Of a stretch of DNA of 64,000 nucleotides, positions 1 to 64,000 are shown one piece after another; position 1 is the stretch's first letter, and each line of letters opens with the position of its first letter. This DNA comes from an uncultured Pelagibacteraceae bacterium (GTDB lineage: Bacteria > Pseudomonadota > Alphaproteobacteria > Pelagibacterales > Pelagibacteraceae). The translations under genes and the position numbers were made by a program. The DNA lies in contig CACJQE010000005.1 in NCBI GenBank assembly GCA_902595465.1, positions 18,140-82,139 on the forward strand, given 5' to 3'. The notes beneath the pieces are model-generated. The model saw only the letters and a program-made list of their open reading frames with translations, did not search any database and was not told the DNA's origin.

Positions 1-182
1 TTCTCAATTTTTTCTATATCAATATTAGTATTTATAGAATTTGGATCAAATAATCTTTGTTGATTTCCTTTATCCAAAGCATCTTCGTTATTTATTCTTT
101 CTCTAAGCCAAAAAGGATGTATTTCTTTTTTATTATCTCCACTATTTATAAATACTTTTTTAGAATCGATTTCTATTTTCAT
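1..182 (-). CDS. Gamma-butyrobetaine dioxygenase-like protein, N-terminal part (cut by window edge)
   Basis: The minus strand reads open from an ATG at 182 to the window edge, giving about 60 residues. The start contains the segment HPFWLRER at about residues 23-30. This matches the small N-terminal (DUF971-like) domain of gamma-butyrobetaine and trimethyllysine dioxygenases, Fe(II)/2-oxoglutarate enzymes that hydroxylate betaine-type substrates. The catalytic TauD-like domain would lie outside the window, so the family is inferred from this short motif only. The gene is divergent from the phosphatase at 270, so the gap between them should hold both promoters. Confidence 0.6.
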   Translation of the reverse strand, partial: MKIEIDSKKVFINSGDNKKEIHPFWLRERINNEDALDKGNQQRLFDPNSINTNIDIEKIE

Positions 183-269
183 CTATCTGGATTCTTCTAC
201 CAAATTCTAAAATTTTCAAGATATTTTATTTGAACTAGTTGTATATTTTAACTATTACTCATCAGATAA

Positions 270-1073
270 ATGACCTTCAAAAAAACAAAAGATTTCAGGA
301 TTTATTACACCTTTTTGAATAAGCTTGCTAAGGATTTAACTAATTTCTATTACACTAAACTTAACAAAACTTTTACAATTAATAACAAGTTAAAAGGCAA
401 AGGTTACGATCCAGTTACCAGTGCTGATAAAGCTTTTGAAAAATTTATAAGACAAAAGATTAATGACAAGTTCCCAGATCACCAAATTATTGGTGAAGAG
501 TTTGGAGTAAAAAAAACAAAAAGTCTATTTTCTTGGATAATTGATCCAATTGATGGAACAAGATCATTTGTTGCCGGTAATCCTACATGGAGCAATTTAA
601 TTTCTTTAAATTATATGAATAAACCAATGGTTGGGTTAGCCAATTTCCCAAGAATGAGAAGATATTATTTAAATCAAAATGACAAATCTGCTTTTGTATT
701 TGAAAATGGAAAAAGAAGAAAATTAAAAGTTAACAAAAAAATTAAATTTAATTATTTAAAGTTAGCTGCGGCTTTTCATGGAACTTTGTCTTTTCAAAAA
801 CAAAAAAAAATTATGAAATTTGTTAAGAGAATGCAGTTTCCATGTTTCGATGCACTAACATACTGTCAATTAGCAGAAGGAAGATTAGATGTTGTAGCTC
901 AATGTGCTAACAAAATTTGGGATATACATCCAATAATACCAATTATAAAAGCATCAGGTGGAATAATTACTACATGGGATAATAAGGATGCTTCGTTGGG
1001 TGGAAATATAATTGTTTCAAATAATTCATCAAATCATAAAAAAATTTTAAAATTGCTCAAGCCAGCCACATGA
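270..1073 (+). CDS. Inositol-monophosphatase-family phosphatase (HisN type)
   Basis: A 267-residue Mg-dependent phosphatase of the inositol monophosphatase fold. The metal-binding motifs are visible in order: DPVTSADKA near residue 47, GEEFG near 75, DPIDGTRSFVAG near 92 and WDIHPIIPIIKASGG near 220. The GTRSFVAGNP form is the one seen in HisN-type histidinol-phosphate phosphatases, which release phosphate from histidinol phosphate in the cytoplasm. No other his gene is adjacent, so a different sugar or inositol phosphate substrate remains possible. Its stop overlaps the start of the amidotransferase gene by four bases (ATGA), so the two are probably translated together. Confidence 0.8.
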   Translation: MTFKKTKDFRIYYTFLNKLAKDLTNFYYTKLNKTFTINNKLKGKGYDPVTSADKAFEKFIRQKINDKFPDHQIIGEEFGVKKTKSLFSWIIDPIDGTRSFVAGNPTWSNLISLNYMNKPMVGLANFPRMRRYYLNQNDKSAFVFENGKRRKLKVNKKIKFNYLKLAAAFHGTLSFQKQKKIMKFVKRMQFPCFDALTYCQLAEGRLDVVAQCANKIWDIHPIIPIIKASGGIITTWDNKDASLGGNIIVSNNSSNHKKILKLLKPAT

Positions 1074-1795
1074 AAAATATAATTGTTCTTCAACATATTA
1101 AAATTGAGGATCCTGGTTATATTAAAGATTTAATGTTAGAGGATAAAATTAATATTAAAACTATAGAACTTGATGAGGGTGAAAAGATACCTGATAATTT
1201 AACTGGATTTGATGCAATGTTTTGTATGGGTGGACCAATGGATACTTGGATGGAAAAAGATTACCCGTGGTTAATAGATGAAAAAAAGAAAATCAAAGAA
1301 TTTGTTGTAGATTTAAATAAACCGTATTTAGGTTTCTGTTTAGGTTGTCAATTATTAGGAGAGGTAGTTGGAGGTAAAGTGGTTAAATCAAAAAATCCAG
1401 AAATAGGTATTTTAGATATTAATTTTTTAAATAGTAAAAAGGATGATTTATTATTTAAAGAATATCCTGATATTATTAAATCACTTCAATGGCACTCATA
1501 TGAAGTTCAAAATCTAGAAAATAATAATGATATAACTCTTTTAGCGTCATCTCCTGAAACGAAATACCAAATTTTTAAATACAAAAAACATGCTTATGGT
1601 ATTCAATTTCATATAGAGATAAAAGATACTACTGTAGGAGAATGGGGATGTGTGCCTGAATATAAGTCTGCTTTAGAGAGTCAGTTAGGACAGGGAGCTC
1701 TTAATAAATTTGATAGTGATGCGAAAGACAATATTCAATCTATGAATAAATATTCTAAAATTCTTTACGAAAACTTCAAAAAAATAGTGAATTAA
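1070..1795 (+). CDS. Class I glutamine amidotransferase-like protein
   Basis: A 241-residue cytoplasmic protein with the GATase1 fold. The nucleophile elbow GFCLGCQ places the catalytic Cys at about residue 90, and QFHIEI supplies the His and Glu of the triad. FCMGGPMD near residue 51 forms the oxyanion region. Stand-alone proteins of this type resemble the glutaminase part of GMP synthase and gamma-glutamyl-amine hydrolases, so it may transfer ammonia to a partner or hydrolyse a gamma-glutamyl bond; the substrate cannot be read from sequence. It overlaps the upstream phosphatase gene by four bases. The triad is intact. Confidence 0.8.
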   Translation: MKNIIVLQHIKIEDPGYIKDLMLEDKINIKTIELDEGEKIPDNLTGFDAMFCMGGPMDTWMEKDYPWLIDEKKKIKEFVVDLNKPYLGFCLGCQLLGEVVGGKVVKSKNPEIGILDINFLNSKKDDLLFKEYPDIIKSLQWHSYEVQNLENNNDITLLASSPETKYQIFKYKKHAYGIQFHIEIKDTTVGEWGCVPEYKSALESQLGQGALNKFDSDAKDNIQSMNKYSKILYENFKKIVN

Positions 1796-1810
1796 ATCAC
1801 TTTAGTTTAC

Positions 1811-2407
1811 ATAATTAATAAGTTAGATTTTTATTTTAATAATATAAAAAGTAACAAAGAATTACTTAAATTTATAAAACAAATTCAAATGATATTCCAA
1901 GATCCGTACTCTTCGTTGAATGGTAGGCTTAAGGTTAAAGATATTATTGCTGAACCTATAAAGTTACATGATGCAAATATTAGCTCTAATGAATTAAATG
2001 AGTATATAAATGATCTCTTAGACTCTGTGGAGTTATCCAAGTCTTCAGCTGAAAGATATCCTCATGAGTTTTCAGGAGGACAGAGACAAAGAATTTCTAT
2101 TGCAAGAGCATTAGCAACAAAACCAAGATTATTAGTTTGTGATGAGCCAACATCTGCTTTGGATGTGAGTATTCAGGCTCAAATACTAAATTTACTTAAA
2201 GATTTACAAGAACAACTTAATTTAACTATCCTTTTTATAAGTCATGATCTACCAGTTGTTAGACAAATGTGTGATGATATTGGAGTTTTAAGGAATGGAA
2301 AACTATGCGAGGTGTCTGAGACGGAAGAGTTGTTTAAAAATCCAAATCATGAATATACTAAGGAATTATTAAGATTAATGCCTAAAATAGAAACAATTTA
2401 CAATTAA
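1811..2407 (+). pseudogene. Remnant of an oligopeptide/dipeptide ABC transporter ATPase (OppF/DppF type), N-terminus lost
   Basis: From the first ATG (1889) the frame encodes 172 residues starting exactly at the Q-loop (MIFQDPYSSLN). It continues through the signature FSGGQRQRISIARAL, Walker B LLVCDEP, D-loop SALDVS and H-loop FISHD. The Walker A P-loop and all upstream parts are missing. The same frame stays open back to 1793, and its codons (about NNIKSNKELLKFIKQIQ) still resemble the OppF stretch before the Q-loop. Homology therefore runs upstream of any start codon. This is what a 5' deletion leaves, with the junction just after the amidotransferase stop. No opp permease or binding protein is nearby. 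Without a P-loop it cannot bind ATP normally. Confidence 0.8.
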
Positions 2408-2416
2408 GGAGGTGAA

Positions 2417-2809
2417 ATGGCAGTTTTTAATATGATTGAAGAAGCTGATGCTACAGGAAAAGTGAAAGAGGTATTTGAAGATATAAAAAAGAAGAGAAAT
2501 ACAGACTACATAAACAATTTTTGGAAAATGTTAGCCAACAACCCAGAAACTTTAGAGAGAACTTGGACTTCTATACAGCAAGTGATGAAAAAAGGTGCTT
2601 TGGATGAAATGACAAAAGAGCTTATTTATGTTGCAGTTTCAATGACAAATAGTTGTGAGTATTGTATTAAATCTCACAGTATCGCTGCTAAATCTAAAGG
2701 TGCTACTACAGAGATGTTAAGCGAACTTATTGCAGTTGTTGCAATGGCAAATGAAACAAACAGACTTGTTGAATCATATCAGGTAAAAGTTGACAAAGTT
2801 TATGAATGA
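2417..2809 (+). CDS. Carboxymuconolactone decarboxylase / AhpD-like protein
   Basis: A 130-residue all-helical protein with the AhpD redox motif: Cys80-x-x-Cys83-x-x-x-His87 in SCEYCIKSH. Members act as alkylhydroperoxidases or thiol-disulfide partners; related decarboxylases lack this Cys pair, so a peroxidase or disulfide role is favoured. A strong Shine-Dalgarno (AAGGAGGTG) sits just before the ATG, immediately after the ABC remnant stop. The end overlaps the start of the DUF924 gene by eight bases. Confidence 0.85.
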   Translation: MAVFNMIEEADATGKVKEVFEDIKKKRNTDYINNFWKMLANNPETLERTWTSIQQVMKKGALDEMTKELIYVAVSMTNSCEYCIKSHSIAAKSKGATTEMLSELIAVVAMANETNRLVESYQVKVDKVYE

Positions 2810-3362
2810 TAGAGCCAAAGCAATATTAGATTTTTGGTTTGATGATATGGTCGTTGAAAAGCGATTTAAAAGAGATGATAATTTTGATCAATTGATTAGA
2901 GACAAATTCAAAGATGATCATGAAAAAGCTACTTTAAATGAATATGATGATTGGCAAGATGAACCTTTAAGCACTCTAGCTTTAGTTATTTTATTGGATC
3001 AATTTTCAAGAAATTTATATAGAGATGATAAAAAAGCTTTTGAGTTTGATCATAAAGCAAGACTGATTGTAAATGATGCAGTCTATAACGGGTATCTTGA
3101 TCAAATGGATGAATATCAACGTTTTTTCATGCTATTGCCATACATTCACAGTGAAGAAGTTATAGATCATGATAGAGCATATAAATTGTTGGATAACTAT
3201 TTATCTAATCATCCAAACTATAATGAGATAAAAAAATTTTGGAAAGATCATACCGCTGCAATTAAACGATTTCATAGATATCCTCATCGAAATAAAGTTA
3301 TGGGGAGAAAATCTACACCAGATGAGTTAAAATTTTTGGAGAGTCCAAATTCCTCTTGGTAA
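2802..3362 (+). CDS. DUF924 family protein
   Basis: A protein of 186 residues matching the DUF924 family, recognised from the N-terminal AKAILDFWFDD, the central LALVILLDQFSRNLYRDD, and the C-terminal HRYPHRNKVMGR segment. DUF924 proteins are helical, TPR-like and of unknown biochemical role. I place the start at ATG 2802 (MNDRAKAI) rather than a TTG at 2790, because ATG fits the family N-terminus. The reading frame overlaps the AhpD-like gene by eight bases, so translation is likely coupled. It faces the minus-strand operon with no gap. Confidence 0.85.
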   Translation: MNDRAKAILDFWFDDMVVEKRFKRDDNFDQLIRDKFKDDHEKATLNEYDDWQDEPLSTLALVILLDQFSRNLYRDDKKAFEFDHKARLIVNDAVYNGYLDQMDEYQRFFMLLPYIHSEEVIDHDRAYKLLDNYLSNHPNYNEIKKFWKDHTAAIKRFHRYPHRNKVMGRKSTPDELKFLESPNSSW

Positions 3363-4277
3363 TTATTCTATTGGATAATCCCAAGCATCTCCGCCAATTA
3401 CCTTTGATATAGCAGAAAAATCTTTCGAACTGTTTCCATCCTCACAAAACTTTGAATATATTTCTAATGCCATCTCTCCTAATGGAGTAGATGCATTTGC
3501 ATTTTTAGCACATTCATTTGCAAGTTTTAAATCCTTGTTCATCATACCTGCAGAAAAGCCTGGCTTATATTTATTGTTAGATGGAGTTCCTTCAATTAAT
3601 CCAGGTAAAGGTGGATAAACTGAAATAGGCCAACTATTTCCGGAAGCATTTTTCATAATTTCATGAACTTTCTTTATATCTATATTCAATCTTCTTGCTA
3701 ACATTAATGACTCTGAAGCAGCAATCATTGTTATTCCAAGAGACATGTTGTTACAAATCTTTGCACCGTTTCCGCTTCCTATCTCTCCAGCATGATAAAT
3801 ATTTTTACCCATTAATTTTAAAATAGGTAAAGCTTGATTAAATGCATCATTTGATCCACCAACCATAATATTTAAAGTTGCTTTTTGTGCACCCATCACT
3901 CCACCACTTACTGGTGCATCAATCATCTTAATACCTTTTTCATTTGCTTTCTTTCCTATTTCTTTAGAGGTATCTATATCGATTGTTGAACAATCTATTA
4001 GTAGACAATTTTTAGAAACTTTATCTAGAACACCATTTTCTTTTAAATAAACTTCTTTTGAATGTTTTCCCTCAGGCAGCATAGTGATTACAACAGACGT
4101 TTCACTATTGATTAGTTTTCCAAAATCCTTCTCAACATCAAGATTATTTTCAACTGCTTTATCAATCATTTCTTTAGAAACATCAAAAACCTTAATCTTT
4201 TTCCCTGCGTTCTTTAAATTACAGGCCATTGGGTTTCCCATATTACCAACTCCTATAAAAGCTATATTTTCACTCAT
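3363..4277 (-). CDS. mmsB: 3-hydroxyisobutyrate dehydrogenase-like enzyme
   Basis: A 304-residue beta-hydroxyacid dehydrogenase. The N-terminal Rossmann motif FIGVGNMGNPMA binds NAD(P), DAPVSGGVMGA is the substrate-binding signature, and GSGNGAKICNN carries the catalytic Lys. The C-terminal half has PPLPGLIEGTPS and FSAGMMNKDLKLA, the pattern of true 3-hydroxyisobutyrate dehydrogenases (valine breakdown: 3-hydroxyisobutyrate to methylmalonate semialdehyde) rather than tartronate semialdehyde reductase. It is the last gene of an operon starting with a TRAP transporter, suggesting it oxidises an imported hydroxyacid or its product. Confidence 0.75.
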   Translation of the reverse strand: MSENIAFIGVGNMGNPMACNLKNAGKKIKVFDVSKEMIDKAVENNLDVEKDFGKLINSETSVVITMLPEGKHSKEVYLKENGVLDKVSKNCLLIDCSTIDIDTSKEIGKKANEKGIKMIDAPVSGGVMGAQKATLNIMVGGSNDAFNQALPILKLMGKNIYHAGEIGSGNGAKICNNMSLGITMIAASESLMLARRLNIDIKKVHEIMKNASGNSWPISVYPPLPGLIEGTPSNNKYKPGFSAGMMNKDLKLANECAKNANASTPLGEMALEIYSKFCEDGNSSKDFSAISKVIGGDAWDYPIE

Positions 4278-4289
4278 ATGACATCCTCT

Positions 4290-4511
4290 CTATTTAGTAA
4301 TTTTTTCCACTAATTTATTAACCAACGGTGCAACAAAAGTTGTTGCAACTAATGCAACTGGCAAACTAATAGACCAAGCTTTGAAAAATCTTTTATAATA
4401 AAATTCATCATAACCTGTATTTATAAATGTAATAATTAGGGTCATTAACAAACTCATTCCTAAACCCATAAAAAAAACGAAAAGAATTTTAGAGAATTTT
4501 TTTGGAAACAT
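4290..4511 (-). CDS. DUF2798 family small membrane protein
   Basis: A 73-residue inner membrane protein with two predicted transmembrane helices (about residues 9-30 and 45-65). The pattern FSKILFVFFMGLGMS...TFINTG...AWSISLPVA...PLVNKLV fits DUF2798. Function is unknown. Its ATG shares one base with the stop of the upstream lyase gene (TAATG), so it is translationally coupled to that gene and belongs to the TRAP operon. Confidence 0.75.
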   Translation of the reverse strand: MFPKKFSKILFVFFMGLGMSLLMTLIITFINTGYDEFYYKRFFKAWSISLPVALVATTFVAPLVNKLVEKITK

Positions 4512-5386
4512 TATTTATATTTGTCTTCAATATCGTAATATTCGTTGAAGCCAACTATATCTCTTAAGTCTGAAAATTTAGAAACATTTTTATTATAAAC
4601 TTTATTTTTCATATTATTCAAACATTCTTGCATCGTTTTTACTGATGCACTCATTAGGGTTAGAGGCATTACAGCAATTTTATAACCAATTTCCTCTATT
4701 TCATTAATTTCTAATAATGGGGTTTCACCATCTTCGATTAAATTTAACATATGATGACCTGGAACTTCTTTGATAATTTTTTTCATATCTTCTTTATTTT
4801 TAACAGCTTCAATAAATAAAATATCAACACCAAGTTTTGAAAATGATTGCATTCTTTTAATTGCATCATCTAATCCTCTAGTTGCTATGGCATCAGTTCT
4901 TGCCATTATTAAGATATCTTTATTTCCATATTCTCTTGCGTCCACTGCAGCTTTAATTCTTGAGTTAGCTTCATCAAGATCGACAACATCTTTTCCCTTT
5001 GTGTGACCACATTTTTTTGGCCACTTTTGGTCTTCAATCATCACACCAGCTGCTCCTGCATCCGCATACCCTCTTACAGTTCTAAATACGTTCACTGAAT
5101 TTCCATATCCAGTATCCCCATCAAATATTATTGGAATTGATGTAGCATTGCATATATTTCTTACTTGTTCTGCCATTTCAGAAAAAGAAATTAAACCTGT
5201 GTCCGGCATACCAAGTTTTGTTGATGAAACACTGAAGCCAGACATAAACCCAACTTTCAAACCTTCTCTTTCAATTAATTTTGCTGATAATGCATCAAAG
5301 CATCCAGGCATTACAATTATTTCTGGTCCATCTAATAGTTGTCTTAGTTGTTCTGCTTTATCTTTTGATTTTATTTTTGAAAACAT
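4511..5386 (-). CDS. Isocitrate lyase / PEP mutase family enzyme
   Basis: A 291-residue alpha/beta-barrel enzyme that cleaves or rearranges C-C or C-P bonds of 2-oxo or hydroxy acids. MPGCFDALSAKLIE at the N-terminus, the metal-binding DGDTGYGN near residue 92, and KKCGHTKGK near 125 are family signatures; the Cys of KKCGH is the lyase catalytic residue. PEP mutases that make C-P bonds usually differ in this loop, so a lyase (methylisocitrate, dimethylmalate or oxaloacetate type) is more likely. The position between a TRAP transporter and a hydroxyacid dehydrogenase supports organic-acid catabolism. The exact substrate is not resolved. Confidence 0.75.
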   Translation of the reverse strand: MFSKIKSKDKAEQLRQLLDGPEIIVMPGCFDALSAKLIEREGLKVGFMSGFSVSSTKLGMPDTGLISFSEMAEQVRNICNATSIPIIFDGDTGYGNSVNVFRTVRGYADAGAAGVMIEDQKWPKKCGHTKGKDVVDLDEANSRIKAAVDAREYGNKDILIMARTDAIATRGLDDAIKRMQSFSKLGVDILFIEAVKNKEDMKKIIKEVPGHHMLNLIEDGETPLLEINEIEEIGYKIAVMPLTLMSASVKTMQECLNNMKNKVYNKNVSKFSDLRDIVGFNEYYDIEDKYK

Positions 5387-5388
5387 AT

Positions 5389-6660
5389 TTATAATTTAAA
5401 AGGTATATATAATGCTAGGTCAGGGAATAAGTAAATAACAAATACTGTAAATAACATTATAATGACAAAAGGTATCACACCTTTAGCTATTTCTGACATT
5501 TTTGCTTTACCAATTGCTTGGAGAACATAAATATTTAGTCCAACAGGTGGTGTAATTAATGCACACTCAATCATTAGTGTAAAAATTATTCCAAACCAAA
5601 TTAAATCAATATTCATTGCAGCGATTGAAATCGAAAATATAGGCATCATGATTAAAATTAATGAAAGGGTTTCCATTATAAATCCTAAGATTAGCAAAGT
5701 AATACAAACAACAAGTATAAATAAACCAGTCTCATTAATATTAGTAACTATGAAAGATGATAAATCTTGAGGAATTCTATAAAGCGAAATTGCTTTACCA
5801 AAAACTTTAGCTCCTGCAATAATTATAAATATTGTAACTGTAGTTTTCATTGTCTCCAAACCAGCTTCGATAAAACCTTTAAAATCCAATCTTTTTTTAG
5901 CCACAACATAGATAAATGATATTAAAAAACCAATACCACCTGCTTCTGTTGGTGTATAAATTCCAGCATAAATTCCACCCAGCATAATGAAGGCCATTAA
6001 TAATATTGGCAAACCTCTTTTTGTGTATTTAATTTTTTCTTCTAAAGTACTGGATACATTTTGAACTTCTTTATTAAAAAATTTCACGTAAAAAACTGAA
6101 AAGATAATAAAAAATAATGCTAAAACTATTCCTGGCCCAATTCCTGCAAGAAACATACTTAGTACAGACTCTTCAACAACAAATGCATAAACAATCATTG
6201 GAATTGATGGAGGAATTAAAATCCCTAAAGTTCCACCCGCTGCCAAAATACCTAAAGTAAAGTTTCTGTGATAACCTCTATTAATCATTGCAGGAAATGC
6301 TACAGTTGAGATTGTTGCTGCAGTAGCCACTGATGATCCAGATATAGCAGCAAAAATACTGCAAGAAACTATAGTTGCTATTGCTAAACCGCCTGGAAAA
6401 TTTCCAACCCAGCTTTGAGCAAAATTAAAAAGATCTTCTCCAACACCTGCTTTTAATAATATATTAGACATCATCAAAAACATCGGAACAGCTAATAAAA
6501 TAAAGTTATCTGCCACACTGTAAAAAGTTTGTGGGATCATTAAAGGAGAAATATCTCCAAATAACATTAAACCCAATCCTATAGAACCTAAACCAAATGC
6601 TATTGGCACTCCTAAAAAAAGCACAAAAAATAACAAAAATAAGATTATTGCTACTGTCAT
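5389..6660 (-). CDS. dctM: TRAP transporter large permease
   Basis: A 423-residue polytopic inner membrane protein of the DctM family, the ion-coupled channel of tripartite ATP-independent periplasmic transporters. It shows about 12 hydrophobic segments, the N-terminal LGVPIAFGLGSIGL, the GGTLGILIPPSIPMIVYAF loop and the C-terminal ITPPVGLNIYV motif typical of the family. Length is normal. Its ATG overlaps the dctQ stop by four bases (ATGA). It works with DctQ and DctP to import an organic acid using a sodium gradient. Confidence 0.92.
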   Translation of the reverse strand: MTVAIILFLLFFVLFLGVPIAFGLGSIGLGLMLFGDISPLMIPQTFYSVADNFILLAVPMFLMMSNILLKAGVGEDLFNFAQSWVGNFPGGLAIATIVSCSIFAAISGSSVATAATISTVAFPAMINRGYHRNFTLGILAAGGTLGILIPPSIPMIVYAFVVEESVLSMFLAGIGPGIVLALFFIIFSVFYVKFFNKEVQNVSSTLEEKIKYTKRGLPILLMAFIMLGGIYAGIYTPTEAGGIGFLISFIYVVAKKRLDFKGFIEAGLETMKTTVTIFIIIAGAKVFGKAISLYRIPQDLSSFIVTNINETGLFILVVCITLLILGFIMETLSLILIMMPIFSISIAAMNIDLIWFGIIFTLMIECALITPPVGLNIYVLQAIGKAKMSEIAKGVIPFVIIMLFTVFVIYLFPDLALYIPFKL

Positions 6661-7133
6661 TTAATTATATCTTTGATGTATTTAGGTACTTCGAAAAGCA
6701 CTCTTAATACCAAAAATGCAAAACATAATGGTATCGCAAATTCTGTAAGAAAGGATGGAACATCTAAAATTGTAGAGCTTGTTCTTCCAACTTTAAGAGA
6801 GTCGTAAGCAATTAACCATCCATAATAAAGTACAAATCCACTAAAAATTAAAATGAATATTGCACTTATTAAATCTAATATCTTTTTTCCTTTATCTCCT
6901 ACTTTGTCATATATAACTGTTATTCTGATAAAATCATTTTTATGAAAAGTATAAGTTAAAGCTAAATAAGTAGCCCAAATTTGTAAAAATCGAGAAATTT
7001 CGTTTACCCAAATAGTAGGTGAATTAAATATGTATCTCATGATAACTTCATAAGAAACTATAAAGCCTATCATAATAAATAACGCTGAAGCTAAATAGCC
7101 AGAATATTTTACAATTTTGTCGTAGGTATTCAT
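6657..7133 (-). CDS. dctQ: TRAP transporter small permease
   Basis: A 158-residue membrane protein with four predicted helices and the DctQ hallmark of a conserved mid-region (YIFNSPTIWVNEISRFLQIW). It forms the membrane complex with DctM. An in-frame GTG at 7148 would lie inside the hairpin that follows dctP, so I take ATG 7133 (MNTYDK). The hairpin 3' arm ends in GGGG eight bases before this ATG, so the hairpin may also affect ribosome access. Confidence 0.88.
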   Translation of the reverse strand: MNTYDKIVKYSGYLASALFIMIGFIVSYEVIMRYIFNSPTIWVNEISRFLQIWATYLALTYTFHKNDFIRITVIYDKVGDKGKKILDLISAIFILIFSGFVLYYGWLIAYDSLKVGRTSSTILDVPSFLTEFAIPLCFAFLVLRVLFEVPKYIKDIIK

Positions 7134-7140
7134 TTGAAAA

Positions 7141-7160
7141 CCCCGCACTTAAGTGCGGGG
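7141..7160 (-). terminator. Perfect GC-rich hairpin between dctP and dctQ
   Basis: The sequence CCCCGCACTTAAGTGCGGGG is a perfect 20-base palindrome in otherwise AT-rich DNA. On the transcribed strand it is followed by TTTT, 12 bases downstream of the dctP stop. It looks like a partial (leaky) terminator or an RNA-stabilising 3' stem, allowing more DctP than DctQM. Its 3' arm (GGGG) is close enough to the dctQ ATG to act as or mask a ribosome binding site. Confidence 0.8.
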
Positions 7161-7172
7161 TATTTATACGAT

Positions 7173-8162
7173 TTAAAGTTTGTTTGCAGCTTTTACAAGT
7201 TGATCACCAACTCCACCAACTCCACCTGTTCTAGAAATATAATCATCAATAACAGATGACGATGCTTTTTTAAGAGCAGAAACTTCAGAACTACTTAGGT
7301 TTACAATGTTCATTCCATTTGCTTTTGCTTCTTTGTAAGCCCCAGCTTCAATGTTAGCCATGTCATCTCTAACAGCTTTTTCAGCTACTTTTGATGCTTC
7401 AGCTATAGCGTCTCTTTGTTTTTGAGTTAATGAGCTTAGCCATTTATCATTAGCAACAACAACGAATTCGATATCGCCATGATTTGTAACAGTTAAAGTA
7501 TCCATTACTTGATATAATTTTCTAGATTTTACACCAGATACACCAGTCATACCTGCATCAACTGTATTTCTTTGGTAAGCTAAATATTGCTCAGATCCAG
7601 ATATTAATGCTGGTTTACCACCTAAAGAGCTCACAAAAGCTCCAAGTGTTTTTCCAAATACTCTAATTTTTTTATCTTTAAAGTCAGCTGGAGTTTTCAT
7701 CGGACCACCATTGGATAACATAATTGCTGACCCATAAGCTTGATAATAAAGTGGAACTGCTCCTGTCTTAGCTATTGCAGGATCAAGAATAGCTCTTATC
7801 TCGGATCCAGCTTGAGTTGCTTTTCTTACTTTTTGTTCTGAGTCAAATAAGAATGGAAGATAGAAAACATCAACTTCAGGATTAGTTCCTGCAAATCTTG
7901 TTATAGATGCAACACCAGCTTCGATTGCTCCTGAACCAACAGCTTGTGGAACTTCTTTATCTTTGTAAAGTTGCGCAGAGTCGTAAATCTCAACTTTAAT
8001 GTCTGATCTTGATTCTAATTCTTTTTTAAATACCAAAAGGTTCTGACCTAAGTGAGCCTTTAATGGTAATTGAAGTGTAATTCTCATTTTTGTTTCTGCC
8101 AAACTTGCACTGGCAAAAGAAACGAAAATTAGAGAAAATATTATTCTTTTAAAGATTTTCAT
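7173..8162 (-). CDS. dctP: TRAP transporter periplasmic substrate-binding protein
   Basis: A 329-residue protein with a signal peptide (about 22 residues, cleaved after ASLA) and the DctP-family fold. The helix region KDKKIRVFGKTLGAFVSSLG and the TVDAGMTGVSG segment match solute-binding TRAP subunits. The Arg of KIRVFG sits where DctP proteins bind the substrate carboxylate, so an organic acid is expected. A ribosome binding site (GAGGG) precedes the ATG. It is the first gene of the dctPQM-lyase-DUF2798-mmsB operon, and the promoter should be in the 75-base gap shared with the divergent EamA gene. Confidence 0.9.
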   Translation of the reverse strand: MKIFKRIIFSLIFVSFASASLAETKMRITLQLPLKAHLGQNLLVFKKELESRSDIKVEIYDSAQLYKDKEVPQAVGSGAIEAGVASITRFAGTNPEVDVFYLPFLFDSEQKVRKATQAGSEIRAILDPAIAKTGAVPLYYQAYGSAIMLSNGGPMKTPADFKDKKIRVFGKTLGAFVSSLGGKPALISGSEQYLAYQRNTVDAGMTGVSGVKSRKLYQVMDTLTVTNHGDIEFVVVANDKWLSSLTQKQRDAIAEASKVAEKAVRDDMANIEAGAYKEAKANGMNIVNLSSSEVSALKKASSSVIDDYISRTGGVGGVGDQLVKAANKL

Positions 8163-8237
8163 GTTATTTCCCTCTTTTTTGTTAAATGAGACTATTTAAG
8201 TCGACTTTAAAATTAAATACAATATTAATAATCATCA

Positions 8238-9137
8238 ATGAATTGGATAATTGTAGCTATTTCTGGGGCTTTTTTTCAAAATCTTAGATCAACTTTACAG
8301 AAAAAACTTAATCAAAAAGTATCAACTATTGCATCTACTTATGTAAGATTTGCTTTTGCATTACCATTTGGGACAATTTTATTTTTTTTGTATTTTCAAG
8401 ACTTAAATGTAATCCCTGAAATTCTAAGTCAAAAAAAATTTATTTTTAACGTATTATTAGGTTCAATTTTCCAAATAATTTTTACATTTGTTTTACTTTA
8501 CTTATTTAGATTTGCTAATTTTGTAGTTGGAACTTCATTAAGTAAGACTGAAGTTATTCAGGTTGCGATTTTTGAATATTTGATAATAGGGGACAAATTA
8601 AATAAATTTGGAATAACAGGTATCATCGTATCTACAGTTGGAGTAATTATACTTTCGATTAAAGACTTAAGTTTATTTCTAAAAAACTTATTTTCAAAAA
8701 CAACTTTAATTGGTTTATCTGCAGGACTTTTCTTAGGCTTAAGTGTTGTATATTTTAGAGCAGCAGCATTAACTTTAGAAAATTTTAGTAATAACTTTGA
8801 AAAAGCTATAGCAACACTCTTTTTTGGTCTAGTTATTCAAACAACTTTAGTCACTATTTATTTAATCATATTTGAAAAGTCACAATTTAAAAAATTACAT
8901 GAAAACAAGTACGAATGTTTGTCAGCGGGGTTAGCTGGATTTCTCGCAACATTATCTTGGTTTTATGCTTTTACGTTAATACAATCTTCATTTGTAAGAG
9001 CTATTGGCCAAATAGAATTATTGTTCAGTTACGTATCTTCAAAATATATGTTTAAAGAAAAAGTCAAAATTACTGAAATTTTAGGGATAATTATCTTTGT
9101 TGTGGGTGTACTAATTTTATTACTTAATAAGAACTAA
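8238..9137 (+). CDS. EamA-family (DMT superfamily) transporter
   Basis: A 299-residue inner membrane protein with about ten hydrophobic helices arranged as two similar halves, as in EamA/RhaT-type drug/metabolite transporters. The first half contains TLQKKLNQKVSTIASTYVRFAF and the second ends in EILGIIIFVVGVLILL. Members export or import metabolites such as amino acids or nucleobases; the substrate cannot be told. It converges with the SMR operon, overlapping the last SMR gene by four bases. Confidence 0.8.
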   Translation: MNWIIVAISGAFFQNLRSTLQKKLNQKVSTIASTYVRFAFALPFGTILFFLYFQDLNVIPEILSQKKFIFNVLLGSIFQIIFTFVLLYLFRFANFVVGTSLSKTEVIQVAIFEYLIIGDKLNKFGITGIIVSTVGVIILSIKDLSLFLKNLFSKTTLIGLSAGLFLGLSVVYFRAAALTLENFSNNFEKAIATLFFGLVIQTTLVTIYLIIFEKSQFKKLHENKYECLSAGLAGFLATLSWFYAFTLIQSSFVRAIGQIELLFSYVSSKYMFKEKVKITEILGIIIFVVGVLILLLNKN

Positions 9138-9469
9138 TTAATTCTTCCAAGATAATTAACCATTACCACACCAATAATAATTAAAAAAATTCCAATTAAC
9201 CCATAAATATTTGGTATCTGGTTATATTTAATCATCCCGAAGACTAAAATAGCGGCCACTGTTATACCACTATAAGTAGCATAAGTGAAACCTACAGGTA
9301 TCATAGACATAGCTTTTGCAAGTCCATACATGGTAATACACATAAAAGCTATTGATAATATCGTTGGATTTAATTTTGAAAATCCATCTGAAATTTTAGC
9401 AAAACTATTTGCGGCAATTCCTGTTGATATAGCTAATACTAAATAAATGTAACCAGATAATGGTTTCAT
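9134..9469 (-). CDS. Small multidrug resistance (SMR) family protein, distal member of a pair
   Basis: A 111-residue protein with four predicted helices. It aligns without gaps to the EmrE pattern YIYL...K.S.GF at the N-terminus, and has IPVGFTYATYSG in place of IPTGIAYAIWSG plus the C-terminal GVVMVNYLGR. The membrane glutamate that drives proton/substrate exchange in EmrE (Glu14) aligns with Gly17 here, so ordinary SMR coupling is unlikely. Paired SMR genes usually form heterodimers; this one overlaps its partner by four bases. It is the last gene of a 14-gene operon. Confidence 0.82.
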   Translation of the reverse strand: MKPLSGYIYLVLAISTGIAANSFAKISDGFSKLNPTILSIAFMCITMYGLAKAMSMIPVGFTYATYSGITVAAILVFGMIKYNQIPNIYGLIGIFLIIIGVVMVNYLGRIN

Positions 9470-9801
9470 TTATTTGTTCCTAATAAGTTTACTATTAAGA
9501 CACCCGATATAATTAAAATCAATCCAATTATTGTATAAAAATTTGGTACTTGATTAAATTTTATAACACCAACAGCAGCTGTAGCAATTATACATAGGCC
9601 TGCAAAAGAGGCATATGTTATTCCAACTGGTATACTTTTCATAACTAAAGACAAAGTATACATGCATCCAACAATTGTTACCGCTGTGATTATACTGGGT
9701 ATTAATAATGTAAAACCTTGAGCACTTTTAGCAAAACTATTTGAGGCCGTTCCAAGAATTACTGCGATTAATAAAATTATATAAGCAGTTATATTATTCA
9801 T
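9466..9801 (-). CDS. Small multidrug resistance (SMR) family protein, proximal member of a pair
   Basis: A 111-residue, four-helix SMR protein starting MNNITAYIILL. An upstream in-frame start at 9858 would add 19 residues unlike the family and lies inside the isomerase gene, so it is rejected. IPVGITYASFAG and GVLIVNLLG are family motifs. As in its partner, the position of EmrE Glu14 is Gly (in VILGTASNSFAK). The ATG lies inside the 3' end of the isomerase gene with an 8-base overlap, indicating coupled translation. A heterodimer with the next gene is inferred. Confidence 0.82.
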   Translation of the reverse strand: MNNITAYIILLIAVILGTASNSFAKSAQGFTLLIPSIITAVTIVGCMYTLSLVMKSIPVGITYASFAGLCIIATAAVGVIKFNQVPNFYTIIGLILIISGVLIVNLLGTNK

Positions 9802-10390
9802 TTGCCTTCGACCATTTGATTGCATCTTCCATTCTATCATCTCCCCAGAATATTTCATTTTTTACAACAAATGACGGACTTCCAAATATTTTATTTTTTC
9901 TAGCTTTTTCTGTATTTGATAAATAAATATTATTTATTTCCTCAGAGCTTGCCTCTGAAACAATCTTTTCTTTATCTAAGCTTAGTTTTCTACAGATTTC
10001 ACTCAAGTTGGGTTCAACAGCAGGCTCTTTTCCTTCTTGAAACCATCGTTTATATGTAAGCTGAACGTAATCTACACCCCAGTTATTTTTTAAACCTAAT
10101 ATTGCAATTTTATTAGCTAAATCAAATTCTGTTAAAGGGTAAGGAACTGGTGTTTTGGCAAAAAATCCATAATTTTTTGCTCGTCTTTCTATGTCCCTCC
10201 ACATGTAATCTACTTTATTTTTTTTTTCTTTAGGAAAGGGAATATTGTTCATTTCTTTCATTATTGCTCTCACACTAAAAGGAGTCCAATTAAACTTAAA
10301 TTGATGTTGTTTTTCTGCTTCTAGTGCTCGAGCAACTGAAAGATAAGTATAAGTGCTTCCGATAGAAAAATAAAAATCTATGTTGTTCAC
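9794..10390 (-). CDS. 2-hydroxychromene-2-carboxylate isomerase-like (DsbA/GST-kappa fold) protein
   Basis: A 198-residue thioredoxin-fold protein with a helical insert. The N-terminal DFYFSIGSTYTYL carries the Ser that replaces the redox Cys in HCCA isomerases and kappa-class GSTs. FNWTPFSVRAIMKEMNN and the C-terminal IFGSPSFVVKNEIFWGDDRM match the family. Such enzymes isomerise hydroxychromene carboxylates using glutathione, or act as GSTs. It starts directly after the stop of the upstream NTF2-like gene. A role in processing an aromatic or electrophilic compound is inferred from family only. Confidence 0.8.
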   Translation of the reverse strand: MNNIDFYFSIGSTYTYLSVARALEAEKQHQFKFNWTPFSVRAIMKEMNNIPFPKEKKNKVDYMWRDIERRAKNYGFFAKTPVPYPLTEFDLANKIAILGLKNNWGVDYVQLTYKRWFQEGKEPAVEPNLSEICRKLSLDKEKIVSEASSEEINNIYLSNTEKARKNKIFGSPSFVVKNEIFWGDDRMEDAIKWSKANE

Positions 10391-10711
10391 TTATTTTGAC
10401 ATTGGCGTTGCACCAGTTTCTAAACTAATCATTTTACCATCTTGGTATTTGTAGACTGCCATAACTGCTTCTACATTACCATCATCAAATGTTACGAACG
10501 CATGATGAACACCAACTTCATCATTTTCATAAACAATTCTAGTTTTATCTTGCTTGATATCACCACTCATTGCCCATTTGATCACATCACTTTTAGTTAA
10601 AACACTGCCTGATTTATGCATTGTGAATTTAAAATCATCGTGCAAAAGTTCATTCATTGCTGCTTCATCTTTATTTTTAATTGCAGCACTATATTTTTCT
10701 AATATTGACAT
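10391..10711 (-). CDS. SnoaL/NTF2-like small protein (paralogue of the 13021-13350 protein)
   Basis: A 106-residue protein beginning MSILEKYSAAIKNKDEAAMNELLHDDF, the usual first helices of the NTF2-like fold, followed by beta strands (RIVYENDEVGVHHAFVTF). It shares the start MSILEK, the ENDE-G core and the ending ETGAT with the protein at 13021-13350, so the two are duplicates within the same operon. Such folds act as isomerases, cyclases or binding proteins; no catalytic set is obvious. A good AGGAG ribosome binding site precedes the ATG. Confidence 0.7.
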   Translation of the reverse strand: MSILEKYSAAIKNKDEAAMNELLHDDFKFTMHKSGSVLTKSDVIKWAMSGDIKQDKTRIVYENDEVGVHHAFVTFDDGNVEAVMAVYKYQDGKMISLETGATPMSK

Positions 10712-10723
10712 TTTTTTTCTCCT

Positions 10724-11014
10724 TTATGCTCCTTTAATTATTAATGTATTTGATAATGTATTATCTAATCTAATTTGTCTGATAGGTTTATATATTTCTG
10801 AATTGTACCACTCAAAAACTTTTTCATAAGAGGGGAATTTAATAACAACAGTTCTTGGATATTTCCACTCACCCTCTATGACTTCATTTTCGCCACCTCT
10901 TATGATGTATTCACCGCCAAACTTTTGAGCAGTCGGAGGAGCTTTTTCCAAATACTCTTTGTAATTTTCAGGATTTAAAACGTTAATGTTTAGTATGATA
11001 TATCCCGAAGGCAT
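10724..11014 (-). CDS. DUF1330 family protein
   Basis: A 96-residue ferredoxin-like alpha/beta barrel. The pattern GYIILNINVLNPENYKEY, FGGEYIIRGGENEVIEGEW and PRTVVIKFPSYEKVFEWYNS matches DUF1330 closely. Proteins of this fold dimerise into a barrel and often bind small hydrophobic molecules; no enzyme activity is assigned. It is tightly spaced with its neighbours in the same orientation. Confidence 0.85.
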   Translation of the reverse strand: MPSGYIILNINVLNPENYKEYLEKAPPTAQKFGGEYIIRGGENEVIEGEWKYPRTVVIKFPSYEKVFEWYNSEIYKPIRQIRLDNTLSNTLIIKGA

Positions 11015-11037
11015 TACAAATCCTATTACAAAAGTTA

Positions 11038-11328
11038 TTACATATCTACTTTATTTAACTCGTAGATACTGTAACTTTCCATAACTTCATTCATAATAGG
11101 AGCTGAGACTGGATTGCTTCCATCTATAAACGCTTTAAGTGCAGCTTTATCAGTGACGAAAATTTTAAACATCACTGTTTTTTTGTCAGGTGCAACTGTT
11201 CCAATTGTTTTTGATACATTTGCAACTTTCGATCTTTCTGCCATACCAGCATCCGATTGCATAAAGCCCATAAATTTTTCTAACATACCTTCTTTTAAAT
11301 GAGCTACTACTAGTGTTTCTGTTTCCAT
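11038..11328 (-). CDS. Small ferredoxin-like barrel protein, unrecognised family
   Basis: A 96-residue protein beginning METETLVVAHLKEGMLEKF. It has the beta-alpha-beta order expected for a dimeric alpha/beta barrel and a central strand VMFKIFVTDKAALKAF that resembles the DUF3764-like neighbour at 11356. No catalytic residues stand out and I do not recognise a named family. Its place among similar small proteins suggests a shared origin by duplication and divergence. Confidence 0.6.
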   Translation of the reverse strand: METETLVVAHLKEGMLEKFMGFMQSDAGMAERSKVANVSKTIGTVAPDKKTVMFKIFVTDKAALKAFIDGSNPVSAPIMNEVMESYSIYELNKVDM

Positions 11329-11355
11329 ATTTTATCCTTTCTTTATATTGATTGT

Positions 11356-11646
11356 TTATCCACTAAAATTTTCCATAAAATCATCATGCATCGGTGTAAC
11401 CTTTGCTGAATCTAAATCCACACCTGCTTCAGCTCTTGATGCATGAAGTTCTTTGTCATTTTTAAATGCTTCAAAACCTTCCATGGTTGCATACTTAACG
11501 ATTACAGTAAATTTTGTAGGGTCTTCTTTAGATACACCTGCAAAAATAATAGTAGCACCAAATCCTTTAATTTTTTCAGCATTTGCTTTTACCATATTAG
11601 TCCAAGATGAAAATGATTTTATATTTTCTTCTATTTTAATTATCAT
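11356..11646 (-). CDS. DUF3764-like small protein
   Basis: A 96-residue protein with the hallmark GVSKEDPTK in the middle, preceded by SFSSWTNMV and a GFGATIIFAG strand, the layout of DUF3764 proteins known mainly from marine bacteria. The fold is probably a ferredoxin-like barrel. Function is unknown. It sits 13 bases after the periplasmic cupin gene in the same operon. Confidence 0.65.
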   Translation of the reverse strand: MIIKIEENIKSFSSWTNMVKANAEKIKGFGATIIFAGVSKEDPTKFTVIVKYATMEGFEAFKNDKELHASRAEAGVDLDSAKVTPMHDDFMENFSG

Positions 11647-11659
11647 TTCTGTTTCCTCT

Positions 11660-12058
11660 CTATTTAACTGGATTTACAATCTTCTGACCTTCAACACCGA
11701 TTGCAACTACTATTGCTTTAGCAGGCACATTTCCTATATTTCGAGATTCATGTGCAATACCGACATCTTCAACAAATGCATCACCAGCCTTATAAACTTT
11801 GGTTTTGCCATCCATCGTAAGCTCAATTTCACCTTGTTGGATCATTATTAATACTGGAAAGGAATGTGTGTGAGGTTTTACTGGAGCTCCTACAGGGACA
11901 GTAAATTCAAAAGCTGTTATTTTTGCTTTACCCGATGGATAAACAATTTCATTTCCCATACCAGTTTCACTTGTTGATAATATTCTCTTTACATGACCAT
12001 CTGCAAAGCAATTTGAAGTAAAGATACTTAAGAATAATACGACTATAATTTTTTTCAT
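11660..12058 (-). CDS. Periplasmic cupin-domain protein
   Basis: A 132-residue protein with a signal peptide cleaved after about residue 19 (SNCFA). A single cupin barrel follows: PVKPHTHSF carries the His-x-His of cupin motif 1, and AGDAFVEDVGIAHESRN supplies the motif 2 region with its His. Metal binding is therefore likely. Single-domain cupins act as isomerases, dioxygenases or ligand binders. It is one of two exported proteins in this operon; the other is at 13359. Confidence 0.8.
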   Translation of the reverse strand: MKKIIVVLFLSIFTSNCFADGHVKRILSTSETGMGNEIVYPSGKAKITAFEFTVPVGAPVKPHTHSFPVLIMIQQGEIELTMDGKTKVYKAGDAFVEDVGIAHESRNIGNVPAKAIVVAIGVEGQKIVNPVK

Positions 12059-12075
12059 AAATTTTCCTATATTGT

Positions 12076-12363
12076 TTAACTATTAAAATTGAATACTTCC
12101 TCTTTTACCTCTGTAAATTGATGTGGTTCAAAAAAATCATTCATAGCAGAAAGTTGCTCATTAATAGCATCGGTGCTTTCAGCCATCCAATGACAGAACA
12201 TAGTCATTGTCTCATCAGGAGTGTAGTATGTCATTTGACATTTGGCCTTATCACTTGTTGATGATTCAATTATTTGTTCTCTAGTCATTCCGCCTAAAGT
12301 TTCATTAAATTTTTCTTTCATTTCTTTAGATTTAAACGTGTGAGTTACCATATAGTATTTCAT
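12076..12363 (-). CDS. Small protein, possibly DUF4242-like
   Basis: A 95-residue protein starting MKYYMVTHTFKSKEMKEKF. It has a central CQMTYYTPDETMTMFCHWMAE stretch split by turns, and an EPHQFTEVKEEVF end. The YxxPDE...FCxW pattern followed by a helix and a final TEV strand recalls DUF4242 ferredoxin-like proteins, some of which bind metal. The resemblance is weak and not confirmed. Two Cys and several Met residues could bind metal. Confidence 0.5.
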   Translation of the reverse strand: MKYYMVTHTFKSKEMKEKFNETLGGMTREQIIESSTSDKAKCQMTYYTPDETMTMFCHWMAESTDAINEQLSAMNDFFEPHQFTEVKEEVFNFNS

Positions 12364-12381
12364 ATTACCTTTCAGTTTGTT

Positions 12382-12651
12382 TTAATCTGAGCAAACGCTC
12401 ATCATTGTTGTTTCTTGTTTGTGTCCAGATTCTTCGATTACTTTAGCATTATCTGGGTCTTGCATAAATTTTTGCATTGTATCTGCTGCGGGAGTCTCCA
12501 TGACTATATGAACTTTATTTGGATTATCTATTTCATTTCCAACATAAACTGTTTTTATACCAGCAGCTTCCCTAGGTTCTTTATGGGCATCAAAAGATTT
12601 TTTCCAGTGATCCCAATCTTTTACTTCAAAACTACCTACCATCTTCACCAT
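12382..12651 (-). CDS. Small ferredoxin-like barrel protein, unrecognised family
   Basis: An 89-residue protein from ATG 12651 (MVKMVGSFEVKDWDHW). The DWDHWKKSFDAH start and VHIVMETPAADTMQKFMQD core resemble the neighbouring DUF3764-like proteins. An upstream GTG at 12663 is less likely, because the ATG at 12651 overlaps the cupin stop as TAATG, a coupling junction used repeatedly in this window. No catalytic residues are evident. Confidence 0.6.
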   Translation of the reverse strand: MVKMVGSFEVKDWDHWKKSFDAHKEPREAAGIKTVYVGNEIDNPNKVHIVMETPAADTMQKFMQDPDNAKVIEESGHKQETTMMSVCSD

Positions 12652-13007
12652 TATTCGCCCCACACTCCACCAAACTCGTATGCAATAACTGGCTCATCAC
12701 CAACTACCCATGCATCATGACCTGGTTTAACTGAGTAAGCGCTACCGGCGGTATAAGTAATTTCTGTTCCATCGTCATGTTTTGCACACACAGTTCCTTT
12801 TACAATAACCCCAATATGATTTGCCTGACAACTTGCAGCGTCGGAGTCTATTTTTGGTTTAACATCTTTTGACCATTTCCAACCTGGTTGAAGTTTAATT
12901 TGTACTAACCTCTGTCCACCAACATTCACATGGTACATGTCTGCATTGTCAAATTGTTTAAATTCCTGATCTGGTTTATCAAAACTTTTTGTTTCTGCGC
13001 CACTCAT
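12651..13007 (-). CDS. Cytoplasmic cupin-domain protein
   Basis: A 118-residue single-domain cupin without a signal peptide. The strands run from LVQIKLQPGWKWSKDVKP to HIGVIVKGTVCAKHDDG and YTAGSAYSVKPGHDAWVVGD, where the last part corresponds to cupin motif 2 (PGHDAW). Motif 1 is weak: the usual His-x-His is absent apart from NHIG, so metal binding may differ. Function is unknown. Its stop is fused to the next start by TAATG. Confidence 0.75.
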   Translation of the reverse strand: MSGAETKSFDKPDQEFKQFDNADMYHVNVGGQRLVQIKLQPGWKWSKDVKPKIDSDAASCQANHIGVIVKGTVCAKHDDGTEITYTAGSAYSVKPGHDAWVVGDEPVIAYEFGGVWGE

Positions 13008-13020
13008 AATCCTCCTTAAT

Positions 13021-13350
13021 TTATTCTTTTGGTAATTTTGTTGCGCCTGTTTCTACTTCGATGATTTTTCCATCTTTGAACTTCCAACAACACATTAACG
13101 CTTCTGTGTTTCCATCTTGATAAGTCACATAAGAATGATCAAAACCTATCTCATCATTTTCAAAAAGAATTCTATGTTTAACAGGACTCATCATTCCTTT
13201 ACTTACAGCCTCTATCATACCTTCTTTACCCATATGCACATATTCGCCTTTAAGATGAGAAAACATCTTATATTCTTCATGCACTAACTCTCCAGCTGCA
13301 GCCCCATCCTTTTCCAAAATTGCTTTATTAAGTTTTTCTAAAATTGACAT
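13021..13350 (-). CDS. SnoaL/NTF2-like small protein (paralogue of the 10391-10711 protein)
   Basis: A 109-residue NTF2-like protein. It begins MSILEKLNKAILEKDGAAAGELVHEEY and has the strand RILFENDEIGFDHSYVTYQ and the end EVETGAT, all shared with the protein at 10391-10711. The duplication lies inside a single operon, separated by eight genes. No catalytic assignment is possible from sequence. Confidence 0.7.
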   Translation of the reverse strand: MSILEKLNKAILEKDGAAAGELVHEEYKMFSHLKGEYVHMGKEGMIEAVSKGMMSPVKHRILFENDEIGFDHSYVTYQDGNTEALMCCWKFKDGKIIEVETGATKLPKE

Positions 13351-13358
13351 ATTTCTCC

Positions 13359-13826
13359 TTAGTTTAAATTATAATTTCCTGTAATTTCATTGTAAGAATG
13401 AACAATCCCTTCTTGTGCAGAATTCATACCTTTTATAGTCGCAGTTCCACCACCTGATATATTTTCATACTTTCCAGTTCCACTTACATATTTCCATCTC
13501 AACATTTTTCCAAAAACACCTTTATATTGTGAAGTTGCTGTTCCACCATCTTCAAATTTATTTACGCAAGTACCACTTTCATATCCTTTTCCTGCAAAAA
13601 CAACTATTGAACCTACGCATCTCATTGAAGATTTATCTCCAAAAGTCGTTCCATCTAATGCTTTTAAACCCAACATACCATCATAGATAATTGTAAAATT
13701 ACCTTTATCGTCACCTAAAACCTTTGATGTACCTGCAAAAAAACCGTTTTGTTTAATTTGTCCTTGTTCAGCAAAAGCTGTGCTCGACATAAATATGATA
13801 ATTAAAAAAATATATAATTTTTTCAT
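13359..13826 (-). CDS. Exported beta-rich protein of unknown family
   Basis: A 155-residue protein with a signal peptide (cleavage after about residue 19, SSTAFA). The mature part is rich in Gly and beta-prone residues, with two Cys (in SMRCVGS and ESGTCVNKF) that could form a disulfide. Repeated GG-T strands (FEDGGTATSQYKG, ISGGGTATIKGM) suggest a small barrel. I do not recognise the family. It is the second gene of the small-protein operon and probably acts in the periplasm. Confidence 0.65.
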   Translation of the reverse strand: MKKLYIFLIIIFMSSTAFAEQGQIKQNGFFAGTSKVLGDDKGNFTIIYDGMLGLKALDGTTFGDKSSMRCVGSIVVFAGKGYESGTCVNKFEDGGTATSQYKGVFGKMLRWKYVSGTGKYENISGGGTATIKGMNSAQEGIVHSYNEITGNYNLN

Positions 13827-13832
13827 AAACTC

Positions 13833-14207
13833 TTACTTTTTCATTGCATTGAACATGCTCAATGTGTCGTCAAACGCAATAAACAATGTCAGTTTACCAT
13901 CATCGCTTACTTCAAAATAATGACCAAAAATAGTATCCATGCCATCTGCCTTAGCAATTGCTTTAACAAACACTTTATTCCCCTCACTTATCATCATATC
14001 AGGGGTTACTGAAAAATTACTCCATAGATCTGGAACTTGCATCATGGTTTTCATATATGCTTCTTTGCCTTTATGAGTTCCTGACATTGGATGCTTATCT
14101 CCAGGATAAATCCAAGTGATATCATCATGTACCATTTCCATAAATCCCTCCATATCTCCTTTGCCAAAAAGTTCATATCCTTTTTTAACTACTTCTTTTG
14201 CGTTCAT
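13833..14207 (-). CDS. SnoaL-like (ketosteroid-isomerase-type) protein
   Basis: A 124-residue NTF2-like protein: MNAKEVVKKGYELFGKGDMEGFMEMVHDDITWIYPG is split over the first helices and strand, followed by SGTHKGKEAYMKTM. This is the classic SnoaL_2 layout, found in enzymes and binding proteins for small hydrophobic molecules. It is the first gene of the operon that runs down to the SMR pair at 9134. The 82-base gap before it contains an inverted repeat. Confidence 0.78.
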   Translation of the reverse strand: MNAKEVVKKGYELFGKGDMEGFMEMVHDDITWIYPGDKHPMSGTHKGKEAYMKTMMQVPDLWSNFSVTPDMMISEGNKVFVKAIAKADGMDTIFGHYFEVSDDGKLTLFIAFDDTLSMFNAMKK

Positions 14208-14255
14208 AAAATTCCTTTGATTATTACATAATATTTATTTATTCTAAATTAAAAA

Positions 14256-14273
14256 TGTAATGGTTTTATTACA
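14256..14273. promoter_or_regulatory. Inverted repeat upstream of the small-protein operon
   Basis: TGTAAT and ATTACA lie six bases apart in the 82-base gap between cysK and the SnoaL-like gene at 14207. The symmetric arms could be a regulator site for the 14-gene operon, or a weak hairpin at the end of cysK. Nothing else is visible in the gap. No known regulator is assigned. Confidence 0.35.
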
Positions 14274-14289
14274 GTGCTGGTATGCGTGA

Positions 14290-15291
14290 TTATATCCAGT
14301 CGGGATAAGGTAAACCTTTTTCAATTAAAAAAGGTTTATTAAACATCTTTGAGTTGTATCTGTCTGATTTGTCGCAAAGAATAGTGACAATAGTTTTTCC
14401 TGGGCCTAGTTTTTTACCCAATCTAATTGCACCTGCAATATTTACTCCACAACTTGTTCCAAGACTTAAACCTTCATTTTTGATTAAATCATATAGTATT
14501 GGCAAAGATTCTTTATCTTCAATTGAAAAGGCTCCATCTATTTTTGCTTCTGCAAAATTAGCAGTTACTCTGCTGGATCCAATACCCTCAGTTATTGATC
14601 CACCTTCAGCTTTTAACTCACCGTTTTCAATGTGATTGTAAAGAGAGGATCCCTTTGGATCTGATAGATAAATTTTTATATCTTTATTTTTTTCTTTTAA
14701 AAAACTACTTACTCCACCAATTGTTCCTCCAGTTCCAGAAGAACATACAAATCCATCAACTTTTCCTTCCGTTTGCTCCCATATCTCAGGACCCGTTGTA
14801 TAGTAGTGACCTTTAGAGTTTGCGGTATTATCAAATTGGTTTGCCCAGACAACTCCATGATTATTTGAACTTTTTAGCTCCTCAGCCATTCTAGCAGCAA
14901 TTTTAACAAAGTTATTTTCATCTTTATAAGGTTTTGGTGGAACCAATTTCAAATCTGCACCAATATTTCTTAATGTATCTTTTTTTTCTTGAGTTTGATT
15001 ATCGTTCATTACAATAATAGTTTTGTAACCTAGTGAATTTCCTAATAAACATAATCCAATCCCAGTATTTCCTGCAGTACCTTCCACAATTATTCCGCCT
15101 TTAGATATTAATTTTTTTTCTTCAGCGTCTTTTATAAGAGCAAGTGCTGCTCTGTCTTTTACAGATCCTCCTGGATTTAAAAATTCAGCTTTACCATAAA
15201 TATTACAACCAGTTATCTCAGATGCAGCTTTTAGTTTTATTAAAGGAGTATTTCCAATTGATTGGATAAAATCATCCTTGTAATTTTTCAT
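14290..15291 (-). CDS. cysK: Cysteine synthase (O-acetylserine sulfhydrylase)
   Basis: A 333-residue PLP enzyme of fold type II that makes cysteine from O-acetylserine and sulfide. The PLP Lys is Lys45 in NPGGSVKDRAAL. VEGTAGNTGIG binds the substrate and SSGTGGTIGG the PLP phosphate. It overlaps the cysE stop by one base (TAATG), so the acetyltransferase and synthase are made from one operon. The C-terminus (IEKGLPYPDWI) extends slightly beyond the core family. A CysM or cystathionine beta-synthase relative is possible but less likely given cysE. Confidence 0.88.
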   Translation of the reverse strand: MKNYKDDFIQSIGNTPLIKLKAASEITGCNIYGKAEFLNPGGSVKDRAALALIKDAEEKKLISKGGIIVEGTAGNTGIGLCLLGNSLGYKTIIVMNDNQTQEKKDTLRNIGADLKLVPPKPYKDENNFVKIAARMAEELKSSNNHGVVWANQFDNTANSKGHYYTTGPEIWEQTEGKVDGFVCSSGTGGTIGGVSSFLKEKNKDIKIYLSDPKGSSLYNHIENGELKAEGGSITEGIGSSRVTANFAEAKIDGAFSIEDKESLPILYDLIKNEGLSLGTSCGVNIAGAIRLGKKLGPGKTIVTILCDKSDRYNSKMFNKPFLIEKGLPYPDWI

Positions 15292-15866
15292 TATTCAATT
15301 TCCTCACTGCCATTAGTTACAGCATAAGGTTTAAATTCTTCAGTTGCTGTTCCAACATTCTTAGCAGGTATTCCTACCATAACAGCATTTTCAGGAACAT
15401 TTTTTGTGACAACTGCATTCGCACCAATTTTAGCATTTTTTCCAACTATTACTGGCCCTAAAATTTGAGCACCTGAACCAACTACAACATTGTCACGAAG
15501 AGTAGGGTGTCTCTTAACTTCTCTTTGATCATTAGAATTAATACTAGGGGATATTCCACCTAAAGTAACCATATGATAAATAGTTACATTGTCTGCGATG
15601 TCTGATGTTTCTCCAATTACAACGCCCATACCATGATCAATAAATAAATTTTTTCCAATCTTTGCTTTAGGGTGAATTTCAATACCGGTCAAGAAACGAG
15701 AAAACTGAGAAATAATTCTTGCGATAAGATCAAATTTTGCAGTAGCAAAAAAATTTGCAATTTTGTGAAAAAATATCGCCTTAACTCCAGGATAAGTTAA
15801 AATTAGACTTAACTTAGATTTTGCAGCAGGATCTCTGTCAATAATAGATTGCAAAAAGTCATTCAT
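15291..15866 (-). CDS. cysE: Serine O-acetyltransferase
   Basis: A 191-residue enzyme making O-acetylserine from serine and acetyl-CoA. The N-terminal helices include [19 protein letters not shown] left-handed beta helix follows: [24 protein letters not shown] contains the catalytic His/Asp region, and [20 protein letters not shown] shows the hexapeptide repeats. The short N-terminus resembles the SAT/EpsC group rather than the longer E. coli CysE. It is the first gene of the cysE-cysK operon. Confidence 0.9.
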
Positions 15867-15903
15867 AGACAGCTTATATAGTTACTTATGTTGAAATTTA
15901 AAG

Positions 15904-16599
15904 TTAATTAATATTGTCTAAAGTAAGCCCTTTTACATTAGCAGGAACTGCGACATCCATCATTTTAGGATTTGCAAGATTTAGATTGTTCATTATATCT
16001 GCATATTCTTCTTTTGAGCTTACTTGTAATCTTGGATTATTATTTTTTTCATTTTCAATAGTGGAAAATTTCTTACCGTTGTAGTCATGGGCTGGAAATA
16101 CAAAAGTTTTTTCAGGTAACTTTAATAATTTATTAAATATAGAATCGTAAGCATCGTAAGCATTGCCATTTTGAAAATCTGTTCTACCACTTCCATTTAT
16201 TAAAAGTGTATCTCCAGTAAAAACTCTATCATTCATCAAAAAACTATATGAGCAATCAGTATGACCAGGAGTATAAATTGCTTGAAGTTCAACTTCTTCA
16301 ACATTAATTTTTTCACCATCTTTTATTCTAAGATCAATAACTTCAGATTTAGATTTTTCTCCCATAACTCTTATACAGTTTGTTCTTTTGTTTAATTCAT
16401 TTAATGCTGAAATATGATCAGCATGAATGTGTGTATCAATTACTTTGACAAGTTTAAGATCTAAATTTTTCAAAATAGTTGAGTACTCATCTGAATGCTC
16501 AATAACAGGATCTATTATAAGCGCTTCTCTACCTTCACCACTTGCAATTATATAAGTGTATGTAGAAGATTTTTGATCGAAAAGTTGTTCAAATATCAT
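15904..16599 (-). CDS. ETHE1-like persulfide dioxygenase (metallo-beta-lactamase fold)
   Basis: A 231-residue protein with the metal site THIHADH (His57, His59, Asp61, His62), and FTGDTLLINGSGRTDFQNG, the ETHE1 signature that sets persulfide dioxygenases apart from glyoxalase II. A later PAHDYNG supplies another His ligand. These enzymes oxidise glutathione persulfide to sulfite with mononuclear iron. The position beside cysE-cysK and a peroxiredoxin fits sulfur handling. It is divergent from the peroxiredoxin gene across a 73-base gap. Confidence 0.82.
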   Translation of the reverse strand: MIFEQLFDQKSSTYTYIIASGEGREALIIDPVIEHSDEYSTILKNLDLKLVKVIDTHIHADHISALNELNKRTNCIRVMGEKSKSEVIDLRIKDGEKINVEEVELQAIYTPGHTDCSYSFLMNDRVFTGDTLLINGSGRTDFQNGNAYDAYDSIFNKLLKLPEKTFVFPAHDYNGKKFSTIENEKNNNPRLQVSSKEEYADIMNNLNLANPKMMDVAVPANVKGLTLDNIN

Positions 16600-16672
16600 A
16601 AATAACTAACCTTATAAAAGTTTGCTTAGTAAAACAATCTTTCATATAATATTTTTTTATAAGGAGGAGACA

Positions 16673-17332
16673 ATGTTAAAAATAAATAGTATGTGTCCTG
16701 ATTTTCAAGCTAAAACAACTGAAGGAGATATTTCTTTCCACGAATGGTTAGGTGATAGTTGGGGAGTTATTTTTTCACACCCTAAAGATTTTACACCAGT
16801 TTGTACTACAGAACTTGGTGCCCTAGGTTTGATGAAAGACGAGTTCGATAAAAGAAATGTAAAAGTGATTGGTTTAAGCGTTGATGGAGTAGAGGACCAT
16901 AAAAAGTGGTTAGATGATATTAAAGATGTATCTGGCACAAAACCAAATTATCCAATTATAGCTGATGAAGACTTAAAAGTTGCAAAACTTTTTAACATGT
17001 TGGAGGGTGATGCCGGCACAACGTCAATGGGTAGAACAGCAGTTGACAATGAAACTGTTAGAACTATTTTTGTAATCAGACCTGATAAGAGAATTGGTTT
17101 ATATCTTACATATCCCATGGCAACTGGAAGAAACTTTTTAGAGATCTTAAGAGCAATAGACTCTATGCAGTTAACAGCTAAACACAAAGTAGCTACTCCT
17201 GCTAATTGGAAAAAAGGTGAAGATGTAGTTATTTTGCCAGCCATTAAAGATGATGAGGCGAAAAAAATATATCCTGATGGATGGGAAACTGTGAAACCTT
17301 ATTTAAGAAAGGTTCCAGATCCTTCTAAATAA
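16673..17332 (+). CDS. Prx6-type (1-Cys) peroxiredoxin
   Basis: A 219-residue peroxiredoxin that reduces hydrogen peroxide and alkyl peroxides. The peroxidatic Cys44 lies in DFTPVCTTELG. The C-terminal domain with HKVATPANW and KPYLRKVPDP is typical of the Prx6 class. ATG 16673 is preceded by an excellent AAGGAGGAGA ribosome binding site; an upstream TTG at 16622 is therefore rejected. The ribosome site suggests high expression. Confidence 0.92.
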   Translation: MLKINSMCPDFQAKTTEGDISFHEWLGDSWGVIFSHPKDFTPVCTTELGALGLMKDEFDKRNVKVIGLSVDGVEDHKKWLDDIKDVSGTKPNYPIIADEDLKVAKLFNMLEGDAGTTSMGRTAVDNETVRTIFVIRPDKRIGLYLTYPMATGRNFLEILRAIDSMQLTAKHKVATPANWKKGEDVVILPAIKDDEAKKIYPDGWETVKPYLRKVPDPSK

Positions 17333-17333
17333 A

Positions 17334-17990
17334 TTGGATAAAAATATTTTAAACCAGCAATCTCAGCATTGGGAAATAAATTTCTCAAATAAGCCTGAGA
17401 TGTTTGGTTTAGAACCAAGTTTAGCAGCAAAAAAAGCTTTAAATATTTTTAAAGAAAACAAATATTCTAAAATTGTTGAGTTGGGAGCGGGCCTAGGTAG
17501 GGATACTATTTACTTTGGAAAGAATTCGATAAATGTGACAGCATTAGACTATAGTGAAAATGGTATTAAAGTTATCAATGAAAAAATAAAAAAAGAAAAT
17601 CTAAAATCTTCAATATCAACATTACAATTTGATATTAGAGAGGAATTACCATTTGAAAGTAATTCATTCGATGCTTGTTACTCTCATATGCTTTATTGTA
17701 TGGCTTTAACCCAGAAAGATTTAAACAAAATTAATGGTGAAATTTATAGAATTTTAAAACCAGGAGGAATAAATATTTACACAGTAAGAAATACTGACGA
17801 TGGAGATTATAAAAAAGGTATTCATAGAGGAGAAGATCTATACGAAATCGATGGTTTTATAATTCATTTTTTTTCAAAAAAAAAAATTCAAAATCTGATA
17901 AACGGATATGAAAATTTATCTATTGATTATTTCGAAGAGGGCTCTTTTCCAAGAAAGTTATTTTTTGTTTGTAATAAAAAGGAAAATTAA
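17334..17990 (+). CDS. SAM-dependent methyltransferase, class I
   Basis: A 218-residue methyltransferase with the SAM-binding motif VELGAGLGRDTIYF near residue 43, acidic strand end LDYSEN, and FDACYSHMLYC as motif IV. The C-terminal part (RNTDDGDYKKG, HFFSKKKIQNL) resembles small-molecule methyltransferases of the TehB/tellurite group. The substrate is unknown. The only sensible start is a TTG lying one base after the peroxiredoxin stop, since the next Met falls beyond the N-terminal helix. It is thus coupled to the peroxiredoxin gene. Confidence 0.75.
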   Translation: MDKNILNQQSQHWEINFSNKPEMFGLEPSLAAKKALNIFKENKYSKIVELGAGLGRDTIYFGKNSINVTALDYSENGIKVINEKIKKENLKSSISTLQFDIREELPFESNSFDACYSHMLYCMALTQKDLNKINGEIYRILKPGGINIYTVRNTDDGDYKKGIHRGEDLYEIDGFIIHFFSKKKIQNLINGYENLSIDYFEEGSFPRKLFFVCNKKEN

Positions 17991-19207
17991 ATGTATTGTT
18001 TGTTATCTTCATTTACTGCATCTTGAAGTCTGTCTAAAAAATCAGGAATAGCACTTTTAACTCTGCTCCAAGTTGGAATAAATGGTGTATCCATAGGATT
18101 TAAATAAAATGCCTCACCAGCTTTCATTATATTTATTGCAAAAAGTTCTACTGCCTTCTCTTCTGTGTGAGAATCAAATTTTAGACCATTCATTTGTGCA
18201 TCACTTCTATATATATCAATTAAATCTAAAGCTGACCTATAATAAGTTGCTTTCAAAGATCTAAATTTTTCTCTACTAAAAGAATGTCCTTGCGTGGCTA
18301 ATTTTTTAATAAAAGTTTTTATTATATCTATAGACATTCTAGACAAACCTTTTGTTTCATCATCAATAGATAGTTTCTGGTGCTTGTGATCGTAAGTTTC
18401 TGCAAGATCAACCTGACATATGTTTTGTGGAGAATAACTCCTTTGCATTTCAGATAAAATTCCAATTTCTATACCCCAGTCAGAGGAAATCCTTAATTCA
18501 GGTAAAACATTACGCCTAAATGAAAATTCCCCTGCGAGAGGATATTTAAAAGATTTCATGAAATCTAGATAATCACTTTTACCAATAGTTTTCTCCAAAG
18601 CTGTCAATAAAGGAAAAACCAATAATCTTGCAACTCTGCCATTCATTTTACCATCAGCAACTCTTGGATAATATCCTTTACAAAACTCAAAATTAAAAAG
18701 AGGATTTACAACAGGATAAAACAATTTAGCTAGCATGCGTCTGTCATAAGTTTTTATATCACAATCATGTAAAGCCACAGATCTTGCCGTATCTCTAGCA
18801 ATGGACATTCCTATACAATACCATACATTTCTACCCTTACCTTTTTCACTTGGGGCTAAATCCTTTTTTTTTAATTCTTTGTCTAACTTTTTTAAATTTG
18901 GTCCGTCATTCCATAAAATTGTAAAAGGTGTTTCAAGTTGCTCGAAAAAAGTCCATGCCTTTCTAGCTTGATCCTCGTTAGCCTTATCGAGACCAATAAT
19001 TATGTGATTTAAATAATTAGTTTTTTTTATTTCTGAAACAATATTGGGTAAAGCATCACCTTCAATCTCTGAGAAGAGACATGGTAAAATTAATTCCATT
19101 TTTCTCTCAATAGAAAATTTTAATAGTTCACCTTCTATTTCTTTGGTGGATTTGGTCCCAAAATCATGCAATGTTGAGACTATACCATTTTGTGAAAATT
19201 CACTCAT
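17987..19207 (-). CDS. gpgS: Glucosyl-3-phosphoglycerate synthase (GT81 family)
   Basis: A 406-residue cytoplasmic glycosyltransferase that joins a glucosyl group from an NDP-glucose to 3-phosphoglycerate. The GT-A core has LILPCLFSEIEG near the nucleotide site, ALHDCDIKTYDRRM with the metal-binding Asp-x-Asp, and KGYYPRVADGKMNGRVARLL, characteristic of GpgS proteins. The gene follows a phosphatase of the matching type by 17 bases, which together would make glucosylglycerate, a nitrogen-free compatible solute. A mannosyl analogue (MpgS) is less likely from these motifs. Confidence 0.82.
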   Translation of the reverse strand: MSEFSQNGIVSTLHDFGTKSTKEIEGELLKFSIERKMELILPCLFSEIEGDALPNIVSEIKKTNYLNHIIIGLDKANEDQARKAWTFFEQLETPFTILWNDGPNLKKLDKELKKKDLAPSEKGKGRNVWYCIGMSIARDTARSVALHDCDIKTYDRRMLAKLFYPVVNPLFNFEFCKGYYPRVADGKMNGRVARLLVFPLLTALEKTIGKSDYLDFMKSFKYPLAGEFSFRRNVLPELRISSDWGIEIGILSEMQRSYSPQNICQVDLAETYDHKHQKLSIDDETKGLSRMSIDIIKTFIKKLATQGHSFSREKFRSLKATYYRSALDLIDIYRSDAQMNGLKFDSHTEEKAVELFAINIMKAGEAFYLNPMDTPFIPTWSRVKSAIPDFLDRLQDAVNEDNKQYI

Positions 19208-19224
19208 GGCTGCTATTAATCATA

Positions 19225-20019
19225 TTATTTTAATTTAAGTACCGCCTTTTTGATCACATCAGCCCAGCCCTGAGGAGATGGCTTACTGGAAGTTATTAAT
19301 TTTTTTATATTTAAGTTAGTTGTCTTAAAATACTTATTAAAAACTAAGCATGGAATATCAGTATTTTTAAGCATGTTTATATCATTATGATTGTCTCCAA
19401 CCCCAATAGTTTTGATCGGATTTTTAATTTTACTTTTAACCATTTTTAAAAATACATTAATTGCTTTAGATTTATTAACTTTGTCACCAAGGTTAGAGAC
19501 TCTACCCCCATACTGAATTGAAAGACCTAATTTTTTTATTTGAGAATTAATTTCTTTTTTTTCATGAGTATTTCCAATAAATTTTATAGGAATTGTAAAT
19601 TTCCTTTTCAATGCAGCTTTAAGTTTATTTTTTGGAAGTCCAAATATTTCTATTTGCTCTTTTTGATCAATTTTCCTCACATCAATAATTTTTTTCCTAA
19701 GATTAGATGAAATTTTATTATATATTTTAAAAATATTTCCTTTATTTCTACTAAGAATTATTTTTTTTGGTAATTTAGGATTTATTAAATTTAAATTATA
19801 AATTGCAGATCCATTTTCACAAATAAAGGGCAACTTTATACCTAATTCTTTCATAAAATCTTTAATTTCCAATTCTGTTTTGCTGGTATTAGGAACAAGA
19901 ATAATTTTGCGAGAAATTAATTTTTTTATATATTTTTTTATTTTATCAAACTTGAAGTTGCTTCGGTGAAGTATAGTGCCATCAAGATCAGAAAATATGA
20001 TTATAAGATATTTTTTCAC
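19225..20019 (-). CDS. gpgP: Glucosyl/mannosyl-3-phosphoglycerate phosphatase (HAD-IIB)
   Basis: A 264-residue HAD hydrolase. Motif I is FSDLDGTIL with both aspartates intact, motif II contains VPNTSKTE, and motif IV GVGDNHNDINML is typical of Cof/MPGP-type phosphatases. CENGSAIY near residue 65 is found in the MPGP subfamily. It would remove the phosphate from glucosyl-3-phosphoglycerate made by the downstream gpgS. The start is a GTG; no ATG lies before motif I. It is the middle gene of a racemase-phosphatase-synthase operon. Confidence 0.8.
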   Translation of the reverse strand: MKKYLIIIFSDLDGTILHRSNFKFDKIKKYIKKLISRKIILVPNTSKTELEIKDFMKELGIKLPFICENGSAIYNLNLINPKLPKKIILSRNKGNIFKIYNKISSNLRKKIIDVRKIDQKEQIEIFGLPKNKLKAALKRKFTIPIKFIGNTHEKKEINSQIKKLGLSIQYGGRVSNLGDKVNKSKAINVFLKMVKSKIKNPIKTIGVGDNHNDINMLKNTDIPCLVFNKYFKTTNLNIKKLITSSKPSPQGWADVIKKAVLKLK

Positions 20020-20040
20020 TTTTGGTTTATTTTTTTAAAT

Positions 20041-20739
20041 TTAATATTTTTTATATTTTTTCATGCAAACTTGAGCTAACAAAAGATTTGGGTCTATAAA
20101 TAATTTTGAATCTTTTGCTTTTTTAAATGATTTATATGAAAAAATTGCAATTGGAAGCTCAGTACAACCTAATATTATTTTATTACATTTTTTTTTAATT
20201 AAAAATCTAACTGCAGGTCTTAAAGCTTTTTCAGCATCTTTTACTTTACCTTTTTTTACATATTTAATAGCTGTATTTACAGAACTCTTTTGCAATTTTT
20301 CACTTGGACTTATCAAATTATAATTTTTTTCAAAATACTTATGATAGATTTTTGTATCTAAAGTAGCTTCAGTGCTTAATAATCCAATAGTTGAATTTTT
20401 CTTAAATTTTTTTTTTGTATTTAAATATACTTCTTTTGGCATACTTAGAAATGGCACATTTATTTTTTTTTGAATATCTTCATGCCAGTAATGCGCTGTG
20501 TTACAAGGCATTACAATAAACTTGCATTTATTGTTTTCCAACATTCGACAACCAGCAATTAATTCTTTTAAAACATTTTTGTATTGCTTTAAATTCTCTG
20601 CTCTTCGTGGTGTATTTGATTTATTATAGAGGACAAACATTGGATATTTTTGATCTAATTTTCCTCTATTTAATTTTGCAAGCTTATCACAAAAGTCCAA
20701 GCCCGCTTGAGTTCCCATGCCTCCTAATATGCCAATCAT
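20041..20739 (-). CDS. Aspartate/glutamate racemase family protein
   Basis: A 232-residue PLP-independent racemase with the two catalytic cysteines in MPCNTAHYW and LGCTELPIAIF, and the N-terminal IGILGGMGTQAG. It belongs to the broad-specificity aspartate racemase group (YgeA/RacD). It would interconvert L- and D-aspartate or a related amino acid in the cytoplasm. It is upstream of the glucosylglycerate phosphatase gene with a 21-base gap. A link to solute metabolism is positional only. Confidence 0.85.
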   Translation of the reverse strand: MIGILGGMGTQAGLDFCDKLAKLNRGKLDQKYPMFVLYNKSNTPRRAENLKQYKNVLKELIAGCRMLENNKCKFIVMPCNTAHYWHEDIQKKINVPFLSMPKEVYLNTKKKFKKNSTIGLLSTEATLDTKIYHKYFEKNYNLISPSEKLQKSSVNTAIKYVKKGKVKDAEKALRPAVRFLIKKKCNKIILGCTELPIAIFSYKSFKKAKDSKLFIDPNLLLAQVCMKKYKKY

Positions 20740-20822
20740 AATTTAAATAATATCTTCTATATTAAAATTCAAAACATCTATATAGATATTTAAATAACAG
20801 CAAAAATATATTGACGCTAATT

Positions 20823-21992
20823 ATGAATAGAAATTTATCTTTACTTACGTTAAGTCAGATATTTGGTTTTACAACAGCAACAATAACAGTATTTCTCAGT
20901 GGAATTGTTGGTTCCCAAATTAGCTCAAATCAATCTTTATCAACTTTGCCAACTGCTTTATTCGTAGTTGGAACTGCAAGTTTTACTGTCTTAGCGGCAA
21001 ATATTATGAGTAAAATTGGAAGGAGAAATGGTTTTGTATTTGCGGCTATAGGAAGTTCATGTTCTGCACTACTTGCTGCTTTTGCAATCAGTCAGAAAAG
21101 TTTTAATTTATTTTGTATATCTTGCTTAATTCTTGGAATGGGAGCTGCATTTAATCATCAATATAGATTTGCAGCAGCTGAAAGTGTTGAAAAAGACAAA
21201 ATACCAAAAGCAATTTCTACTCTTCTATTGGCAGGGATTGTGTCAGCATTTTTAGGCATAAGTCTTGCAAATTACACTAAAGATTTAATCCAAGATCAAT
21301 TGTATGTAGGTTCTTATCTTTTGCTATCTTTCCTTTCTTTCATGCCTGGAGTTTTTTTATTTTTTTTTAAAAATTTAGAAAATATTCAGGAGGATAGTCT
21401 AAAGGAAGGAAATATAAGAAATCTAAAATCTATAGTATTACAACCAAGATTTTTACAAGCAATTACTGCTGCTGCTTTTGCTTATGCTGTAATGTCATTT
21501 TTAATGACAGCAACTCCTTTAAGCATGCATGTTATGGAAAATATGAGCTTAAAAGAAACTGGTGTGGTTTTACAATTTCATGTGGTTGCAATGTTTTTAC
21601 CTTCGCTAATAACAGGTAATTTAATAAAAAAATATGGACACAGTGCAATAATTTATGGTGGAGTTTTATTTTTTTTCATCACAGTTCTTTTAAGTTTATT
21701 TGAACAGACATATCTTAATTATATGCTCTCATTAATTTTTTTAGGTCTTGGTTGGAATTTTTTGTTTATATCAGGTACCAGCTTAGTAGTTTTGACTTAT
21801 AACAAAGAAGAAAAATTTAAAGTACAAGGGATAAATGATTTAATTGTTTTTTCAACTATGGCTTTGGCCAGTTTATCTGCTGGAATTTTACTGAATTCTA
21901 TTGGATGGAAAATGATGAATCTTATTTGTTTACCTTTTTTAATATTAATTATTTTTGTAAGTTATATGGCCGATAAAAAATCAATTTCTTAA
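20823..21992 (+). CDS. MFS transporter
   Basis: A 389-residue inner membrane protein with about 12 hydrophobic helices. The loop between helices 2 and 3 reads SKIGRRNGFVF, the MFS motif A. The start at ATG 20823 (MNRNLSLL) is preferred to a TTG at 20811. The substrate is not deducible. It is divergent from the racemase operon and just upstream of a LysE-type exporter, two bases apart, so the two are likely co-transcribed. Confidence 0.85.
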   Translation: MNRNLSLLTLSQIFGFTTATITVFLSGIVGSQISSNQSLSTLPTALFVVGTASFTVLAANIMSKIGRRNGFVFAAIGSSCSALLAAFAISQKSFNLFCISCLILGMGAAFNHQYRFAAAESVEKDKIPKAISTLLLAGIVSAFLGISLANYTKDLIQDQLYVGSYLLLSFLSFMPGVFLFFFKNLENIQEDSLKEGNIRNLKSIVLQPRFLQAITAAAFAYAVMSFLMTATPLSMHVMENMSLKETGVVLQFHVVAMFLPSLITGNLIKKYGHSAIIYGGVLFFFITVLLSLFEQTYLNYMLSLIFLGLGWNFLFISGTSLVVLTYNKEEKFKVQGINDLIVFSTMALASLSAGILLNSIGWKMMNLICLPFLILIIFVSYMADKKSIS

Positions 21993-21994
21993 AC

Positions 21995-22609
21995 ATGTCT
22001 TTTCTTGTTTTAGGTTTTTTGACGGGCTTAACATTAATTTTTGCAATAGGACCACAAAATGTTTTTGTAATAGAGCAAGGACTAAAGAAACAATATATAT
22101 TTTTAGTTTGCTTGGTCTGTACATTATCTGATTTGATTTTAATTTTCTTAGGTATCTTTTTATTTAATTATTTTTCAAATTATTTTAATAATGTAGTGGA
22201 GCTGATTTTAAATATCCTTTTAATTATTTTTTTATCTTTTTTTATTTATGGAAAAATTAAAGAAATATTTAAATTTAAATCTTTAGAATTCAAAAATAAT
22301 GTCGTATCACAGACCTCATTTAATATCTTTATTAAGACTTTAGGTTTTACATATTTAAATCCTCACGTATATTCTGATACCGTATTTTTTTTAGGAAATT
22401 TCTCAAAATCCTTCAATATTGAAAACAAAATTTACTTTGGAATAGGCGCTTCTATAGCTTCTTTTTTATTTTTCTTTTCTTTAGGATATTTATCTAAGAT
22501 CTTTTCAGACAAATTAAATAATAGAAGCTTTTGGAAATATATAAATATTTTTATTATAATATTTATGTCAGGTATAGTTTTTTACATTATTAGAGATATT
22601 ATTTATTAA
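21995..22609 (+). CDS. LysE/ArgO-type amino acid exporter
   Basis: A 204-residue membrane protein with six hydrophobic segments. The N-terminal FLTGLTLIFAIGPQNVFVIEQGL is nearly the family consensus for LysE/ArgO, with the conserved GPQN. A central GFTYLNPHVYSDTVFFLG is the second half-repeat. These proteins export basic amino acids using the proton gradient. It may protect against arginine or lysine overload during peptide use. It overlaps the converging HAD gene by 11 bases. Confidence 0.88.
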   Translation: MSFLVLGFLTGLTLIFAIGPQNVFVIEQGLKKQYIFLVCLVCTLSDLILIFLGIFLFNYFSNYFNNVVELILNILLIIFLSFFIYGKIKEIFKFKSLEFKNNVVSQTSFNIFIKTLGFTYLNPHVYSDTVFFLGNFSKSFNIENKIYFGIGASIASFLFFFSLGYLSKIFSDKLNNRSFWKYINIFIIIFMSGIVFYIIRDIIY

Positions 22610-23258
22610 AGATTTTTTTTGATAATTTATTAACCTTTAAATGGTTACCATCAAATCCGTATTGAGTGTGATATTTTCCAGGAAATGCAACACATTTTAT
22701 GTCTGCACTTAAAGCAGAATTTAAACTTTCTTCTGTATCTTCAATAGCCACACATTCGTCTGAGTTAATATTCAAGTATTTTAAAGCATAATTATAAATA
22801 TCGGGATATGGTTTTTCTCTTAATATGAATTCATTATTGCCGATGAAATCAAAATCTTTTTTTTCAATTCTTCCTCTTAACGAGTTAAAAATAGAATTGA
22901 TATTGTTACTCGTTGTTGAGCTAGCAAGCCCAATTTTTATTTTGTTCTTTTTGCAAAATTGAATTATTTCTTTTACACCGTCTCTAGGCTCAACTTTGTG
23001 TTTATTTAAATATTCATTAAAAATTTTGGTTTTTAAATTTCTTATTTTTTTTCCGTCTATTTCAACACTAGTATCTTTTGCGTAATCATTGATTCTCGTA
23101 GTTCCGCCTGATTTTGACAATAGTTTTCTGTATATATCTTCATCCCAAAACCAGTCTAATCCACTTATTTTAAAAGCTTCATTAAATGCATCTCTTTGAA
23201 GATCTGATGTCTCAGCTAAAGTTCCAATAGAACCAAATAAAACAGCTTTGTAACTCAT
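22599..23258 (-). CDS. HAD-superfamily (CbbY/beta-PGM-like) protein lacking the motif I aspartates
   Basis: A 219-residue protein with the HAD core and cap. Motif II (GLASSTTSNN), the motif III Lys (EKPYPDIY) and motif IV (VAIEDTEESLNSA) are intact, but motif I, normally DxDGT, reads FGSIGTLAET. The phosphate-accepting Asp and the second acid are both absent, so normal phosphatase or mutase chemistry is not expected. An upstream start at 23366 would overlap the permease gene by 109 bases and add unrelated sequence; ATG 23258 overlaps the permease stop as TAATG. It is the last gene of the sugar-type ABC operon. Confidence 0.8.
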   Translation of the reverse strand: MSYKAVLFGSIGTLAETSDLQRDAFNEAFKISGLDWFWDEDIYRKLLSKSGGTTRINDYAKDTSVEIDGKKIRNLKTKIFNEYLNKHKVEPRDGVKEIIQFCKKNKIKIGLASSTTSNNINSIFNSLRGRIEKKDFDFIGNNEFILREKPYPDIYNYALKYLNINSDECVAIEDTEESLNSALSADIKCVAFPGKYHTQYGFDGNHLKVNKLSKKIFNK

Positions 23259-24139
23259 TATCCCTTCACAGCACCAGCTGTTAATCCACTGATTACTTGT
23301 CTTTGGAAAAACATAACTAACATAAATAAAGGAGCAGTAGCTGAAACAACTGCTGAAACAGCCCACATCAAATTACCTTCATGTTGATTTGTTCCAAGAT
23401 AACTTTGTATTTTAGGAACCATTGTATGATTTTCCTGATTTAATAAAAGAGCTGTCACTGTAAAATCATTATACGCAAGCATTAAACTAAATAATCCAGC
23501 TGTTATTACTCCAGGCCACATAACTGGCATAATGATATGTCTAAATGCTTGAAAATAAGAGCAGCCATCAATTAAAGCACTTTCATCAAGTTCTTTAGGA
23601 ACAGTTTTAAAAAATGAATACAATAACCATAAGGTAAATGGTTGATTTATTGCAACAAGAACAACGATGGTCGTCGGTAGTATTCCCCAAATTTGTAATT
23701 GAAAAAACGGAAATAAATAACCAGAGACTAGTGTAATATGCGGCATCGCTCTAAAAATTAATGCTGCAATTAAAATCCAAAATGCATAATTTCTTGTTGA
23801 TCTTGATAAAGCATAAGCTCCTAAGGTCCCGAGGAACAGAGAAATGGTTACAACAAAAAATGTAACTATAACTGTATTCCTTGATGCCTTCCAAAACTCT
23901 CCTTCAGTCCATGCTTGACTATAAGCATCTGTTGTAAACTTTCCTCCAGTTTCTATCAACGTATTGAATGCTGTAATAGCATACCACCAGTCAGCTCTTG
24001 AAAAAAAGTCAGCTCTTACTTTAAATGACCCCCAAAAAGTCCAAATAAAGGGAAAGCATGCAACCAACAACCAAACTATTATAAAGGTAGTATTAAAAAT
24101 TTTTAAAGCATTTGATCTTTTATCAAGTCCGTATTCCAT
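23258..24139 (-). CDS. Sugar-type ABC transporter permease (MalG family)
   Basis: A 293-residue permease with six helices. The coupling EAA-type loop reads KELDESALIDGCSYFQAFRHIIMP, near residue 195, where the ATPase docks. It pairs with the MalF-like permease immediately upstream. No ATPase gene is present in the operon, so it must share an ATPase encoded elsewhere, as many sugar importers do. It begins directly after the stop of the upstream permease gene. Confidence 0.88.
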   Translation of the reverse strand: MEYGLDKRSNALKIFNTTFIIVWLLVACFPFIWTFWGSFKVRADFFSRADWWYAITAFNTLIETGGKFTTDAYSQAWTEGEFWKASRNTVIVTFFVVTISLFLGTLGAYALSRSTRNYAFWILIAALIFRAMPHITLVSGYLFPFFQLQIWGILPTTIVVLVAINQPFTLWLLYSFFKTVPKELDESALIDGCSYFQAFRHIIMPVMWPGVITAGLFSLMLAYNDFTVTALLLNQENHTMVPKIQSYLGTNQHEGNLMWAVSAVVSATAPLFMLVMFFQRQVISGLTAGAVKG

Positions 24140-25168
24140 TTATCTCGCTGTCCTAAATTCCTTCCATGTTCTTATTAAAACTGGTGCTAAAAGTATGGCT
24201 ATCCCAACAATTGTCATCATTGAAGTGGCAGCGGCTGAACCAAATAATATTACTTCCTCATTTACGAGGTTATCATAAATTAACCAAGACAAAGATTGAG
24301 CGCTTCCTTCAGCACTGAAACCAATTATAGGTTCAAAAACTCTAAAATTATCCATCAATGAAATAAGAGCAACAAATGTAACTACGGGATAAATATGAGG
24401 CAAAACAATATGTCTTACTCTCTGCCATCTTGATGCTCCATCAATAATAGCTGCTTCAACAGGTTCTTGGGGAACAGTTTGTAAAGCTGCATAAAATACT
24501 ACAAAAGCAAATGGTGAATGGTGCCAAATTCCATAAATTATTATAGTTATCCAAGTAAGAGTTTTTGAGGATTTTAACGATAAATAAGGGTCATCCATTA
24601 ACATTTGCAAATTCGCGCCAATAATCCCCTCTGCATCTATCATCCAAAATAAAACTAAAGAACCCACCAATGGAGTAACAATCATCGGCAATATGGTTCC
24701 AAATATTAGTGGCCCTCTAATTCTTCTAGTTACTGCATTAAGACTTAAAGCAATTATAAAACCTAAGAGTAAGACGTTAGGCGTTACAAACAAGCAATAA
24801 GTTAAAGTAAAAATTAGAGCTTTGTAAAAAGGTAGGTTGGTAACTTGATCTACAAATTCCCCAAAACTATTTGTTTCATTCCAAAATTTTCCAATTTCTT
24901 CTATTGCAAGATGATTTCTATCTACATAAGTCCCAAATCCATTGAATTTTCCTAAAGGCTTTTCTTCTCGAATTTTAGAGGTTTTTTCTTGGTCAACAAC
25001 TATAGAAACTGTACATCCAAAAGGATCACATTTTTTTACTTCCTTAACAACTTGGTCGTGCTGCGCATAAAATGATTGTATCCCTGTTGAAATAATAGGA
25101 AGACCTATAAATAAAATCATTGCCAATCCAGTTGGCAAGAAAAACCAAAAAAAAGTTTTGTTAGGCAT
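24140..25168 (-). CDS. Sugar-type ABC transporter permease (MalF family)
   Basis: A 342-residue permease with an N-terminal helix, a periplasmic loop of about 80 residues after it (from HDQVVKEVKKCD to QVTNLP), then five more helices. The EAA loop is EPVEAAIIDGASRWQRVRHIVLP. The two Cys in CDPFGCTV may form a disulfide in the loop. Length is larger than the usual 290-310 because of this loop. It forms a heterodimer with the next gene. Confidence 0.88.
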   Translation of the reverse strand: MPNKTFFWFFLPTGLAMILFIGLPIISTGIQSFYAQHDQVVKEVKKCDPFGCTVSIVVDQEKTSKIREEKPLGKFNGFGTYVDRNHLAIEEIGKFWNETNSFGEFVDQVTNLPFYKALIFTLTYCLFVTPNVLLLGFIIALSLNAVTRRIRGPLIFGTILPMIVTPLVGSLVLFWMIDAEGIIGANLQMLMDDPYLSLKSSKTLTWITIIIYGIWHHSPFAFVVFYAALQTVPQEPVEAAIIDGASRWQRVRHIVLPHIYPVVTFVALISLMDNFRVFEPIIGFSAEGSAQSLSWLIYDNLVNEEVILFGSAAATSMMTIVGIAILLAPVLIRTWKEFRTAR

Positions 25169-25176
25169 TAATGTAA

Positions 25177-25202
25177 TAAGTGGGGATTTTCATCCCCACT
25201 TA
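25177..25202 (-). terminator. Hairpin between ABC binding-protein and permease genes
   Basis: The arms TAAGTGGGGAT and ATCCCCACTTA form an 11-base-pair stem with a four-base loop, 11 bases after the binding-protein stop. There is no long T-run after it on the transcribed strand, so it is more likely an mRNA-stabilising stem or a leaky terminator than a full stop. It fits stronger expression of the binding protein than of the permeases. Confidence 0.75.
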
Positions 25203-25213
25203 AAATTTATTGA

Positions 25214-26434
25214 TTATAGAAAGCCTTGTTCTTTTGCTTTACTCATGTAAGCTGCTTCCACATCTTTTAAAGCTTGTTCTGCTGACTCTTTACCTTGTAA
25301 AAATTCAACAATCTCACTTCCTAATGCACCATGCATTAAACCCATTTGTGGTAACATTGGATATGGTTTAGCTTTCATTTTAACAGCTTCGATAACTCCA
25401 ATTGATTTTGGTCCAGGCTTAAAACCTTCAATTAACCAAACAGCTTGATCCGCTGCATCTGCAACCATCTTTTTATTAGCAGCTGCGTGTGCCAAAGCTC
25501 TAAATGTTGCTTCAGCATCAGCGTCAGATCTATTTTTTGCTAATGTGAAACCGTCCCACCATAAAGTCGCCGCTGGTATGTTTCCTCCAGCAACTGTTGC
25601 TGGTCCAGTTAATTTAGTTGCAGCTGTAATTTTTGCATCACCATCATCATCAAGCAATGTTCCTGATCTTGATGCCCAAAGAGTCATTAACGCAACATTT
25701 CCAGATTCCCATTCAACTTTAATAGCTTCACTATCGTGAGTTAAATAATCTGGGTTACTTAAACCTGCTAATTTTTTTAGCATATTTAATGTTGCTACAC
25801 CTTTTGCATTGTTAATGCTTGGTTGAGCAGTTCCTGCTTTAAAGAATTCTCCTCCATGTCCAATGTACATGTTAACGAATTCTTCTGCTAAATTCCAGCC
25901 AGCTTTGTATGCTGCTGCGTAAGGATATTGCATTTTACCAGATGCTCTTATTTTTTCTGATGCCGCAACTACTTCCTCATATGTTTTAGGAATAGCTATA
26001 CCTAATTCTTTTAAAACATCTTCTCTGTAATATAAGTGCTGAGTATTTGCCATAAAAGCAACTGCCATTATTTTTCCATCAATTGTTATCAATTGAGAGT
26101 CTTGTATTCCTTTTCCATATTTCTTAACAAGATCATCAAGTGGTCTAATTAAGTCTTGGTTCATCAAAGGAACTATAGAGCTATTTGCTGCAATTCTTGC
26201 AGAAAATTCTGATGGATTTGCAGTTAAAGCTGGCACAGCAATTTTATTGTGCTCAGATGAGTGTGTGACTTTAAAATCCGCACTTCCTTTACATCCTTTA
26301 GCTGTTTCCACAAAAGTTCTTAAAGCTGGAAAATCATTAGCTAAAATATTTATTGATCCACTCTTAATGTTACAATCTGCGTAAACAGAAGTTCCAAAAA
26401 GAAGAAACAATAAAGATATTAATATTTTTTTCAT
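25214..26434 (-). CDS. Sugar-type ABC transporter substrate-binding protein
   Basis: A protein of 406 residues with a signal peptide ending near GTSVYA. It has the SBP type 1 fold for carbohydrates: IAVPALTANPSEFSARI, ITIDGKIMAVAFMANTQHLYYRED and WESGNVALMTLWASR are conserved regions. Start ATG 26434 (MKKILISL) is preferred over 26449, as GAGGG lies just before it. The ligand is probably a sugar or polyol, which family resemblance alone does not fix. First gene of the operon. Confidence 0.85.
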   Translation of the reverse strand: MKKILISLLFLLFGTSVYADCNIKSGSINILANDFPALRTFVETAKGCKGSADFKVTHSSEHNKIAVPALTANPSEFSARIAANSSIVPLMNQDLIRPLDDLVKKYGKGIQDSQLITIDGKIMAVAFMANTQHLYYREDVLKELGIAIPKTYEEVVAASEKIRASGKMQYPYAAAYKAGWNLAEEFVNMYIGHGGEFFKAGTAQPSINNAKGVATLNMLKKLAGLSNPDYLTHDSEAIKVEWESGNVALMTLWASRSGTLLDDDGDAKITAATKLTGPATVAGGNIPAATLWWDGFTLAKNRSDADAEATFRALAHAAANKKMVADAADQAVWLIEGFKPGPKSIGVIEAVKMKAKPYPMLPQMGLMHGALGSEIVEFLQGKESAEQALKDVEAAYMSKAKEQGFL

Positions 26435-26507
26435 ATTTGTTTCCCTCATTAAATTTAAATTTATGGGTGAAAGGATATATATTCCTTAGGGAATTTAAAA
26501 GTAGTTT

Positions 26508-27635
26508 TTAAATCGCATTTGACGCAAGCTCTGCACCTGCGACCAAAGACTCAAATTTCTTGTAAACAATATTTTCATCAACATTTCCAAAGCCTGCAAA
26601 AGTACTAAATCCACAATCACTGCCAGCCATCAATTGATCTTTATCAATTACTTTTGAATACTGGATTATTCTATTTTTTACTAACTCTTCATGCTCTATG
26701 AAGTTTGAGGTTGAGTCTATAACACCAGGAACTATTACTTTATCATTAGGAAGTTTTATATTCTCAAAAACCTGCCATTCATGAGCATGTCTTGGGTTCG
26801 AGGCTTCAATTAAATAAGTTTGGATATTTGCTTTTAAAGCAATAGGTAATATTTTTTCTAATCCAATATCGTGAATATGTGGTCCTTCATAATTTCCCCA
26901 GCAGATATGCATTCTCAACTTAGAGGCATTAATATCTTTGATTGCTTCATTAAGACATTCGATTTGTTTTTCAGCTCTTACTAAAAATTCCTCATCTGAT
27001 ACATTTTTAAAAGTCATATGTCTTGCAAGTGCAAGATCTGGACAATCAATTTGTAATAATAAATCATTTTTTGTTATTTCATCGTATTCTGTTTTCATCA
27101 TTTTTGATAATGCCTCTAAATACTTATCATCATTTTTATAGAATTTGTTTGGAAGGAAATTTGAAATTACTCCTGGTGATGCAGAATTTATAAATCCTTG
27201 AGAATGGTTATTTTTTTTTAATGCAGATTTTAAATTACTGATATCTTTAGTTAAAGATTTAGTATCTTTAATTTTTAAATCAGCAGTACAACATGGTCTT
27301 GTATAAGTAGGTGTACCTCCTGATTTTGCAATTTTTTCTTTATATGATGGAAAATCATCTAAGTCTTTAGGAGCTCTTCTCTCACTTTCACCACTAAAGC
27401 CATATAATCGATCCTTGACATAAGTAGCGTAACTTATTTTTGACATTTCACCATCACTTATAATGTCAATTCCGATATCAATTTGTTTTTTTACAATTTT
27501 GTTTACATCTTCTTCAATTATCTTATCAAGTTCTCCTTGATCAAATAATTCATTTTTATCTTTTTTAAAAAGTATTTCAGATAGCTTTTTTGATCTTGGC
27601 AGACTTCCAACATGTGTGGTTTTAATTTTATCCAT
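26508..27635 (-). CDS. MetE C-terminal-like protein (cobalamin-independent methionine synthase family)
   Basis: A protein of 375 residues resembling only the C-terminal catalytic barrel of MetE. TTHVGSLPRS near the N-terminus binds the homocysteine or thiol region, and zinc ligands appear as HICWGN and GSDCGF. The N-terminal folate-binding half of real MetE is absent, so its methyl donor must differ; such core proteins can use other donors. It follows a SnoaL-like gene and lies beside cupin genes. Start ATG 27635 is favoured over a TTG at 27662 that would overlap the previous gene. Confidence 0.78.
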   Translation of the reverse strand: MDKIKTTHVGSLPRSKKLSEILFKKDKNELFDQGELDKIIEEDVNKIVKKQIDIGIDIISDGEMSKISYATYVKDRLYGFSGESERRAPKDLDDFPSYKEKIAKSGGTPTYTRPCCTADLKIKDTKSLTKDISNLKSALKKNNHSQGFINSASPGVISNFLPNKFYKNDDKYLEALSKMMKTEYDEITKNDLLLQIDCPDLALARHMTFKNVSDEEFLVRAEKQIECLNEAIKDINASKLRMHICWGNYEGPHIHDIGLEKILPIALKANIQTYLIEASNPRHAHEWQVFENIKLPNDKVIVPGVIDSTSNFIEHEELVKNRIIQYSKVIDKDQLMAGSDCGFSTFAGFGNVDENIVYKKFESLVAGAELASNAI

Positions 27636-27640
27636 AGTTT

Positions 27641-28600
27641 TTACATTAATATTTGTTTCCAAATAGCCACTTCATCAAACAATACCCATTCTCTTATTAT
27701 TTTATCATCTCTTAATTCTGCATGATTTATACCCATTATAAATAAATCTTTGTCAGTCTTTTTCCCAAATTCTTCACTGTCTTTAGAGTGTTTACCACTT
27801 AAAAACCACCTGATCGTAGCTTTTTGATTGTTATTTTTTTCATCCAATGATGCAACATGTTCGATTGTAAACTTTATTTCAGAAAATATATTTTTTAAAG
27901 AGCTCCAATATTTAATTATATCTTCACTGCCATTTCCAACTTTATTACTTGGCCAAAATAGACTGGCTGCTCTATCATAATCTTCAAAATCATAATCATT
28001 ATTAAATATTTTCTTTAAAATATTGGAATATATATATCCTGATGAAACTTCATTAACTTTTACTGGAGTATACTCTGACTTTTTATCAGAAGATCTATTA
28101 AAAACTTTGATAGCTTTAGATGTGCCACCTTCTTTATCAATTAAATGCCTTGCAAATTGCTCAGGAGTATAACCTAGCTGTCGAACCATTGCACCTTGAT
28201 CTCTCACAATCCACTCATCATAAACCTGATTATTTTTACATGCACAGTCAGCTATAACTCTATAAACAATTTTGTTTCCGGTTTTTTTTCCGTAATACCC
28301 GTCATTTAAATGTGTAGCTTTGCTAAGGATTCTGTGAGATGAATGATATCCTTCATCGTCATTTCCACTCCAAATTACATCCTCACCTAATAATTGTCTG
28401 TCTGGAAATTCGTCTAAAGTTTTATAAGTTGCATCAATTACAGGTTTAAAACCATAGGTTATTCCAAAGGGTGATCTTACAGGGATATTCTTTGAATAAT
28501 ATTTAGATATCGACTCGACATCTTTGCCTTCCCAAATTTGTTTAGTAATTTTTAAAATGTAATCAGTTAAATTTTTATAATTACTATCAAATCCTTTCAT
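27641..28600 (-). CDS. Tandem SnoaL-like (polyketide-cyclase-type) protein
   Basis: A 319-residue protein made of two NTF2-like domains. The first covers about residues 8-150 (IWEGKDVESISKYYSKN, SPFGITYGFKPVIDATY) and the second about 190-315 (DRAASLFWPS, IKFTIEHVASLDE, DKIIREWVLFDEVAIW). SnoaL folds catalyse cyclisation or isomerisation or bind small molecules. It is coupled to the cupin gene by TAATG and lies before the MetE-like gene. A related two-domain protein is encoded divergently at 29580. Confidence 0.75.
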   Translation of the reverse strand: MKGFDSNYKNLTDYILKITKQIWEGKDVESISKYYSKNIPVRSPFGITYGFKPVIDATYKTLDEFPDRQLLGEDVIWSGNDDEGYHSSHRILSKATHLNDGYYGKKTGNKIVYRVIADCACKNNQVYDEWIVRDQGAMVRQLGYTPEQFARHLIDKEGGTSKAIKVFNRSSDKKSEYTPVKVNEVSSGYIYSNILKKIFNNDYDFEDYDRAASLFWPSNKVGNGSEDIIKYWSSLKNIFSEIKFTIEHVASLDEKNNNQKATIRWFLSGKHSKDSEEFGKKTDKDLFIMGINHAELRDDKIIREWVLFDEVAIWKQILM

Positions 28601-29538
28601 TAGATCTGACTAACAAAATTTAAAATACTATTTTCTGAATTATTACAACTGATATCTATTTTGCTACTCAAAGGAACTGAAAAAGTATCTCCTTTTTGTA
28701 ATTTTATATTTGAGTTTCCTATTACTATTTCCCAATTACCTTCTTGAGCAAAAAGGACGGTAGGCTTTATACATTCAATATCTTTAATTTCACCAGATAT
28801 AGAATTTAATGTTGTTAAATTAAATCCAGTATCTTGTTTGATTGAAGGTTCATAAGTTTTTTTATTAAATTTGTTTCCTAATACTTGATATAATTTAATA
28901 CCATTAACTTCATCGCTAATATTGTTTTGTTTATTTCTATAAATATTTTTTTCTAATTCTTCTGGCAAATAATTATCAAATCTTTCTAATTCATCTTGAG
29001 TTATAGGCTCTATCATCTTTCTACCATTAGGTACTTCAACCTTTTTTAAATCTATTAACGAATTATCATCAAGCAATGCCATACCAGTCTCTTTTGCTTT
29101 TTTTAAAATTTCTGGAACCCATGTTATTATACCAGGATCATCTCCGCCTAATACAACGAACATCAAACTTTCTTTATCTCCAATATTTTCAAATGCTCTG
29201 AACATATTTGTAGGCATTGAGATTATATCGCCAGCTTCTAATATTGTTTCTTGTTTTCCATCAGCACCCCAATAAAATCTCCATTTACCTGAGTAAATCA
29301 CAAACACTTCAGCCGTAGTATGACTGTGAAGACCAGATCCATTTTTTGGCATAGCACTCACTGCTCCTAAATTATAACCATGTAATGACTGTATTTTTAT
29401 CAATTGTTTGGTGTCTTCAGCGACTCCACGTCCAATAATTGTATAATTTTTTCTTTCTTTATGACCTTCTAATCTACCCTCTACGAAAGGAAGGCTACTC
29501 GGAACGAGCTCATTAAATTTTGCCAATCTATCAATCAT
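28600..29538 (-). CDS. Bicupin-like protein
   Basis: A 312-residue protein with two cupin barrels. The first is complete: GSGLHSHTTAEVFVIYSG has the His-x-His...Glu metal motif and AGDIISMPTNMFRAFEN is motif 2. The second (about residues 220-312) has GDTFSVPLSS but lacks clear His ligands, so it is probably structural. Such proteins resemble quercetin- or gentisate-type dioxygenases. It is the first gene of the cupin-SnoaL-MetE-like operon and is divergent from a second SnoaL-like gene. Confidence 0.78.
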   Translation of the reverse strand: MIDRLAKFNELVPSSLPFVEGRLEGHKERKNYTIIGRGVAEDTKQLIKIQSLHGYNLGAVSAMPKNGSGLHSHTTAEVFVIYSGKWRFYWGADGKQETILEAGDIISMPTNMFRAFENIGDKESLMFVVLGGDDPGIITWVPEILKKAKETGMALLDDNSLIDLKKVEVPNGRKMIEPITQDELERFDNYLPEELEKNIYRNKQNNISDEVNGIKLYQVLGNKFNKKTYEPSIKQDTGFNLTTLNSISGEIKDIECIKPTVLFAQEGNWEIVIGNSNIKLQKGDTFSVPLSSKIDISCNNSENSILNFVSQI

Positions 29539-29579
29539 ATTCTTGTTATTTCTCTCTATTTAAATATAAATTGCAATTT

Positions 29580-30668
29580 ATGCAAATAGAACAATTTGAT
29601 ACAGGTCTTAAAATTAAGAAAAACATTGAAGATGTAGAAATTACACCTATCCAAAACTTAAATAATAAAAAATTTGTTATTGAGAATTTTAGAAATATTT
29701 ATGGATTAAAAAAGATTAATCTTAAAAAAAATTTACTAAATATATTTGACAAAGATATCAAAGTTAATTGTTTTGAACCATTAAATGAATTTAACGGCAT
29801 AGATAATTTTATAGAAAAATTTTGGAATCCTTTATTTGATGCATTTCCAGACATCGAAAGAAGAGAAAATATTATCCTTGGAGGCTCTTTTAGAGATAAA
29901 GTCCAAGTTGGTTCTTATTCTACTTTATCAGGCTTCTTTTTGAAGCCTTGGTTAGGTATAAAACCAAATTTTAAAATGATTAATCTTAAATGTTGTGAAA
30001 TTCATGAAATTAAAAATGAAAGAATTATTGAAAGTCATATCTTAATTGATGTGATGGATTTTTTAAGACAAGCTGACAAATGGGTTATTAATCCATCAAG
30101 AGGATCCGAAGGGGCATGGTTACCTCCGTTTAATACAGATGGAGTAAATTTTTTTGAAGAAGATATGAGTAAATCTAAAAATTCATTACAACAGGCTTTG
30201 AGCATGAATAGAAGTTTAGATATTAAACCTGAGAAAGAAAATATTTCTAAAGATGACTTAAGACAAAGGCTAATAAATCATCCTCAAAAAGAATTTTGGC
30301 ATAAAGATATGATTTGGTACGGTCCTTGTGGAATTGGAACATCGAGGTCATTAGAAGGATTTGTAGATATGCATCAGTTACCTTTTAGAAAATCATTTTC
30401 TGAGAGAAATTATTGGGAAATAGGACATTATTGTGAAATTGGAGATGGAAAATTTTCTCTATGTGGTGGATGGCATAGTTTAAAGGCAAAGTATGGATCA
30501 AATGATTGGCTTGGATATACAGCAGATAACCAAGACGTTGTTATGAGAGTAATGGATTTTTATCATCATGATGAAGGATTAATTAGAGAGAATTGGGTAC
30601 CTATAGATATAGTTCATATTTTAAAACAAATAGGTATTGATGTGTTTGAAAAAATTAAAAATACTTAG
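29580..30668 (+). CDS. Tandem SnoaL-like protein
   Basis: A 362-residue protein with two NTF2-like regions (about 25-165 and 215-360). The second has WHKDMIWYGPCGIGT and WLGYTADNQDVVMRVMDFYH. The start ATG 29580 (MQIEQFDTG) is used; the upstream extension from 29520 lies inside the divergent cupin gene and is rejected. It shares architecture with the protein at 27641-28600 across the divergent promoter, suggesting one regulatory unit for processing the same compound. Substrate unknown. Confidence 0.72.
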   Translation: MQIEQFDTGLKIKKNIEDVEITPIQNLNNKKFVIENFRNIYGLKKINLKKNLLNIFDKDIKVNCFEPLNEFNGIDNFIEKFWNPLFDAFPDIERRENIILGGSFRDKVQVGSYSTLSGFFLKPWLGIKPNFKMINLKCCEIHEIKNERIIESHILIDVMDFLRQADKWVINPSRGSEGAWLPPFNTDGVNFFEEDMSKSKNSLQQALSMNRSLDIKPEKENISKDDLRQRLINHPQKEFWHKDMIWYGPCGIGTSRSLEGFVDMHQLPFRKSFSERNYWEIGHYCEIGDGKFSLCGGWHSLKAKYGSNDWLGYTADNQDVVMRVMDFYHHDEGLIRENWVPIDIVHILKQIGIDVFEKIKNT

Positions 30669-30722
30669 ATTTAAATAAGTTTATAGTTTTAAGGTATAAT
30701 AGATAAAAATAAAATTATTTAT

Positions 30723-32009
30723 TTAGTTAGAGAAACCATATTTTCGAAGTCTCACATCACCAGTTCTAGCATGAGCTTCCATACCTTCATATCTAGAAAT
30801 TCTAGCTGCTGCAGCACCAACTTCTTTGTTAGATTCTTTATTCATCTTTTGGTAAGTAACTGTTTTTATAAATTTTCCAACGTATAAGCCTCCAGTATAT
30901 TTTCCCGCTCCCTTTGTTGGTAGAATATGATTTGGTCCAGAGCATTTATCTCCATATGCAACTGTTGTTTCTTCACCTAAAAATAAAGAACCATAATTTT
31001 TAAGATTTTTTAAATACCAGTCTAAGTTTTCAGCTTGAACCTCCAAATGTTCAGGTGCATATTCATCACTCACTTTCATCATTTCTTCTTTGGTATCACA
31101 CATAATTACTTCTCCATAATCTCTCCATGCAGCATCAGCATTATTTCTGTTATGTTCAGGTAGTTCTTGAATAATTTCTGGAACTCTTTTCATAACATAA
31201 TCACATAAAGATTTATCAGTAGTGTAAAGCCAAGCTGGAGAGTCAGGACCATGTTCAGCCTGTCCAACTAAATCATAAGCGATTATTTCTTTGTCAGCTG
31301 TATGATCTGCAATAATGCCTATTTCGGTTGGTCCTGCAAATAAATCAATTCCAACTTTTCCAAATAAAATTCTTTTAGACTCTGCTACAAATTTATTTCC
31401 AGGTCCAACAATCATATCTACTTCAGGATTACCAAAGCAACCATAAGCTAGTGCACCAATTGCTCCTATACCACCAATGTTCATAATTACATCTGCACCA
31501 CAAAGGTTAGCTGTATAAATTATAATTGGGTTTGCACCATTTGAATCTTTTGGTGGACTTGTTGCAATTACATTTTTTACACCCGCAACTTTTGCAGTTG
31601 TCACACTCATTATAGCAGAGGCGATATTATTGTATCTTCCACCAGGAACGTAACACCCAACAGTATTTACAGGTATTAATTTTTGTCCTGCTATTAAACC
31701 AGGTGATAATTCAACTTCTGAGTCTTTTCCAAGATTTTCAAGCTGGTGTTCTGCAAACTTCCTAACTCTTTCATGAGAAAACTGAATATCGTCTTTAATC
31801 TTTTGATCTAAAGTTTTATTTATTTCTTCAATTTTTTCTTTGCTAACAATTATATCACCTTCATAATTATCAAATTTTTTTAAAATGTCTTTAACCCCTT
31901 GGTCTTTTGTTTTTTCTAAATCTTTTAAAATAGAACTTACTTTAGTTCTTGTTTCATCTTCACCTGTAAATGCAGTTTTTTCAGCTTTTTTTATATAAGT
32001 AATCGCCAT
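30723..32009 (-). CDS. hpsN: Histidinol-dehydrogenase-family enzyme, HpsN-like (sulfopropanediol 3-dehydrogenase)
   Basis: A 428-residue zinc-dependent four-electron dehydrogenase. QAEHGPDSPAWL carries the Gln and His zinc ligands, YAPEHLEVQ the catalytic Glu-His, and a final EAHARTGD the last His. HisD normally has a different sequence after QAEH (no GPDSPAW), and the YTGGLYVGKFIKTVTYQ segment is, as I recall it, typical of HpsN, which oxidises 2,3-dihydroxypropane-1-sulfonate to sulfolactate. No his genes are nearby. The enzyme family is secure; the substrate is inference. Confidence 0.7.
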   Translation of the reverse strand: MAITYIKKAEKTAFTGEDETRTKVSSILKDLEKTKDQGVKDILKKFDNYEGDIIVSKEKIEEINKTLDQKIKDDIQFSHERVRKFAEHQLENLGKDSEVELSPGLIAGQKLIPVNTVGCYVPGGRYNNIASAIMSVTTAKVAGVKNVIATSPPKDSNGANPIIIYTANLCGADVIMNIGGIGAIGALAYGCFGNPEVDMIVGPGNKFVAESKRILFGKVGIDLFAGPTEIGIIADHTADKEIIAYDLVGQAEHGPDSPAWLYTTDKSLCDYVMKRVPEIIQELPEHNRNNADAAWRDYGEVIMCDTKEEMMKVSDEYAPEHLEVQAENLDWYLKNLKNYGSLFLGEETTVAYGDKCSGPNHILPTKGAGKYTGGLYVGKFIKTVTYQKMNKESNKEVGAAAARISRYEGMEAHARTGDVRLRKYGFSN

Positions 32010-32068
32010 TATCTTTCCTCTAATTTTATAAATGTTTAAATTATAAAAGATGTTTATTCAACAGAAGT

Positions 32069-32980
32069 TTAATCTAAAGCAACAACAGCTGCAGCTATTG
32101 AAGCAAGTCTTGCTGTCGCATCATCTGATCTACTTGTTATAACAACAGGTACTTTACCTCCAACAACTACGCCTGCTGCACATGCTCCCATAAAATAAAT
32201 CATCATTTTTACAAGCGCATTTCCAGTTTCGACATTTGGAACTAATAATACATCGGCTTCCCCAGCAACTATATTCTCAATTCCCTTAATAGAAGCAGAT
32301 TTTTTTGAAATACTATTGTCAAATGCTAAGGGTCCAAAAATATCAGCATTAAAATTTTCTTTACTTGCCAATTCAGTTAATTCTTTAGCTTCAACCGAAC
32401 TCTGCACACTATCAATAACTTCTTCTGTTGCTGAAAGGATAGAAATCTTTGGTCTTGGAATATTAATTCTATGACTAAAATCTATAACATTTCTTAAAAT
32501 ATGCATTTTAGTTTTTAAGTTAGGAGAAACATTCAATGCTCCATCGGTTATGATTAATGGTTTATCATCTTTTTGTAATGTCATATGCCAAATATGACTT
32601 AGTCTTGTTTTTCCAATTAATTTGAACTCTCTCTTAAGAACTTCTTTCATCAATATATCAGTATGAATATGTCCTTTTACAATAATTTTTACTTTGTCTT
32701 CTGATGCAAGTTTTGTTGCAATACTTGCTGTATTATTTTCAACTGTTTCATTAATTATTTCAAAATTTGATATATCAAATTTAAGCTCATCTGCGCATTC
32801 TTGTATTTTTTGTTTATCACCTATTAATATTGGGGTGATCAATTTTTCAGAGACAGCATCCATTACTGACATCATTGGTAATTTTTTACCTGCATTTACA
32901 ATGGCTGCTTTTACACCCCTTTTTTGATGAGCTATATTAAGTAGATTGACAGGGCAAACTGTAGATTTATCAGATAACAT
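32069..32980 (-). CDS. Phosphate acetyl/butyryltransferase family enzyme
   Basis: A 303-residue PTA/PTB-fold enzyme that swaps CoA and phosphate on acyl groups. AAIVNAGKKLPMM at the N-terminus, KIIVKGHIHTDILMK near residue 100, KTRLSHIWHM, IITDGALNVSPN and the C-terminal VGGKVPVVITSRSDDA are family motifs; the SR-DD end closes the active site. The 300-residue length fits the butyryltransferase-like or short Pta group. In sulfonate pathways such an enzyme converts acetyl phosphate to acetyl-CoA. It lies directly upstream of the HpsN-like gene. Confidence 0.82.
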   Translation of the reverse strand: MLSDKSTVCPVNLLNIAHQKRGVKAAIVNAGKKLPMMSVMDAVSEKLITPILIGDKQKIQECADELKFDISNFEIINETVENNTASIATKLASEDKVKIIVKGHIHTDILMKEVLKREFKLIGKTRLSHIWHMTLQKDDKPLIITDGALNVSPNLKTKMHILRNVIDFSHRINIPRPKISILSATEEVIDSVQSSVEAKELTELASKENFNADIFGPLAFDNSISKKSASIKGIENIVAGEADVLLVPNVETGNALVKMMIYFMGACAAGVVVGGKVPVVITSRSDDATARLASIAAAVVALD

Positions 32981-33064
32981 ATGAGTTTAAATATTTGTTA
33001 TGGTTCTAAATATCAATATTTTTTATTACGTTCGATATAAAAATAGTTTAAAATTGAACAAACG

Positions 33065-33913
33065 ATGGAGATAGTTACAAAAATTGCACCTATAGCGTTA
33101 GCACTTATAATGTTAGGTCTGGGATTGGGCTTATCAACTAGAGATTTTTTAAGAGTTATAAATAATCCAAAAGATTTTACAGTCGGAATAATTTGTCAAT
33201 TAATCCTTCTCCCAATCGTCGCTTATGTTTTACTTTTAATATTAAGATTACCAGTTGAATTAGCTTTAGGATTAATGATTATTGCTGCTGCTCCTGGAGG
33301 AGTAACATCGAATGTCTTAACAAAATTTGCAAATGGAGATGTTGCATTATCTATTTCGTTAACAGCAGTAGGTAGTTTAATTAGTATTTTTTCTGTTCCA
33401 TTTATAGTTTTTTCTTCAGCAAAATTATTAGGTGTAACTGAATTATCCTCAGATATTACGATGACTGGTATTGCTCTTAAAATGGCAATAGTTGTAACTG
33501 TGCCAGTAATTCTAGGTATGATAATTAGAAGATTCGCTGAAAACTTTATTTCGTCAAATATTAATATTGTAAATAGAATTACAGGTATTTTATTTATTGT
33601 TGTATTTGCAGCAATATGGATTGAGGAAAGAGAAAATATAATATCATACTTAGGTCAAGCGGGTTTAGCTGTTTTAATATTAAACGTAGTCATGATGACT
33701 TTGGCATTTTATATTGCAAAAGGTTTTGCAACTGGAATACCACAGAGAAAATGTATTTCTTTAGAATGTGGATTGCAAAATGGAACTTTAGCTGTATTTG
33801 TAGCAACACAAATTTTCAATGATGTCGCTTACATGGTTCCCACAGCTGCTTACGCATTAATAATGTATATAACTGGATTTATATTTATATATATACTTAA
33901 AAATTCTAATTAA
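33065..33913 (+). CDS. Bile acid:sodium symporter (BASS) family transporter
   Basis: A 282-residue inner membrane protein with nine or ten helices. LGLGLSTRDFLRV at the N-terminus, AAAPGGVTSNVLTKFANGDVALS in the crossover region and LECGLQNGTLAVFVA are BASS motifs. BASS proteins import organic anions with sodium. It faces away from the Pta gene and converges with the regulator, overlapping by eight bases. The substrate is unknown; a sulfonate or keto acid is possible from context. Confidence 0.85.
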   Translation: MEIVTKIAPIALALIMLGLGLGLSTRDFLRVINNPKDFTVGIICQLILLPIVAYVLLLILRLPVELALGLMIIAAAPGGVTSNVLTKFANGDVALSISLTAVGSLISIFSVPFIVFSSAKLLGVTELSSDITMTGIALKMAIVVTVPVILGMIIRRFAENFISSNINIVNRITGILFIVVFAAIWIEERENIISYLGQAGLAVLILNVVMMTLAFYIAKGFATGIPQRKCISLECGLQNGTLAVFVATQIFNDVAYMVPTAAYALIMYITGFIFIYILKNSN

Positions 33914-34868
33914 GATTTATTTGATTGTAGGTTCTTTTTATAAAAACATTTATTGATTTTAAATTTTCATCTTGGATTATCGACATATCTTTAAAATTTT
34001 GTTTGCTGACATCAAAATTTATCAATTTATTTTTGTCTAAAGAAATAAATTTATTTTTAGTTAATTTCTTTATTTTTCTTACTACTGTTGGTCTTGGTAT
34101 TCCTGTTATTTCAGAAATAGACATTGCATTAATTCCTTTTATTTTTTTATTAATAATTTTATCTCTCCATTTATCTAAATAACTATCTATTCCTTTAAGT
34201 TGCCTTCCAATTTTTGAATTATTATTCAGAATTATAGTTGCTAAAATAGTAAATATTTCCATATCACCAAAATAATTTTTCCACCTTAAGCAGTAAGGAA
34301 ATAAAAATTTATAAAATTGATACCAGCAAAATGAGAAATTATGTTTTATTAAGTTATTAATTTCATTACTGGACATTTCGTTTTTTATAACTTTTTCTTC
34401 TTTTAAAATTTGACTAAAAACAGATAAAAGTGTGCATATATTTTTTAATGTATCATTTGGCTGTGTTGAATTGTAAGCACTTCTATCTATTGTAATCTTC
34501 TTGCCTTTTTTTTTAATTATTCCTTTTTTTTCTAGAGATATAACTTTTCTTCTGACACTTTCTTTTGGTATTTGAAGATCCTTTGATATTCTTATAAGGT
34601 TAATTTTCTCAATTTCTAATGTTTTATCCTTATAAAAATTATTGAAAGTAATATTTAAATTATTTCGTCTGTAAAAATCAAACTGCTTACTAATCAAATA
34701 AATTAAAATTGTGTAAGTATCTATATCTTTGAACACTTTATAAGCACCGATTGTCCATTCAGACATAAGTTTTAAAAAAAAAGGACTTAAAATATCAAAA
34801 TGATTTTTGAAAATTTTATCGATAAGCTCATCATCTAGTTCGGAATTTACACTTGGTAGCTGCTTCAT
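33906..34868 (-). CDS. Internally duplicated winged-helix-like regulator
   Basis: A 320-residue protein built of two similar halves. The first (about 18-128) has LMSEWTIGAYKVFKDIDTYT then the HTH ISKDLQIPKESVRRKVISLE. The second (about 169-287) has FYKFLFPYCLRWKNYFGDME then ISEITGIPRPTVVRKIKKLT. Each HTH is followed by a basic strand. I do not recognise a named family. Direct repeats upstream of its start may be its binding sites, so autoregulation is likely. The neighbours it controls could be BASS, the small protein at 34970 or the LDH2/afu genes. Confidence 0.65.
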   Translation of the reverse strand: MKQLPSVNSELDDELIDKIFKNHFDILSPFFLKLMSEWTIGAYKVFKDIDTYTILIYLISKQFDFYRRNNLNITFNNFYKDKTLEIEKINLIRISKDLQIPKESVRRKVISLEKKGIIKKKGKKITIDRSAYNSTQPNDTLKNICTLLSVFSQILKEEKVIKNEMSSNEINNLIKHNFSFCWYQFYKFLFPYCLRWKNYFGDMEIFTILATIILNNNSKIGRQLKGIDSYLDKWRDKIINKKIKGINAMSISEITGIPRPTVVRKIKKLTKNKFISLDKNKLINFDVSKQNFKDMSIIQDENLKSINVFIKRTYNQINLN

Positions 34869-34880
34869 AATGTATCAAAA

Positions 34881-34928
34881 CCCAATTTGAACAATTTTAA
34901 AACTTGAGTCAACCCATTTTGAACAGTT
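34881..34928. promoter_or_regulatory. Direct repeat, candidate operator of the divergent regulator
   Basis: CCCAATTTGAACAATT (34881-34896) and CCCATTTTGAACAGTT (34913-34928) match at 14 of 16 positions and start 32 bases apart, about three helical turns. They lie 13-60 bases upstream of the regulator ATG, in the gap shared with the small gene at 34970. A protein with two HTH domains could bind both. The gap is otherwise featureless apart from a TATGAT at 34953-34958. Confidence 0.5.
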
Positions 34929-34969
34929 AAATTCTGTAAAATTTTTTTACTATATGATTTAATAATTCA

Positions 34970-35176
34970 ATGAGTACTGAAAGCTTAAATAGAACATCTA
35001 ATATTGAAACTCTTGAAAAAAAACCAAGAGTAATTCGAATGTCCCCTCGTAAAGTAAATATAGATGTTCTAAAGAAACGAGTAATAACTGAAAAGAAAAA
35101 AGAGGCACTTCAGTCAAAAATAATAATACTTTCAGTCTGTTTATCTATCGGAATACTAGGTTATTTTGCAGGTTAA
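34970..35176 (+). CDS. Small single-span membrane protein, unrecognised
   Basis: A 68-residue protein with a basic cytoplasmic part (about 1-48, rich in Lys and Arg) and one C-terminal transmembrane helix (IIILSVCLSIGILGYFAG). I do not recognise a family. The Lys/Arg-rich tail could contact nucleic acid or lipid. It is divergent from the regulator and overlaps the converging LDH2 gene by four bases. Confidence 0.55.
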   Translation: MSTESLNRTSNIETLEKKPRVIRMSPRKVNIDVLKKRVITEKKKEALQSKIIILSVCLSIGILGYFAG

Positions 35177-36177
35177 TTAGCTAAGAGAATATTTAAATCC
35201 TTTTTAATATTTTTTGGAATTTTTATAGATTTTTTTGAGTTTGTTTTTGTTCTTAAAAACTTTTGCTCGCCAGGATAAAAGATTGTTTGTCCTTTTAAAT
35301 TAGGTATTTTTTTTATTCTTTTAATATTTTTTTTTATCTCTTTTTTATAATCTTTAACAAATAGATTATCTTTAAATGCTAAAAATAAGTGACCGATATT
35401 TTGCGGCCCAGAGAAATCATCAAATGGGTCTTTTACTTTGCCACCATGATTACTTCCAACAAATACTCCAGTTAAGATATCTACCATCCAAGCTAATCCA
35501 GATCCTCTAAATCCAGCTATTGGAAGTTGTACCCCAGCAAGAGCTTCTTTTGCATTTGTAGTTGGTTTACCATATTTGTTTAAAGCAACTCCGTATGGTA
35601 TTTTTTTTCCTAACTTTTCCGCAATCCTAATTTTACCTCTATTAATCATAGACATTGATGTATCTAGTATAAATGGAACCTTGCTATTAGTTTGAGTTCC
35701 AAAACATATTGGATTAGTTCCAAAGACTGATTTTTTCCCACCAAAAGGCGCAATAGCTGGAGGAGCATTTGTAAATGCGAATGTTATTAAATTTTTTTTA
35801 ACCGCTTGCTCGACGTAGTATCCAGATAGACCGTAATGTCCGCTGTTTTTTACAGCAACTAACCCAATCCCTGTTTTTTTTGCATTTTTAATAGTTTTTT
35901 TAATACCCTCATCTGCTGCAACAAAACCAATAGAATTATCAGCATCAATTATTGATATAGATTTTGATATATTTTTTACAGTTATTTTAGGTCTCGGATT
36001 AATGACTTTTTTTGAGATTCTTTCACAATACATTTTTAAACGAGACAATCCATGTGAAGGCGCACCTACAAGCTCTGCATTCATAATTGCATTTGCACAA
36101 ACTATAGAGTGTTTTCTACTTAATTTAAAATTAGTAAAAATTTTAATAATTAAATTTTTAAGCTCTTTTTCATTCAT
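35173..36177 (-). CDS. Malate/L-lactate dehydrogenase (LDH2/ComC) family oxidoreductase
   Basis: A 334-residue NAD(P)-dependent dehydrogenase of the LDH2 fold. The catalytic His region GAPSHGLSRL, KNSGHYGLSGYY and the nucleotide-binding FGTNPICFG are visible, together with PTTNAKEALAG and GSGLAWMVDILTG. Members oxidise malate, lactate, ureidoglycolate or sulfolactate. The substrate is not fixed; adjacency to HpsN-like and taurine genes makes sulfolactate one possibility. The C-terminal 40 residues are unusually basic. It is divergent from afuA. Confidence 0.78.
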   Translation of the reverse strand: MNEKELKNLIIKIFTNFKLSRKHSIVCANAIMNAELVGAPSHGLSRLKMYCERISKKVINPRPKITVKNISKSISIIDADNSIGFVAADEGIKKTIKNAKKTGIGLVAVKNSGHYGLSGYYVEQAVKKNLITFAFTNAPPAIAPFGGKKSVFGTNPICFGTQTNSKVPFILDTSMSMINRGKIRIAEKLGKKIPYGVALNKYGKPTTNAKEALAGVQLPIAGFRGSGLAWMVDILTGVFVGSNHGGKVKDPFDDFSGPQNIGHLFLAFKDNLFVKDYKKEIKKNIKRIKKIPNLKGQTIFYPGEQKFLRTKTNSKKSIKIPKNIKKDLNILLAN

Positions 36178-36180
36178 AAT

Positions 36181-36194
36181 TTATGTAAACATAA
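36181..36194. promoter_or_regulatory. Short palindrome between LDH2 and afuA
   Basis: TTATGTAAACATAA is a perfect 14-base inverted repeat, three bases upstream of the LDH2-family start codon. It could be an operator for that gene. The rest of the 150-base intergenic stretch is AT-rich, with no recognisable promoter pair. Support is limited to the symmetry. Confidence 0.3.
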
Positions 36195-36327
36195 TTGATT
36201 TCAAAATTAAACTATAAATTGAATATTTTTTTTATTTATTAAAATTATCTTTAAATTTGAAGTAACAAAAGATTAACATTAGTCGTTTAAATTTATTATC
36301 ATTAACTAATAAAAAAGTGAGGGATAT

Positions 36328-37365
36328 ATGAAAAATATACTTAAAGTAGCTTCTATGGCTCTAGTTCTTTCATTAACACTTTTCGGTATCACAAATAAAG
36401 CTTCAGCTGCAAAACTAACATTATATTGCAGTGTTGAAATAGACGTTTGTGAAATGCTTGAACAAGCTTATGAAAAAGAAACTGGAACAAAAGTTGCTAT
36501 GACAAGAGCAAGTAGTGGTGAAACTTTTGCAAAAATAAAAGCAGAGGCATCAAATCCAAAAGGAGATGTTTGGTTTGGTGGAACAGGTGATCCACATTTA
36601 ACTGCAGCGCAAGAAAATTTAACTGAGAAATATAAATCTGTTCATTTTAATGATTTATTACCTGCAGCTCAGAACCAAGCAAAAAATGCTGATTTTAAAT
36701 CAGTAGGAATTTATGTTGGTGCATTAGGTTTTGGATACAACAAAGATCTTTTAGCAAAAAAAGGTCTTCCAGCTCCAAAATCATGGATGGATTTGACAAA
36801 ACCAATATATAAAGGCGAAATACAAGTAGCAAATCCAAACTCATCTGGAACTGCTTACACTACCTTAGCCACTATTCTTCAAATATTTGGAGAAGATAAA
36901 GGTTGGGATTACATGAAAAAACTTCATGCAAACATAAATACATATACTAAATCTGGTTCTGCACCAATTAAGGCAACTGGTAGAGGTGAAAACTTAATTG
37001 GTATTTGTTTCCAACATGATGGTGTGAAACAAACAAAAAAAGGTTTGCCGGTTGTTACGGTCTCTCCAGCTGAAGGAACTGGTTATGAAGTTGGATCTAT
37101 GAGTATTATTGCAGGTGCAAGAAATATGAAGGAAGCTAAAAAGTTTTATGACTGGGCTTTAAGTCCCGCTATTCAAACTATGGTCTTCACTTCAGGAAAA
37201 TCTTTGCAAGTGCCATCTAATACTAAAGCAAAAGCTGATCCTGATGCTCCAGACTTATCAACAATAAACTTAATTGATTACAATTTTAAAGTTTATGGAG
37301 ATAAAAGTACTAGAGCGAGTTTGTTATCCAAATGGGATAACGATGTTTCTGTAATTCCTAGATAA
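36328..37365 (+). CDS. afuA: ABC transporter substrate-binding protein, AfuA-like
   Basis: A 345-residue SBP family 6 protein with a signal peptide cleaved after about residue 27 (NKASA). LYCSVEIDVCEMLEQAYEKE opens the mature protein and GDVWFGGTGDPHLTA lines the cleft. Iron-binding relatives use a Tyr pair near YY; none is seen here. FQHDGVK followed by AEGTGYE 22 residues later has the His-Asp and Glu spacing I associate with sugar-phosphate-binding AfuA. Substrate: probably a phosphorylated sugar or similar, not iron; this is inference. A GTGAGGG ribosome site precedes the ATG. Confidence 0.75.
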   Translation: MKNILKVASMALVLSLTLFGITNKASAAKLTLYCSVEIDVCEMLEQAYEKETGTKVAMTRASSGETFAKIKAEASNPKGDVWFGGTGDPHLTAAQENLTEKYKSVHFNDLLPAAQNQAKNADFKSVGIYVGALGFGYNKDLLAKKGLPAPKSWMDLTKPIYKGEIQVANPNSSGTAYTTLATILQIFGEDKGWDYMKKLHANINTYTKSGSAPIKATGRGENLIGICFQHDGVKQTKKGLPVVTVSPAEGTGYEVGSMSIIAGARNMKEAKKFYDWALSPAIQTMVFTSGKSLQVPSNTKAKADPDAPDLSTINLIDYNFKVYGDKSTRASLLSKWDNDVSVIPR

Positions 37366-37374
37366 GGAATTATA

Positions 37375-39573
37375 ATGAGAGGGCTCGTTATCTGTTGGAT
37401 GCTCGTGGGAGTATTGGGTTTCCTAATATTTCCATGGTATGTAACAGGTGACGGGTTTTTCTCAATAAACTGGATATTAGAATATTCTTTAGAAGATTAC
37501 GGTTCTGTATTACCACAGGTATTTATAAATAAAAAATATTGGCTTCTTCCTTTAGTTGTTCCTTTATTATTTCCATTATCAACCTTAAAATTAAATCAGA
37601 GTAATCCCATTTATTCCAAAATTTTCTTGTACTCAGGATTGTTTGGCATTTTTTATTTTATTCTTCAGGGGTTTTCAATTGGTATAAGAGGGTGGAATTT
37701 TGAAATCTTTAAATCGATTTTTGGTGATGTAGAAAATCAATTTGGAGTAGGGTCTGGTGCAGTTCTTTTATGCTCTACATTTATTTTTTATATTACACAT
37801 GGGCTATCCTCACGTGGGTGGTTGAATGGAGATAATTTTATTGTAGGCAGTATAGGAAGCATAATTATTTTAGTTTCAACTTTCGTTTTTTTTCCTATTT
37901 TTAGAATGTTTGCTGTTGCCTTTAAAGGCACAGAGGGTGGATATGAAATCAGTAATTTTTCAACCAAAATATTTAATAAAGGAATTTGGGGCCTTGATTG
38001 TTTGTATAGTGATTATGCATGTGGTGTTTTTTGGAACACTGTTACTATGGGAACACTTACAGCTTTCTCTTCAACAATTTTGGGTTTAGGTTTTGCTTTA
38101 TTAATTGCAAGAACAAGTTTTAAATTTAAAAAAACGATTAGAATTTTATCTGTTTTACCAATCATAACACCTCCATTTGTAATCGGTTTAGCAATAATAA
38201 TATTATTCGGTAGAACAGGAGTTGTAAGTTCTTTTCTTGAATGGGCATTTGAGATTGAGCCCTCGAGATGGATTTATGGTTTACCAGGAATATGGTTTGC
38301 ACAAACTCTTGCTTTTACACCTATTGCTTTTTTAGTTTTAATAGGAGTTGTTGAAAGTGTAAGTCCTGCAATGGAAGAAGCTTCACAAACATTGAGAGCT
38401 TCAAAATGGCAAGTTTTTAAAACTGTTACATTGCCTTTAATGAGACCTGGAATTGCAAATGCATTTTTGCTTGGCTTTATTGAAAGCTTAGCTGATTTTG
38501 GAAATCCATTAGTACTAGGTGCTGAATATGATGTTTTATCTACAGAAATATTCTTTGCAATTGTGGGTGCGCAGTATGATGAAACTAAAGCTGCAATATT
38601 AGCAATGATTTTATTAACCGTTGTTCTGGTAGTATTTTATCTTCAGAACCAATGGTTGGGGAAAAAATCCTATATTTCAATTTCTGGGAAAGGTGATAGT
38701 GGAGTTCATCCTGAATTACCAAATAATACTAAGTGGATAATTTACTCTACTGTTCTACCTTGGGCAATACTTACATTTATAATTTATATAATGATTATGT
38801 TTGGTGGATTTGTAGAGATGTGGGGTGTTGATCACAGTTTTACATTAAGACATTATGTTGAAGCATTTAGTGTTGAATGGGTTAAAGAAAGAGGAATTTT
38901 GTGGACTGGTACCGCGTGGAATTCTTTTAATACTACTTTTGCGATAGCATTAATTTCATCATTTCCTACTGCTGCAATAGGTATTTTAACAGCATATCTT
39001 CTTACAAGACACAAGTTTAAAGGAAAAAATGCTTTCGAATTCGGTACAATGTTAAGTTTTGCAATACCTGGAAGTGTTATTGGTGTGAGTTACGTTTTTG
39101 CGTTTAATGTTCCGCCACTTGAACTTACAGGAACAGGAATTATTTTGGTAATCGCTTTTGTATTTAGAAATATGCCAGTTGGGGTTAGGGCAGGTATAGC
39201 TTCGATGAATCAATTAGATCCTCATTTAGATGAAGCATCATCAACATTAAATGCATCTAGTTCCCAAACATTTAGGAATGTAATTCTTCCATTGCTTAAA
39301 CCTGCAATTACTGCTTCTTTAGTTTTTAGTTTTGTTAGAGCAATGACGGCAATTAGTGCTGTTATATTCCTTGTTAGTGCTAATTATGATTTAGCTGTCT
39401 CATATATATTAGGAAGATTAGAAAACAATGATTATGGTTTAGCAATTGTTTACTCATCTGCATTAATAGTTGTTATGTTATTTACAATCACATTAATGCA
39501 ATTAATAATAGGTAAACGTAAATTAGGGAGAAGAGAAGAAACAGCAGGAATATTACAAGGAAATTTCGGATAA
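37375..39573 (+). CDS. afuB: ABC transporter permease, fused two-domain type
   Basis: A 732-residue permease with about 13-14 hydrophobic segments, made from two fused permease domains as in the FbpB/AfuB type. Coupling loops EASQTLRASKWQVFKTVTLP and EASSTLNASSSQTFRNVILP occur in the two halves. The N-terminal third is a membrane extension before the first domain. It starts nine bases after afuA, with no hairpin between them, unlike the other binding-protein genes in this window. It overlaps afuC by one base. Confidence 0.85.
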   Translation: MRGLVICWMLVGVLGFLIFPWYVTGDGFFSINWILEYSLEDYGSVLPQVFINKKYWLLPLVVPLLFPLSTLKLNQSNPIYSKIFLYSGLFGIFYFILQGFSIGIRGWNFEIFKSIFGDVENQFGVGSGAVLLCSTFIFYITHGLSSRGWLNGDNFIVGSIGSIIILVSTFVFFPIFRMFAVAFKGTEGGYEISNFSTKIFNKGIWGLDCLYSDYACGVFWNTVTMGTLTAFSSTILGLGFALLIARTSFKFKKTIRILSVLPIITPPFVIGLAIIILFGRTGVVSSFLEWAFEIEPSRWIYGLPGIWFAQTLAFTPIAFLVLIGVVESVSPAMEEASQTLRASKWQVFKTVTLPLMRPGIANAFLLGFIESLADFGNPLVLGAEYDVLSTEIFFAIVGAQYDETKAAILAMILLTVVLVVFYLQNQWLGKKSYISISGKGDSGVHPELPNNTKWIIYSTVLPWAILTFIIYIMIMFGGFVEMWGVDHSFTLRHYVEAFSVEWVKERGILWTGTAWNSFNTTFAIALISSFPTAAIGILTAYLLTRHKFKGKNAFEFGTMLSFAIPGSVIGVSYVFAFNVPPLELTGTGIILVIAFVFRNMPVGVRAGIASMNQLDPHLDEASSTLNASSSQTFRNVILPLLKPAITASLVFSFVRAMTAISAVIFLVSANYDLAVSYILGRLENNDYGLAIVYSSALIVVMLFTITLMQLIIGKRKLGRREETAGILQGNFG

Positions 39574-40628
39574 TGAAAAAAGCAGAGGTAAAATTTGAAA
39601 ATATTACAAAAAAATTTAATGAGACCATTGCTGTCGATAATGTTAGTTGTACTTTTGAAGCCGGAACATTAACTACATTACTAGGTCCCTCTGGATGTGG
39701 AAAAACTACTTCTTTGAGAATTATTGCTGGTTTAGAAAGAGCTACAAGTGGTAAAATTTTAGTAGAAAATGTAGATGTAACATTATTACCAGCAACAGAT
39801 AGAGATGTATCTATGGTATTTCAATCTTATGCTTTGTTTCCACACATGAGTGTGCTTGAAAATGTATCGTATGGTTTAAAGATGATAAATGTTCCAAAAG
39901 AAGAATTTACAGAAAAGTCATTAGAAACTCTTAAGTTAGTTAATTTAGAAGGTTATGAAAATAGGATGCCCTCAGAGCTATCTGGAGGTCAGCAACAAAG
40001 AGTTGCGGTTGCTAGAGCAATTGTATTGAAGCCGAAGGTTCTGCTCTTTGATGAGCCTTTATCTAATTTGGATGCAAAATTAAGAAGACAAGTAAGAGAG
40101 GATATCAGAGAAATTCAACAAAAACTTGGAGTAACTACAATTTATGTTACTCATGATCAAGAGGAAGCATTAGCAATTTCTGATAAAGTAATTGTAATGA
40201 ACAATGCTATTATTGCTCAACAAGGTAGCCCAAAAGAATTGTATAACTTTCCTAAAACTAAATTTGTAGCCAATTTCATAGGAGACGCAAATGTTGTTAA
40301 AGCTGAAATCATTAATCAAAATAATAATATTTATGAGATTCAATTAGCAGAAATGAAAATTAAAATAGAAAGTGATCAAAAATTAGAAAGTTCAGTTTCT
40401 GTCTCTTTAAGACCAGAAAAAATAACTATTTCAAAAAGTCCTGAAGAAAACTCAATACATGCATCTGTTAATAATGCGTCATTCGTTGGAAATAGTTATC
40501 AGTATATAGTTAATTCAAAAGTCGGTAAGATTTACGTAGTTTCTAGCGATACAAATGAAATATTTAATGTTGGAGAAAACGTTTATTTAAATTTCGACGA
40601 AAAAGAATTACGGTTACTCGACGATTAA
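39573..40628 (+). CDS. afuC: ABC transporter ATPase (AfuC/PotA type)
   Basis: A 351-residue ATPase. Walker A GPSGCGKTT, Q-loop VFQSYALFP, signature LSGGQQQRVAVARA, Walker B LLFDEPLSNLD and H-loop YVTHDQEEA are all intact, followed by a C-terminal OB-fold (TOBE) regulatory domain from about residue 240. It powers afuAB. The gene ends at the remnant of a second tauA on the opposite strand, overlapping its stop by four bases. Confidence 0.9.
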   Translation: MKKAEVKFENITKKFNETIAVDNVSCTFEAGTLTTLLGPSGCGKTTSLRIIAGLERATSGKILVENVDVTLLPATDRDVSMVFQSYALFPHMSVLENVSYGLKMINVPKEEFTEKSLETLKLVNLEGYENRMPSELSGGQQQRVAVARAIVLKPKVLLFDEPLSNLDAKLRRQVREDIREIQQKLGVTTIYVTHDQEEALAISDKVIVMNNAIIAQQGSPKELYNFPKTKFVANFIGDANVVKAEIINQNNNIYEIQLAEMKIKIESDQKLESSVSVSLRPEKITISKSPEENSIHASVNNASFVGNSYQYIVNSKVGKIYVVSSDTNEIFNVGENVYLNFDEKELRLLDD

Positions 40629-40789
40629 GGATTAACCTTTGCTTCTTGATTTGGAGTTGGCCATTCCAAAAAATAAGCTACATTTACAGTCTTAGCTTGA
40701 GAAGATATTGTTGATAGTATCAGAATTATGAGGATGATTAATTTACTATAAAAAATATGAAATATATTTTTGAATAAATCTTTATTCAT
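40625..40789 (-). pseudogene. Truncated second tauA (signal peptide plus first mature residues)
   Basis: A 54-codon frame running from ATG 40789 to a TAA that overlaps the afuC stop region. It has a hydrophobic signal-like segment (residues 16-28), then KTVNVAYFLEWPTPN. This matches the mature start of TauA at 43614-44555 (NEVRVAYFLEWPSPN) almost exactly. Everything after that is lost, and the last residues (QEAKVNP) are junction sequence. It lies 17 bases downstream of tauC. It looks like the 5' stump of a duplicated taurine binding-protein gene cut off where the afu segment begins. Confidence 0.85.
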
Positions 40790-40806
40790 TTAGATCAATA
40801 AATCTC

Positions 40807-42732
40807 TTAACCTTTACCTCTCCAAGGTATTGTTTTGTCTATTATTTTTCTTAACGTTATATCAAATAGAAGACCAAGAAGACCCATTATAATTATTGTT
40901 ATCCAAATAACTTCGTACTGGAAGTATTTTTTTGCAACGTTTTCAACAAAACCAATACCTGTTGTGCCTGCCAAAAATTCCGCTGCAACAAGTGTTCCCC
41001 AGCACATACCAACAGCCACTCTAATTCCAGTTAATATTTCTGGCAGAGAGTTTGGGAAAATTACATGTCTTAAAATTTGTCTTTTTGTAGCTCCTAATGA
41101 GTGTGCTGCATGGATTTTTGAAAGCTGTGTTCCTGATGCACCAGCTCTGGCAGAAATAATCATAATAGATAACGAGACCATAAATAATAAAAATACTTTT
41201 CCAGAGTTATCAATTCCAAGCACAGAAATAATCAAAGGTGCCCATGCAAGTGGTGGAACTGGTCTGTAAAGTTCAATTAAAGGATCAAAAAAACCTCTTG
41301 CAAATCTATTAAGACCCATAAATAAACCTAGAGGAACACCAATAATAATTCCAAAAACTAATCCTAAAAATACTCTCATAAATGAGTCCCAAATATGCCC
41401 GTATGGAACAGGAAACTTAAATAATTTAAAGTCACCTGTTACAACTTTTAAAACATTGCTTTTAAAGTTATCTTTAACTACCCCATCTTTTGTATGAACT
41501 GGATATTCCCCTGGCAAGATATCAGCTATCCAATCTGGTAAAATGAACCCTATCATCTTACTTACATCAACCATTTCAACCCACAAAAGAGGCACATTTT
41601 TATATCCAATACTTGGTTTCGACAGCATCACAAATTTATTAAAAGTGTCAGATGGTTTTGGCAGCCATCTTCCTGAACCTTGTTCAGAACAAGTTGCTCC
41701 ACTAGCTACAATTGTTCCTGCAGGAAACAAAAAAATATCTATTAATCTTAGTCCACCTTGTTCGTTATTTTGCAATTTATCAAACTCAATTATCGCCTTT
41801 TGCATTTCATTTAATGCGTTGGGAGGAAAGATACTTGCAAATTCAATTCTTCTTGCAATTTTAACAATATTTTTCGCGTAATCAGATGCTAATTCTTCAT
41901 TTTCATTCAAACCTTTTCTATAGGCTTTAACATCGTCTTTAAGTTGTTTGATTGAGCTTTTGAATTGTGGGTTATGGTTTTTTAATTTAAAAAATTTATC
42001 ATTAATTAATGTTAATTGTTTTGCAGCTGCATGAAATTTTAAACCTTTATTAGTTTGCGGTGCAGTTGGTATCTCAATAGTATTTTCAATAGAACCACTA
42101 CCAGAATTTATTGTAGTAATTCCCCACCCACCTTGTTCATTTATAAGTTTTTGTCTTTCAATTTTTTGAGAATCTGTTTCAAAAGGATAGTCTTTCTTTT
42201 GAAAATTATAACTTAGAAGTTTTATTTCATCTGTCATTTCCTTAAGTTTAATTTTGGTATCCATTTCTATAAGCTCTTCACTTGTTAAGAGTGGAATTAA
42301 TTTAGAAGTTCTATCAATGTAACTTACAAGGATTGTTTTTTGTTGATCATTTAGTTCAGGAGATGTTTTTATTTCATTTGCAATTTTTACAAGATTTTTA
42401 TTTTCAATTTTTATTATAGATGTGCTTTTGAATTCTCTTTCTTCAATAGGAAACTGATATTTTAAACCTAGTAAAGATTCATTAATTTTTCCAACCTGAC
42501 ATAATTCATTTGCTGATTTTGGATAAAAACCTTTTGCAATATCCCATGAATAATAAAGCCACAGCATTAAAATTGCACTACTACCAACAATTACCCAGTG
42601 TGTTCCACCTTTGGCTCTATCTGGATTACCAAATACAGCATCAACTCTTTCAGTTTTTATTAATCTTCTTCCATAAAGAATACATCCAATAACAGATACG
42701 ATAATTAATATTGTTACAACTTGTGTTAACAT
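40807..42732 (-). CDS. tauC: Taurine-type ABC transporter permease with a large N-terminal extension
   Basis: A 641-residue protein from ATG 42732, which overlaps the tauB stop as TAATG. Only the last 270 residues are the classic TauC/SsuC permease (DSFMRVFLGLVFGIIIGVPLG; coupling loop AAHSLGATKRQILRHVIFP). In front lie two N-terminal helices (about 1-22 and 46-64) and about 265 residues that look soluble, Lys- and Asn-rich with a Gly-rich stretch. Standard permeases of this family are about 270 residues. The extension is probably periplasmic. No domain is recognised in it. Confidence 0.82.
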   Translation of the reverse strand: MLTQVVTILIIVSVIGCILYGRRLIKTERVDAVFGNPDRAKGGTHWVIVGSSAILMLWLYYSWDIAKGFYPKSANELCQVGKINESLLGLKYQFPIEEREFKSTSIIKIENKNLVKIANEIKTSPELNDQQKTILVSYIDRTSKLIPLLTSEELIEMDTKIKLKEMTDEIKLLSYNFQKKDYPFETDSQKIERQKLINEQGGWGITTINSGSGSIENTIEIPTAPQTNKGLKFHAAAKQLTLINDKFFKLKNHNPQFKSSIKQLKDDVKAYRKGLNENEELASDYAKNIVKIARRIEFASIFPPNALNEMQKAIIEFDKLQNNEQGGLRLIDIFLFPAGTIVASGATCSEQGSGRWLPKPSDTFNKFVMLSKPSIGYKNVPLLWVEMVDVSKMIGFILPDWIADILPGEYPVHTKDGVVKDNFKSNVLKVVTGDFKLFKFPVPYGHIWDSFMRVFLGLVFGIIIGVPLGLFMGLNRFARGFFDPLIELYRPVPPLAWAPLIISVLGIDNSGKVFLLFMVSLSIMIISARAGASGTQLSKIHAAHSLGATKRQILRHVIFPNSLPEILTGIRVAVGMCWGTLVAAEFLAGTTGIGFVENVAKKYFQYEVIWITIIIMGLLGLLFDITLRKIIDKTIPWRGKG

Positions 42733-43529
42733 TAATTTTCTTTCCCCATTATTTCTTCCTCCATATTCCAAATCATTGATAAAATTTCTTCTCTTGTAGA
42801 TGAAAATTCCTTATTTTTTTTGATTTCTCTCAAATCTTGAGTAAGTCCCATTTCTGCAAAAGGAAGATTATACTCTTTATGTATACGACCCGGTCTTGGT
42901 GCCATTACGTATAACCTTTCACCAAGTAAAAGAGCTTCCTCTACAGAGTGAGTAATTAAGATAATTGTTTTTCCTGTCTCTTTCCAAATTTTTAAAACTA
43001 ATGACTGCATTTTCTCTCTAGTTAATGCATCTAATGCACCTAATGGTTCATCCATTAGAATAAGATCAGGATCATTTATTAAGCATCTCGCTAGAGCAAC
43101 TCTTTGCTGCATACCACCAGATAACTGATATGTTGGTGTATTACCAAAACCTTTCAGTCCAACTATATCTAACCATTCCTCAACTCTTTTTGCTGTAATA
43201 TCAGGATCTTCTTTTTTCATCCTAAGACCAAAGTTCACATTTTCAGCAACAGTTAACCACTCAAACAATGCACCTTGTTGAAAAACCATTCCTCTTTCAA
43301 CGCCAGGTCCGTCTATTTCATTATTATTTAAGGTAATTTTTCCTGAAGTTGGTCTTAAAAATCCAGCAGTAATATTAAGTAAAGTTGTTTTTCCACAACC
43401 AGATGGACCAAGAACTGTAAGTAATTCACCTTTTTTTAAGGTGAAGCTAACGTCTTTTAATGCATGAACTGTTTCTCCTTTTGGAGTTTTAAAAATCATG
43501 TTTAAATTTTGAGAAACAAGATCACTCAT
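42732..43529 (-). CDS. tauB: Taurine-type ABC transporter ATPase
   Basis: A 265-residue ATPase with Walker A GPSGCGKTT, Q-loop VFQQGALFEWLTV, signature LSGGMQQRVALARCL, Walker B LILMDEPLGALD and H-loop LITHSVEEA, the pattern of nitrate/sulfonate/taurine ATPases. A C-terminal tail after APRPGRIHKEY completes the usual length. It powers TauC. It lies after the terminator-like hairpin that follows tauA. Confidence 0.9.
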   Translation of the reverse strand: MSDLVSQNLNMIFKTPKGETVHALKDVSFTLKKGELLTVLGPSGCGKTTLLNITAGFLRPTSGKITLNNNEIDGPGVERGMVFQQGALFEWLTVAENVNFGLRMKKEDPDITAKRVEEWLDIVGLKGFGNTPTYQLSGGMQQRVALARCLINDPDLILMDEPLGALDALTREKMQSLVLKIWKETGKTIILITHSVEEALLLGERLYVMAPRPGRIHKEYNLPFAEMGLTQDLREIKKNKEFSSTREEILSMIWNMEEEIMGKEN

Positions 43530-43559
43530 AGCGCTTTTATATTATTAATTTTTAAAAAA

Positions 43560-43591
43560 AATAGGCACTAATTTTTAAATTAGTGCCTATT
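43560..43591 (-). terminator. Intrinsic terminator-like hairpin after tauA
   Basis: The arms starting AATAGGCACTAATTT and the matching AAATTAGTGCCTATT form a 14-15-base-pair stem with an almost absent loop. On the transcribed strand it is followed by a run of seven T. It comes 22 bases after the tauA stop and before tauB. As tauB and tauC have no other obvious promoter, it is probably a partial terminator that keeps tauA more abundant than tauBC. Confidence 0.85.
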
Positions 43592-43613
43592 AAAAAGTTT
43601 TAAACCTTTAAAA

Positions 43614-44555
43614 TTATAAAGGTAAGAAACTTGTATCTACGTTTCCTTTTGGAGTTCCCATTCCATCTAAGAAACCACTTAGATTACCATTTTCCATAGA
43701 TTGCTTCGTCTCTTCTGCATTTAAGAACTTAAAACCATCTAAAGTTTTTTTCATTTTTGACATTTCCATTCCAGATGCTTTAGACATAGAATTCAAGTCA
43801 CTCTTACCAGAATTATATCTTGTATTAGCTTCATGAGTAACTTCAACGAAAGTCCTTACCATACCTGGATTTTCATTCATAAACTTGTTAGTTACAGAAG
43901 TAATGTCTATACCTAGAATACCTTTAGCTTCAGCTTCCTCTTCTGAAATTAATCTAGAACCAACTTCTGCAGCTGCTTGCACTGAATTACCACCAAATAA
44001 ACATGCCATTGTAACATCACCGCTTATTAAAGCCGCAGCTCCATCTTCTGGGACCATATCGATAACAGTTATTTTACTTGCATCAACACCAACAATTTCC
44101 ATACTTTTAGCAAAAACATAATCAGCCATAGTACCTAAAGGCACTGCAACTTTTTTACCTTCTAATTCAGAAGCGTTTGCTTTTGTAATTCCAGATGCAT
44201 TTGATACTACACAAGTTGTGTTACCCATCCCGTATTCCATTGCAACATCAATTAGTTTTATAGGTGCATTGGCTTTTACAGCATTGATAAATGGTGCTAA
44301 CCCTTGAGAGTAAGAGATATCAATATCTCCCGCTAACATAGCCTCTGTCATTTCTACACCAGTATTGAAGCTCGTCCATTTAACTGGAACTCCTAAAGCT
44401 TTTGAGTAATTTTTTTTCATCATGTCCTCTAGATTTGGACTTGGCCATTCTAGAAAGTATGCAACTCTAACTTCGTTCGCAGCAGAGTTAGCTGCTGTGA
44501 TTGTTAAGTTTAGAGCAAATAAACTTCCTAAAATGAAACTAATTATTTTTTTCAT
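43614..44555 (-). CDS. tauA: Taurine-type ABC transporter substrate-binding protein
   Basis: A 313-residue periplasmic protein with a signal peptide cleaved near AANSA. The mature protein begins NEVRVAYFLEWPSPN, and contains MTEAMLAGDIDISYSQGLAP, VAVPLGTMADYVFA and CLFGGNSVQAAAE, features of TauA/SsuA-like SBPs. It is first in the tauABC operon and divergent from a taurine:pyruvate aminotransferase gene, which supports taurine as ligand. The N-terminal mature segment is repeated in the remnant at 40625-40789. Confidence 0.85.
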   Translation of the reverse strand: MKKIISFILGSLFALNLTITAANSAANEVRVAYFLEWPSPNLEDMMKKNYSKALGVPVKWTSFNTGVEMTEAMLAGDIDISYSQGLAPFINAVKANAPIKLIDVAMEYGMGNTTCVVSNASGITKANASELEGKKVAVPLGTMADYVFAKSMEIVGVDASKITVIDMVPEDGAAALISGDVTMACLFGGNSVQAAAEVGSRLISEEEAEAKGILGIDITSVTNKFMNENPGMVRTFVEVTHEANTRYNSGKSDLNSMSKASGMEMSKMKKTLDGFKFLNAEETKQSMENGNLSGFLDGMGTPKGNVDTSFLPL

Positions 44556-44642
44556 TTCATCTCCTGTTAATTAAATTTAATTATCGATATATAAGTTTAA
44601 ATTTTCTTTTAAGTAAACGATGAATTAATAGCACAGGTGAGG

Positions 44643-44690
44643 ATACCAATCAGTATACAACTTAAAGTTGTTACAATTTATCATACCAAT
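44643..44690. promoter_or_regulatory. Symmetric element in the divergent tauA / aminotransferase promoter region
   Basis: ACAACTTAAAGTTGT (44657-44671) is a perfect palindrome about the central A. It is flanked by two copies of ATACCAAT (44643-44650 and 44683-44690), 40 bases apart. The element lies in the 174-base gap between the divergent operons and is a good candidate operator for a taurine regulator. No regulator gene is adjacent; the nearest is at 33906. Promoter boxes are not clear. Confidence 0.45.
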
Positions 44691-44729
44691 TATGACTAAA
44701 TATATCTGGTTAATTTAAATAATTAGTCT

Positions 44730-46088
44730 ATGAATCAGTTTTATATGAGCTCAGAAAAACCACAAATACCAAATTCTTTAAATGAACATTGGATGCCTTT
44801 TACATCCAACAGAGATTTTAAACAATCTCCAAGACTGATAGTAGAAGCCAAAGGTGTGTATTTGAAAAACCACCAAGGCCAAACCCAAATAGATGCTAGC
44901 TCAGGATTATTTTGTAATCCATTAGGTCATGGCAGAGAAGAGATTATAAATGCAATAACTAATCAATTAAGAAAATTAGATTATGCGCAACCTTTTCAAC
45001 AAGGTTTTGGGGGTTCTTTTGAATTAGCAACAAAAATTTCAAAACATACTCCAGGCAATTTAAATAAAATATTTTATACAATTTGTGGATCAACAGCTGT
45101 TGAAACTGCTATCAAAATTGCGGTTGCATATCATAAAGCAAGAGGCGAAGGTCAACGCTTTAGATTTGTAGGAAGAGAAAGAGCATATCATGGAATGAAT
45201 ATTGGAGCTACTTCAGTTGGAGGAATGATTAATAATGTTAAAACTTTTGCAAATGTTTTAATGCCAGGAGTTCTTCACATGAGACACACACATTTGCCCG
45301 AACATAAATTTGTTTCGGGTCAACCAGAAACTGGTGCAGAAATTGCAGATGATCTTGAGAGAATTTGCACAAATTTTGGATCTGAGAATATTGCAGCATG
45401 CATTGTAGAGCCAATTGCTGGATCAACTGGAACATTAGTTCCACCAAAAGGTTATTTGCAAAGGTTAAGGGAAATTTGTGATAAACACGGAATATTATTA
45501 GTATTTGATGAAGTAATAACTGGTTGGGGAAGAACGGGGTCACCTTTTGCTTCACAAGAATATGGAGTTACACCAGATATTATAACAATGGCAAAAGCTA
45601 CTACAAACGGCATTAGTCCACTTGGTGCTGTTGCATGTAAAGATGAAATTTATGATGCAGTAATGGAAGGTTCTCCAAAAGGAACTATAGAATTATTTCA
45701 TGGATATACATATTCTGGAATTCCAGTTTCTGTTGCCGCTGGATTGGCTGTGCAAGATATTTTTGAAAAAGATGATATTTTTAATAGAGCTAAAAACTTA
45801 TCACCTTATTTCCAAGAAGGACTAATGTCGCTAAAAGATATTGATGTTGTAGATAACATTAGAGGCTATGGGATGATGGGTGGTATAGATATAAAAATGC
45901 ATAAAAAACCTGGAGCAGCTGGATTTACGTGTTTTAAACATTGTTATGAGGCAGGTGTAAATTTTAAAGCTACGGGTGATTGTTTAATTATTGCACCGAT
46001 GTTTATTTGTGAAAAAAAACACATTGATGAAATTATTGAAAAATTAAGAACTGGAATTACTAATTACTCCAAAAGTAAAAAAAATTAA
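44730..46088 (+). CDS. tpa: Class III aminotransferase, probably taurine:pyruvate aminotransferase
   Basis: A 452-residue PLP enzyme. The class III signature is LVFDEVITGWGRTGSPFA followed by ITMAKATTNGISPLGAV with the PLP Lys. HWMPFTSNRDFKQSPRLI at the N-terminus is typical of omega-amino acid:pyruvate aminotransferases. It would move the amino group of taurine to pyruvate, giving sulfoacetaldehyde and alanine. The next gene, alanine dehydrogenase, recycles alanine, and tauABC is divergent, so taurine is the best substrate. Beta-alanine:pyruvate transaminase is the main alternative. Confidence 0.8.
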   Translation: MNQFYMSSEKPQIPNSLNEHWMPFTSNRDFKQSPRLIVEAKGVYLKNHQGQTQIDASSGLFCNPLGHGREEIINAITNQLRKLDYAQPFQQGFGGSFELATKISKHTPGNLNKIFYTICGSTAVETAIKIAVAYHKARGEGQRFRFVGRERAYHGMNIGATSVGGMINNVKTFANVLMPGVLHMRHTHLPEHKFVSGQPETGAEIADDLERICTNFGSENIAACIVEPIAGSTGTLVPPKGYLQRLREICDKHGILLVFDEVITGWGRTGSPFASQEYGVTPDIITMAKATTNGISPLGAVACKDEIYDAVMEGSPKGTIELFHGYTYSGIPVSVAAGLAVQDIFEKDDIFNRAKNLSPYFQEGLMSLKDIDVVDNIRGYGMMGGIDIKMHKKPGAAGFTCFKHCYEAGVNFKATGDCLIIAPMFICEKKHIDEIIEKLRTGITNYSKSKKN

Positions 46089-46097
46089 TCTCACTCT

Positions 46098-47216
46098 ATG
46101 AAAATAGGGGTTCCAAAAGAAGTAAAGCCTCAAGAAAACAGAATTGGTCTTACTCCAGAAAGTGTAAAAATATTAACCTCAAACGGTCATGAAGTACTTA
46201 TTGAAAATAACGGAGGATTTGAGGCTGGATTTGAAAACCAGCATTATATTTCAAATGGAGCTAAGATTATTGAAAAAGCAGAAGATATTTTTAACGACTC
46301 CGATATAATAGTAAAAGTAAAAGAGCCTCAAGCTAATGAGGTTAAAATGATTAGAGAAAATCAAATGATTTTTACTTACTTACATCTTGCAGCAGCAAAA
46401 GAACTTACCGAAGGCTTAATTAATAGTAAGTCAGTATGTATAGCATATGAAACTGTAACAGATGATAAAGGAAGACTTCCACTTTTAGCACCAATGAGTG
46501 CAGTTGCTGGTAGAATGTCTGTTCAAGCAGGTGCTCATTGTTTAGAGAAAAATCAAAAAGGTAGAGGACTTCTTTTAGGAGGAGCACCGGGGGTAGAGCC
46601 AGGAAAAGTGGTAATATTAGGAGGTGGTGTAGTAGGTGAAAATGCTGCAATAATTGCAACCGGTATGAAAGCTAAAGTTCATGTAGTGGACAAATCTGAA
46701 AATAGGTTAAAAGAGCTTAGTCGAATATTTGGAGATAAAATAATTCCCAACTTAAGCGATAAAACCGATTTAGAGAAATTAGTTTCAGATTGTGATCTAT
46801 TAGTTGGCGGGGTGTTGATACCTGGCGCAGAAGCTCCGAAATTGATTACAAAGAAAATGTTAAAAAAAATGAAAAGAGGATCTGTTATTGTTGATGTTGC
46901 TATAGATCAAGGAGGTTGTGTAGAAACATCAAAACCAACTACTTTTGCAGATCCGACATTTATTGTTGATGATATTGTTCATTATTGTGTAGCAAATATG
47001 CCAGGTGGAGTGCCTAGAACATCAACTATTGCATTAAATAAAGTGACTTTACCTTTCTTGTCAAAGTTAGCGAAAGATGGATATCAAAAAACACTTTCCG
47101 AGGATCAGAATTTTCAAGCAGGACTAAATATTTTTAAAGGTAATGTTACACATCAAGCAGTTGCTAATGTTTTTGGCTACGAGTATTTACCTACAAACAA
47201 GGCTTTAATAATCTAA
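46098..47216 (+). CDS. ald: Alanine dehydrogenase
   Basis: A 372-residue NAD-dependent enzyme converting alanine to pyruvate and ammonium. [20 protein letters not shown] is the family N-terminus, VKVKEP holds the substrate Lys, TYLHLAA the catalytic His, and [14 protein letters not shown] the NAD site. [14 protein letters not shown] is the C-terminal signature. It lies nine bases after the aminotransferase gene. Together they release taurine nitrogen as ammonium. It converges with a thioredoxin-like gene, overlapping by four bases. Confidence 0.93.
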
Positions 47217-47587
47217 ATACCTTTATTTATTAGATCATATATTAGATCTTTATTGGTTAAACCAATTTCTCTTGCAATTTCAGTTTTTCCTTTAAAAACA
47301 ACAATTGTCGTCCAATAATTTATTCCCAACGTTTTAGCAATATCTTTGTTTTTTGTTTGTTCATAAAAAAGAAATTCTACATTCTTAAAATCTTTTAAAG
47401 CTTGATCAAACACTTTTGTCTGAGCCGCACAAGTTGAGCAGTACTCATTCCAAGAATTAATTACTATTGTTTTTCCTGATTTTTGAATTTCAAATAACTT
47501 ATTCAGATCAAAATTGGTTGTTTTTTCAAACCCGAAGGAAAAATTTGGAATTATAATTAAAATAACGCATAAAAATATTTTTTTCAT
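47213..47587 (-). CDS. Periplasmic thioredoxin-like protein
   Basis: A 124-residue protein with a signal peptide (about 1-19) and a thioredoxin fold. The redox pair is Cys50 and Cys53 in NEYCSTCAAQ, an unusual C-S-T-C active site; the cis-Pro position reads YWTTIVVF without Pro. That loop change may alter specificity. It follows the cytochrome b561 gene by 13 bases and may supply reductant to periplasmic thiols or assist haem attachment to the cytochromes c encoded divergently. Confidence 0.75.
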   Translation of the reverse strand: MKKIFLCVILIIIPNFSFGFEKTTNFDLNKLFEIQKSGKTIVINSWNEYCSTCAAQTKVFDQALKDFKNVEFLFYEQTKNKDIAKTLGINYWTTIVVFKGKTEIAREIGLTNKDLIYDLINKGI

Positions 47588-47600
47588 ATCACGTATTTAA

Positions 47601-48128
47601 TTATTTAGTCATTCTTTTCAAGATATTTTCTTTTAAAAATATTTGATGAAATAATACAGCCAACAAATGTAACGAAATTAAAACTATTAAAGTATAGTTT
47701 GAAATTATATGAATATTGTAAAATTGATCTGCTAAGGCAAAGTTGTCCTCAATTCTTACTTTGAAGAAAAAAAAGTTTAATTTTTCTCCGTTAAATAATT
47801 TTTTAAAAATTCCTGAGGTGGTTATCGTCAATAGTGCGACATAAAGAAATATATGATTTAATTTGGCAATTAATTTTTGTCCCACAAATGACGCAGGCAT
47901 TAATTTTGGAGATTTACTAAAAAATTTAAAAATCAGTCTAAATATTGTTAAGTAAAATACAGCTATACCAACAATAACATGCACGTTTTCAATTGTTATT
48001 CTCAAGTCTGAAAAGTCAAGTCTGACTAATATAAATCCCATTGGTATTTGAAAAATTAAAATCAAAAAAGTGAACCAATGAAAAAATTTAGCTAACCAAT
48101 TATATTGATGTATTGTATTATCCTTCAT
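47601..48128 (-). CDS. Cytochrome b561 family protein
   Basis: A 175-residue inner membrane protein with four helices. The conserved His residues for two b haems occur in KFFHWFTF, IENVHVIVG, KLNHIFLY, NIHIISNY and SLHLLAVLFH. This is the CybB/YceJ group, which passes electrons from quinol or to periplasmic carriers. It is divergent from a cytochrome c' gene across 19 bases and upstream of the thioredoxin-like gene. Confidence 0.88.
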   Translation of the reverse strand: MKDNTIHQYNWLAKFFHWFTFLILIFQIPMGFILVRLDFSDLRITIENVHVIVGIAVFYLTIFRLIFKFFSKSPKLMPASFVGQKLIAKLNHIFLYVALLTITTSGIFKKLFNGEKLNFFFFKVRIEDNFALADQFYNIHIISNYTLIVLISLHLLAVLFHQIFLKENILKRMTK

Positions 48129-48147
48129 ACTTTATTTTATAAATAAA

Positions 48148-48591
48148 ATGAGACATTTAAAAATACTATTTTTTGTAACACTTATCTTCTCAGTTAATAC
48201 TAATATTTATTCTGAAGAAAGTGCAAAAGATATAATTAAGAAAAGGAAATCATTATTTAGCGCAAATTATAAGACAGCAAAAAGAGTTGATATTTTATCA
48301 AAAGATTTAGAATTTGAGAAAGCTAGTAAATATATGAAAGAAGTAAGTGAAAACTATTTAGAATTGTTAAACCTTTTTCCTGAAAATACTAAAGAAGGAC
48401 ATGGAACAGAAGCATTACCTAGCATCTGGGAAAATAAAGATGAATTTAATGCATTGATGCAAAAATCCTCAGATGACATGATTAAGCTTGCAAGTGTTAT
48501 AGAGGAAAGTGATGATATAAGAGCAACTTTAAAACAGTATATGTGGAAAAATTGCAATGCTTGTCACAGTAAATTTAGAAAGCCACACTAA
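48148..48591 (+). CDS. Cytochrome c' (class II) protein
   Basis: A 147-residue protein with a signal peptide (about 1-22) and a four-helix cytochrome c' layout. The single haem site Cys136-x-x-Cys139-His140 (KNCNACHSKFRKPH) is at the C-terminus, typical for class II cytochromes. It may bind NO or carry electrons in the periplasm. It opens a plus-strand operon with a class I cytochrome c and a DUF4396 protein. Confidence 0.88.
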   Translation: MRHLKILFFVTLIFSVNTNIYSEESAKDIIKKRKSLFSANYKTAKRVDILSKDLEFEKASKYMKEVSENYLELLNLFPENTKEGHGTEALPSIWENKDEFNALMQKSSDDMIKLASVIEESDDIRATLKQYMWKNCNACHSKFRKPH

Positions 48592-48595
48592 TTAT

Positions 48596-49024
48596 ATGAG
48601 AATATTTTTTTTTATCATAATAACTTTACTTTACTCCAAAGTTGCACTTTCTCACTCTCATTATCCAATAACTAGAGACTCTATCGAAGCAATTAAAAAT
48701 GGGAAAATATTATACAATCAGTATTGTGTATCTTGTCATCAAGCAAATTTAGCAGGAGCAACAAATTGGCAAGGATTAGATGAAGATGGGCATAGAAAAG
48801 CACCTCCATTGAATGGTACTGGTCATACTTGGCATCATACCGATGAATTATTACATAGAATGATTAAATATGGATTTGCAAAATTAATAAAAAATTATGA
48901 AGGAAAAATGATGGGATTTGGAGATGAGATAAGTGATGAAGGAATAGACAATATTTTATCTTATATAAAGTCCTATTGGAAAGATGATATTTACGAATAT
49001 CATTTAGAAATGAGCAAGCAATGA
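48596..49024 (+). CDS. Class I cytochrome c
   Basis: A 142-residue protein starting ATG 48596 (MRIFFFII), with a signal peptide to about residue 20. The haem site is Cys44-x-x-Cys47-His48 (NQYCVSCHQAN), and a Met ligand is likely in GKMMGFGDE. Unusually His-rich: TGHTWHHTDELLHRM and EDGHRKAPP could bind copper. A start at 48557 inside the upstream gene is rejected. It overlaps the next gene by four bases (ATGA). Confidence 0.85.
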   Translation: MRIFFFIIITLLYSKVALSHSHYPITRDSIEAIKNGKILYNQYCVSCHQANLAGATNWQGLDEDGHRKAPPLNGTGHTWHHTDELLHRMIKYGFAKLIKNYEGKMMGFGDEISDEGIDNILSYIKSYWKDDIYEYHLEMSKQ

Positions 49025-49464
49025 GTTCAGAGACAATAAATTTTCATTGGTCATGTAAACATACATGGAAAAGAAGTGCTAAAAATACTGGTTGGTGTCT
49101 ACTGGGATGCGCAATTGGAGATTTGGGAACAATTTTATTTTTTCAAATTACTAAAATTCCTTTTCCTGTTTTAGGTATTATGACTTTAGCAATTATAAAT
49201 GGATTGATTACTAGTATAATTTTAGAAACAATAATCTTACTAAGACAAAATCTTGACTTCTCTAAAGCATTTAAGACTGCACTTGGTATGAGCTTTATAT
49301 CAATGGTCAGTATGGAAATAGCCATGAACCTCACAGATGTAATTTTAACAGGTGGAGCTATTTTAAATTGGTGGGTGGTTCCAATAATGCTTATTGCTGG
49401 TTTTTTAACTCCATGGCCTTACAATTACTGGAGATTAAAAAAATATAACATTGCTTGTCACTAA
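49021..49464 (+). CDS. DUF4396 membrane protein
   Basis: A 147-residue inner membrane protein with four helices. The conserved pattern TGWCLLGCAIGDLGTILFF, MVSMEIAMNLTDV and PWPYNYWRLKKYNIACH matches DUF4396. Family members often occur with copper or cytochrome genes; the Cys and His at the C-terminus may bind metal. No biochemical role is known. Coupled to the cytochrome c gene by ATGA. Confidence 0.78.
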   Translation: MSSETINFHWSCKHTWKRSAKNTGWCLLGCAIGDLGTILFFQITKIPFPVLGIMTLAIINGLITSIILETIILLRQNLDFSKAFKTALGMSFISMVSMEIAMNLTDVILTGGAILNWWVVPIMLIAGFLTPWPYNYWRLKKYNIACH

Positions 49465-49496
49465 AAATATCACTATATCAGATTTGATTTTCAAAA

Positions 49497-50432
49497 ATGT
49501 TAAAAGATTTAATCACAATAAATAATTTATCTAAAGTATATGACAATGGTTTTAATGCTTTAAAATCTGTAAATTTAAAAATAAAACAAGGTGAAATAAT
49601 TGCAATGCTAGGACCTAATGGTGCTGGTAAAACTACATTAATTAGTATTGTTTGTGGAATTGTAAAACCTAGTTCTGGCGAAATAACTGTTGATGGATAT
49701 GATATAATAAAAGATTATAGAGAGACAAGATCTAGAATAGGTTTGGTTCCACAAGAAATTTCACTAGAACAATTTGAAACAGTTTTTAATAATGTTTCTT
49801 ACTCAAGAGGATTATATGGCAAAGGACCTGATCCTAAGCATATTGAAAAAATATTAAAAGATTTCAGTCTTTGGGATAAGAAAGATTTAAGATTAAACCA
49901 ATTATCTGGTGGTATGAAAAGAAGAGTGATGATTGCCAAAGCCTTATCACACGAACCTTCAATCTTATTTCTTGATGAACCAACAGCTGGTGTAGATGTT
50001 GAGTTAAGAAAAGATATGTGGAAGGTCGTAGAGGGATTAAGAAAAACTGGTGTAACTATAATTTTAACAACACACTATATCGAAGAAGCAGAAGCTATTG
50101 CTGATAGAGTAGCAGTTATTAATCAAGGTGAAATTATCGTTGTAGATAATAAAATTGATTTATTGAAAAAAATGGGACATAAAAAATTAACAATTGAATT
50201 ACAAGATAAAGTTGAAAATATTCCGAGTGAGCTTGATGAGTATAATCTCTCTATTTCAAGTGATAAATATTCTTTAATATATAATTATAATTTACATGCA
50301 GAAAGAACAGGTATTACTAAAATGCTTCAGGATCTAAAAAATGCAGGCTTACGAATGAGAGATTTAAAGACAGAGCAAAATAACCTTGAGAAAATTTTTG
50401 TTACATTGGTAAAGGAAAACAATGACGATTAA
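49497..50432 (+). CDS. yadG: ABC-2 type exporter ATPase (YadG/DrrA type)
   Basis: A 311-residue ATPase with Walker A GPNGAGKTT, signature LSGGMKRRVMIAKAL, Walker B LFLDEPTAGVD and H-loop TTHYIEEAE. The C-terminal 80 residues are the usual tail of drug or lipid exporter ATPases. It pairs with the permease that overlaps its end by 11 bases. The substrate is unknown. Confidence 0.88.
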   Translation: MLKDLITINNLSKVYDNGFNALKSVNLKIKQGEIIAMLGPNGAGKTTLISIVCGIVKPSSGEITVDGYDIIKDYRETRSRIGLVPQEISLEQFETVFNNVSYSRGLYGKGPDPKHIEKILKDFSLWDKKDLRLNQLSGGMKRRVMIAKALSHEPSILFLDEPTAGVDVELRKDMWKVVEGLRKTGVTIILTTHYIEEAEAIADRVAVINQGEIIVVDNKIDLLKKMGHKKLTIELQDKVENIPSELDEYNLSISSDKYSLIYNYNLHAERTGITKMLQDLKNAGLRMRDLKTEQNNLEKIFVTLVKENNDD

Positions 50433-51189
50433 CTTTCATGCGTTAAAAGCAATTTATTTTCATGAAATGGATAGATTTAGAAGGACACTAATACAATCTC
50501 TTCTTTCGCCAGTTTTGTCTACATCATTATATTTTATAGTATTTGGTTCAGTAATTGGTGATTATGTCGAAAACATTGATGGAATTAGTTACGGTTCTTA
50601 TATTGTACCTGGTTTATTGATGTTAACCTTATTAACTCAATCAATAAGTAACACTTCTTTTGGAATATTTTTTCCAAAGTTTAATGGAACGATTTATGAA
50701 ATACTAGCTGCACCAATTTCAACAACTGAGATTGTTATAGCTTATGTTGGAGCAGGGGCAACAAAAACATTATTAGTAGCAGCAGTGATTTTTTTTACAT
50801 CACTTTTTTTTGCTGAGGTAAATGTAAAGTTTCCTTTACTAATGGTTTTTCTATTAATCTTAGTAGCTTTTACTTTTGCATTGTTTGGATTTTTGATTGG
50901 ACTATTAAGCAAAAATTTCGAGCAAATGTCTATAATTCCTACAATAGTTATAACGCCAATGGTTTTCCTTGGTGGTAGTTTGTACTCTCTAGACATGCTC
51001 CCAAGTTTTTGGCAGACAGTCACATATTTTAATCCTGTTGTATATTTAGTTAATGGACTAAGGTTTTCATTTTATGGAGTATCAGATTTTAATATATGGA
51101 TAAGTATATCAACAATGATTTTATTTTTAATTGTTTGTGTAACACTGGTGGCAGCTATATTAAAAAAGGGTTATAATATAAAAAACTAA
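50422..51189 (+). CDS. yadH: ABC-2 type exporter permease (YadH type)
   Basis: A 255-residue membrane protein with six helices. FHEMDRFRRTLIQSLLSPVLS at the N-terminus, GLLMLTLLTQSISNTSFGIF and PTIVITPMVFLGGSLYSLDMLP are ABC-2 permease features. It overlaps the ATPase gene by 11 bases and should form the dimeric exporter. A very short gene follows, starting at a TTG one base after its stop. Confidence 0.88.
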   Translation: MTINFHALKAIYFHEMDRFRRTLIQSLLSPVLSTSLYFIVFGSVIGDYVENIDGISYGSYIVPGLLMLTLLTQSISNTSFGIFFPKFNGTIYEILAAPISTTEIVIAYVGAGATKTLLVAAVIFFTSLFFAEVNVKFPLLMVFLLILVAFTFALFGFLIGLLSKNFEQMSIIPTIVITPMVFLGGSLYSLDMLPSFWQTVTYFNPVVYLVNGLRFSFYGVSDFNIWISISTMILFLIVCVTLVAAILKKGYNIKN

Positions 51190-51190
51190 T

Positions 51191-51358
51191 TTGACAGTTG
51201 ATCAAATAATTCCTGCAATATTTTTAATTCTAGTCTTAATATTAGTATTACCAAACTTTTTGAGATCAAATTCGAATATTAAACAATTAGTATCAAATTT
51301 CTCTATCTGGATAATAATAATACTAGTAATATTTGGATTGATGTATTTTTTGATGTAA
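51191..51358 (+). CDS. Small two-helix membrane protein, unrecognised
   Basis: A 55-codon frame beginning with TTG one base after the exporter permease stop. It encodes MTVDQIIPAIFLILVLIL, a short polar turn (PNFLRSNSNIK) and a second hydrophobic helix (FSIWIIIILVIFGLMYFL). The tight spacing and consistent amphipathic layout support a real gene; the unusual start lowers confidence. It resembles the membrane-anchor part of some alphaproteobacterial membrane proteases, but no catalytic part is present. Confidence 0.5.
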   Translation: MTVDQIIPAIFLILVLILVLPNFLRSNSNIKQLVSNFSIWIIIILVIFGLMYFLM

Positions 51359-51366
51359 ATAGATTT

Positions 51367-51531
51367 ATGATTAAATTTATTCTTCCAGCAGTTATATTAA
51401 TTTTAATTATAATTTTTTGGGAAAAAATTAACGAATTTTTATTAAGCAAATTTAAAATTAAACTCAATTATATAGCCATCATCATATTAGTTTTAATATT
51501 AGTAGTTTTATCCTTGTTGCTATATTTCTAA
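51367..51531 (+). CDS. Small two-helix membrane protein, unrecognised
   Basis: A 54-residue frame from ATG 51367: MIKFILPAVILILIIIFW, then a basic loop (KINEFLLSKFKIKL), then a second helix (YIAIIILVLILVVLSLLLYF). It lies eight bases after the previous small gene and six before the TSUP gene, filling an otherwise empty 350-base gap. No family recognised. Confidence 0.5.
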   Translation: MIKFILPAVILILIIIFWEKINEFLLSKFKIKLNYIAIIILVLILVVLSLLLYF

Positions 51532-51537
51532 TTTATA

Positions 51538-52284
51538 ATGGAGATTAACTTATTATTCTTTCTTAGTGTAATTCCTGCAATTGTTTTATATGGAATTGCT
51601 AAATCAGGTTTGGGTGGATCGATATCATTAGTTTCGGTTCCTTTAATGACAGTAGTTATGCCATTAAATCAAGCGCTTGCTATAATTTTACCCATACTGA
51701 TTTTTTCAGACATTATTGCTGTTTATAGATTTAGAAGGGAATTTGATTTTGGAACACTAAAGTTAATAGTTCCATTTGCTGCTATTGGAATAATAATAGG
51801 CTCATTTACCTTTACTTATTTTTCAGAGGATTTACTTAAACTAATTGTTGGAATAATGGGTTTCTTATTTTCTGGTCATTATTTTTTATTTAAAAAAGAA
51901 AAAACAATACCTGCTAAGAAAAATTTTTTAAAAGGTGCAATTTGCTCATCTATCGCTGGTTTTTCAAGTTTTTGTGTACATGCTGGTGGAACGCCAACAA
52001 GTCTTTATTTACTCCCATTAAGAATGAAGAAAGAAATTTATGTTGGGACAAGAATTATTTTTTTTAGTTGTGTTAATCTAATTAAGCTTCCTCTGTATGT
52101 TTATTTATCCATGATGAATTTTGATACTCTGTATCAGTCAGTTACTCTTTTCCCTTTAGCGCTAATTGGAATATTTATAGGTTATAAATTACTCAAAATA
52201 ATTGAGGAAAATTTATTCTACAATATTATTTATGCTTTAATTTTGGTTAGTAGTTTTAAGTTAATATTAGATTTTATGGTTTAA
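51538..52284 (+). CDS. TSUP (TauE/SafE) family sulfite/organosulfonate exporter
   Basis: A 248-residue inner membrane protein with eight helices. The two half-repeats show YGIAKSGLGGSISLVSVPLM and GFSSFCVHAGGTPTSLYLLP, typical of TauE/SafE. Such proteins export sulfite or sulfoacetate made during sulfonate breakdown. It is about 4.3 kb from the aminotransferase-alanine dehydrogenase genes, so a link to taurine is possible but not shown by adjacency. A hairpin terminator follows. Confidence 0.85.
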   Translation: MEINLLFFLSVIPAIVLYGIAKSGLGGSISLVSVPLMTVVMPLNQALAIILPILIFSDIIAVYRFRREFDFGTLKLIVPFAAIGIIIGSFTFTYFSEDLLKLIVGIMGFLFSGHYFLFKKEKTIPAKKNFLKGAICSSIAGFSSFCVHAGGTPTSLYLLPLRMKKEIYVGTRIIFFSCVNLIKLPLYVYLSMMNFDTLYQSVTLFPLALIGIFIGYKLLKIIEENLFYNIIYALILVSSFKLILDFMV

Positions 52285-52311
52285 TTAGGCTTTAATTTCT
52301 TAAAGCCTAAT
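52284..52311 (+). terminator. Hairpin terminator after the TSUP gene
   Basis: ATTAGGCTTTAA and TTAAAGCCTAAT form a perfect 12-base-pair stem with the loop TTTC. It begins at the last base of the TSUP stop codon. There is only a weak T-run after it. It isolates the TSUP gene from the thiV leader. Confidence 0.75.
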
Positions 52312-52450
52312 AAGTTTATAACTAAAAGGAAGGGAATTAATGATTTTTAAATTAATTCAATCAACTCAGAAAATACAATGCTAATTAGTCTAATCAGTAA
52401 TGCAAAATCTAGGATAATTTCTTGAAATTTTAAATTTAATGATTTATTTA

Positions 52451-52516
52451 GACTTTGGGGTGCTTTTTAGCTGAGAATAACCCATTGAACCTGTCCGGTA
52501 ATTCAGAAAGGGAAAA
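52451..52516 (+). promoter_or_regulatory. TPP riboswitch (THI element) controlling thiV
   Basis: The conserved elements appear in order: GGGGTGC (52457-52463), CTGAGA (52471-52476), ACCC (52480-52483) pairing with GGGG, and TTGAACCTG (52485-52493). P1 pairs CTTT (52453-52456) with AAAG (52507-52510). That AAAG overlaps the ribosome binding site AAGGG before the ATG at 52517, so TPP binding would hide it: translational control. It is a compact version of the element. The stretch between the upstream terminator and the riboswitch (52312-52450) holds nothing else recognisable; TTGAAA at 52422 may be a -35 box. Confidence 0.92.
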
Positions 52517-53947
52517 ATGAATAACTTAAATATAATTAATCAAGTAACAGCAATTATTTTGATTATAACTTTAAGTTTGTTGTTTATTTTTGTAGGCATC
52601 TACTATTCAAAAAAATTTAAAGGACTAAACAATTACTTAGTTGCAAACCGCTCAATTGGAACTTTATCTTTAACATCAAGTCTTGTTGCCTCTGCTCTTG
52701 GTGCTTGGATTTTATTTGGACCCGCATCTGCAGCAACATGGGGAGGGATTGGTGCAGTTATTGGCTATTCACTAGGGACAGCATTTCCACTCTTTATTTT
52801 AATTTATCTTGGTAAAAAATTTAGAACCAATTATCCGCAAGGTAAAAGTATTATTGAAATAATAAGATTAAGATTTGGACCAAATCTTTATAAACTTATT
52901 TTAGTTTTTTCTATTTTTTATATGACAATTTTTTTAATTGCTGAGGTTACTGCTGTAGCTTTTTTAATTAATTATGTATCTGGCACTGAATTATGGATTA
53001 CCTCATTAATAGTAATATCATGTTCGTTACTTTACACATTATATGGAGGGCTTAGAGCATCATTAATAACAGATAATATTCAATTTTTTGTATTTATAGG
53101 TCTTTTAATAATTAGTATAATTTTTATTTTTTCAATCGAAACAAACGAATTTAGCTTTGAAATTATTAAAAATAATAATCCGCATTTGTTAAGTTTTAGC
53201 TATCTTCCAAATTATACAGCCGGATTAACTTTCTTTATAGCTGTTGCAGCAACGAATTTATTTCATCAAGGTAATTGGCAGAGAGTTTATGCTGCAAAAA
53301 ATTACGAGGTTCTAAAAAAAAGTTTAATATTTTCATTTTTAATAATATTACCAATAGTTTTTTTTATGGGATTTAGTGGTTTAGTTGCTGTCTCTCAAGA
53401 TAATAATGTCATACCCGATCTTGCATTTTTCTCAATTTTATTAAAAGAAAATTTAATAATATTTTCAGTCATTGTAATAATTTTAGCTATCTCTTTAACA
53501 ATAAGCAGTATTGATACTTTAATAAATGCTATTTCAAGTTTGGTAATAGTAGATGTAGATAAAGTAGTAAATTTAAAAAATAATCATTTAAATATCTCAA
53601 AACAATTTGTTATTTTTCTTTCGGTCATAGCTTTTTTTGTTGCATCAAAAGGATTTAGTATCCTTTATTTATTTCTAATAGCAGATTTATTTTGTTGTGC
53701 GGCTGTTCTTAGTGTTTTTTATACTTTCTATTCAAAATCTTATGATGAAAAAAATGCATATGTTTCTATATTAATAGGATTAATTTCAGGACTATTATTT
53801 TTTCCAAGTCCGGATTTTTCTAAATCAATACTATTTGGAGTAATTTTGCCTATGGATTTAGCACCATCGTATATTTCTCAATCTCTTTTATTTTGTTCAT
53901 TTATTGCGGCAACTTTATCACCAATAATTGCATGGAAATTGAAATAA
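52517..53947 (+). CDS. thiV: Sodium:solute symporter, thiamine-precursor (HMP) transporter
   Basis: A 476-residue SSS-family protein with about 13 helices. LVANRSIGTLSLTSSLVASALGAWILFGPASAA is spread over the first sodium-binding segment, and AATNLFHQGNWQRVYAAKN is the SSS signature. The TPP riboswitch directly upstream makes thiamine or its pyrimidine precursor HMP the substrate; in SAR11 the ThiV transporter under such a switch is linked to HMP uptake. Riboswitch and family together make this firm. Confidence 0.88.
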   Translation: MNNLNIINQVTAIILIITLSLLFIFVGIYYSKKFKGLNNYLVANRSIGTLSLTSSLVASALGAWILFGPASAATWGGIGAVIGYSLGTAFPLFILIYLGKKFRTNYPQGKSIIEIIRLRFGPNLYKLILVFSIFYMTIFLIAEVTAVAFLINYVSGTELWITSLIVISCSLLYTLYGGLRASLITDNIQFFVFIGLLIISIIFIFSIETNEFSFEIIKNNNPHLLSFSYLPNYTAGLTFFIAVAATNLFHQGNWQRVYAAKNYEVLKKSLIFSFLIILPIVFFMGFSGLVAVSQDNNVIPDLAFFSILLKENLIIFSVIVIILAISLTISSIDTLINAISSLVIVDVDKVVNLKNNHLNISKQFVIFLSVIAFFVASKGFSILYLFLIADLFCCAAVLSVFYTFYSKSYDEKNAYVSILIGLISGLLFFPSPDFSKSILFGVILPMDLAPSYISQSLLFCSFIAATLSPIIAWKLK

Positions 53948-53975
53948 TTGGTGTTTATTAAAAACTTAATTATTG

Positions 53976-53981
53976 TATAAT
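53976..53981 (+). promoter_or_regulatory. Consensus -10 box immediately before rseP
   Basis: TATAAT lies eight bases before the rseP ATG (53989). Transcription from it would start at or one base before the A of ATG, giving a leaderless mRNA. No good -35 sits at 16-18 bases; TTGGTG is 22 bases upstream. Read-through from thiV is the alternative. Confidence 0.35.
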
Positions 53982-53988
53982 TTAATAA

Positions 53989-55098
53989 ATGCTTAATTTT
54001 GTATTACCATTTATAGTATTAATCGTTGTTGTTGTTTTTATTCATGAATATGGACATTATTATTTTGCAAAAAGATATGGTGTTGGTGTAACAGATTTTT
54101 CGATAGGTTTTGGTCGTGAATTATTTGGATGGAATGATAAATCAGGGACAAGATGGAAAGTTTGTTGGATACCACTTGGCGGTTATGTAAAATTTTTCGG
54201 AGATAGGAATGTATTTTCACAAGCAGATCAAGAGGAATTACTAAAAAAATATAGCAAAGAAGACCAACATAAATTGTTTGTAACAAAACCTCTTTACCAA
54301 AGAGCATTAATTGTTGCAGGAGGACCTTTAGCTAACTTCATATTGGCTGTGTTCATTTTTACATTCGTTTACATGTTTGCGGGTAAAGATTTTACACCAG
54401 CTGTAATTGATGAAGTGTTAAAAGATAGTCCAGCAGAAGTTGCTGGTATGCAAAAAAATGATGTTATTATTGAAATAGATAATACAAAAGTAGAGAGTAT
54501 TCTTGATGTTTCTAAATTAATAGCAATGTCAACATCAGAATTTGTCGATTTTAAAGTTTCAAGATACGACCAGGAGATAATTTTAAAGGTTAAGCCAAAT
54601 TTTGTTGATAGCGTTGATGAATTAGGAAACAAATTAAAGAAAAGGATGGTAGGTATTAAACTTAGCCCCTATAATAATCAAATAACACATAAAAAACTTG
54701 GACCTGCTCAAGCTTTACTTCAATCATTTAATGAAGTTTATTTTGTAACAACTTCTTCACTTAAATATCTTGGGTCAATGTTTACAGGAGCAGGTGACAG
54801 TTCTCAGTTGGGTGGTCCAATTAGAATTGCAAAAATTTCTGGTCAAGTTGCAGAATTTGGAATTATACCTTTTGTCAGTATGATGGCTTATATTTCAATA
54901 AGTTTAGGATTAATTAACTTATTTCCCATACCTTTATTAGATGGAGGACATCTGATGTTTTATGCATTTGAAAAAGTTTTAGGTCGTCCTTTAAGTCAAA
55001 AAACACAGGAAGGTTTTTTTCGAATCGGAATGTTTTTGTTGTTATCTTTGATGTTTTTCGCCACATTTAATGATCTTAAAGATTTAGGCTTATTTTAA
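53989..55098 (+). CDS. rseP: Site-2 protease RseP (M50 family)
   Basis: A 369-residue membrane metalloprotease. The zinc motif HEYGHYYFA gives His19, Glu20 and His23 at the first helix. A single PDZ domain covers about residues 125-215 (VDEFV-type GMQKNDVIIEIDN), and the second zinc region is FPIPLLDGGHLM. RseP cleaves anti-sigma factors and leftover signal peptides in the membrane. Length is a little short, with one PDZ instead of two. It lies after thiV and before the HU gene, rather than before bamA as in many bacteria. Confidence 0.9.
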   Translation: MLNFVLPFIVLIVVVVFIHEYGHYYFAKRYGVGVTDFSIGFGRELFGWNDKSGTRWKVCWIPLGGYVKFFGDRNVFSQADQEELLKKYSKEDQHKLFVTKPLYQRALIVAGGPLANFILAVFIFTFVYMFAGKDFTPAVIDEVLKDSPAEVAGMQKNDVIIEIDNTKVESILDVSKLIAMSTSEFVDFKVSRYDQEIILKVKPNFVDSVDELGNKLKKRMVGIKLSPYNNQITHKKLGPAQALLQSFNEVYFVTTSSLKYLGSMFTGAGDSSQLGGPIRIAKISGQVAEFGIIPFVSMMAYISISLGLINLFPIPLLDGGHLMFYAFEKVLGRPLSQKTQEGFFRIGMFLLLSLMFFATFNDLKDLGLF

Positions 55099-55250
55099 GG
55101 CTTTTTTAATAGCTAAAAAAACGTTGTAATTACTGACTTTTTTAACCACTACATATTGTTGTTCAATAATAAATATATACTAAAAAAAAGCTTGAATTAT
55201 CAATGATTTTGTTAAGTATAGTTTCATAAACCTTTAAAACCGGAGCTAAA

Positions 55251-55526
55251 ATGAACAAAAAACAATTAGTAGCAAAGCTTGCTGGTTCGTTAAATCAAAG
55301 TAAGGCAGATGCAGAGCGTACTTTTGATACTATTACGAATACTATACTAGATGCGTTGAAAAACGATGATTCTGTAAAGATTGCAGGTTTTGGTACATAT
55401 AAAGTGGCTAAAAGAAAAGCCCGAATTGGACGTAATCCTAGAACTGGAGAGCAAATCCAAATCGCTGCTTCTCAAAAGGTAAAGTTTTTACCTGCTAAAG
55501 CACTTAAAGAAGTATTTAACAAGTAA
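55251..55526 (+). CDS. hup: HU family DNA-binding protein
   Basis: A 91-residue histone-like protein. MNKKQLVAKLAGSLNQSKADAE is the helical N-terminus and VKIAGFGTYKVAKRKARIGRNPRTGE carries the beta-arm that contacts DNA, with the RNPRTGE signature at full length. It dimerises and bends DNA. The ribosome site GGAG precedes the ATG. Upstream, a TTGAAT...TATAGT pair with long spacing may be its promoter. A strong hairpin follows the gene. Confidence 0.95.
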   Translation: MNKKQLVAKLAGSLNQSKADAERTFDTITNTILDALKNDDSVKIAGFGTYKVAKRKARIGRNPRTGEQIQIAASQKVKFLPAKALKEVFNK

Positions 55527-55535
55527 AACTCTTTT

Positions 55536-55579
55536 AACAGCCTTTTTTAGGAATGATAAAATTCTTAATAAAGGCTGTT
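55536..55579 (+). terminator. Hairpin terminator after hup
   Basis: AACAGCCTTT (55536-55545) and AAAGGCTGTT (55570-55579) pair over ten bases. Inside the loop, GAAT and ATTC (55551-55554 and 55561-55564) add a second short stem. The structure lies ten bases after the hup stop and is a probable transcription end. Confidence 0.75.
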
Positions 55580-55583
55580 TCTA

Positions 55584-55599
55584 CATGCAAAAACTGCAT
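55584..55599. promoter_or_regulatory. Inverted repeat upstream of the ammonium transporter
   Basis: ATGCA and TGCAT lie six bases apart, 76-91 bases before the amt ATG. The TGCA half-sites recall nitrogen-control (NtrC/NtrX-type) operators, but the spacing differs from the classical site. No sigma-54 promoter was found. Low support. Confidence 0.25.
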
Positions 55600-55674
55600 A
55601 TCTATTTTTAACAACAATCATTAGTTTTTATTTATTTTAAAATTATAAGAACCTCTTTTAACATTGGAGGTTAA

Positions 55675-56976
55675 ATGACAAAACATTTAAAAAAACTTGT
55701 TAGTCCTTTAGTAAGTCTAATTTTCTTATTAAGTATGACAAGTACGGGTTTCGCTGAAACTACAGTCTCCGCAGAAGTTCAAGCAATTTTTAACTCATTT
55801 TTATTTTTAGTTTGTGGTTTTCTAGTCATGTTTATGGCTTGTGGATTTGCAATGCTAGAATCAGGAATGGTAACTTCTAAGAGTGTATCTGTAATTTGTG
55901 CGAAAAACATCGGTTTATATTCAATAGCTGGAATTATGTTCTGGATGGTCGGATATAACCTAGCTTACGGAATTCCAGAAGGTGGATATATAGGAACGTT
56001 CACACCATGGTCTGACGCGAGTGCTGTTGATACTGGATATGCGGATGGATCAGATTGGTATTTCCAAATGGTATTTTGTGCTACAACAGTCTCAATCGTA
56101 TCAGGAACACTGGCAGAAAGAATTAAATTATGGCCATTCTTCTTATTCGCAGCAATTTTATCAGGAATAATTTATCCAATTGTCATGGGATGGCAATGGG
56201 GTGGTGGCTGGTTAGCTACTTTAGGGTTCTCTGACTTTGCTGGTTCAACTCTTGTACACTCTACTGGTGGAGCGGCTGCATTAGCAGGTGCAATACTATT
56301 AGGTGCAAGAACAGGAAGATTTGATAAATCAGGTGCAGCAAAACCAATGAAACCATTTGCAGCTTCTTCTATACCTTTAGTTACAGTTGGAGTATTCATT
56401 TTATGGTTAGGTTGGTTTGGTTTCAACGGTGGTTCACAGCTTGCTATGGGAACTTTCGACGATGCAGTTGCTGTATCAAATATCTTTATTAATACTAACT
56501 TAGCAGCGTGTGGAGGTGTTTTAGCTGCAGCAGTTATGACTAGATTACTAGCTGGCAAAACTGATGTAGTGCAAATGCTTAATGGTGCAATTGGTGGATT
56601 AGTAGCAATTACTGCTGAACCATTAGCTCCAGCACCTATTGCAGCAATATTCATTGGTGCGATTGGAGGAATTATAGTTGTGTTTGGAACTAAACTTCTT
56701 TTCAATTTTAAAATTGATGATGTTGTTGGTGCAGTACCTGCTCACTTGTTTGCTGGAATTTGGGGAACACTTGCAGTTCCATTAACAAATTCTGATGCAA
56801 ACTTTAGCGCACAGTTAATCGGTGTATTATCAATTAATGCATTTGTATTTGTGGTTGCCTATATAGTTTGGGCAATTATGAAAAATACAATGGGTATAAG
56901 ATTGAGTAAAGAAGCCGAGCTAAAAGGTACGGATGTTACCGAAACTGGTGTTATCGCTTATGCAATAAGAGACTAA
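55675..56976 (+). CDS. amt: Ammonium transporter
   Basis: A 433-residue inner membrane protein with an N-terminal signal-like segment (1-28, cleaved at TSTGFA) and 11 helices. Motifs: ACGFAMLESGM, VHSTGGAAALAGAILLGARTGRF with the first pore His (DFAGSTLVHSTGG), GWFGFNGGS and AHLFAGIWGTLAVP with the second pore His. It imports ammonium. No glnK is adjacent, unlike the usual glnK-amtB pair. GGAGG precedes the ATG. A 28-base perfect terminator follows. Confidence 0.95.
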   Translation: MTKHLKKLVSPLVSLIFLLSMTSTGFAETTVSAEVQAIFNSFLFLVCGFLVMFMACGFAMLESGMVTSKSVSVICAKNIGLYSIAGIMFWMVGYNLAYGIPEGGYIGTFTPWSDASAVDTGYADGSDWYFQMVFCATTVSIVSGTLAERIKLWPFFLFAAILSGIIYPIVMGWQWGGGWLATLGFSDFAGSTLVHSTGGAAALAGAILLGARTGRFDKSGAAKPMKPFAASSIPLVTVGVFILWLGWFGFNGGSQLAMGTFDDAVAVSNIFINTNLAACGGVLAAAVMTRLLAGKTDVVQMLNGAIGGLVAITAEPLAPAPIAAIFIGAIGGIIVVFGTKLLFNFKIDDVVGAVPAHLFAGIWGTLAVPLTNSDANFSAQLIGVLSINAFVFVVAYIVWAIMKNTMGIRLSKEAELKGTDVTETGVIAYAIRD

Positions 56977-56999
56977 ATTTAACTCCCTTAAGTTAATCT

Positions 57000-57027
57000 A
57001 AAAAGGCCCCATTAATGGGGCCTTTTT
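57000..57027. terminator. Bidirectional terminator between amt and bcp
   Basis: A perfect 28-base palindrome: AAAAAGGCCCCATT followed by its own reverse complement. It gives a GC-rich stem with T-runs on both strands, serving amt from one side and bcp from the other. It is the clearest intrinsic terminator in the window. Confidence 0.95.
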
Positions 57028-57030
57028 TTA

Positions 57031-57480
57031 TTAAATTGTTTTTAAAAATTCTAAAACTTCTTTGGCGTGGTCTTTAACTTTTACTGAACGCCACTCTTTA
57101 ATAATTTTGTCATCTTTTAATAAAAATGTGCTTCTTATTAGTCCCATAAATTCTCTACCCATGAATTTTTTTTTACCCCAAACTTTGTATGCTTTAATCG
57201 CTTCTTTTTTTACGTCTGCTACCAAATCAAACTTAATTTTGAATTTATCTCTAAATTTTTCATGACTTTCCATACTATCTTTAGAAATACCAATAACTTC
57301 ACAGTCTAATTTTTTAAATTGTGAAAGTAGAGAATTGAAGTCTTTTGTTTCAACTGTGCAGCCTGGTGTATTATCCTTTGGATAGAAATATAAAACTTTA
57401 TATTTACTTTTGATTTTCTTTAGCTCTAAAAGTTTTGAATTTGTTGATGGGATTTTGAAATTAGGAGCTTTATTTGGCAT
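57031..57480 (-). CDS. bcp: Thioredoxin-dependent peroxiredoxin (BCP/PrxQ type)
   Basis: A 149-residue peroxiredoxin. YFYPKDNTPGCTVETKDF gives the peroxidatic Cys41. The usual resolving Cys five residues later (Cys-x4-Cys) is Lys46 here, and the only other Cys is Cys60. It is therefore a 1-Cys form or uses Cys60 or an external thiol. It detoxifies peroxides in the cytoplasm. Length is normal. Confidence 0.9.
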   Translation of the reverse strand: MPNKAPNFKIPSTNSKLLELKKIKSKYKVLYFYPKDNTPGCTVETKDFNSLLSQFKKLDCEVIGISKDSMESHEKFRDKFKIKFDLVADVKKEAIKAYKVWGKKKFMGREFMGLIRSTFLLKDDKIIKEWRSVKVKDHAKEVLEFLKTI

Positions 57481-57523
57481 ATTTTTTCGTAGATTATAAT
57501 TTATAATGATGTATTAAACCTTT

Positions 57524-57916
57524 ATGAGCATTAAATCAGCACAAACATTAGTCGCAGAAGCTTTAACAGAAATCAAGACTCTTTCTCCTGCGGAAGCATT
57601 AGAGATGGTAAACAGTAATAAATGCAATTTAATTGACATAAGAGATATTCGAGAACTTGAGAAGATGGGAAGAATAGAAAATTCTCATCACATTCCTAGA
57701 GGAATGTTAGAGTTTTGGATGGATCCAGACAGTCCTTACTTTAAAGAAGGTAAGATAGATATGAACAAAGAAATGGTTTTATTTTGTGCAGGTGGACTAA
57801 GATCTGCATTAGCTACAAAATCATTGAAAGATATGGGGTTTAAAAAAATTTCACATATAGATGGTGGCTTTTCTCAAATGAAGAGCAGTGGCTTTAAAGT
57901 AGAGAAAAAAATTTAA
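57524..57916 (+). CDS. Rhodanese-like protein
   Basis: A 130-residue single rhodanese domain with the catalytic loop LFCAGGLRSALA and the nucleophile Cys88. CNLIDIRDIRELEKMG and HIPRGMLEFWMDPDSPYF are usual family features. It may carry sulfane sulfur in the cytoplasm. The gene overlaps the converging ABA4-like gene by four bases. Confidence 0.9.
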   Translation: MSIKSAQTLVAEALTEIKTLSPAEALEMVNSNKCNLIDIRDIRELEKMGRIENSHHIPRGMLEFWMDPDSPYFKEGKIDMNKEMVLFCAGGLRSALATKSLKDMGFKKISHIDGGFSQMKSSGFKVEKKI

Positions 57917-58386
57917 TCAAATAAACTTATTCTCTTTGCGAAAAAAATTCTTATAACCCAGTATATAAATAATCCCAAAGGACCAATAAAATATGTCATT
58001 ATTAAAGGAAAAAAGACTAGAATTTTTGACATATAAAACCTCTGGCTATCTCTAACAATCCAAGATCCACAAAACAAATTTATAGCTAAGAAGTGCGTCC
58101 AAAATAAAATTAAAAATTCATTATTCTCAAAAAGCTCAGCTAGATCATAAAAACTTAAATATAAAATAAAGTTTTTATCAAAATCATATCCGGCAAAAAA
58201 GAATATATATAATAGATAAACATAAACACTTGCCAAAATAAATGTTGGGATTATTGATGTAACAAATAAACCACAAACTTTAGTTTGTGGAAAAATAATA
58301 AGCATTAACCAAAAAGGTATTACACCTATATTCAACCACATATAGATCATTTCTACTGTAAAAAATGCAGATATTTGTTCAATCAT
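57913..58386 (-). CDS. ABA4-like (DUF4281) membrane protein
   Basis: A 157-residue membrane protein with four helices and the pattern GVIPFWLMLIIFPQTK, LFWTHFLAINLFCGSWIVRD, PLIMTYFIGPLGLFIYWVIR. This is the ABA4/DUF4281 family, named for a plant neoxanthin-synthesis protein; bacterial members are common in SAR11 and may relate to carotenoid or retinal metabolism. No carotenoid gene is next to it. It is divergent from recX. Confidence 0.82.
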   Translation of the reverse strand: MIEQISAFFTVEMIYMWLNIGVIPFWLMLIIFPQTKVCGLFVTSIIPTFILASVYVYLLYIFFFAGYDFDKNFILYLSFYDLAELFENNEFLILFWTHFLAINLFCGSWIVRDSQRFYMSKILVFFPLIMTYFIGPLGLFIYWVIRIFFAKRISLFD

Positions 58387-58413
58387 CAGGGTTATATTAT
58401 ATTAAATGCAATA

Positions 58414-58977
58414 ATGATTCCTATAAAAAATAAAAAAAAAAACTTAGAGGCGACAATTGATGAGATGCGCAACTTTGCACTTAATTATGTAGAAAAATTT
58501 GCACCATCAAAACAACAGCTAAAAACATATCTTTTAAAGAAATATTTAAGATCTAAAGTTGATAACGTTAAAAGGAGCAATATTTCAGATCTAATTGAGA
58601 TCGTAGCTGAAGATTTAGAAAAATCTAAATTTATAAATGATAAATTTTATTCAGAAACAAAAGCAAAAAGTCTAATCCAAAGAGGTTCATCAATAAATAA
58701 GATTAGAAATTATTTAATAAGCAAAGGAGTTGGAGAAAAATATATAAAAAATACAATTGAACAAATTAATGAAAATAATGAAGATCAAGATTTTTTTTCA
58801 GCTATAAAAGTTTGTAAAAAAAAAAGAATTGGTCCTTCAAGAACTGAAGATAATAGACCTTTATTCTATAAAAAAGATATTGGTATATTGGCAAGATCTG
58901 GATTTGATTTTGAAGTTTCTAGAAGAGTTATGGATCTAGATAAAGAGGAATATTTGAAAATTATAAATCTTCTTTAG
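58414..58977 (+). CDS. recX: Regulatory protein RecX
   Basis: A 187-residue, helical, basic protein that limits RecA filaments. DEMRNFALNYVEKFAPSKQQLKTYLLKKY and KSLIQRGSSINKIRNYLISKGV are the three-helix repeats of RecX. ATG 58414 (MIPIKNKKK) is chosen; an earlier TTG at 58375 would overlap the divergent gene. No recA is nearby. Its 3' end overlaps the small membrane gene on the other strand by 17 bases. Confidence 0.82.
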   Translation: MIPIKNKKKNLEATIDEMRNFALNYVEKFAPSKQQLKTYLLKKYLRSKVDNVKRSNISDLIEIVAEDLEKSKFINDKFYSETKAKSLIQRGSSINKIRNYLISKGVGEKYIKNTIEQINENNEDQDFFSAIKVCKKKRIGPSRTEDNRPLFYKKDIGILARSGFDFEVSRRVMDLDKEEYLKIINLL

Positions 58978-59110
58978 ACTTTTTATTCTTTTCTTCTAAA
59001 TAATACTGAATTTTGTTTTTGATATAGTTTTTTACCATCACAAATACTATTAATCCAAAAATTGATACAGAAACTATTATAATTAATATTATTCTTAATT
59101 GTTCACTCAT
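58961..59110 (-). CDS. Small single-span membrane protein coupled to cysQ
   Basis: A 49-residue protein: short N-terminus, one helix (IILIIIVSVSIFGLIVFVMV), then a basic, partly charged tail (KNYIKNKIQYYLEEKNKKSK). The ATG overlaps the cysQ stop as TAATG, the coupling form found at six other junctions here. It is the only occupant of the recX-cysQ gap. No family is recognised. Confidence 0.6.
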   Translation of the reverse strand: MSEQLRIILIIIVSVSIFGLIVFVMVKNYIKNKIQYYLEEKNKKSKEDL

Positions 59111-59880
59111 TATATATTTTTATTTCTTTTCAAAATTATACTAGGATTTTTAAAATTTTCTTTTCCATAAAGTATTTCATTTCCCTCAAAATCTGTAACT
59201 ATACCCCCCGCATTTTCAAGAATAGCATGCCCTGCTGCTATATCCCACTCACATGCTCTAGGCTCTGCAACGTAGCCGTCGTATTCATTTGAAGCTATTA
59301 CACAAAATTTTAAAGAACTTTTCATCCTTTTAAATTCGCTAACATTCATTGTTTGATATATTTTGTTAATTTCAGGTTTTAGTTTATTTGAATATGACAC
59401 AAATTTAAGTTTATTATTTGAAATTTTTGAACAATCTAATTTTACATGATTATTGTTTATAATTTCAAACGAACAACCTTTATCATAAGAATAAAAAAAT
59501 CTATTTTTAGCAGGTGCATATATTATACCTGCTACTGCTCGATTATTAATTATTAAACCAGCATTTAAAGTAAATTCATCAAGATCATTAATGTAATCAT
59601 AAGTTCCATCAATTGGATCTATTAGCCAAAAATCTTTTAAATCTTTCTTGGATTTGTTATGACTAGTTTCTTCTGATACAATTGGTATTTGAGGAGTTAA
59701 ATCATTTATTTTCTCAGTTAATATTCTATTAACTTCGAGATCACCATTGCTAACAGGTGTGTTATCTTCCTTAATTTCTTTTATTAACCCTTTTTCCCTT
59801 AATTCTATTGAAACTTTTCCCGCATATAAAAAAGTATCAATCAGTTTTTCAATAGTTGCTTTTATTTCTATTTGTTTCAT
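59110..59880 (-). CDS. cysQ: 3'(2'),5'-bisphosphate nucleotidase CysQ
   Basis: A 256-residue inositol-monophosphatase-family enzyme. Metal motifs: PVSNGDLEVNRI near residue 42, SEETSH near 72, and WLIDPIDGTYDYIN near 92; the C-terminal CEWDIAAGHAILENAGG completes the site. GTYDYIN is the CysQ form. It removes the 3' phosphate from PAP made in sulfate assimilation or sulfotransfer. It is downstream of the DUF3553 gene with no gap and upstream of the small membrane protein. Confidence 0.85.
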   Translation of the reverse strand: MKQIEIKATIEKLIDTFLYAGKVSIELREKGLIKEIKEDNTPVSNGDLEVNRILTEKINDLTPQIPIVSEETSHNKSKKDLKDFWLIDPIDGTYDYINDLDEFTLNAGLIINNRAVAGIIYAPAKNRFFYSYDKGCSFEIINNNHVKLDCSKISNNKLKFVSYSNKLKPEINKIYQTMNVSEFKRMKSSLKFCVIASNEYDGYVAEPRACEWDIAAGHAILENAGGIVTDFEGNEILYGKENFKNPSIILKRNKNI

Positions 59881-60048
59881 TTATTCTAACTTTTCTAATT
59901 CAATATTTTTAGCATTAATAACTTTTTTTCCTACATTTTCGAAATTCACAGTTACTTTTTCCTTTATAATTGACTGTACTTGTCCTATTCCCCAATCTTT
60001 ATTATTAGGATTTATAACTTTATCACCTGGTTCAAAATCTAAAATCAT
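59881..60048 (-). CDS. DUF3553 protein
   Basis: A 55-residue protein: [20 protein letters not shown] then [24 protein letters not shown]. This is a full-length match to DUF3553, a tiny family found throughout Alphaproteobacteria. The fold resembles a small SH3/CarD-like barrel, so an RNA polymerase or protein contact is possible. Its stop is immediately followed by the cysQ ATG. Confidence 0.85.
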
Positions 60049-60089
60049 TTGATTTTACTTATAATAGAAATGAGTATAAATACCACCAC

Positions 60090-61208
60090 ATGAATTTAGA
60101 GTTAAACTCAATTGGATTAGATAAGAAACCTACTGATACAAAAGTAATTGTAGCTATGTCTGGTGGTGTAGACTCATCTACAGTTGCAGGTTTGATGAAA
60201 ATGCAAGGATATAATGTTACCGGTATAACATTAAAACTATACAACGATAGTAAAGAAGTTGTTAAATCAAAAGTATGTTGCTCAGGCCAAGATGTTATAG
60301 ATGCAAAAAGAGTTGCTCATAAATTAGATATTGATCATAAAATTCTTTATTACCAAGATAAATTTAAGCAAGGTGTTATTGATAATTTTGTAGAAAGTTA
60401 CTTAAAAGGAGAAACTCCAATACCATGCGTACAGTGTAATCAAACTGTCAAATTTAAAGATTTGTATGAAGTTGCTAAAGATTTAAATGCTGATGCTTTG
60501 ATTACAGGTCATTATGTAAAAAATATAACAATAAATGAAAAAAATAATATGTATAGAGCAGTAGATGAAAATAGAGATCAAAGTTATTTTCTATTTAATA
60601 CTACAAGAGAGCAATTAAATTATTTACGATTTCCATTAGGTGGAATGTTAAAAAATGAAACTAGAGAAATTGCTAAAAAACTAAATTTAAATGTTGCAGA
60701 TAAGCCAGATAGTCAAGATATATGTTTTGTTCCTAACGGAGACTATTCATCAGTAATAAAAAAGTTTAAACCAGATTCCTTAAAAAAAGGTAATATTAAA
60801 AATCTAAATGGTGAAGTAATAGGTGTTCATGATGGAATTATAAATTTTACTATTGGTCAAAGAAAAGGAATTAAAGTAGCTGACAAAGAGGCATTATATG
60901 TAATTAAAATTAATGCAGAGAATAATGAAATAATTGTTGGAGGAAGAGAACATCTAGGAAAAAAGAAAATTAATTTAAAAAATATTAATCTACTATCAGA
61001 TAAAAACGAATTAAATGAAAATATATTAGTTAAAGTTAGGTCTACAGGAAAGTTATTAAGCGCCAAATTAAATTTTATAAACGAGAATGATGTTGAGGTA
61101 AATTTAGATAATTCTGAAGATGGTATTTCACCTGGACAAGCATGTGTCTTTTATAAAAAAGACCAATATGGTCACAAAGTTCTTGGTGGTGGTTGGATTA
61201 AAGAATAA
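60090..61208 (+). CDS. mnmA: tRNA-specific 2-thiouridylase MnmA
   Basis: A 372-residue enzyme that adds sulfur to U34 of tRNA-Lys, -Glu and -Gln. The P-loop is [16 protein letters not shown]. Catalytic cysteines are in PIPCVQCNQ and DSQDICFVP. The C-terminal barrel with SPGQACVFY ends the protein. It is essential for decoding. Divergent from the DUF3553-cysQ operon. Confidence 0.95.
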
Positions 61209-61214
61209 TTAATT

Positions 61215-61298
61215 TTACTTTTTCTTATTCTTTTTTCTTGCTCTTCTTTTTTTAGAGCCCATTTTTCTTCGGCCTCTGTGCTTTTTAGGGTATCCCAT
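61215..61298 (-). CDS. 27-residue strongly basic protein
   Basis: An ATG at 61298 with a strong ribosome binding site (AAGGAG, five to six bases upstream) starts MGYPKKHRGRRKMGSKKRRA and ends after a Lys-rich tail; 16 of 27 residues are Lys or Arg. Such extreme composition recalls tiny ribosomal proteins (bTHX) or AURKAIP1/Cox24-like peptides, but neither match is firm. Upstream, TTGACA (reverse strand of 61348-61353) may be its -35 box. RNA or ribosome binding is likely. Confidence 0.7.
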   Translation of the reverse strand: MGYPKKHRGRRKMGSKKRRARKKNKKK

Positions 61299-61373
61299 AA
61301 TCTCCTTAGTTTTACAATTTTATTGACTTATTTGAGGGATATAGCATTGTCAATATAACTAATCAATTTTTTT

Positions 61374-62552
61374 ATGGTTAATTCAGTTAAAACTTTTTTA
61401 AAACAAGTAGGAAAAGATTATCAAAATCAGTCAGTTAATCCGCCAGTAGTAAGAGCTTCAACAATAATATTTAAAACTCTTCAAGATATAAAGAAAACAC
61501 AAAGTAATTATAAAAAAAATCCCTTAAGTAAAAATTTTGATTATGGTAGAAAAGGAACATCAACAACTTTTGCACTACAAGAACTATTAAGAAAAATTGA
61601 AAATGCTTATCAAGTTTATTTAACACCAACAGGATTTGGTGCAGTTTTTCTTGGAGTGATTAGTGTTGTAAGACCTGGTGATGAAATAATTATAACGGAC
61701 TCAGTCTACTCTCCCACAAGATTTTTAACCGAAGACTATTTAAAAAAATTCAATATTAATGCAGTATTTTATGATCCAAAAAACTTAGATGACCTAAAAA
61801 AAAAAATTACAAATAAGACTAAACTTATTTTTGTTGAAAACCCAGGAAGTAACACATTTGAATTTCAAGATTTAAAAAAAATATTATCTTTTGCTAAGAA
61901 TAAGAATATTTATACAGCTATTGATAACACTTGGGGAACACCTTATTTAATCAAGCCTCTAGACTTAGGTTTTGATATGTCTATAGTTTCAGCGACAAAA
62001 TATTATTCTGGTCATTCAGATGTTATGGGTGGAAGTTTAGCTATTAAAAAAAGACTTTTTAAACAAGTGGAATTAAGTCAAAAAGCAGTTGGTTTAAGAC
62101 TAAGCCCTGATGATGCCTATTTAATTATGAGAGGACTAAGAACATTAGATATTAGGCTAGACAAGCATCAAGAAAATACCATCAAGGTAGCTAATTTTTT
62201 GAGCAAACAAAAAAAAGTTAAAGAGGTTTTTTACCCAATTAAAAAAAATATTAAACAATACAAAATGTGGAAAAAGTATTACTCAGGATCATCTGGGTTA
62301 ATGGGTGTAAAAATTATTTCTAAAAATAAAAACTCTGTAATTAAATTTTTGAATAAACTAAAATTATTCGCCCATGGTTACAGCTGGGGTGGATTTGAAA
62401 GTCTTGCTTTATATCAAGACAAATTGGCACTGGGTAATAGGAGCTACACAAATCTGAGTAATAACGAACATATTATAAGATTGCATATTGGTTTAGAAGA
62501 CCCAAATGATTTGATTGCTGACATTAAACAGGCTATTAAATCTGTAAGATGA
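61374..62552 (+). CDS. metC: Cystathionine beta-lyase
   Basis: A 392-residue PLP enzyme of the Cys/Met metabolism family. YGRKGTSTTFALQE near residue 58 contacts PLP, IDNTWGTPYL holds the PLP Asp, and SATKYYSGHSDVMGG carries the PLP Lys. The C-terminal YSWGGFESLA fits beta-lyases of the MetC group rather than gamma-synthases. It makes homocysteine from cystathionine in methionine synthesis. It overlaps the following MFS gene by four bases (ATGA). Confidence 0.85.
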   Translation: MVNSVKTFLKQVGKDYQNQSVNPPVVRASTIIFKTLQDIKKTQSNYKKNPLSKNFDYGRKGTSTTFALQELLRKIENAYQVYLTPTGFGAVFLGVISVVRPGDEIIITDSVYSPTRFLTEDYLKKFNINAVFYDPKNLDDLKKKITNKTKLIFVENPGSNTFEFQDLKKILSFAKNKNIYTAIDNTWGTPYLIKPLDLGFDMSIVSATKYYSGHSDVMGGSLAIKKRLFKQVELSQKAVGLRLSPDDAYLIMRGLRTLDIRLDKHQENTIKVANFLSKQKKVKEVFYPIKKNIKQYKMWKKYYSGSSGLMGVKIISKNKNSVIKFLNKLKLFAHGYSWGGFESLALYQDKLALGNRSYTNLSNNEHIIRLHIGLEDPNDLIADIKQAIKSVR

Positions 62553-63769
62553 ATGACACCAAATTTTTTCCAACAAAAAAAGCATTAGTTACTGTAATAG
62601 CTGCATCTGCTGTTGTTATTATTGCATTAGGAATAAGACAAACTTTTGGAATGTTTTATTTTGATTTTGCAACTGATTTAGATATCACCATAACACAGTT
62701 CGGCTTTACAATGGGATTACAGCTCTTATTGTGGGGTGTTTTCAGTCCTATGTTTGGAATTATTACGGATAAGTATGGTGGTAATATTGCAATCTTTATT
62801 GGATTTGTTTTTTATTTATTAGCAATTTTATTATTCTATTCGGGTTTTAATACTGGTTATTATTTTACTATAACAATTGGAATATTAGTTGGTGTTGGAC
62901 TGGGATCTACAGCTATAAGTATACCTGTTTCAGTTGTTGCAAAACATTTTCCAGTATCAAGCAGAACAATAGCAACAGGAATAGTAACCTCAGCAGGATC
63001 TTTTGGATATTTTATATCACCATTAATCACTAGATATTCACTTGTTGAACATGGGTGGGAAAATACAATGCTATTTTTCTGTTTCTTTTTAGGTCTAGGA
63101 TTAATAGTAGCATTATTTGTTTCAACACCAAAAATACCTGTCGGTACAAACCAAAATAATAATCAAACAGCTAGAGAAGCTTTAAAAGAGGCTTTTTCAA
63201 ATAAAAGTTATATCTATCTTACTTTAGGTTTCTTTGTATGCGGTTGGCACATTGCTTTAGTAGCAACTCATATACCCACGTACATGATTGATAAAGGATT
63301 ACCAGATTGGTGTGCAGCAATGGTATTGGCTTTAATTGGACTGTTTAATATGGTTGGAACAATTACAAGTGGATATCTTGCAACTAGATATAGTCAAAAA
63401 ATTCTATTAAGTGCAATTTACTTACTAAGAGGAGTGTCAATTATTTATTTCATATTTCTACCACCAAGTGTTTTTAATTCAGTAATCTTTGGAATTACTT
63501 TTGGGATGTTATGGCTATCAACAGTTCCACCAACAAATGGAATAATAGGCAAGGTATTTGGAACTAAGTATATCGGATTATTATATGGAATTGTTTTTGT
63601 AAGTCATCAAATTGGATCTTTTTTAGGAGCTTATTTGAGTGGAGTTTTCTACGAACTTAACGGCAATTTTGATTATGCTTGGTACATATCTATCGCATTA
63701 TCTATTTTTGCTGGTTTGATACATTTACCTATAAAAGAGAAGCCAATTGAAAGACCACAAATCGCATAA
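62549..63769 (+). CDS. MFS transporter (OFA/monocarboxylate-like)
   Basis: A 406-residue membrane protein with 12 helices. ALGIRQTFGMFYFDFATDL at the first helix, FGIITDKYGG as motif A, and ATGIVTSAGSFGYFISPL match MFS transporters of the OFA or monocarboxylate-like group. An organic acid is plausible; not proven. Coupled to metC by ATGA, though the functions are not clearly linked. Confidence 0.85.
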   Translation: MNDTKFFPTKKALVTVIAASAVVIIALGIRQTFGMFYFDFATDLDITITQFGFTMGLQLLLWGVFSPMFGIITDKYGGNIAIFIGFVFYLLAILLFYSGFNTGYYFTITIGILVGVGLGSTAISIPVSVVAKHFPVSSRTIATGIVTSAGSFGYFISPLITRYSLVEHGWENTMLFFCFFLGLGLIVALFVSTPKIPVGTNQNNNQTAREALKEAFSNKSYIYLTLGFFVCGWHIALVATHIPTYMIDKGLPDWCAAMVLALIGLFNMVGTITSGYLATRYSQKILLSAIYLLRGVSIIYFIFLPPSVFNSVIFGITFGMLWLSTVPPTNGIIGKVFGTKYIGLLYGIVFVSHQIGSFLGAYLSGVFYELNGNFDYAWYISIALSIFAGLIHLPIKEKPIERPQIA

Positions 63770-64000
63770 ACTTAAATTTAACCCGTATTTAGAAAAACTT
63801 TATCAATCGGATAAACCATTGATAATCTACAAGGTCGATAATGGTTATGACATTTATACAGATTTTTCTAAAAAAATTAACTTATCAAAAAATAATATCC
63901 ACAAATTTTTAAACTCTTTTGAAAAAACGAAATATAAAAAAGAAACTGACCAATATGTTGGTTTTTTTGGATATGAAATTCTAAATTATTTACTTGGTAT
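63747..64000 (+). CDS. Anthranilate/aminodeoxychorismate synthase component I, start (cut by window edge)
   Basis: The plus strand reads open to the window edge from a TTG at 63747 inside the MFS 3' end; no ATG is available after the preceding in-frame stop. The visible 84 residues end in DQYVGFFGYEILNYLLG, the chorismate-binding-enzyme motif seen in TrpE and PabB N-terminal domains. The catalytic domain lies beyond the window. Which of the two functions applies cannot be told here. Confidence 0.6.
   Translation, partial: MKDHKSHKLKFNPYLEKLYQSDKPLIIYKVDNGYDIYTDFSKKINLSKNNIHKFLNSFEKTKYKKETDQYVGFFGYEILNYLLG

Follow-up and report, generated by a model that had tools for sequence, protein, structure and literature searches.

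A tRNA or integrase gene at the edge of a flexible genomic island is common, though not obligatory. Like the locus described here, replacement-type flexible islands and the hypervariable regions HVR1-4 of SAR11 bacteria have, according to the main text of Wilhelm et al. (2007, PMC2217521), recurrent flanks, strain-variable content and segments that are nearly identical in diverged genomes. HVR2 was given there as 99.96% identical versus 97.4% overall, and HVR1-4 as carrying surface-sugar, transport, secretion or unknown genes. The HVR1, HVR3 and HVR4 gene tables of that paper did not fit the gene content reported below, and the words cysE, cysK and multidrug were absent from the main text. Literature searches that included the available text of PMC5069961, PMC7542561, PMC7318151, PMC12636525 and PMC2217521 gave no description of the locus, and in agreement with the original prediction, no named system with the same composition was found in the searches made.

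The window, a 64,000-nucleotide stretch of SAR11 (Pelagibacteraceae) DNA, contained all 14 ORFs of the predicted row on the minus strand (9134-14207), with spacing that ranged from small overlaps to gaps of 27 bases, where gaps under 30 bases or overlaps had been claimed. A cysteine synthase-like gene, cysK (14290..15291, minus strand; PF00291, 233.5 bits), and a serine acetyltransferase-like gene, cysE (15291..15866, minus strand; Hexapep), the usual upstream neighbours of the row, preceded it, with 82 bases between cysK and the row. Short gaps were weak evidence for the row as a unit, since same-strand genes of the flanks were also tight; gaps within intervals of this kind had a median of 10 bases, and 85% of them did not exceed 30 bases (n=685), as compared with a median of 8 bases and 67% in the flanks (n=607). 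No terminator-like site was detected by consensus scan on the minus strand inside the row, no tRNA was present in the window, no integrase was noticed in the ORF list around the row and no regulator was noticed beside it. A known RNA element was rejected as a candidate, as no Rfam match occurred anywhere in the window.

The genes of the row, referred to as a1 to n14 from the cysK end and all on the minus strand, encoded mostly small proteins of recognizable fold. Three NTF2-like proteins including two close paralogues had been predicted and were evident as a1 (13833..14207), the first gene here, which matched SnoaL_2 (PF12680, 45.4 bits, cut-off 27), k11 (10391..10711), which matched DUF4440 (32.1 bits, cut-off 25.2), and c3 (13021..13350), a k11 paralogue of 45% identity that scored below the DUF4440 cut-off (21.3 bits). 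The claim of at least five ferredoxin-like barrels was likewise borne out by e5 (12382..12663) and h8 (11356..11646), which were weakly alike and both matched DUF3764 (PF12594, 45.8 and 26.7 bits, cut-off 24), by j10 (10724..11014; DUF1330, PF07045, 101.9 bits, cut-off 23), by the SCO4226-like f6 (12076..12363; PF14026, 21.3 bits, below the cut-off of 28.5) and by i9 (11038..11328), which was without a Pfam family. An AlphaFold prediction for i9 was of a ferredoxin-like alpha-beta fold (pLDDT 96), and Foldseek matches were to LsrG, olivetolic acid cyclase, ABM and NIPSNAP folds, the top six with E-values from 2.7e-4 to 9.7e-4.

One exported beta-rich protein had been predicted, and b2 (13359..13826), an exported protein without a Pfam match, was modelled with high confidence as an eight-stranded barrel of the allene-oxide-cyclase/dirigent type; it matched allene oxide cyclase, dirigent, DUF3224 and Diels-Alderase barrels and pyocyanin demethylase in fold, at identities under 20%. 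The folds predicted with high confidence for b2 and i9 are common to cyclases, isomerases and monooxygenases. Both predicted cupins were also present, g7 (11660..12058) above the PF07883 cut-off of 27.2 (53 bits) and d4 (12651..13007) below it (Cupin_2, 16.8 bits). The N-terminus of g7 was signal-peptide-like when read by eye; the row therefore appears to contain two exported proteins (b2 and g7) rather than one. Residues H64, H97 and D98 of d4 were invariant in eight homologues, and the d4 family was found in 40 of 121 relative genomes. A DMSP-lyase-type cupin was considered as an identity and rejected, phmmer having given no PDB match at E<=1 in a search with d4 as the only query. Sulfur limitation was also tried and rejected (Smith et al.).

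The same locus was then compared among relatives in a non-random sample of 141 loci, 100 of which were collected through matches to d4 and 40 through matches to SMR proteins. A common frame consisting of cysK, small genes and SMR-type gene(s), nearly always with an NTF2-like gene, was noted in 79 loci. These intervals, termed decks and defined by cysK on one side and SMR gene(s), which were required, on the other, comprised 76 non-identical decks with 62 distinct gene strings, each deck containing 5 to 14 small genes drawn from a pool of some 20 small-protein families. In 73 of the 76 decks cysE lay directly upstream of cysK, with both genes close to full length, and the c3/k11 family was present in 73 as well, whereas every family other than NTF2-like and SMR was absent from at least 12. 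Thus i9, the commonest variable gene, occurred in 64 decks, d4 in 45, the dsbA family of l12 in 35, the a1 family in 29 and g7 in 12. Occasional guests were an L-lactate-dehydrogenase-like protein, a 3-hydroxyisobutyrate dehydrogenase and a mandelate-racemase-type enzyme. In at least four cases (L061, L138, L159 and L165), a deck-type run ending in SMR was found without cysK beside it.

When single-copy gene pairs were compared, the majority order was kept in 2127 of 2261 cases, 28 pairs being seen in both orders, and decks therefore looked less like free shuffles than like portions taken from one ordered list. Thus, the gene order that the original prediction proposed to look for in relatives was conserved at the level of the locus in many of them, with genes that were neither scattered nor without order, whereas gene content was not. 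On a 73-tip cysK plus cysE tree, 2 to 20 presence changes were noted for each of 16 families; among the events listed, too few were available for independent-pair co-gain tests among deck families.

These results bear directly on the reading of the row as one dedicated pathway, in which the barrels and cupins would be successive enzymes acting on one compound and the SMR pair would export the product. Location on the same strand, tight spacing, largely conserved relative order and folds common to cyclases and monooxygenases are all consistent with such a pathway. If every step were obligatory, however, a pathway should not withstand the gain and loss of families seen here, and the deck in the complete 1.34-Mb genome L151, which consisted of exC14, mem26, NTF2, DUF2798, one 184-aa protein and SMR, was without any ferredoxin-like barrel or cupin. 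The absence of the coupling Glu from deck SMRs, described below, also argues against it, as does the failure to find a type III PKS C-terminal domain in the 84% complete genome from which the window came, a result by which polyketide synthesis, of type III only, was rejected. Because families come and go separately, one linear pathway was rejected as the main reading and is considered quite improbable. The recurrence of the frame together with the variation in content argues instead for a rack of stand-alone small-molecule proteins.

Evidence for exchange of deck segments between strains came from comparisons of third codon positions. Near-identity despite diverged cysE-cysK was noted in 89 of 6542 comparisons of 14 single-copy deck families as opposed to 4 of 4769 comparisons of nine flank genes, counts that are non-independent, fall into 6 groups of related strains and favour short genes; near-identity was zero for exC14 (0/476) and mem26 (0/691). 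The excess over the flanks was large, and exchange of deck segments between strains is therefore indicated. In agreement with this, a block at 11.7-13.8 kb of the window was 99-100% identical to L053-L055, while other bins ranged from 84 to 100%, mostly 90-98%, and most of this block was missing from four genomes that were equally near the window in the flanks. Deck dN/dS against L053-L055 was 0.07-0.08, above the value of 0.03 for flanks but low enough to place deck genes under purifying selection. High turnover and recent exchange might also be expected of a recombination hot spot that gathers unrelated small genes with no common theme other than a shared promoter, and this alternative gains from guests such as the L-lactate-dehydrogenase-like gene and from the five of the 17 commonest families (exC14, mem26, F46, TPR and DUF2798) that are not known ligand-pocket folds. 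The other 12, however, have small folds of ligand-binding, metal-binding or cyclase/monooxygenase type, and genes belonging to this set (GYD, a1, d4, F90, DUF3764 and f6 kinds) were clustered at a different site in a second SAR11 family. With the purifying selection on deck genes, these findings make a theme-free hot spot unlikely. A DUF3764-NTF2 pair was also noted in one genome from another order of the class.

The last two genes of the row, m13 (9466..9801) and n14 (9134..9469), encoded the two predicted SMR proteins, which were 45% identical and both well above the PF00893 cut-off of 23.7 (56.4 and 67.9 bits, respectively); translation of m13 probably begins at 9801 (MNNITAY...) rather than 9858. 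In SMR proteins of the EmrE/Qac type, the conserved membrane residue Glu14 couples substrate and proton. The corresponding position was occupied by Gly in 127 of 127 deck SMRs, including both from the window (Gly17 of n14 aligned opposite Glu14), whereas Glu was retained in two separate SMRs, from L171 and L197 (the latter by eye); a separate SMR with this residue is kept by the genome of the window (by eye). Deck SMRs also had Phe or Tyr instead of Trp63 and an invariant Asn at the position of Thr18. Thus, while deck SMRs resemble the paired EmrE-type homologues EbrAB and MdtIJ in Pfam fold and in frequent gene pairing, 46 of 76 decks having two related genes that adjoin or have DUF2798 between them, they differ from these exporters at all three positions. 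The uniform presence of Gly at the Glu14 position makes interpretation of the pair as efflux proteins doubtful and weakens that part of the original prediction. Deck SMRs constitute a natural SMR class without a residue thought to be essential for coupled transport.

The predicted DsbA-fold isomerase was identified as l12 (9794..10390; PF01323, 91.9 bits), the nearest PDB relative of which was 2-hydroxychromene-2-carboxylate (HCCA) isomerase (2imd, E 1.5e-12). In HCCA isomerase and kappa-class GST, an N-terminal Ser activates glutathione. Ser12 of l12 aligned with Ser11 of 2imd, so that both the DsbA fold and the N-terminal Ser are common to these proteins; in contrast with HCCA isomerase, no naphthalene-type pathway gene was noticed around l12. 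A glutathione synthetase family was present in the same genome, and a glutathione reductase family occurred inside 2 of the 76 decks (575.6 bits for the one scanned, cut-off 480). Some deck proteins are thus perhaps glutathione-linked, a link carried by one family in 35 of 76 decks and the reductase in two.

Two further explanations were considered. Tetrapyrrole or metal handling, with several barrels acting as haem-degrading or metal-binding proteins, is suggested by the occurrence in two decks of a haem-degrading, HmuQ-like family (111.7 bits for the member scanned, below the cut-off of 130), by the nickel-family match of f6, also below cut-off, and by an exported cupredoxin in 14 of 76 decks. 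Restriction of the HmuQ-like family to 2 of 76 decks, the lack of any haem or metal transporter noticed in decks and the lack of matches of other window barrels to haem or metal families in Pfam make this very improbable. Defence islands often vary in content between strains while keeping a fixed place, and variation of decks might accordingly reflect protection against phages or competitors. This reading has only the slimmest of chances, as ten of the fourteen row proteins (a1, c3, d4, e5, f6, h8, i9, j10, l12 and n14) were scanned with PADLOC without a match, no nuclease was noticed in decks, and i9 and b2 were absent from the viral contigs searched, in which d4 had one 28% partial match. 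A defence system and a phage origin were both rejected on these results.

A conserved element, CGCATAnC[AT]G-N3-TGTAAy-AAAAyn-rTTACA (14256..14286, minus strand), was located between cysK and the row. Its anchor, GCATAnC[AT]G, was present in 43 of 46 cysK-adjacent decks, which began with any of five different genes, and among the 22 decks that had a divergent membrane gene, 17 carried a related box. An exact match occurred at this one site only in the genome of origin; with up to two mismatches, 14 sites were found as opposed to 8 in a reversed control, and no regulon was therefore claimed. The element may serve as a cysK terminator as well (6-base stem and T tract). A recurrent second match, of the CACATAAA..TTTTGTAATAAA type, was noted in many genomes.

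The explanation we favour, with a probability of about one half, is that small-protein genes stand at this locus in a row that varies from strain to strain, usually lies between cysE-cysK and SMR-type genes and follows a conserved element. Each product would be likely to act on a small hydrophobic or electrophilic compound of its own, by binding or converting it, and a part is predicted for glutathione-type thiols and for the SMR-like protein(s). A single transcript starting at the head element would cover the row, and each barrel would work alone, not in sequence with the others. The HCCA-isomerase-like protein may use glutathione, the proteins that are exported (b2 and g7 here; exC14, cupredoxin and TPR proteins elsewhere) may work in the periplasm, and the SMR pair might move a neutral or lipid-like product or act without proton antiport. 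Strains could swap sets through homologous recombination at the conserved ends, which would fit a lineage to the compounds of its water. A bolder version, possible though rather unlikely, is a swappable SAR11 chemical-handling repertoire in which one promoter would serve strain-specific, stand-alone small barrels for different environmental compounds, the SMR pair without the coupling residue would be a new passive or lipid-like transporter type, and recombination between the cysK and SMR ends would spread sets through the population. If true, a cell that ranks among the most streamlined free-living ones would possess a combinatorial array for detoxification or scavenging, with no named counterpart. 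The presence of a different deck in most sampled strains suggests that surroundings differ enough between niches to make it worthwhile. Deck proteins provide a concrete list for screening against marine metabolites, by which strain-level chemical niche in SAR11 is testable.

Compared with described dimeric alpha-beta barrels (ABM, GYD, DUF1330, DUF3764, LsrG and polyketide cyclases), e5, h8 and j10 are alike by Pfam and i9, which has no Pfam family, by predicted monomer fold; the difference here is that five kinds stand in one row and are gained and lost separately among strains. As a whole, the locus works like a flexible genomic island that behaves as one small-protein operon. It shares with such islands recurrent flanks with variable content, though at least four decks lack the cysK flank, and recent exchange by homologous recombination, while the deck is distinguished from HVR1-4 as a largely single-strand row, with proteins mostly of about 95-155 aa and one conserved element.

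The original prediction of a fourteen-gene row was borne out by 14 minus-strand open reading frames (a1 to n14) that occupied 9134-14207 of the window with intergenic gaps of no more than 27 bases. In reading order, the encoded products were an NTF2-like protein (a1), a predicted exported barrel (b2), an NTF2-like protein (c3), a cupin-like protein (d4), a DUF3764 protein (e5), an SCO4226-like protein (f6), an exported cupin (g7), a second DUF3764 protein (h8), a protein without a Pfam family (i9), a DUF1330 protein (j10), a third NTF2-like protein (k11), a DsbA-fold protein (l12) and two SMR proteins (m13 and n14). The upstream neighbours, cysK and cysE, share the strand of the row, and downstream was a convergent EamA gene ending on n14. 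Neither a tRNA gene nor an Rfam match was found in the 64-kb window, which comes from a 1.11-Mb assembly of 84% completeness. Beyond EamA, the minus strand at 3363-8162 carried a TRAP transporter (DctP by PF03480, DctQ and DctM by eye) as well as isocitrate-lyase-family-like and hydroxyisobutyrate-dehydrogenase-like genes (by eye).

Among relatives, d4 was present in 40 of 121 genomes and an m13-type SMR (at least 70% identity) in 40 of 73 genomes of the same genus, many of them incomplete. Titles of the best 80 named relatives of d4 were nearly all Pelagibacteraceae or Candidatus Pelagibacter, the isolate names among them presumably denoting single-cell genomes. A comparison of 141 loci (the window, 60 stretches of relative genomes and 80 loci of d4 relatives) identified a cysK-to-SMR interval in 79, where deck refers to the row of small genes between cysK and SMR. 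The other 62 (truncated contigs, copies of d4 or SMR at other places and deck-type runs without cysK) did not enter the deck counts. Among them were at least four runs of deck type (L061, L138, L159 and L165) that end in SMR but have other genes at the position of cysK; a deck can therefore occupy another frame.

Removal of three identical duplicates left 76 decks of 5 to 14 genes, SMRs counted, with 62 distinct gene strings. The cysK strand carried 761 of 786 deck genes, the exceptions being 22 copies of the mem26 family and 3 SMR genes. Relative gene order was mostly kept (2127 of 2261 comparisons), and both orders were seen for 28 gene pairs (e.g., d4/i9, 19:23; f6/i9, 15:14). A mandelate-racemase/enolase-type enzyme of 428 aa was noted between GYD and an NTF2-like gene in L116 and in L040 and L101, which are the same deck. 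A DUF2798 membrane protein of 73-75 aa was noted between or before SMR genes in 31 decks (L036, L040, L079 and others).

Turnover was scored as the fewest presence changes on a quick cysK+cysE tree of the 73 decks in which both genes were near full length, and exchange as near-identity in 2177 pairs whose cysK and cysE had clearly diverged, with NTF2, DUF3764, SMR and DUF2798 left out of the latter. NTF2 (c3/k11) occurred in 73 of the 76 decks. For the other families, decks, changes and near-identical comparisons were, respectively, 64, 7 and 8/1555 for i9; 46, 9 and 5/744 for DUF1330; 45 (a count inflated by sampling), 16 and 16/796 for d4; 42, 5 and 0/691 for mem26; 41, 8 and 0/476 for exC14; 35, 10 and 2/441 for dsbA; 32, 20 and 15/402 for b2; 31, 8 and 5/497 for GYD; 30, 16 and 12/280 for f6; 29, 7 and 16/274 for a1; 22, 7 and 1/186 for F46; 14, 2 and 2/101 for cupredoxin; 13, 8 and 1/58 for TPR; and 12, 2 and 6/41 for g7, while DUF3764 (34 decks) and DUF2798 (31 decks) each required 10 changes. 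Near-identity was thus noted in 89 of 6542 comparisons for the deck (14 single-copy families) versus 4 of 4769 for nine flank genes, although the threshold is easier to pass for a short gene than for a long one and the underlying events are fewer than these counts because the near-identical pairs fell into six groups of related strains.

Between the window and L053-L055, dS was 0.00-0.03 for a1 to g7 versus 0.19-0.29 for pooled flank genes. In 300-base bins, identity was 99-100% across an 11.7-13.8 kb block and 84 to 100%, mostly 90-98%, elsewhere; in L055, near-identity extended into cysK and cysE, up to approximately 15.6 kb. Flanks of L132, L133, L166 and L167 were equally near, yet these loci were without most of the block. 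Values of dN/dS against L053-L055 were 0.07-0.08 for deck genes and 0.03 for flanks, indicating purifying selection on the deck genes, while those against L132 and L133 were 0.28-0.29, partly because paralogues were compared.

Folds that form small ligand or metal pockets accounted for 12 of the 17 commonest deck families. Given these folds, the separate gain and loss of families and the purifying selection, we favour a rack of small-molecule proteins that each act independently over the dedicated pathway first proposed. The architecture, variability and exchange of the locus are as described with a probability of about 0.9; the chemical role of the proteins is an even call. The locus was not found described in the searched portions of the literature, including PMC2217521, which covers HVR1-4 of SAR11, PMC5069961, which reports no induction of cysK and cysE by sulfur stress, PMC7542561, PMC7318151 and PMC12636525.

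In 43 of 46 decks, the cysK stop was directly followed by CGCATAnC[AT]G-N3-TGTAAy-AAAAyn-rTTACA or close variants and then a T tract, whichever gene came first (a1, exC14, f6, b2 or g7). The 46 were cysK-adjacent decks with a 55-110-base gap, eight decks with other gap lengths being left out (median gap 82 bases, quartiles 68 and 84, n=54); the anchor was missing in L137, L151 and L154. Of all 76 decks, 38 had the full palindrome, 37 of them within this set of 46. Where decks opened beside a divergent mem26, a GCATAnCnG box lay in the shared upstream region in 17 of 22 (missing in L060, L066, L149, L150 and L158). Candidate roles for the head element are operator, part of a promoter and terminator of cysK; no gene for a regulator was seen next to the row. 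The exact site occurred once in the window's own genome. A second match with 2 mismatches, near-identical between genomes, was seen at another place in many genomes (e.g., G012:C1:843366).

Similar gene sets were noted elsewhere. In a second SAR11 family, runs of GYD-a1-d4-F90-DUF3764, GYD-a1-d4 and a1-d4-DUF3764 lay at a place without adjoining cysK, and some d4 loci of that survey had no deck family beside d4. In other SAR11 genomes, a d4 copy preceded a gene for a 121-124-aa protein that we take to be GFA-like. DUF3764 was uncommon in the class, with 5 of 289 genomes having it, the window's included; one of the other four, from another order, had a DUF3764-NTF2 pair (L179 769-1521), and the remaining three had no deck family beside DUF3764.

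Thiol links of the deck were associations. The l12 protein aligned with HCCA isomerase, Ser being retained, and glutathione synthetase was encoded in the same genome. For a metallo-beta-lactamase-fold protein adjoining cysE in the window, the closest models were those of hydroxyacylglutathione hydrolase and of sulfur transferase/dioxygenase, with scores under their cut-offs. In L149 and L158, a glutathione reductase family gene, a small exported protein and an HmuQ-like haem-degrading barrel replaced nearly all of the usual barrels. The L158 reductase scored 575.6 bits against the cut-off of 480 of one model and fell under those of two others; the HmuQ-like protein scored 111.7 bits, under the cut-off of 130.

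The proposed SMR efflux pair held with respect to fold family. Glu14 is essential for coupled transport by EmrE, and the aligned residue was Gly in all 65 unique SMRs of a first set and in every one of the 127 deck SMRs, 105 of which were unique. Of 18 non-deck SMRs of the same loci, 17 also had Gly, the exception being a separate SMR of a complete genome (L171) that keeps Glu. A separate SMR gene with Glu, by eye against L171, was also seen in the window's own genome (L197 759-1091), beside which the Glu-less deck pair stands out. On present evidence, therefore, the pair is not to be called an efflux pump: deck SMRs belong to the same fold family as EmrE but carry Gly where EmrE has Glu14.
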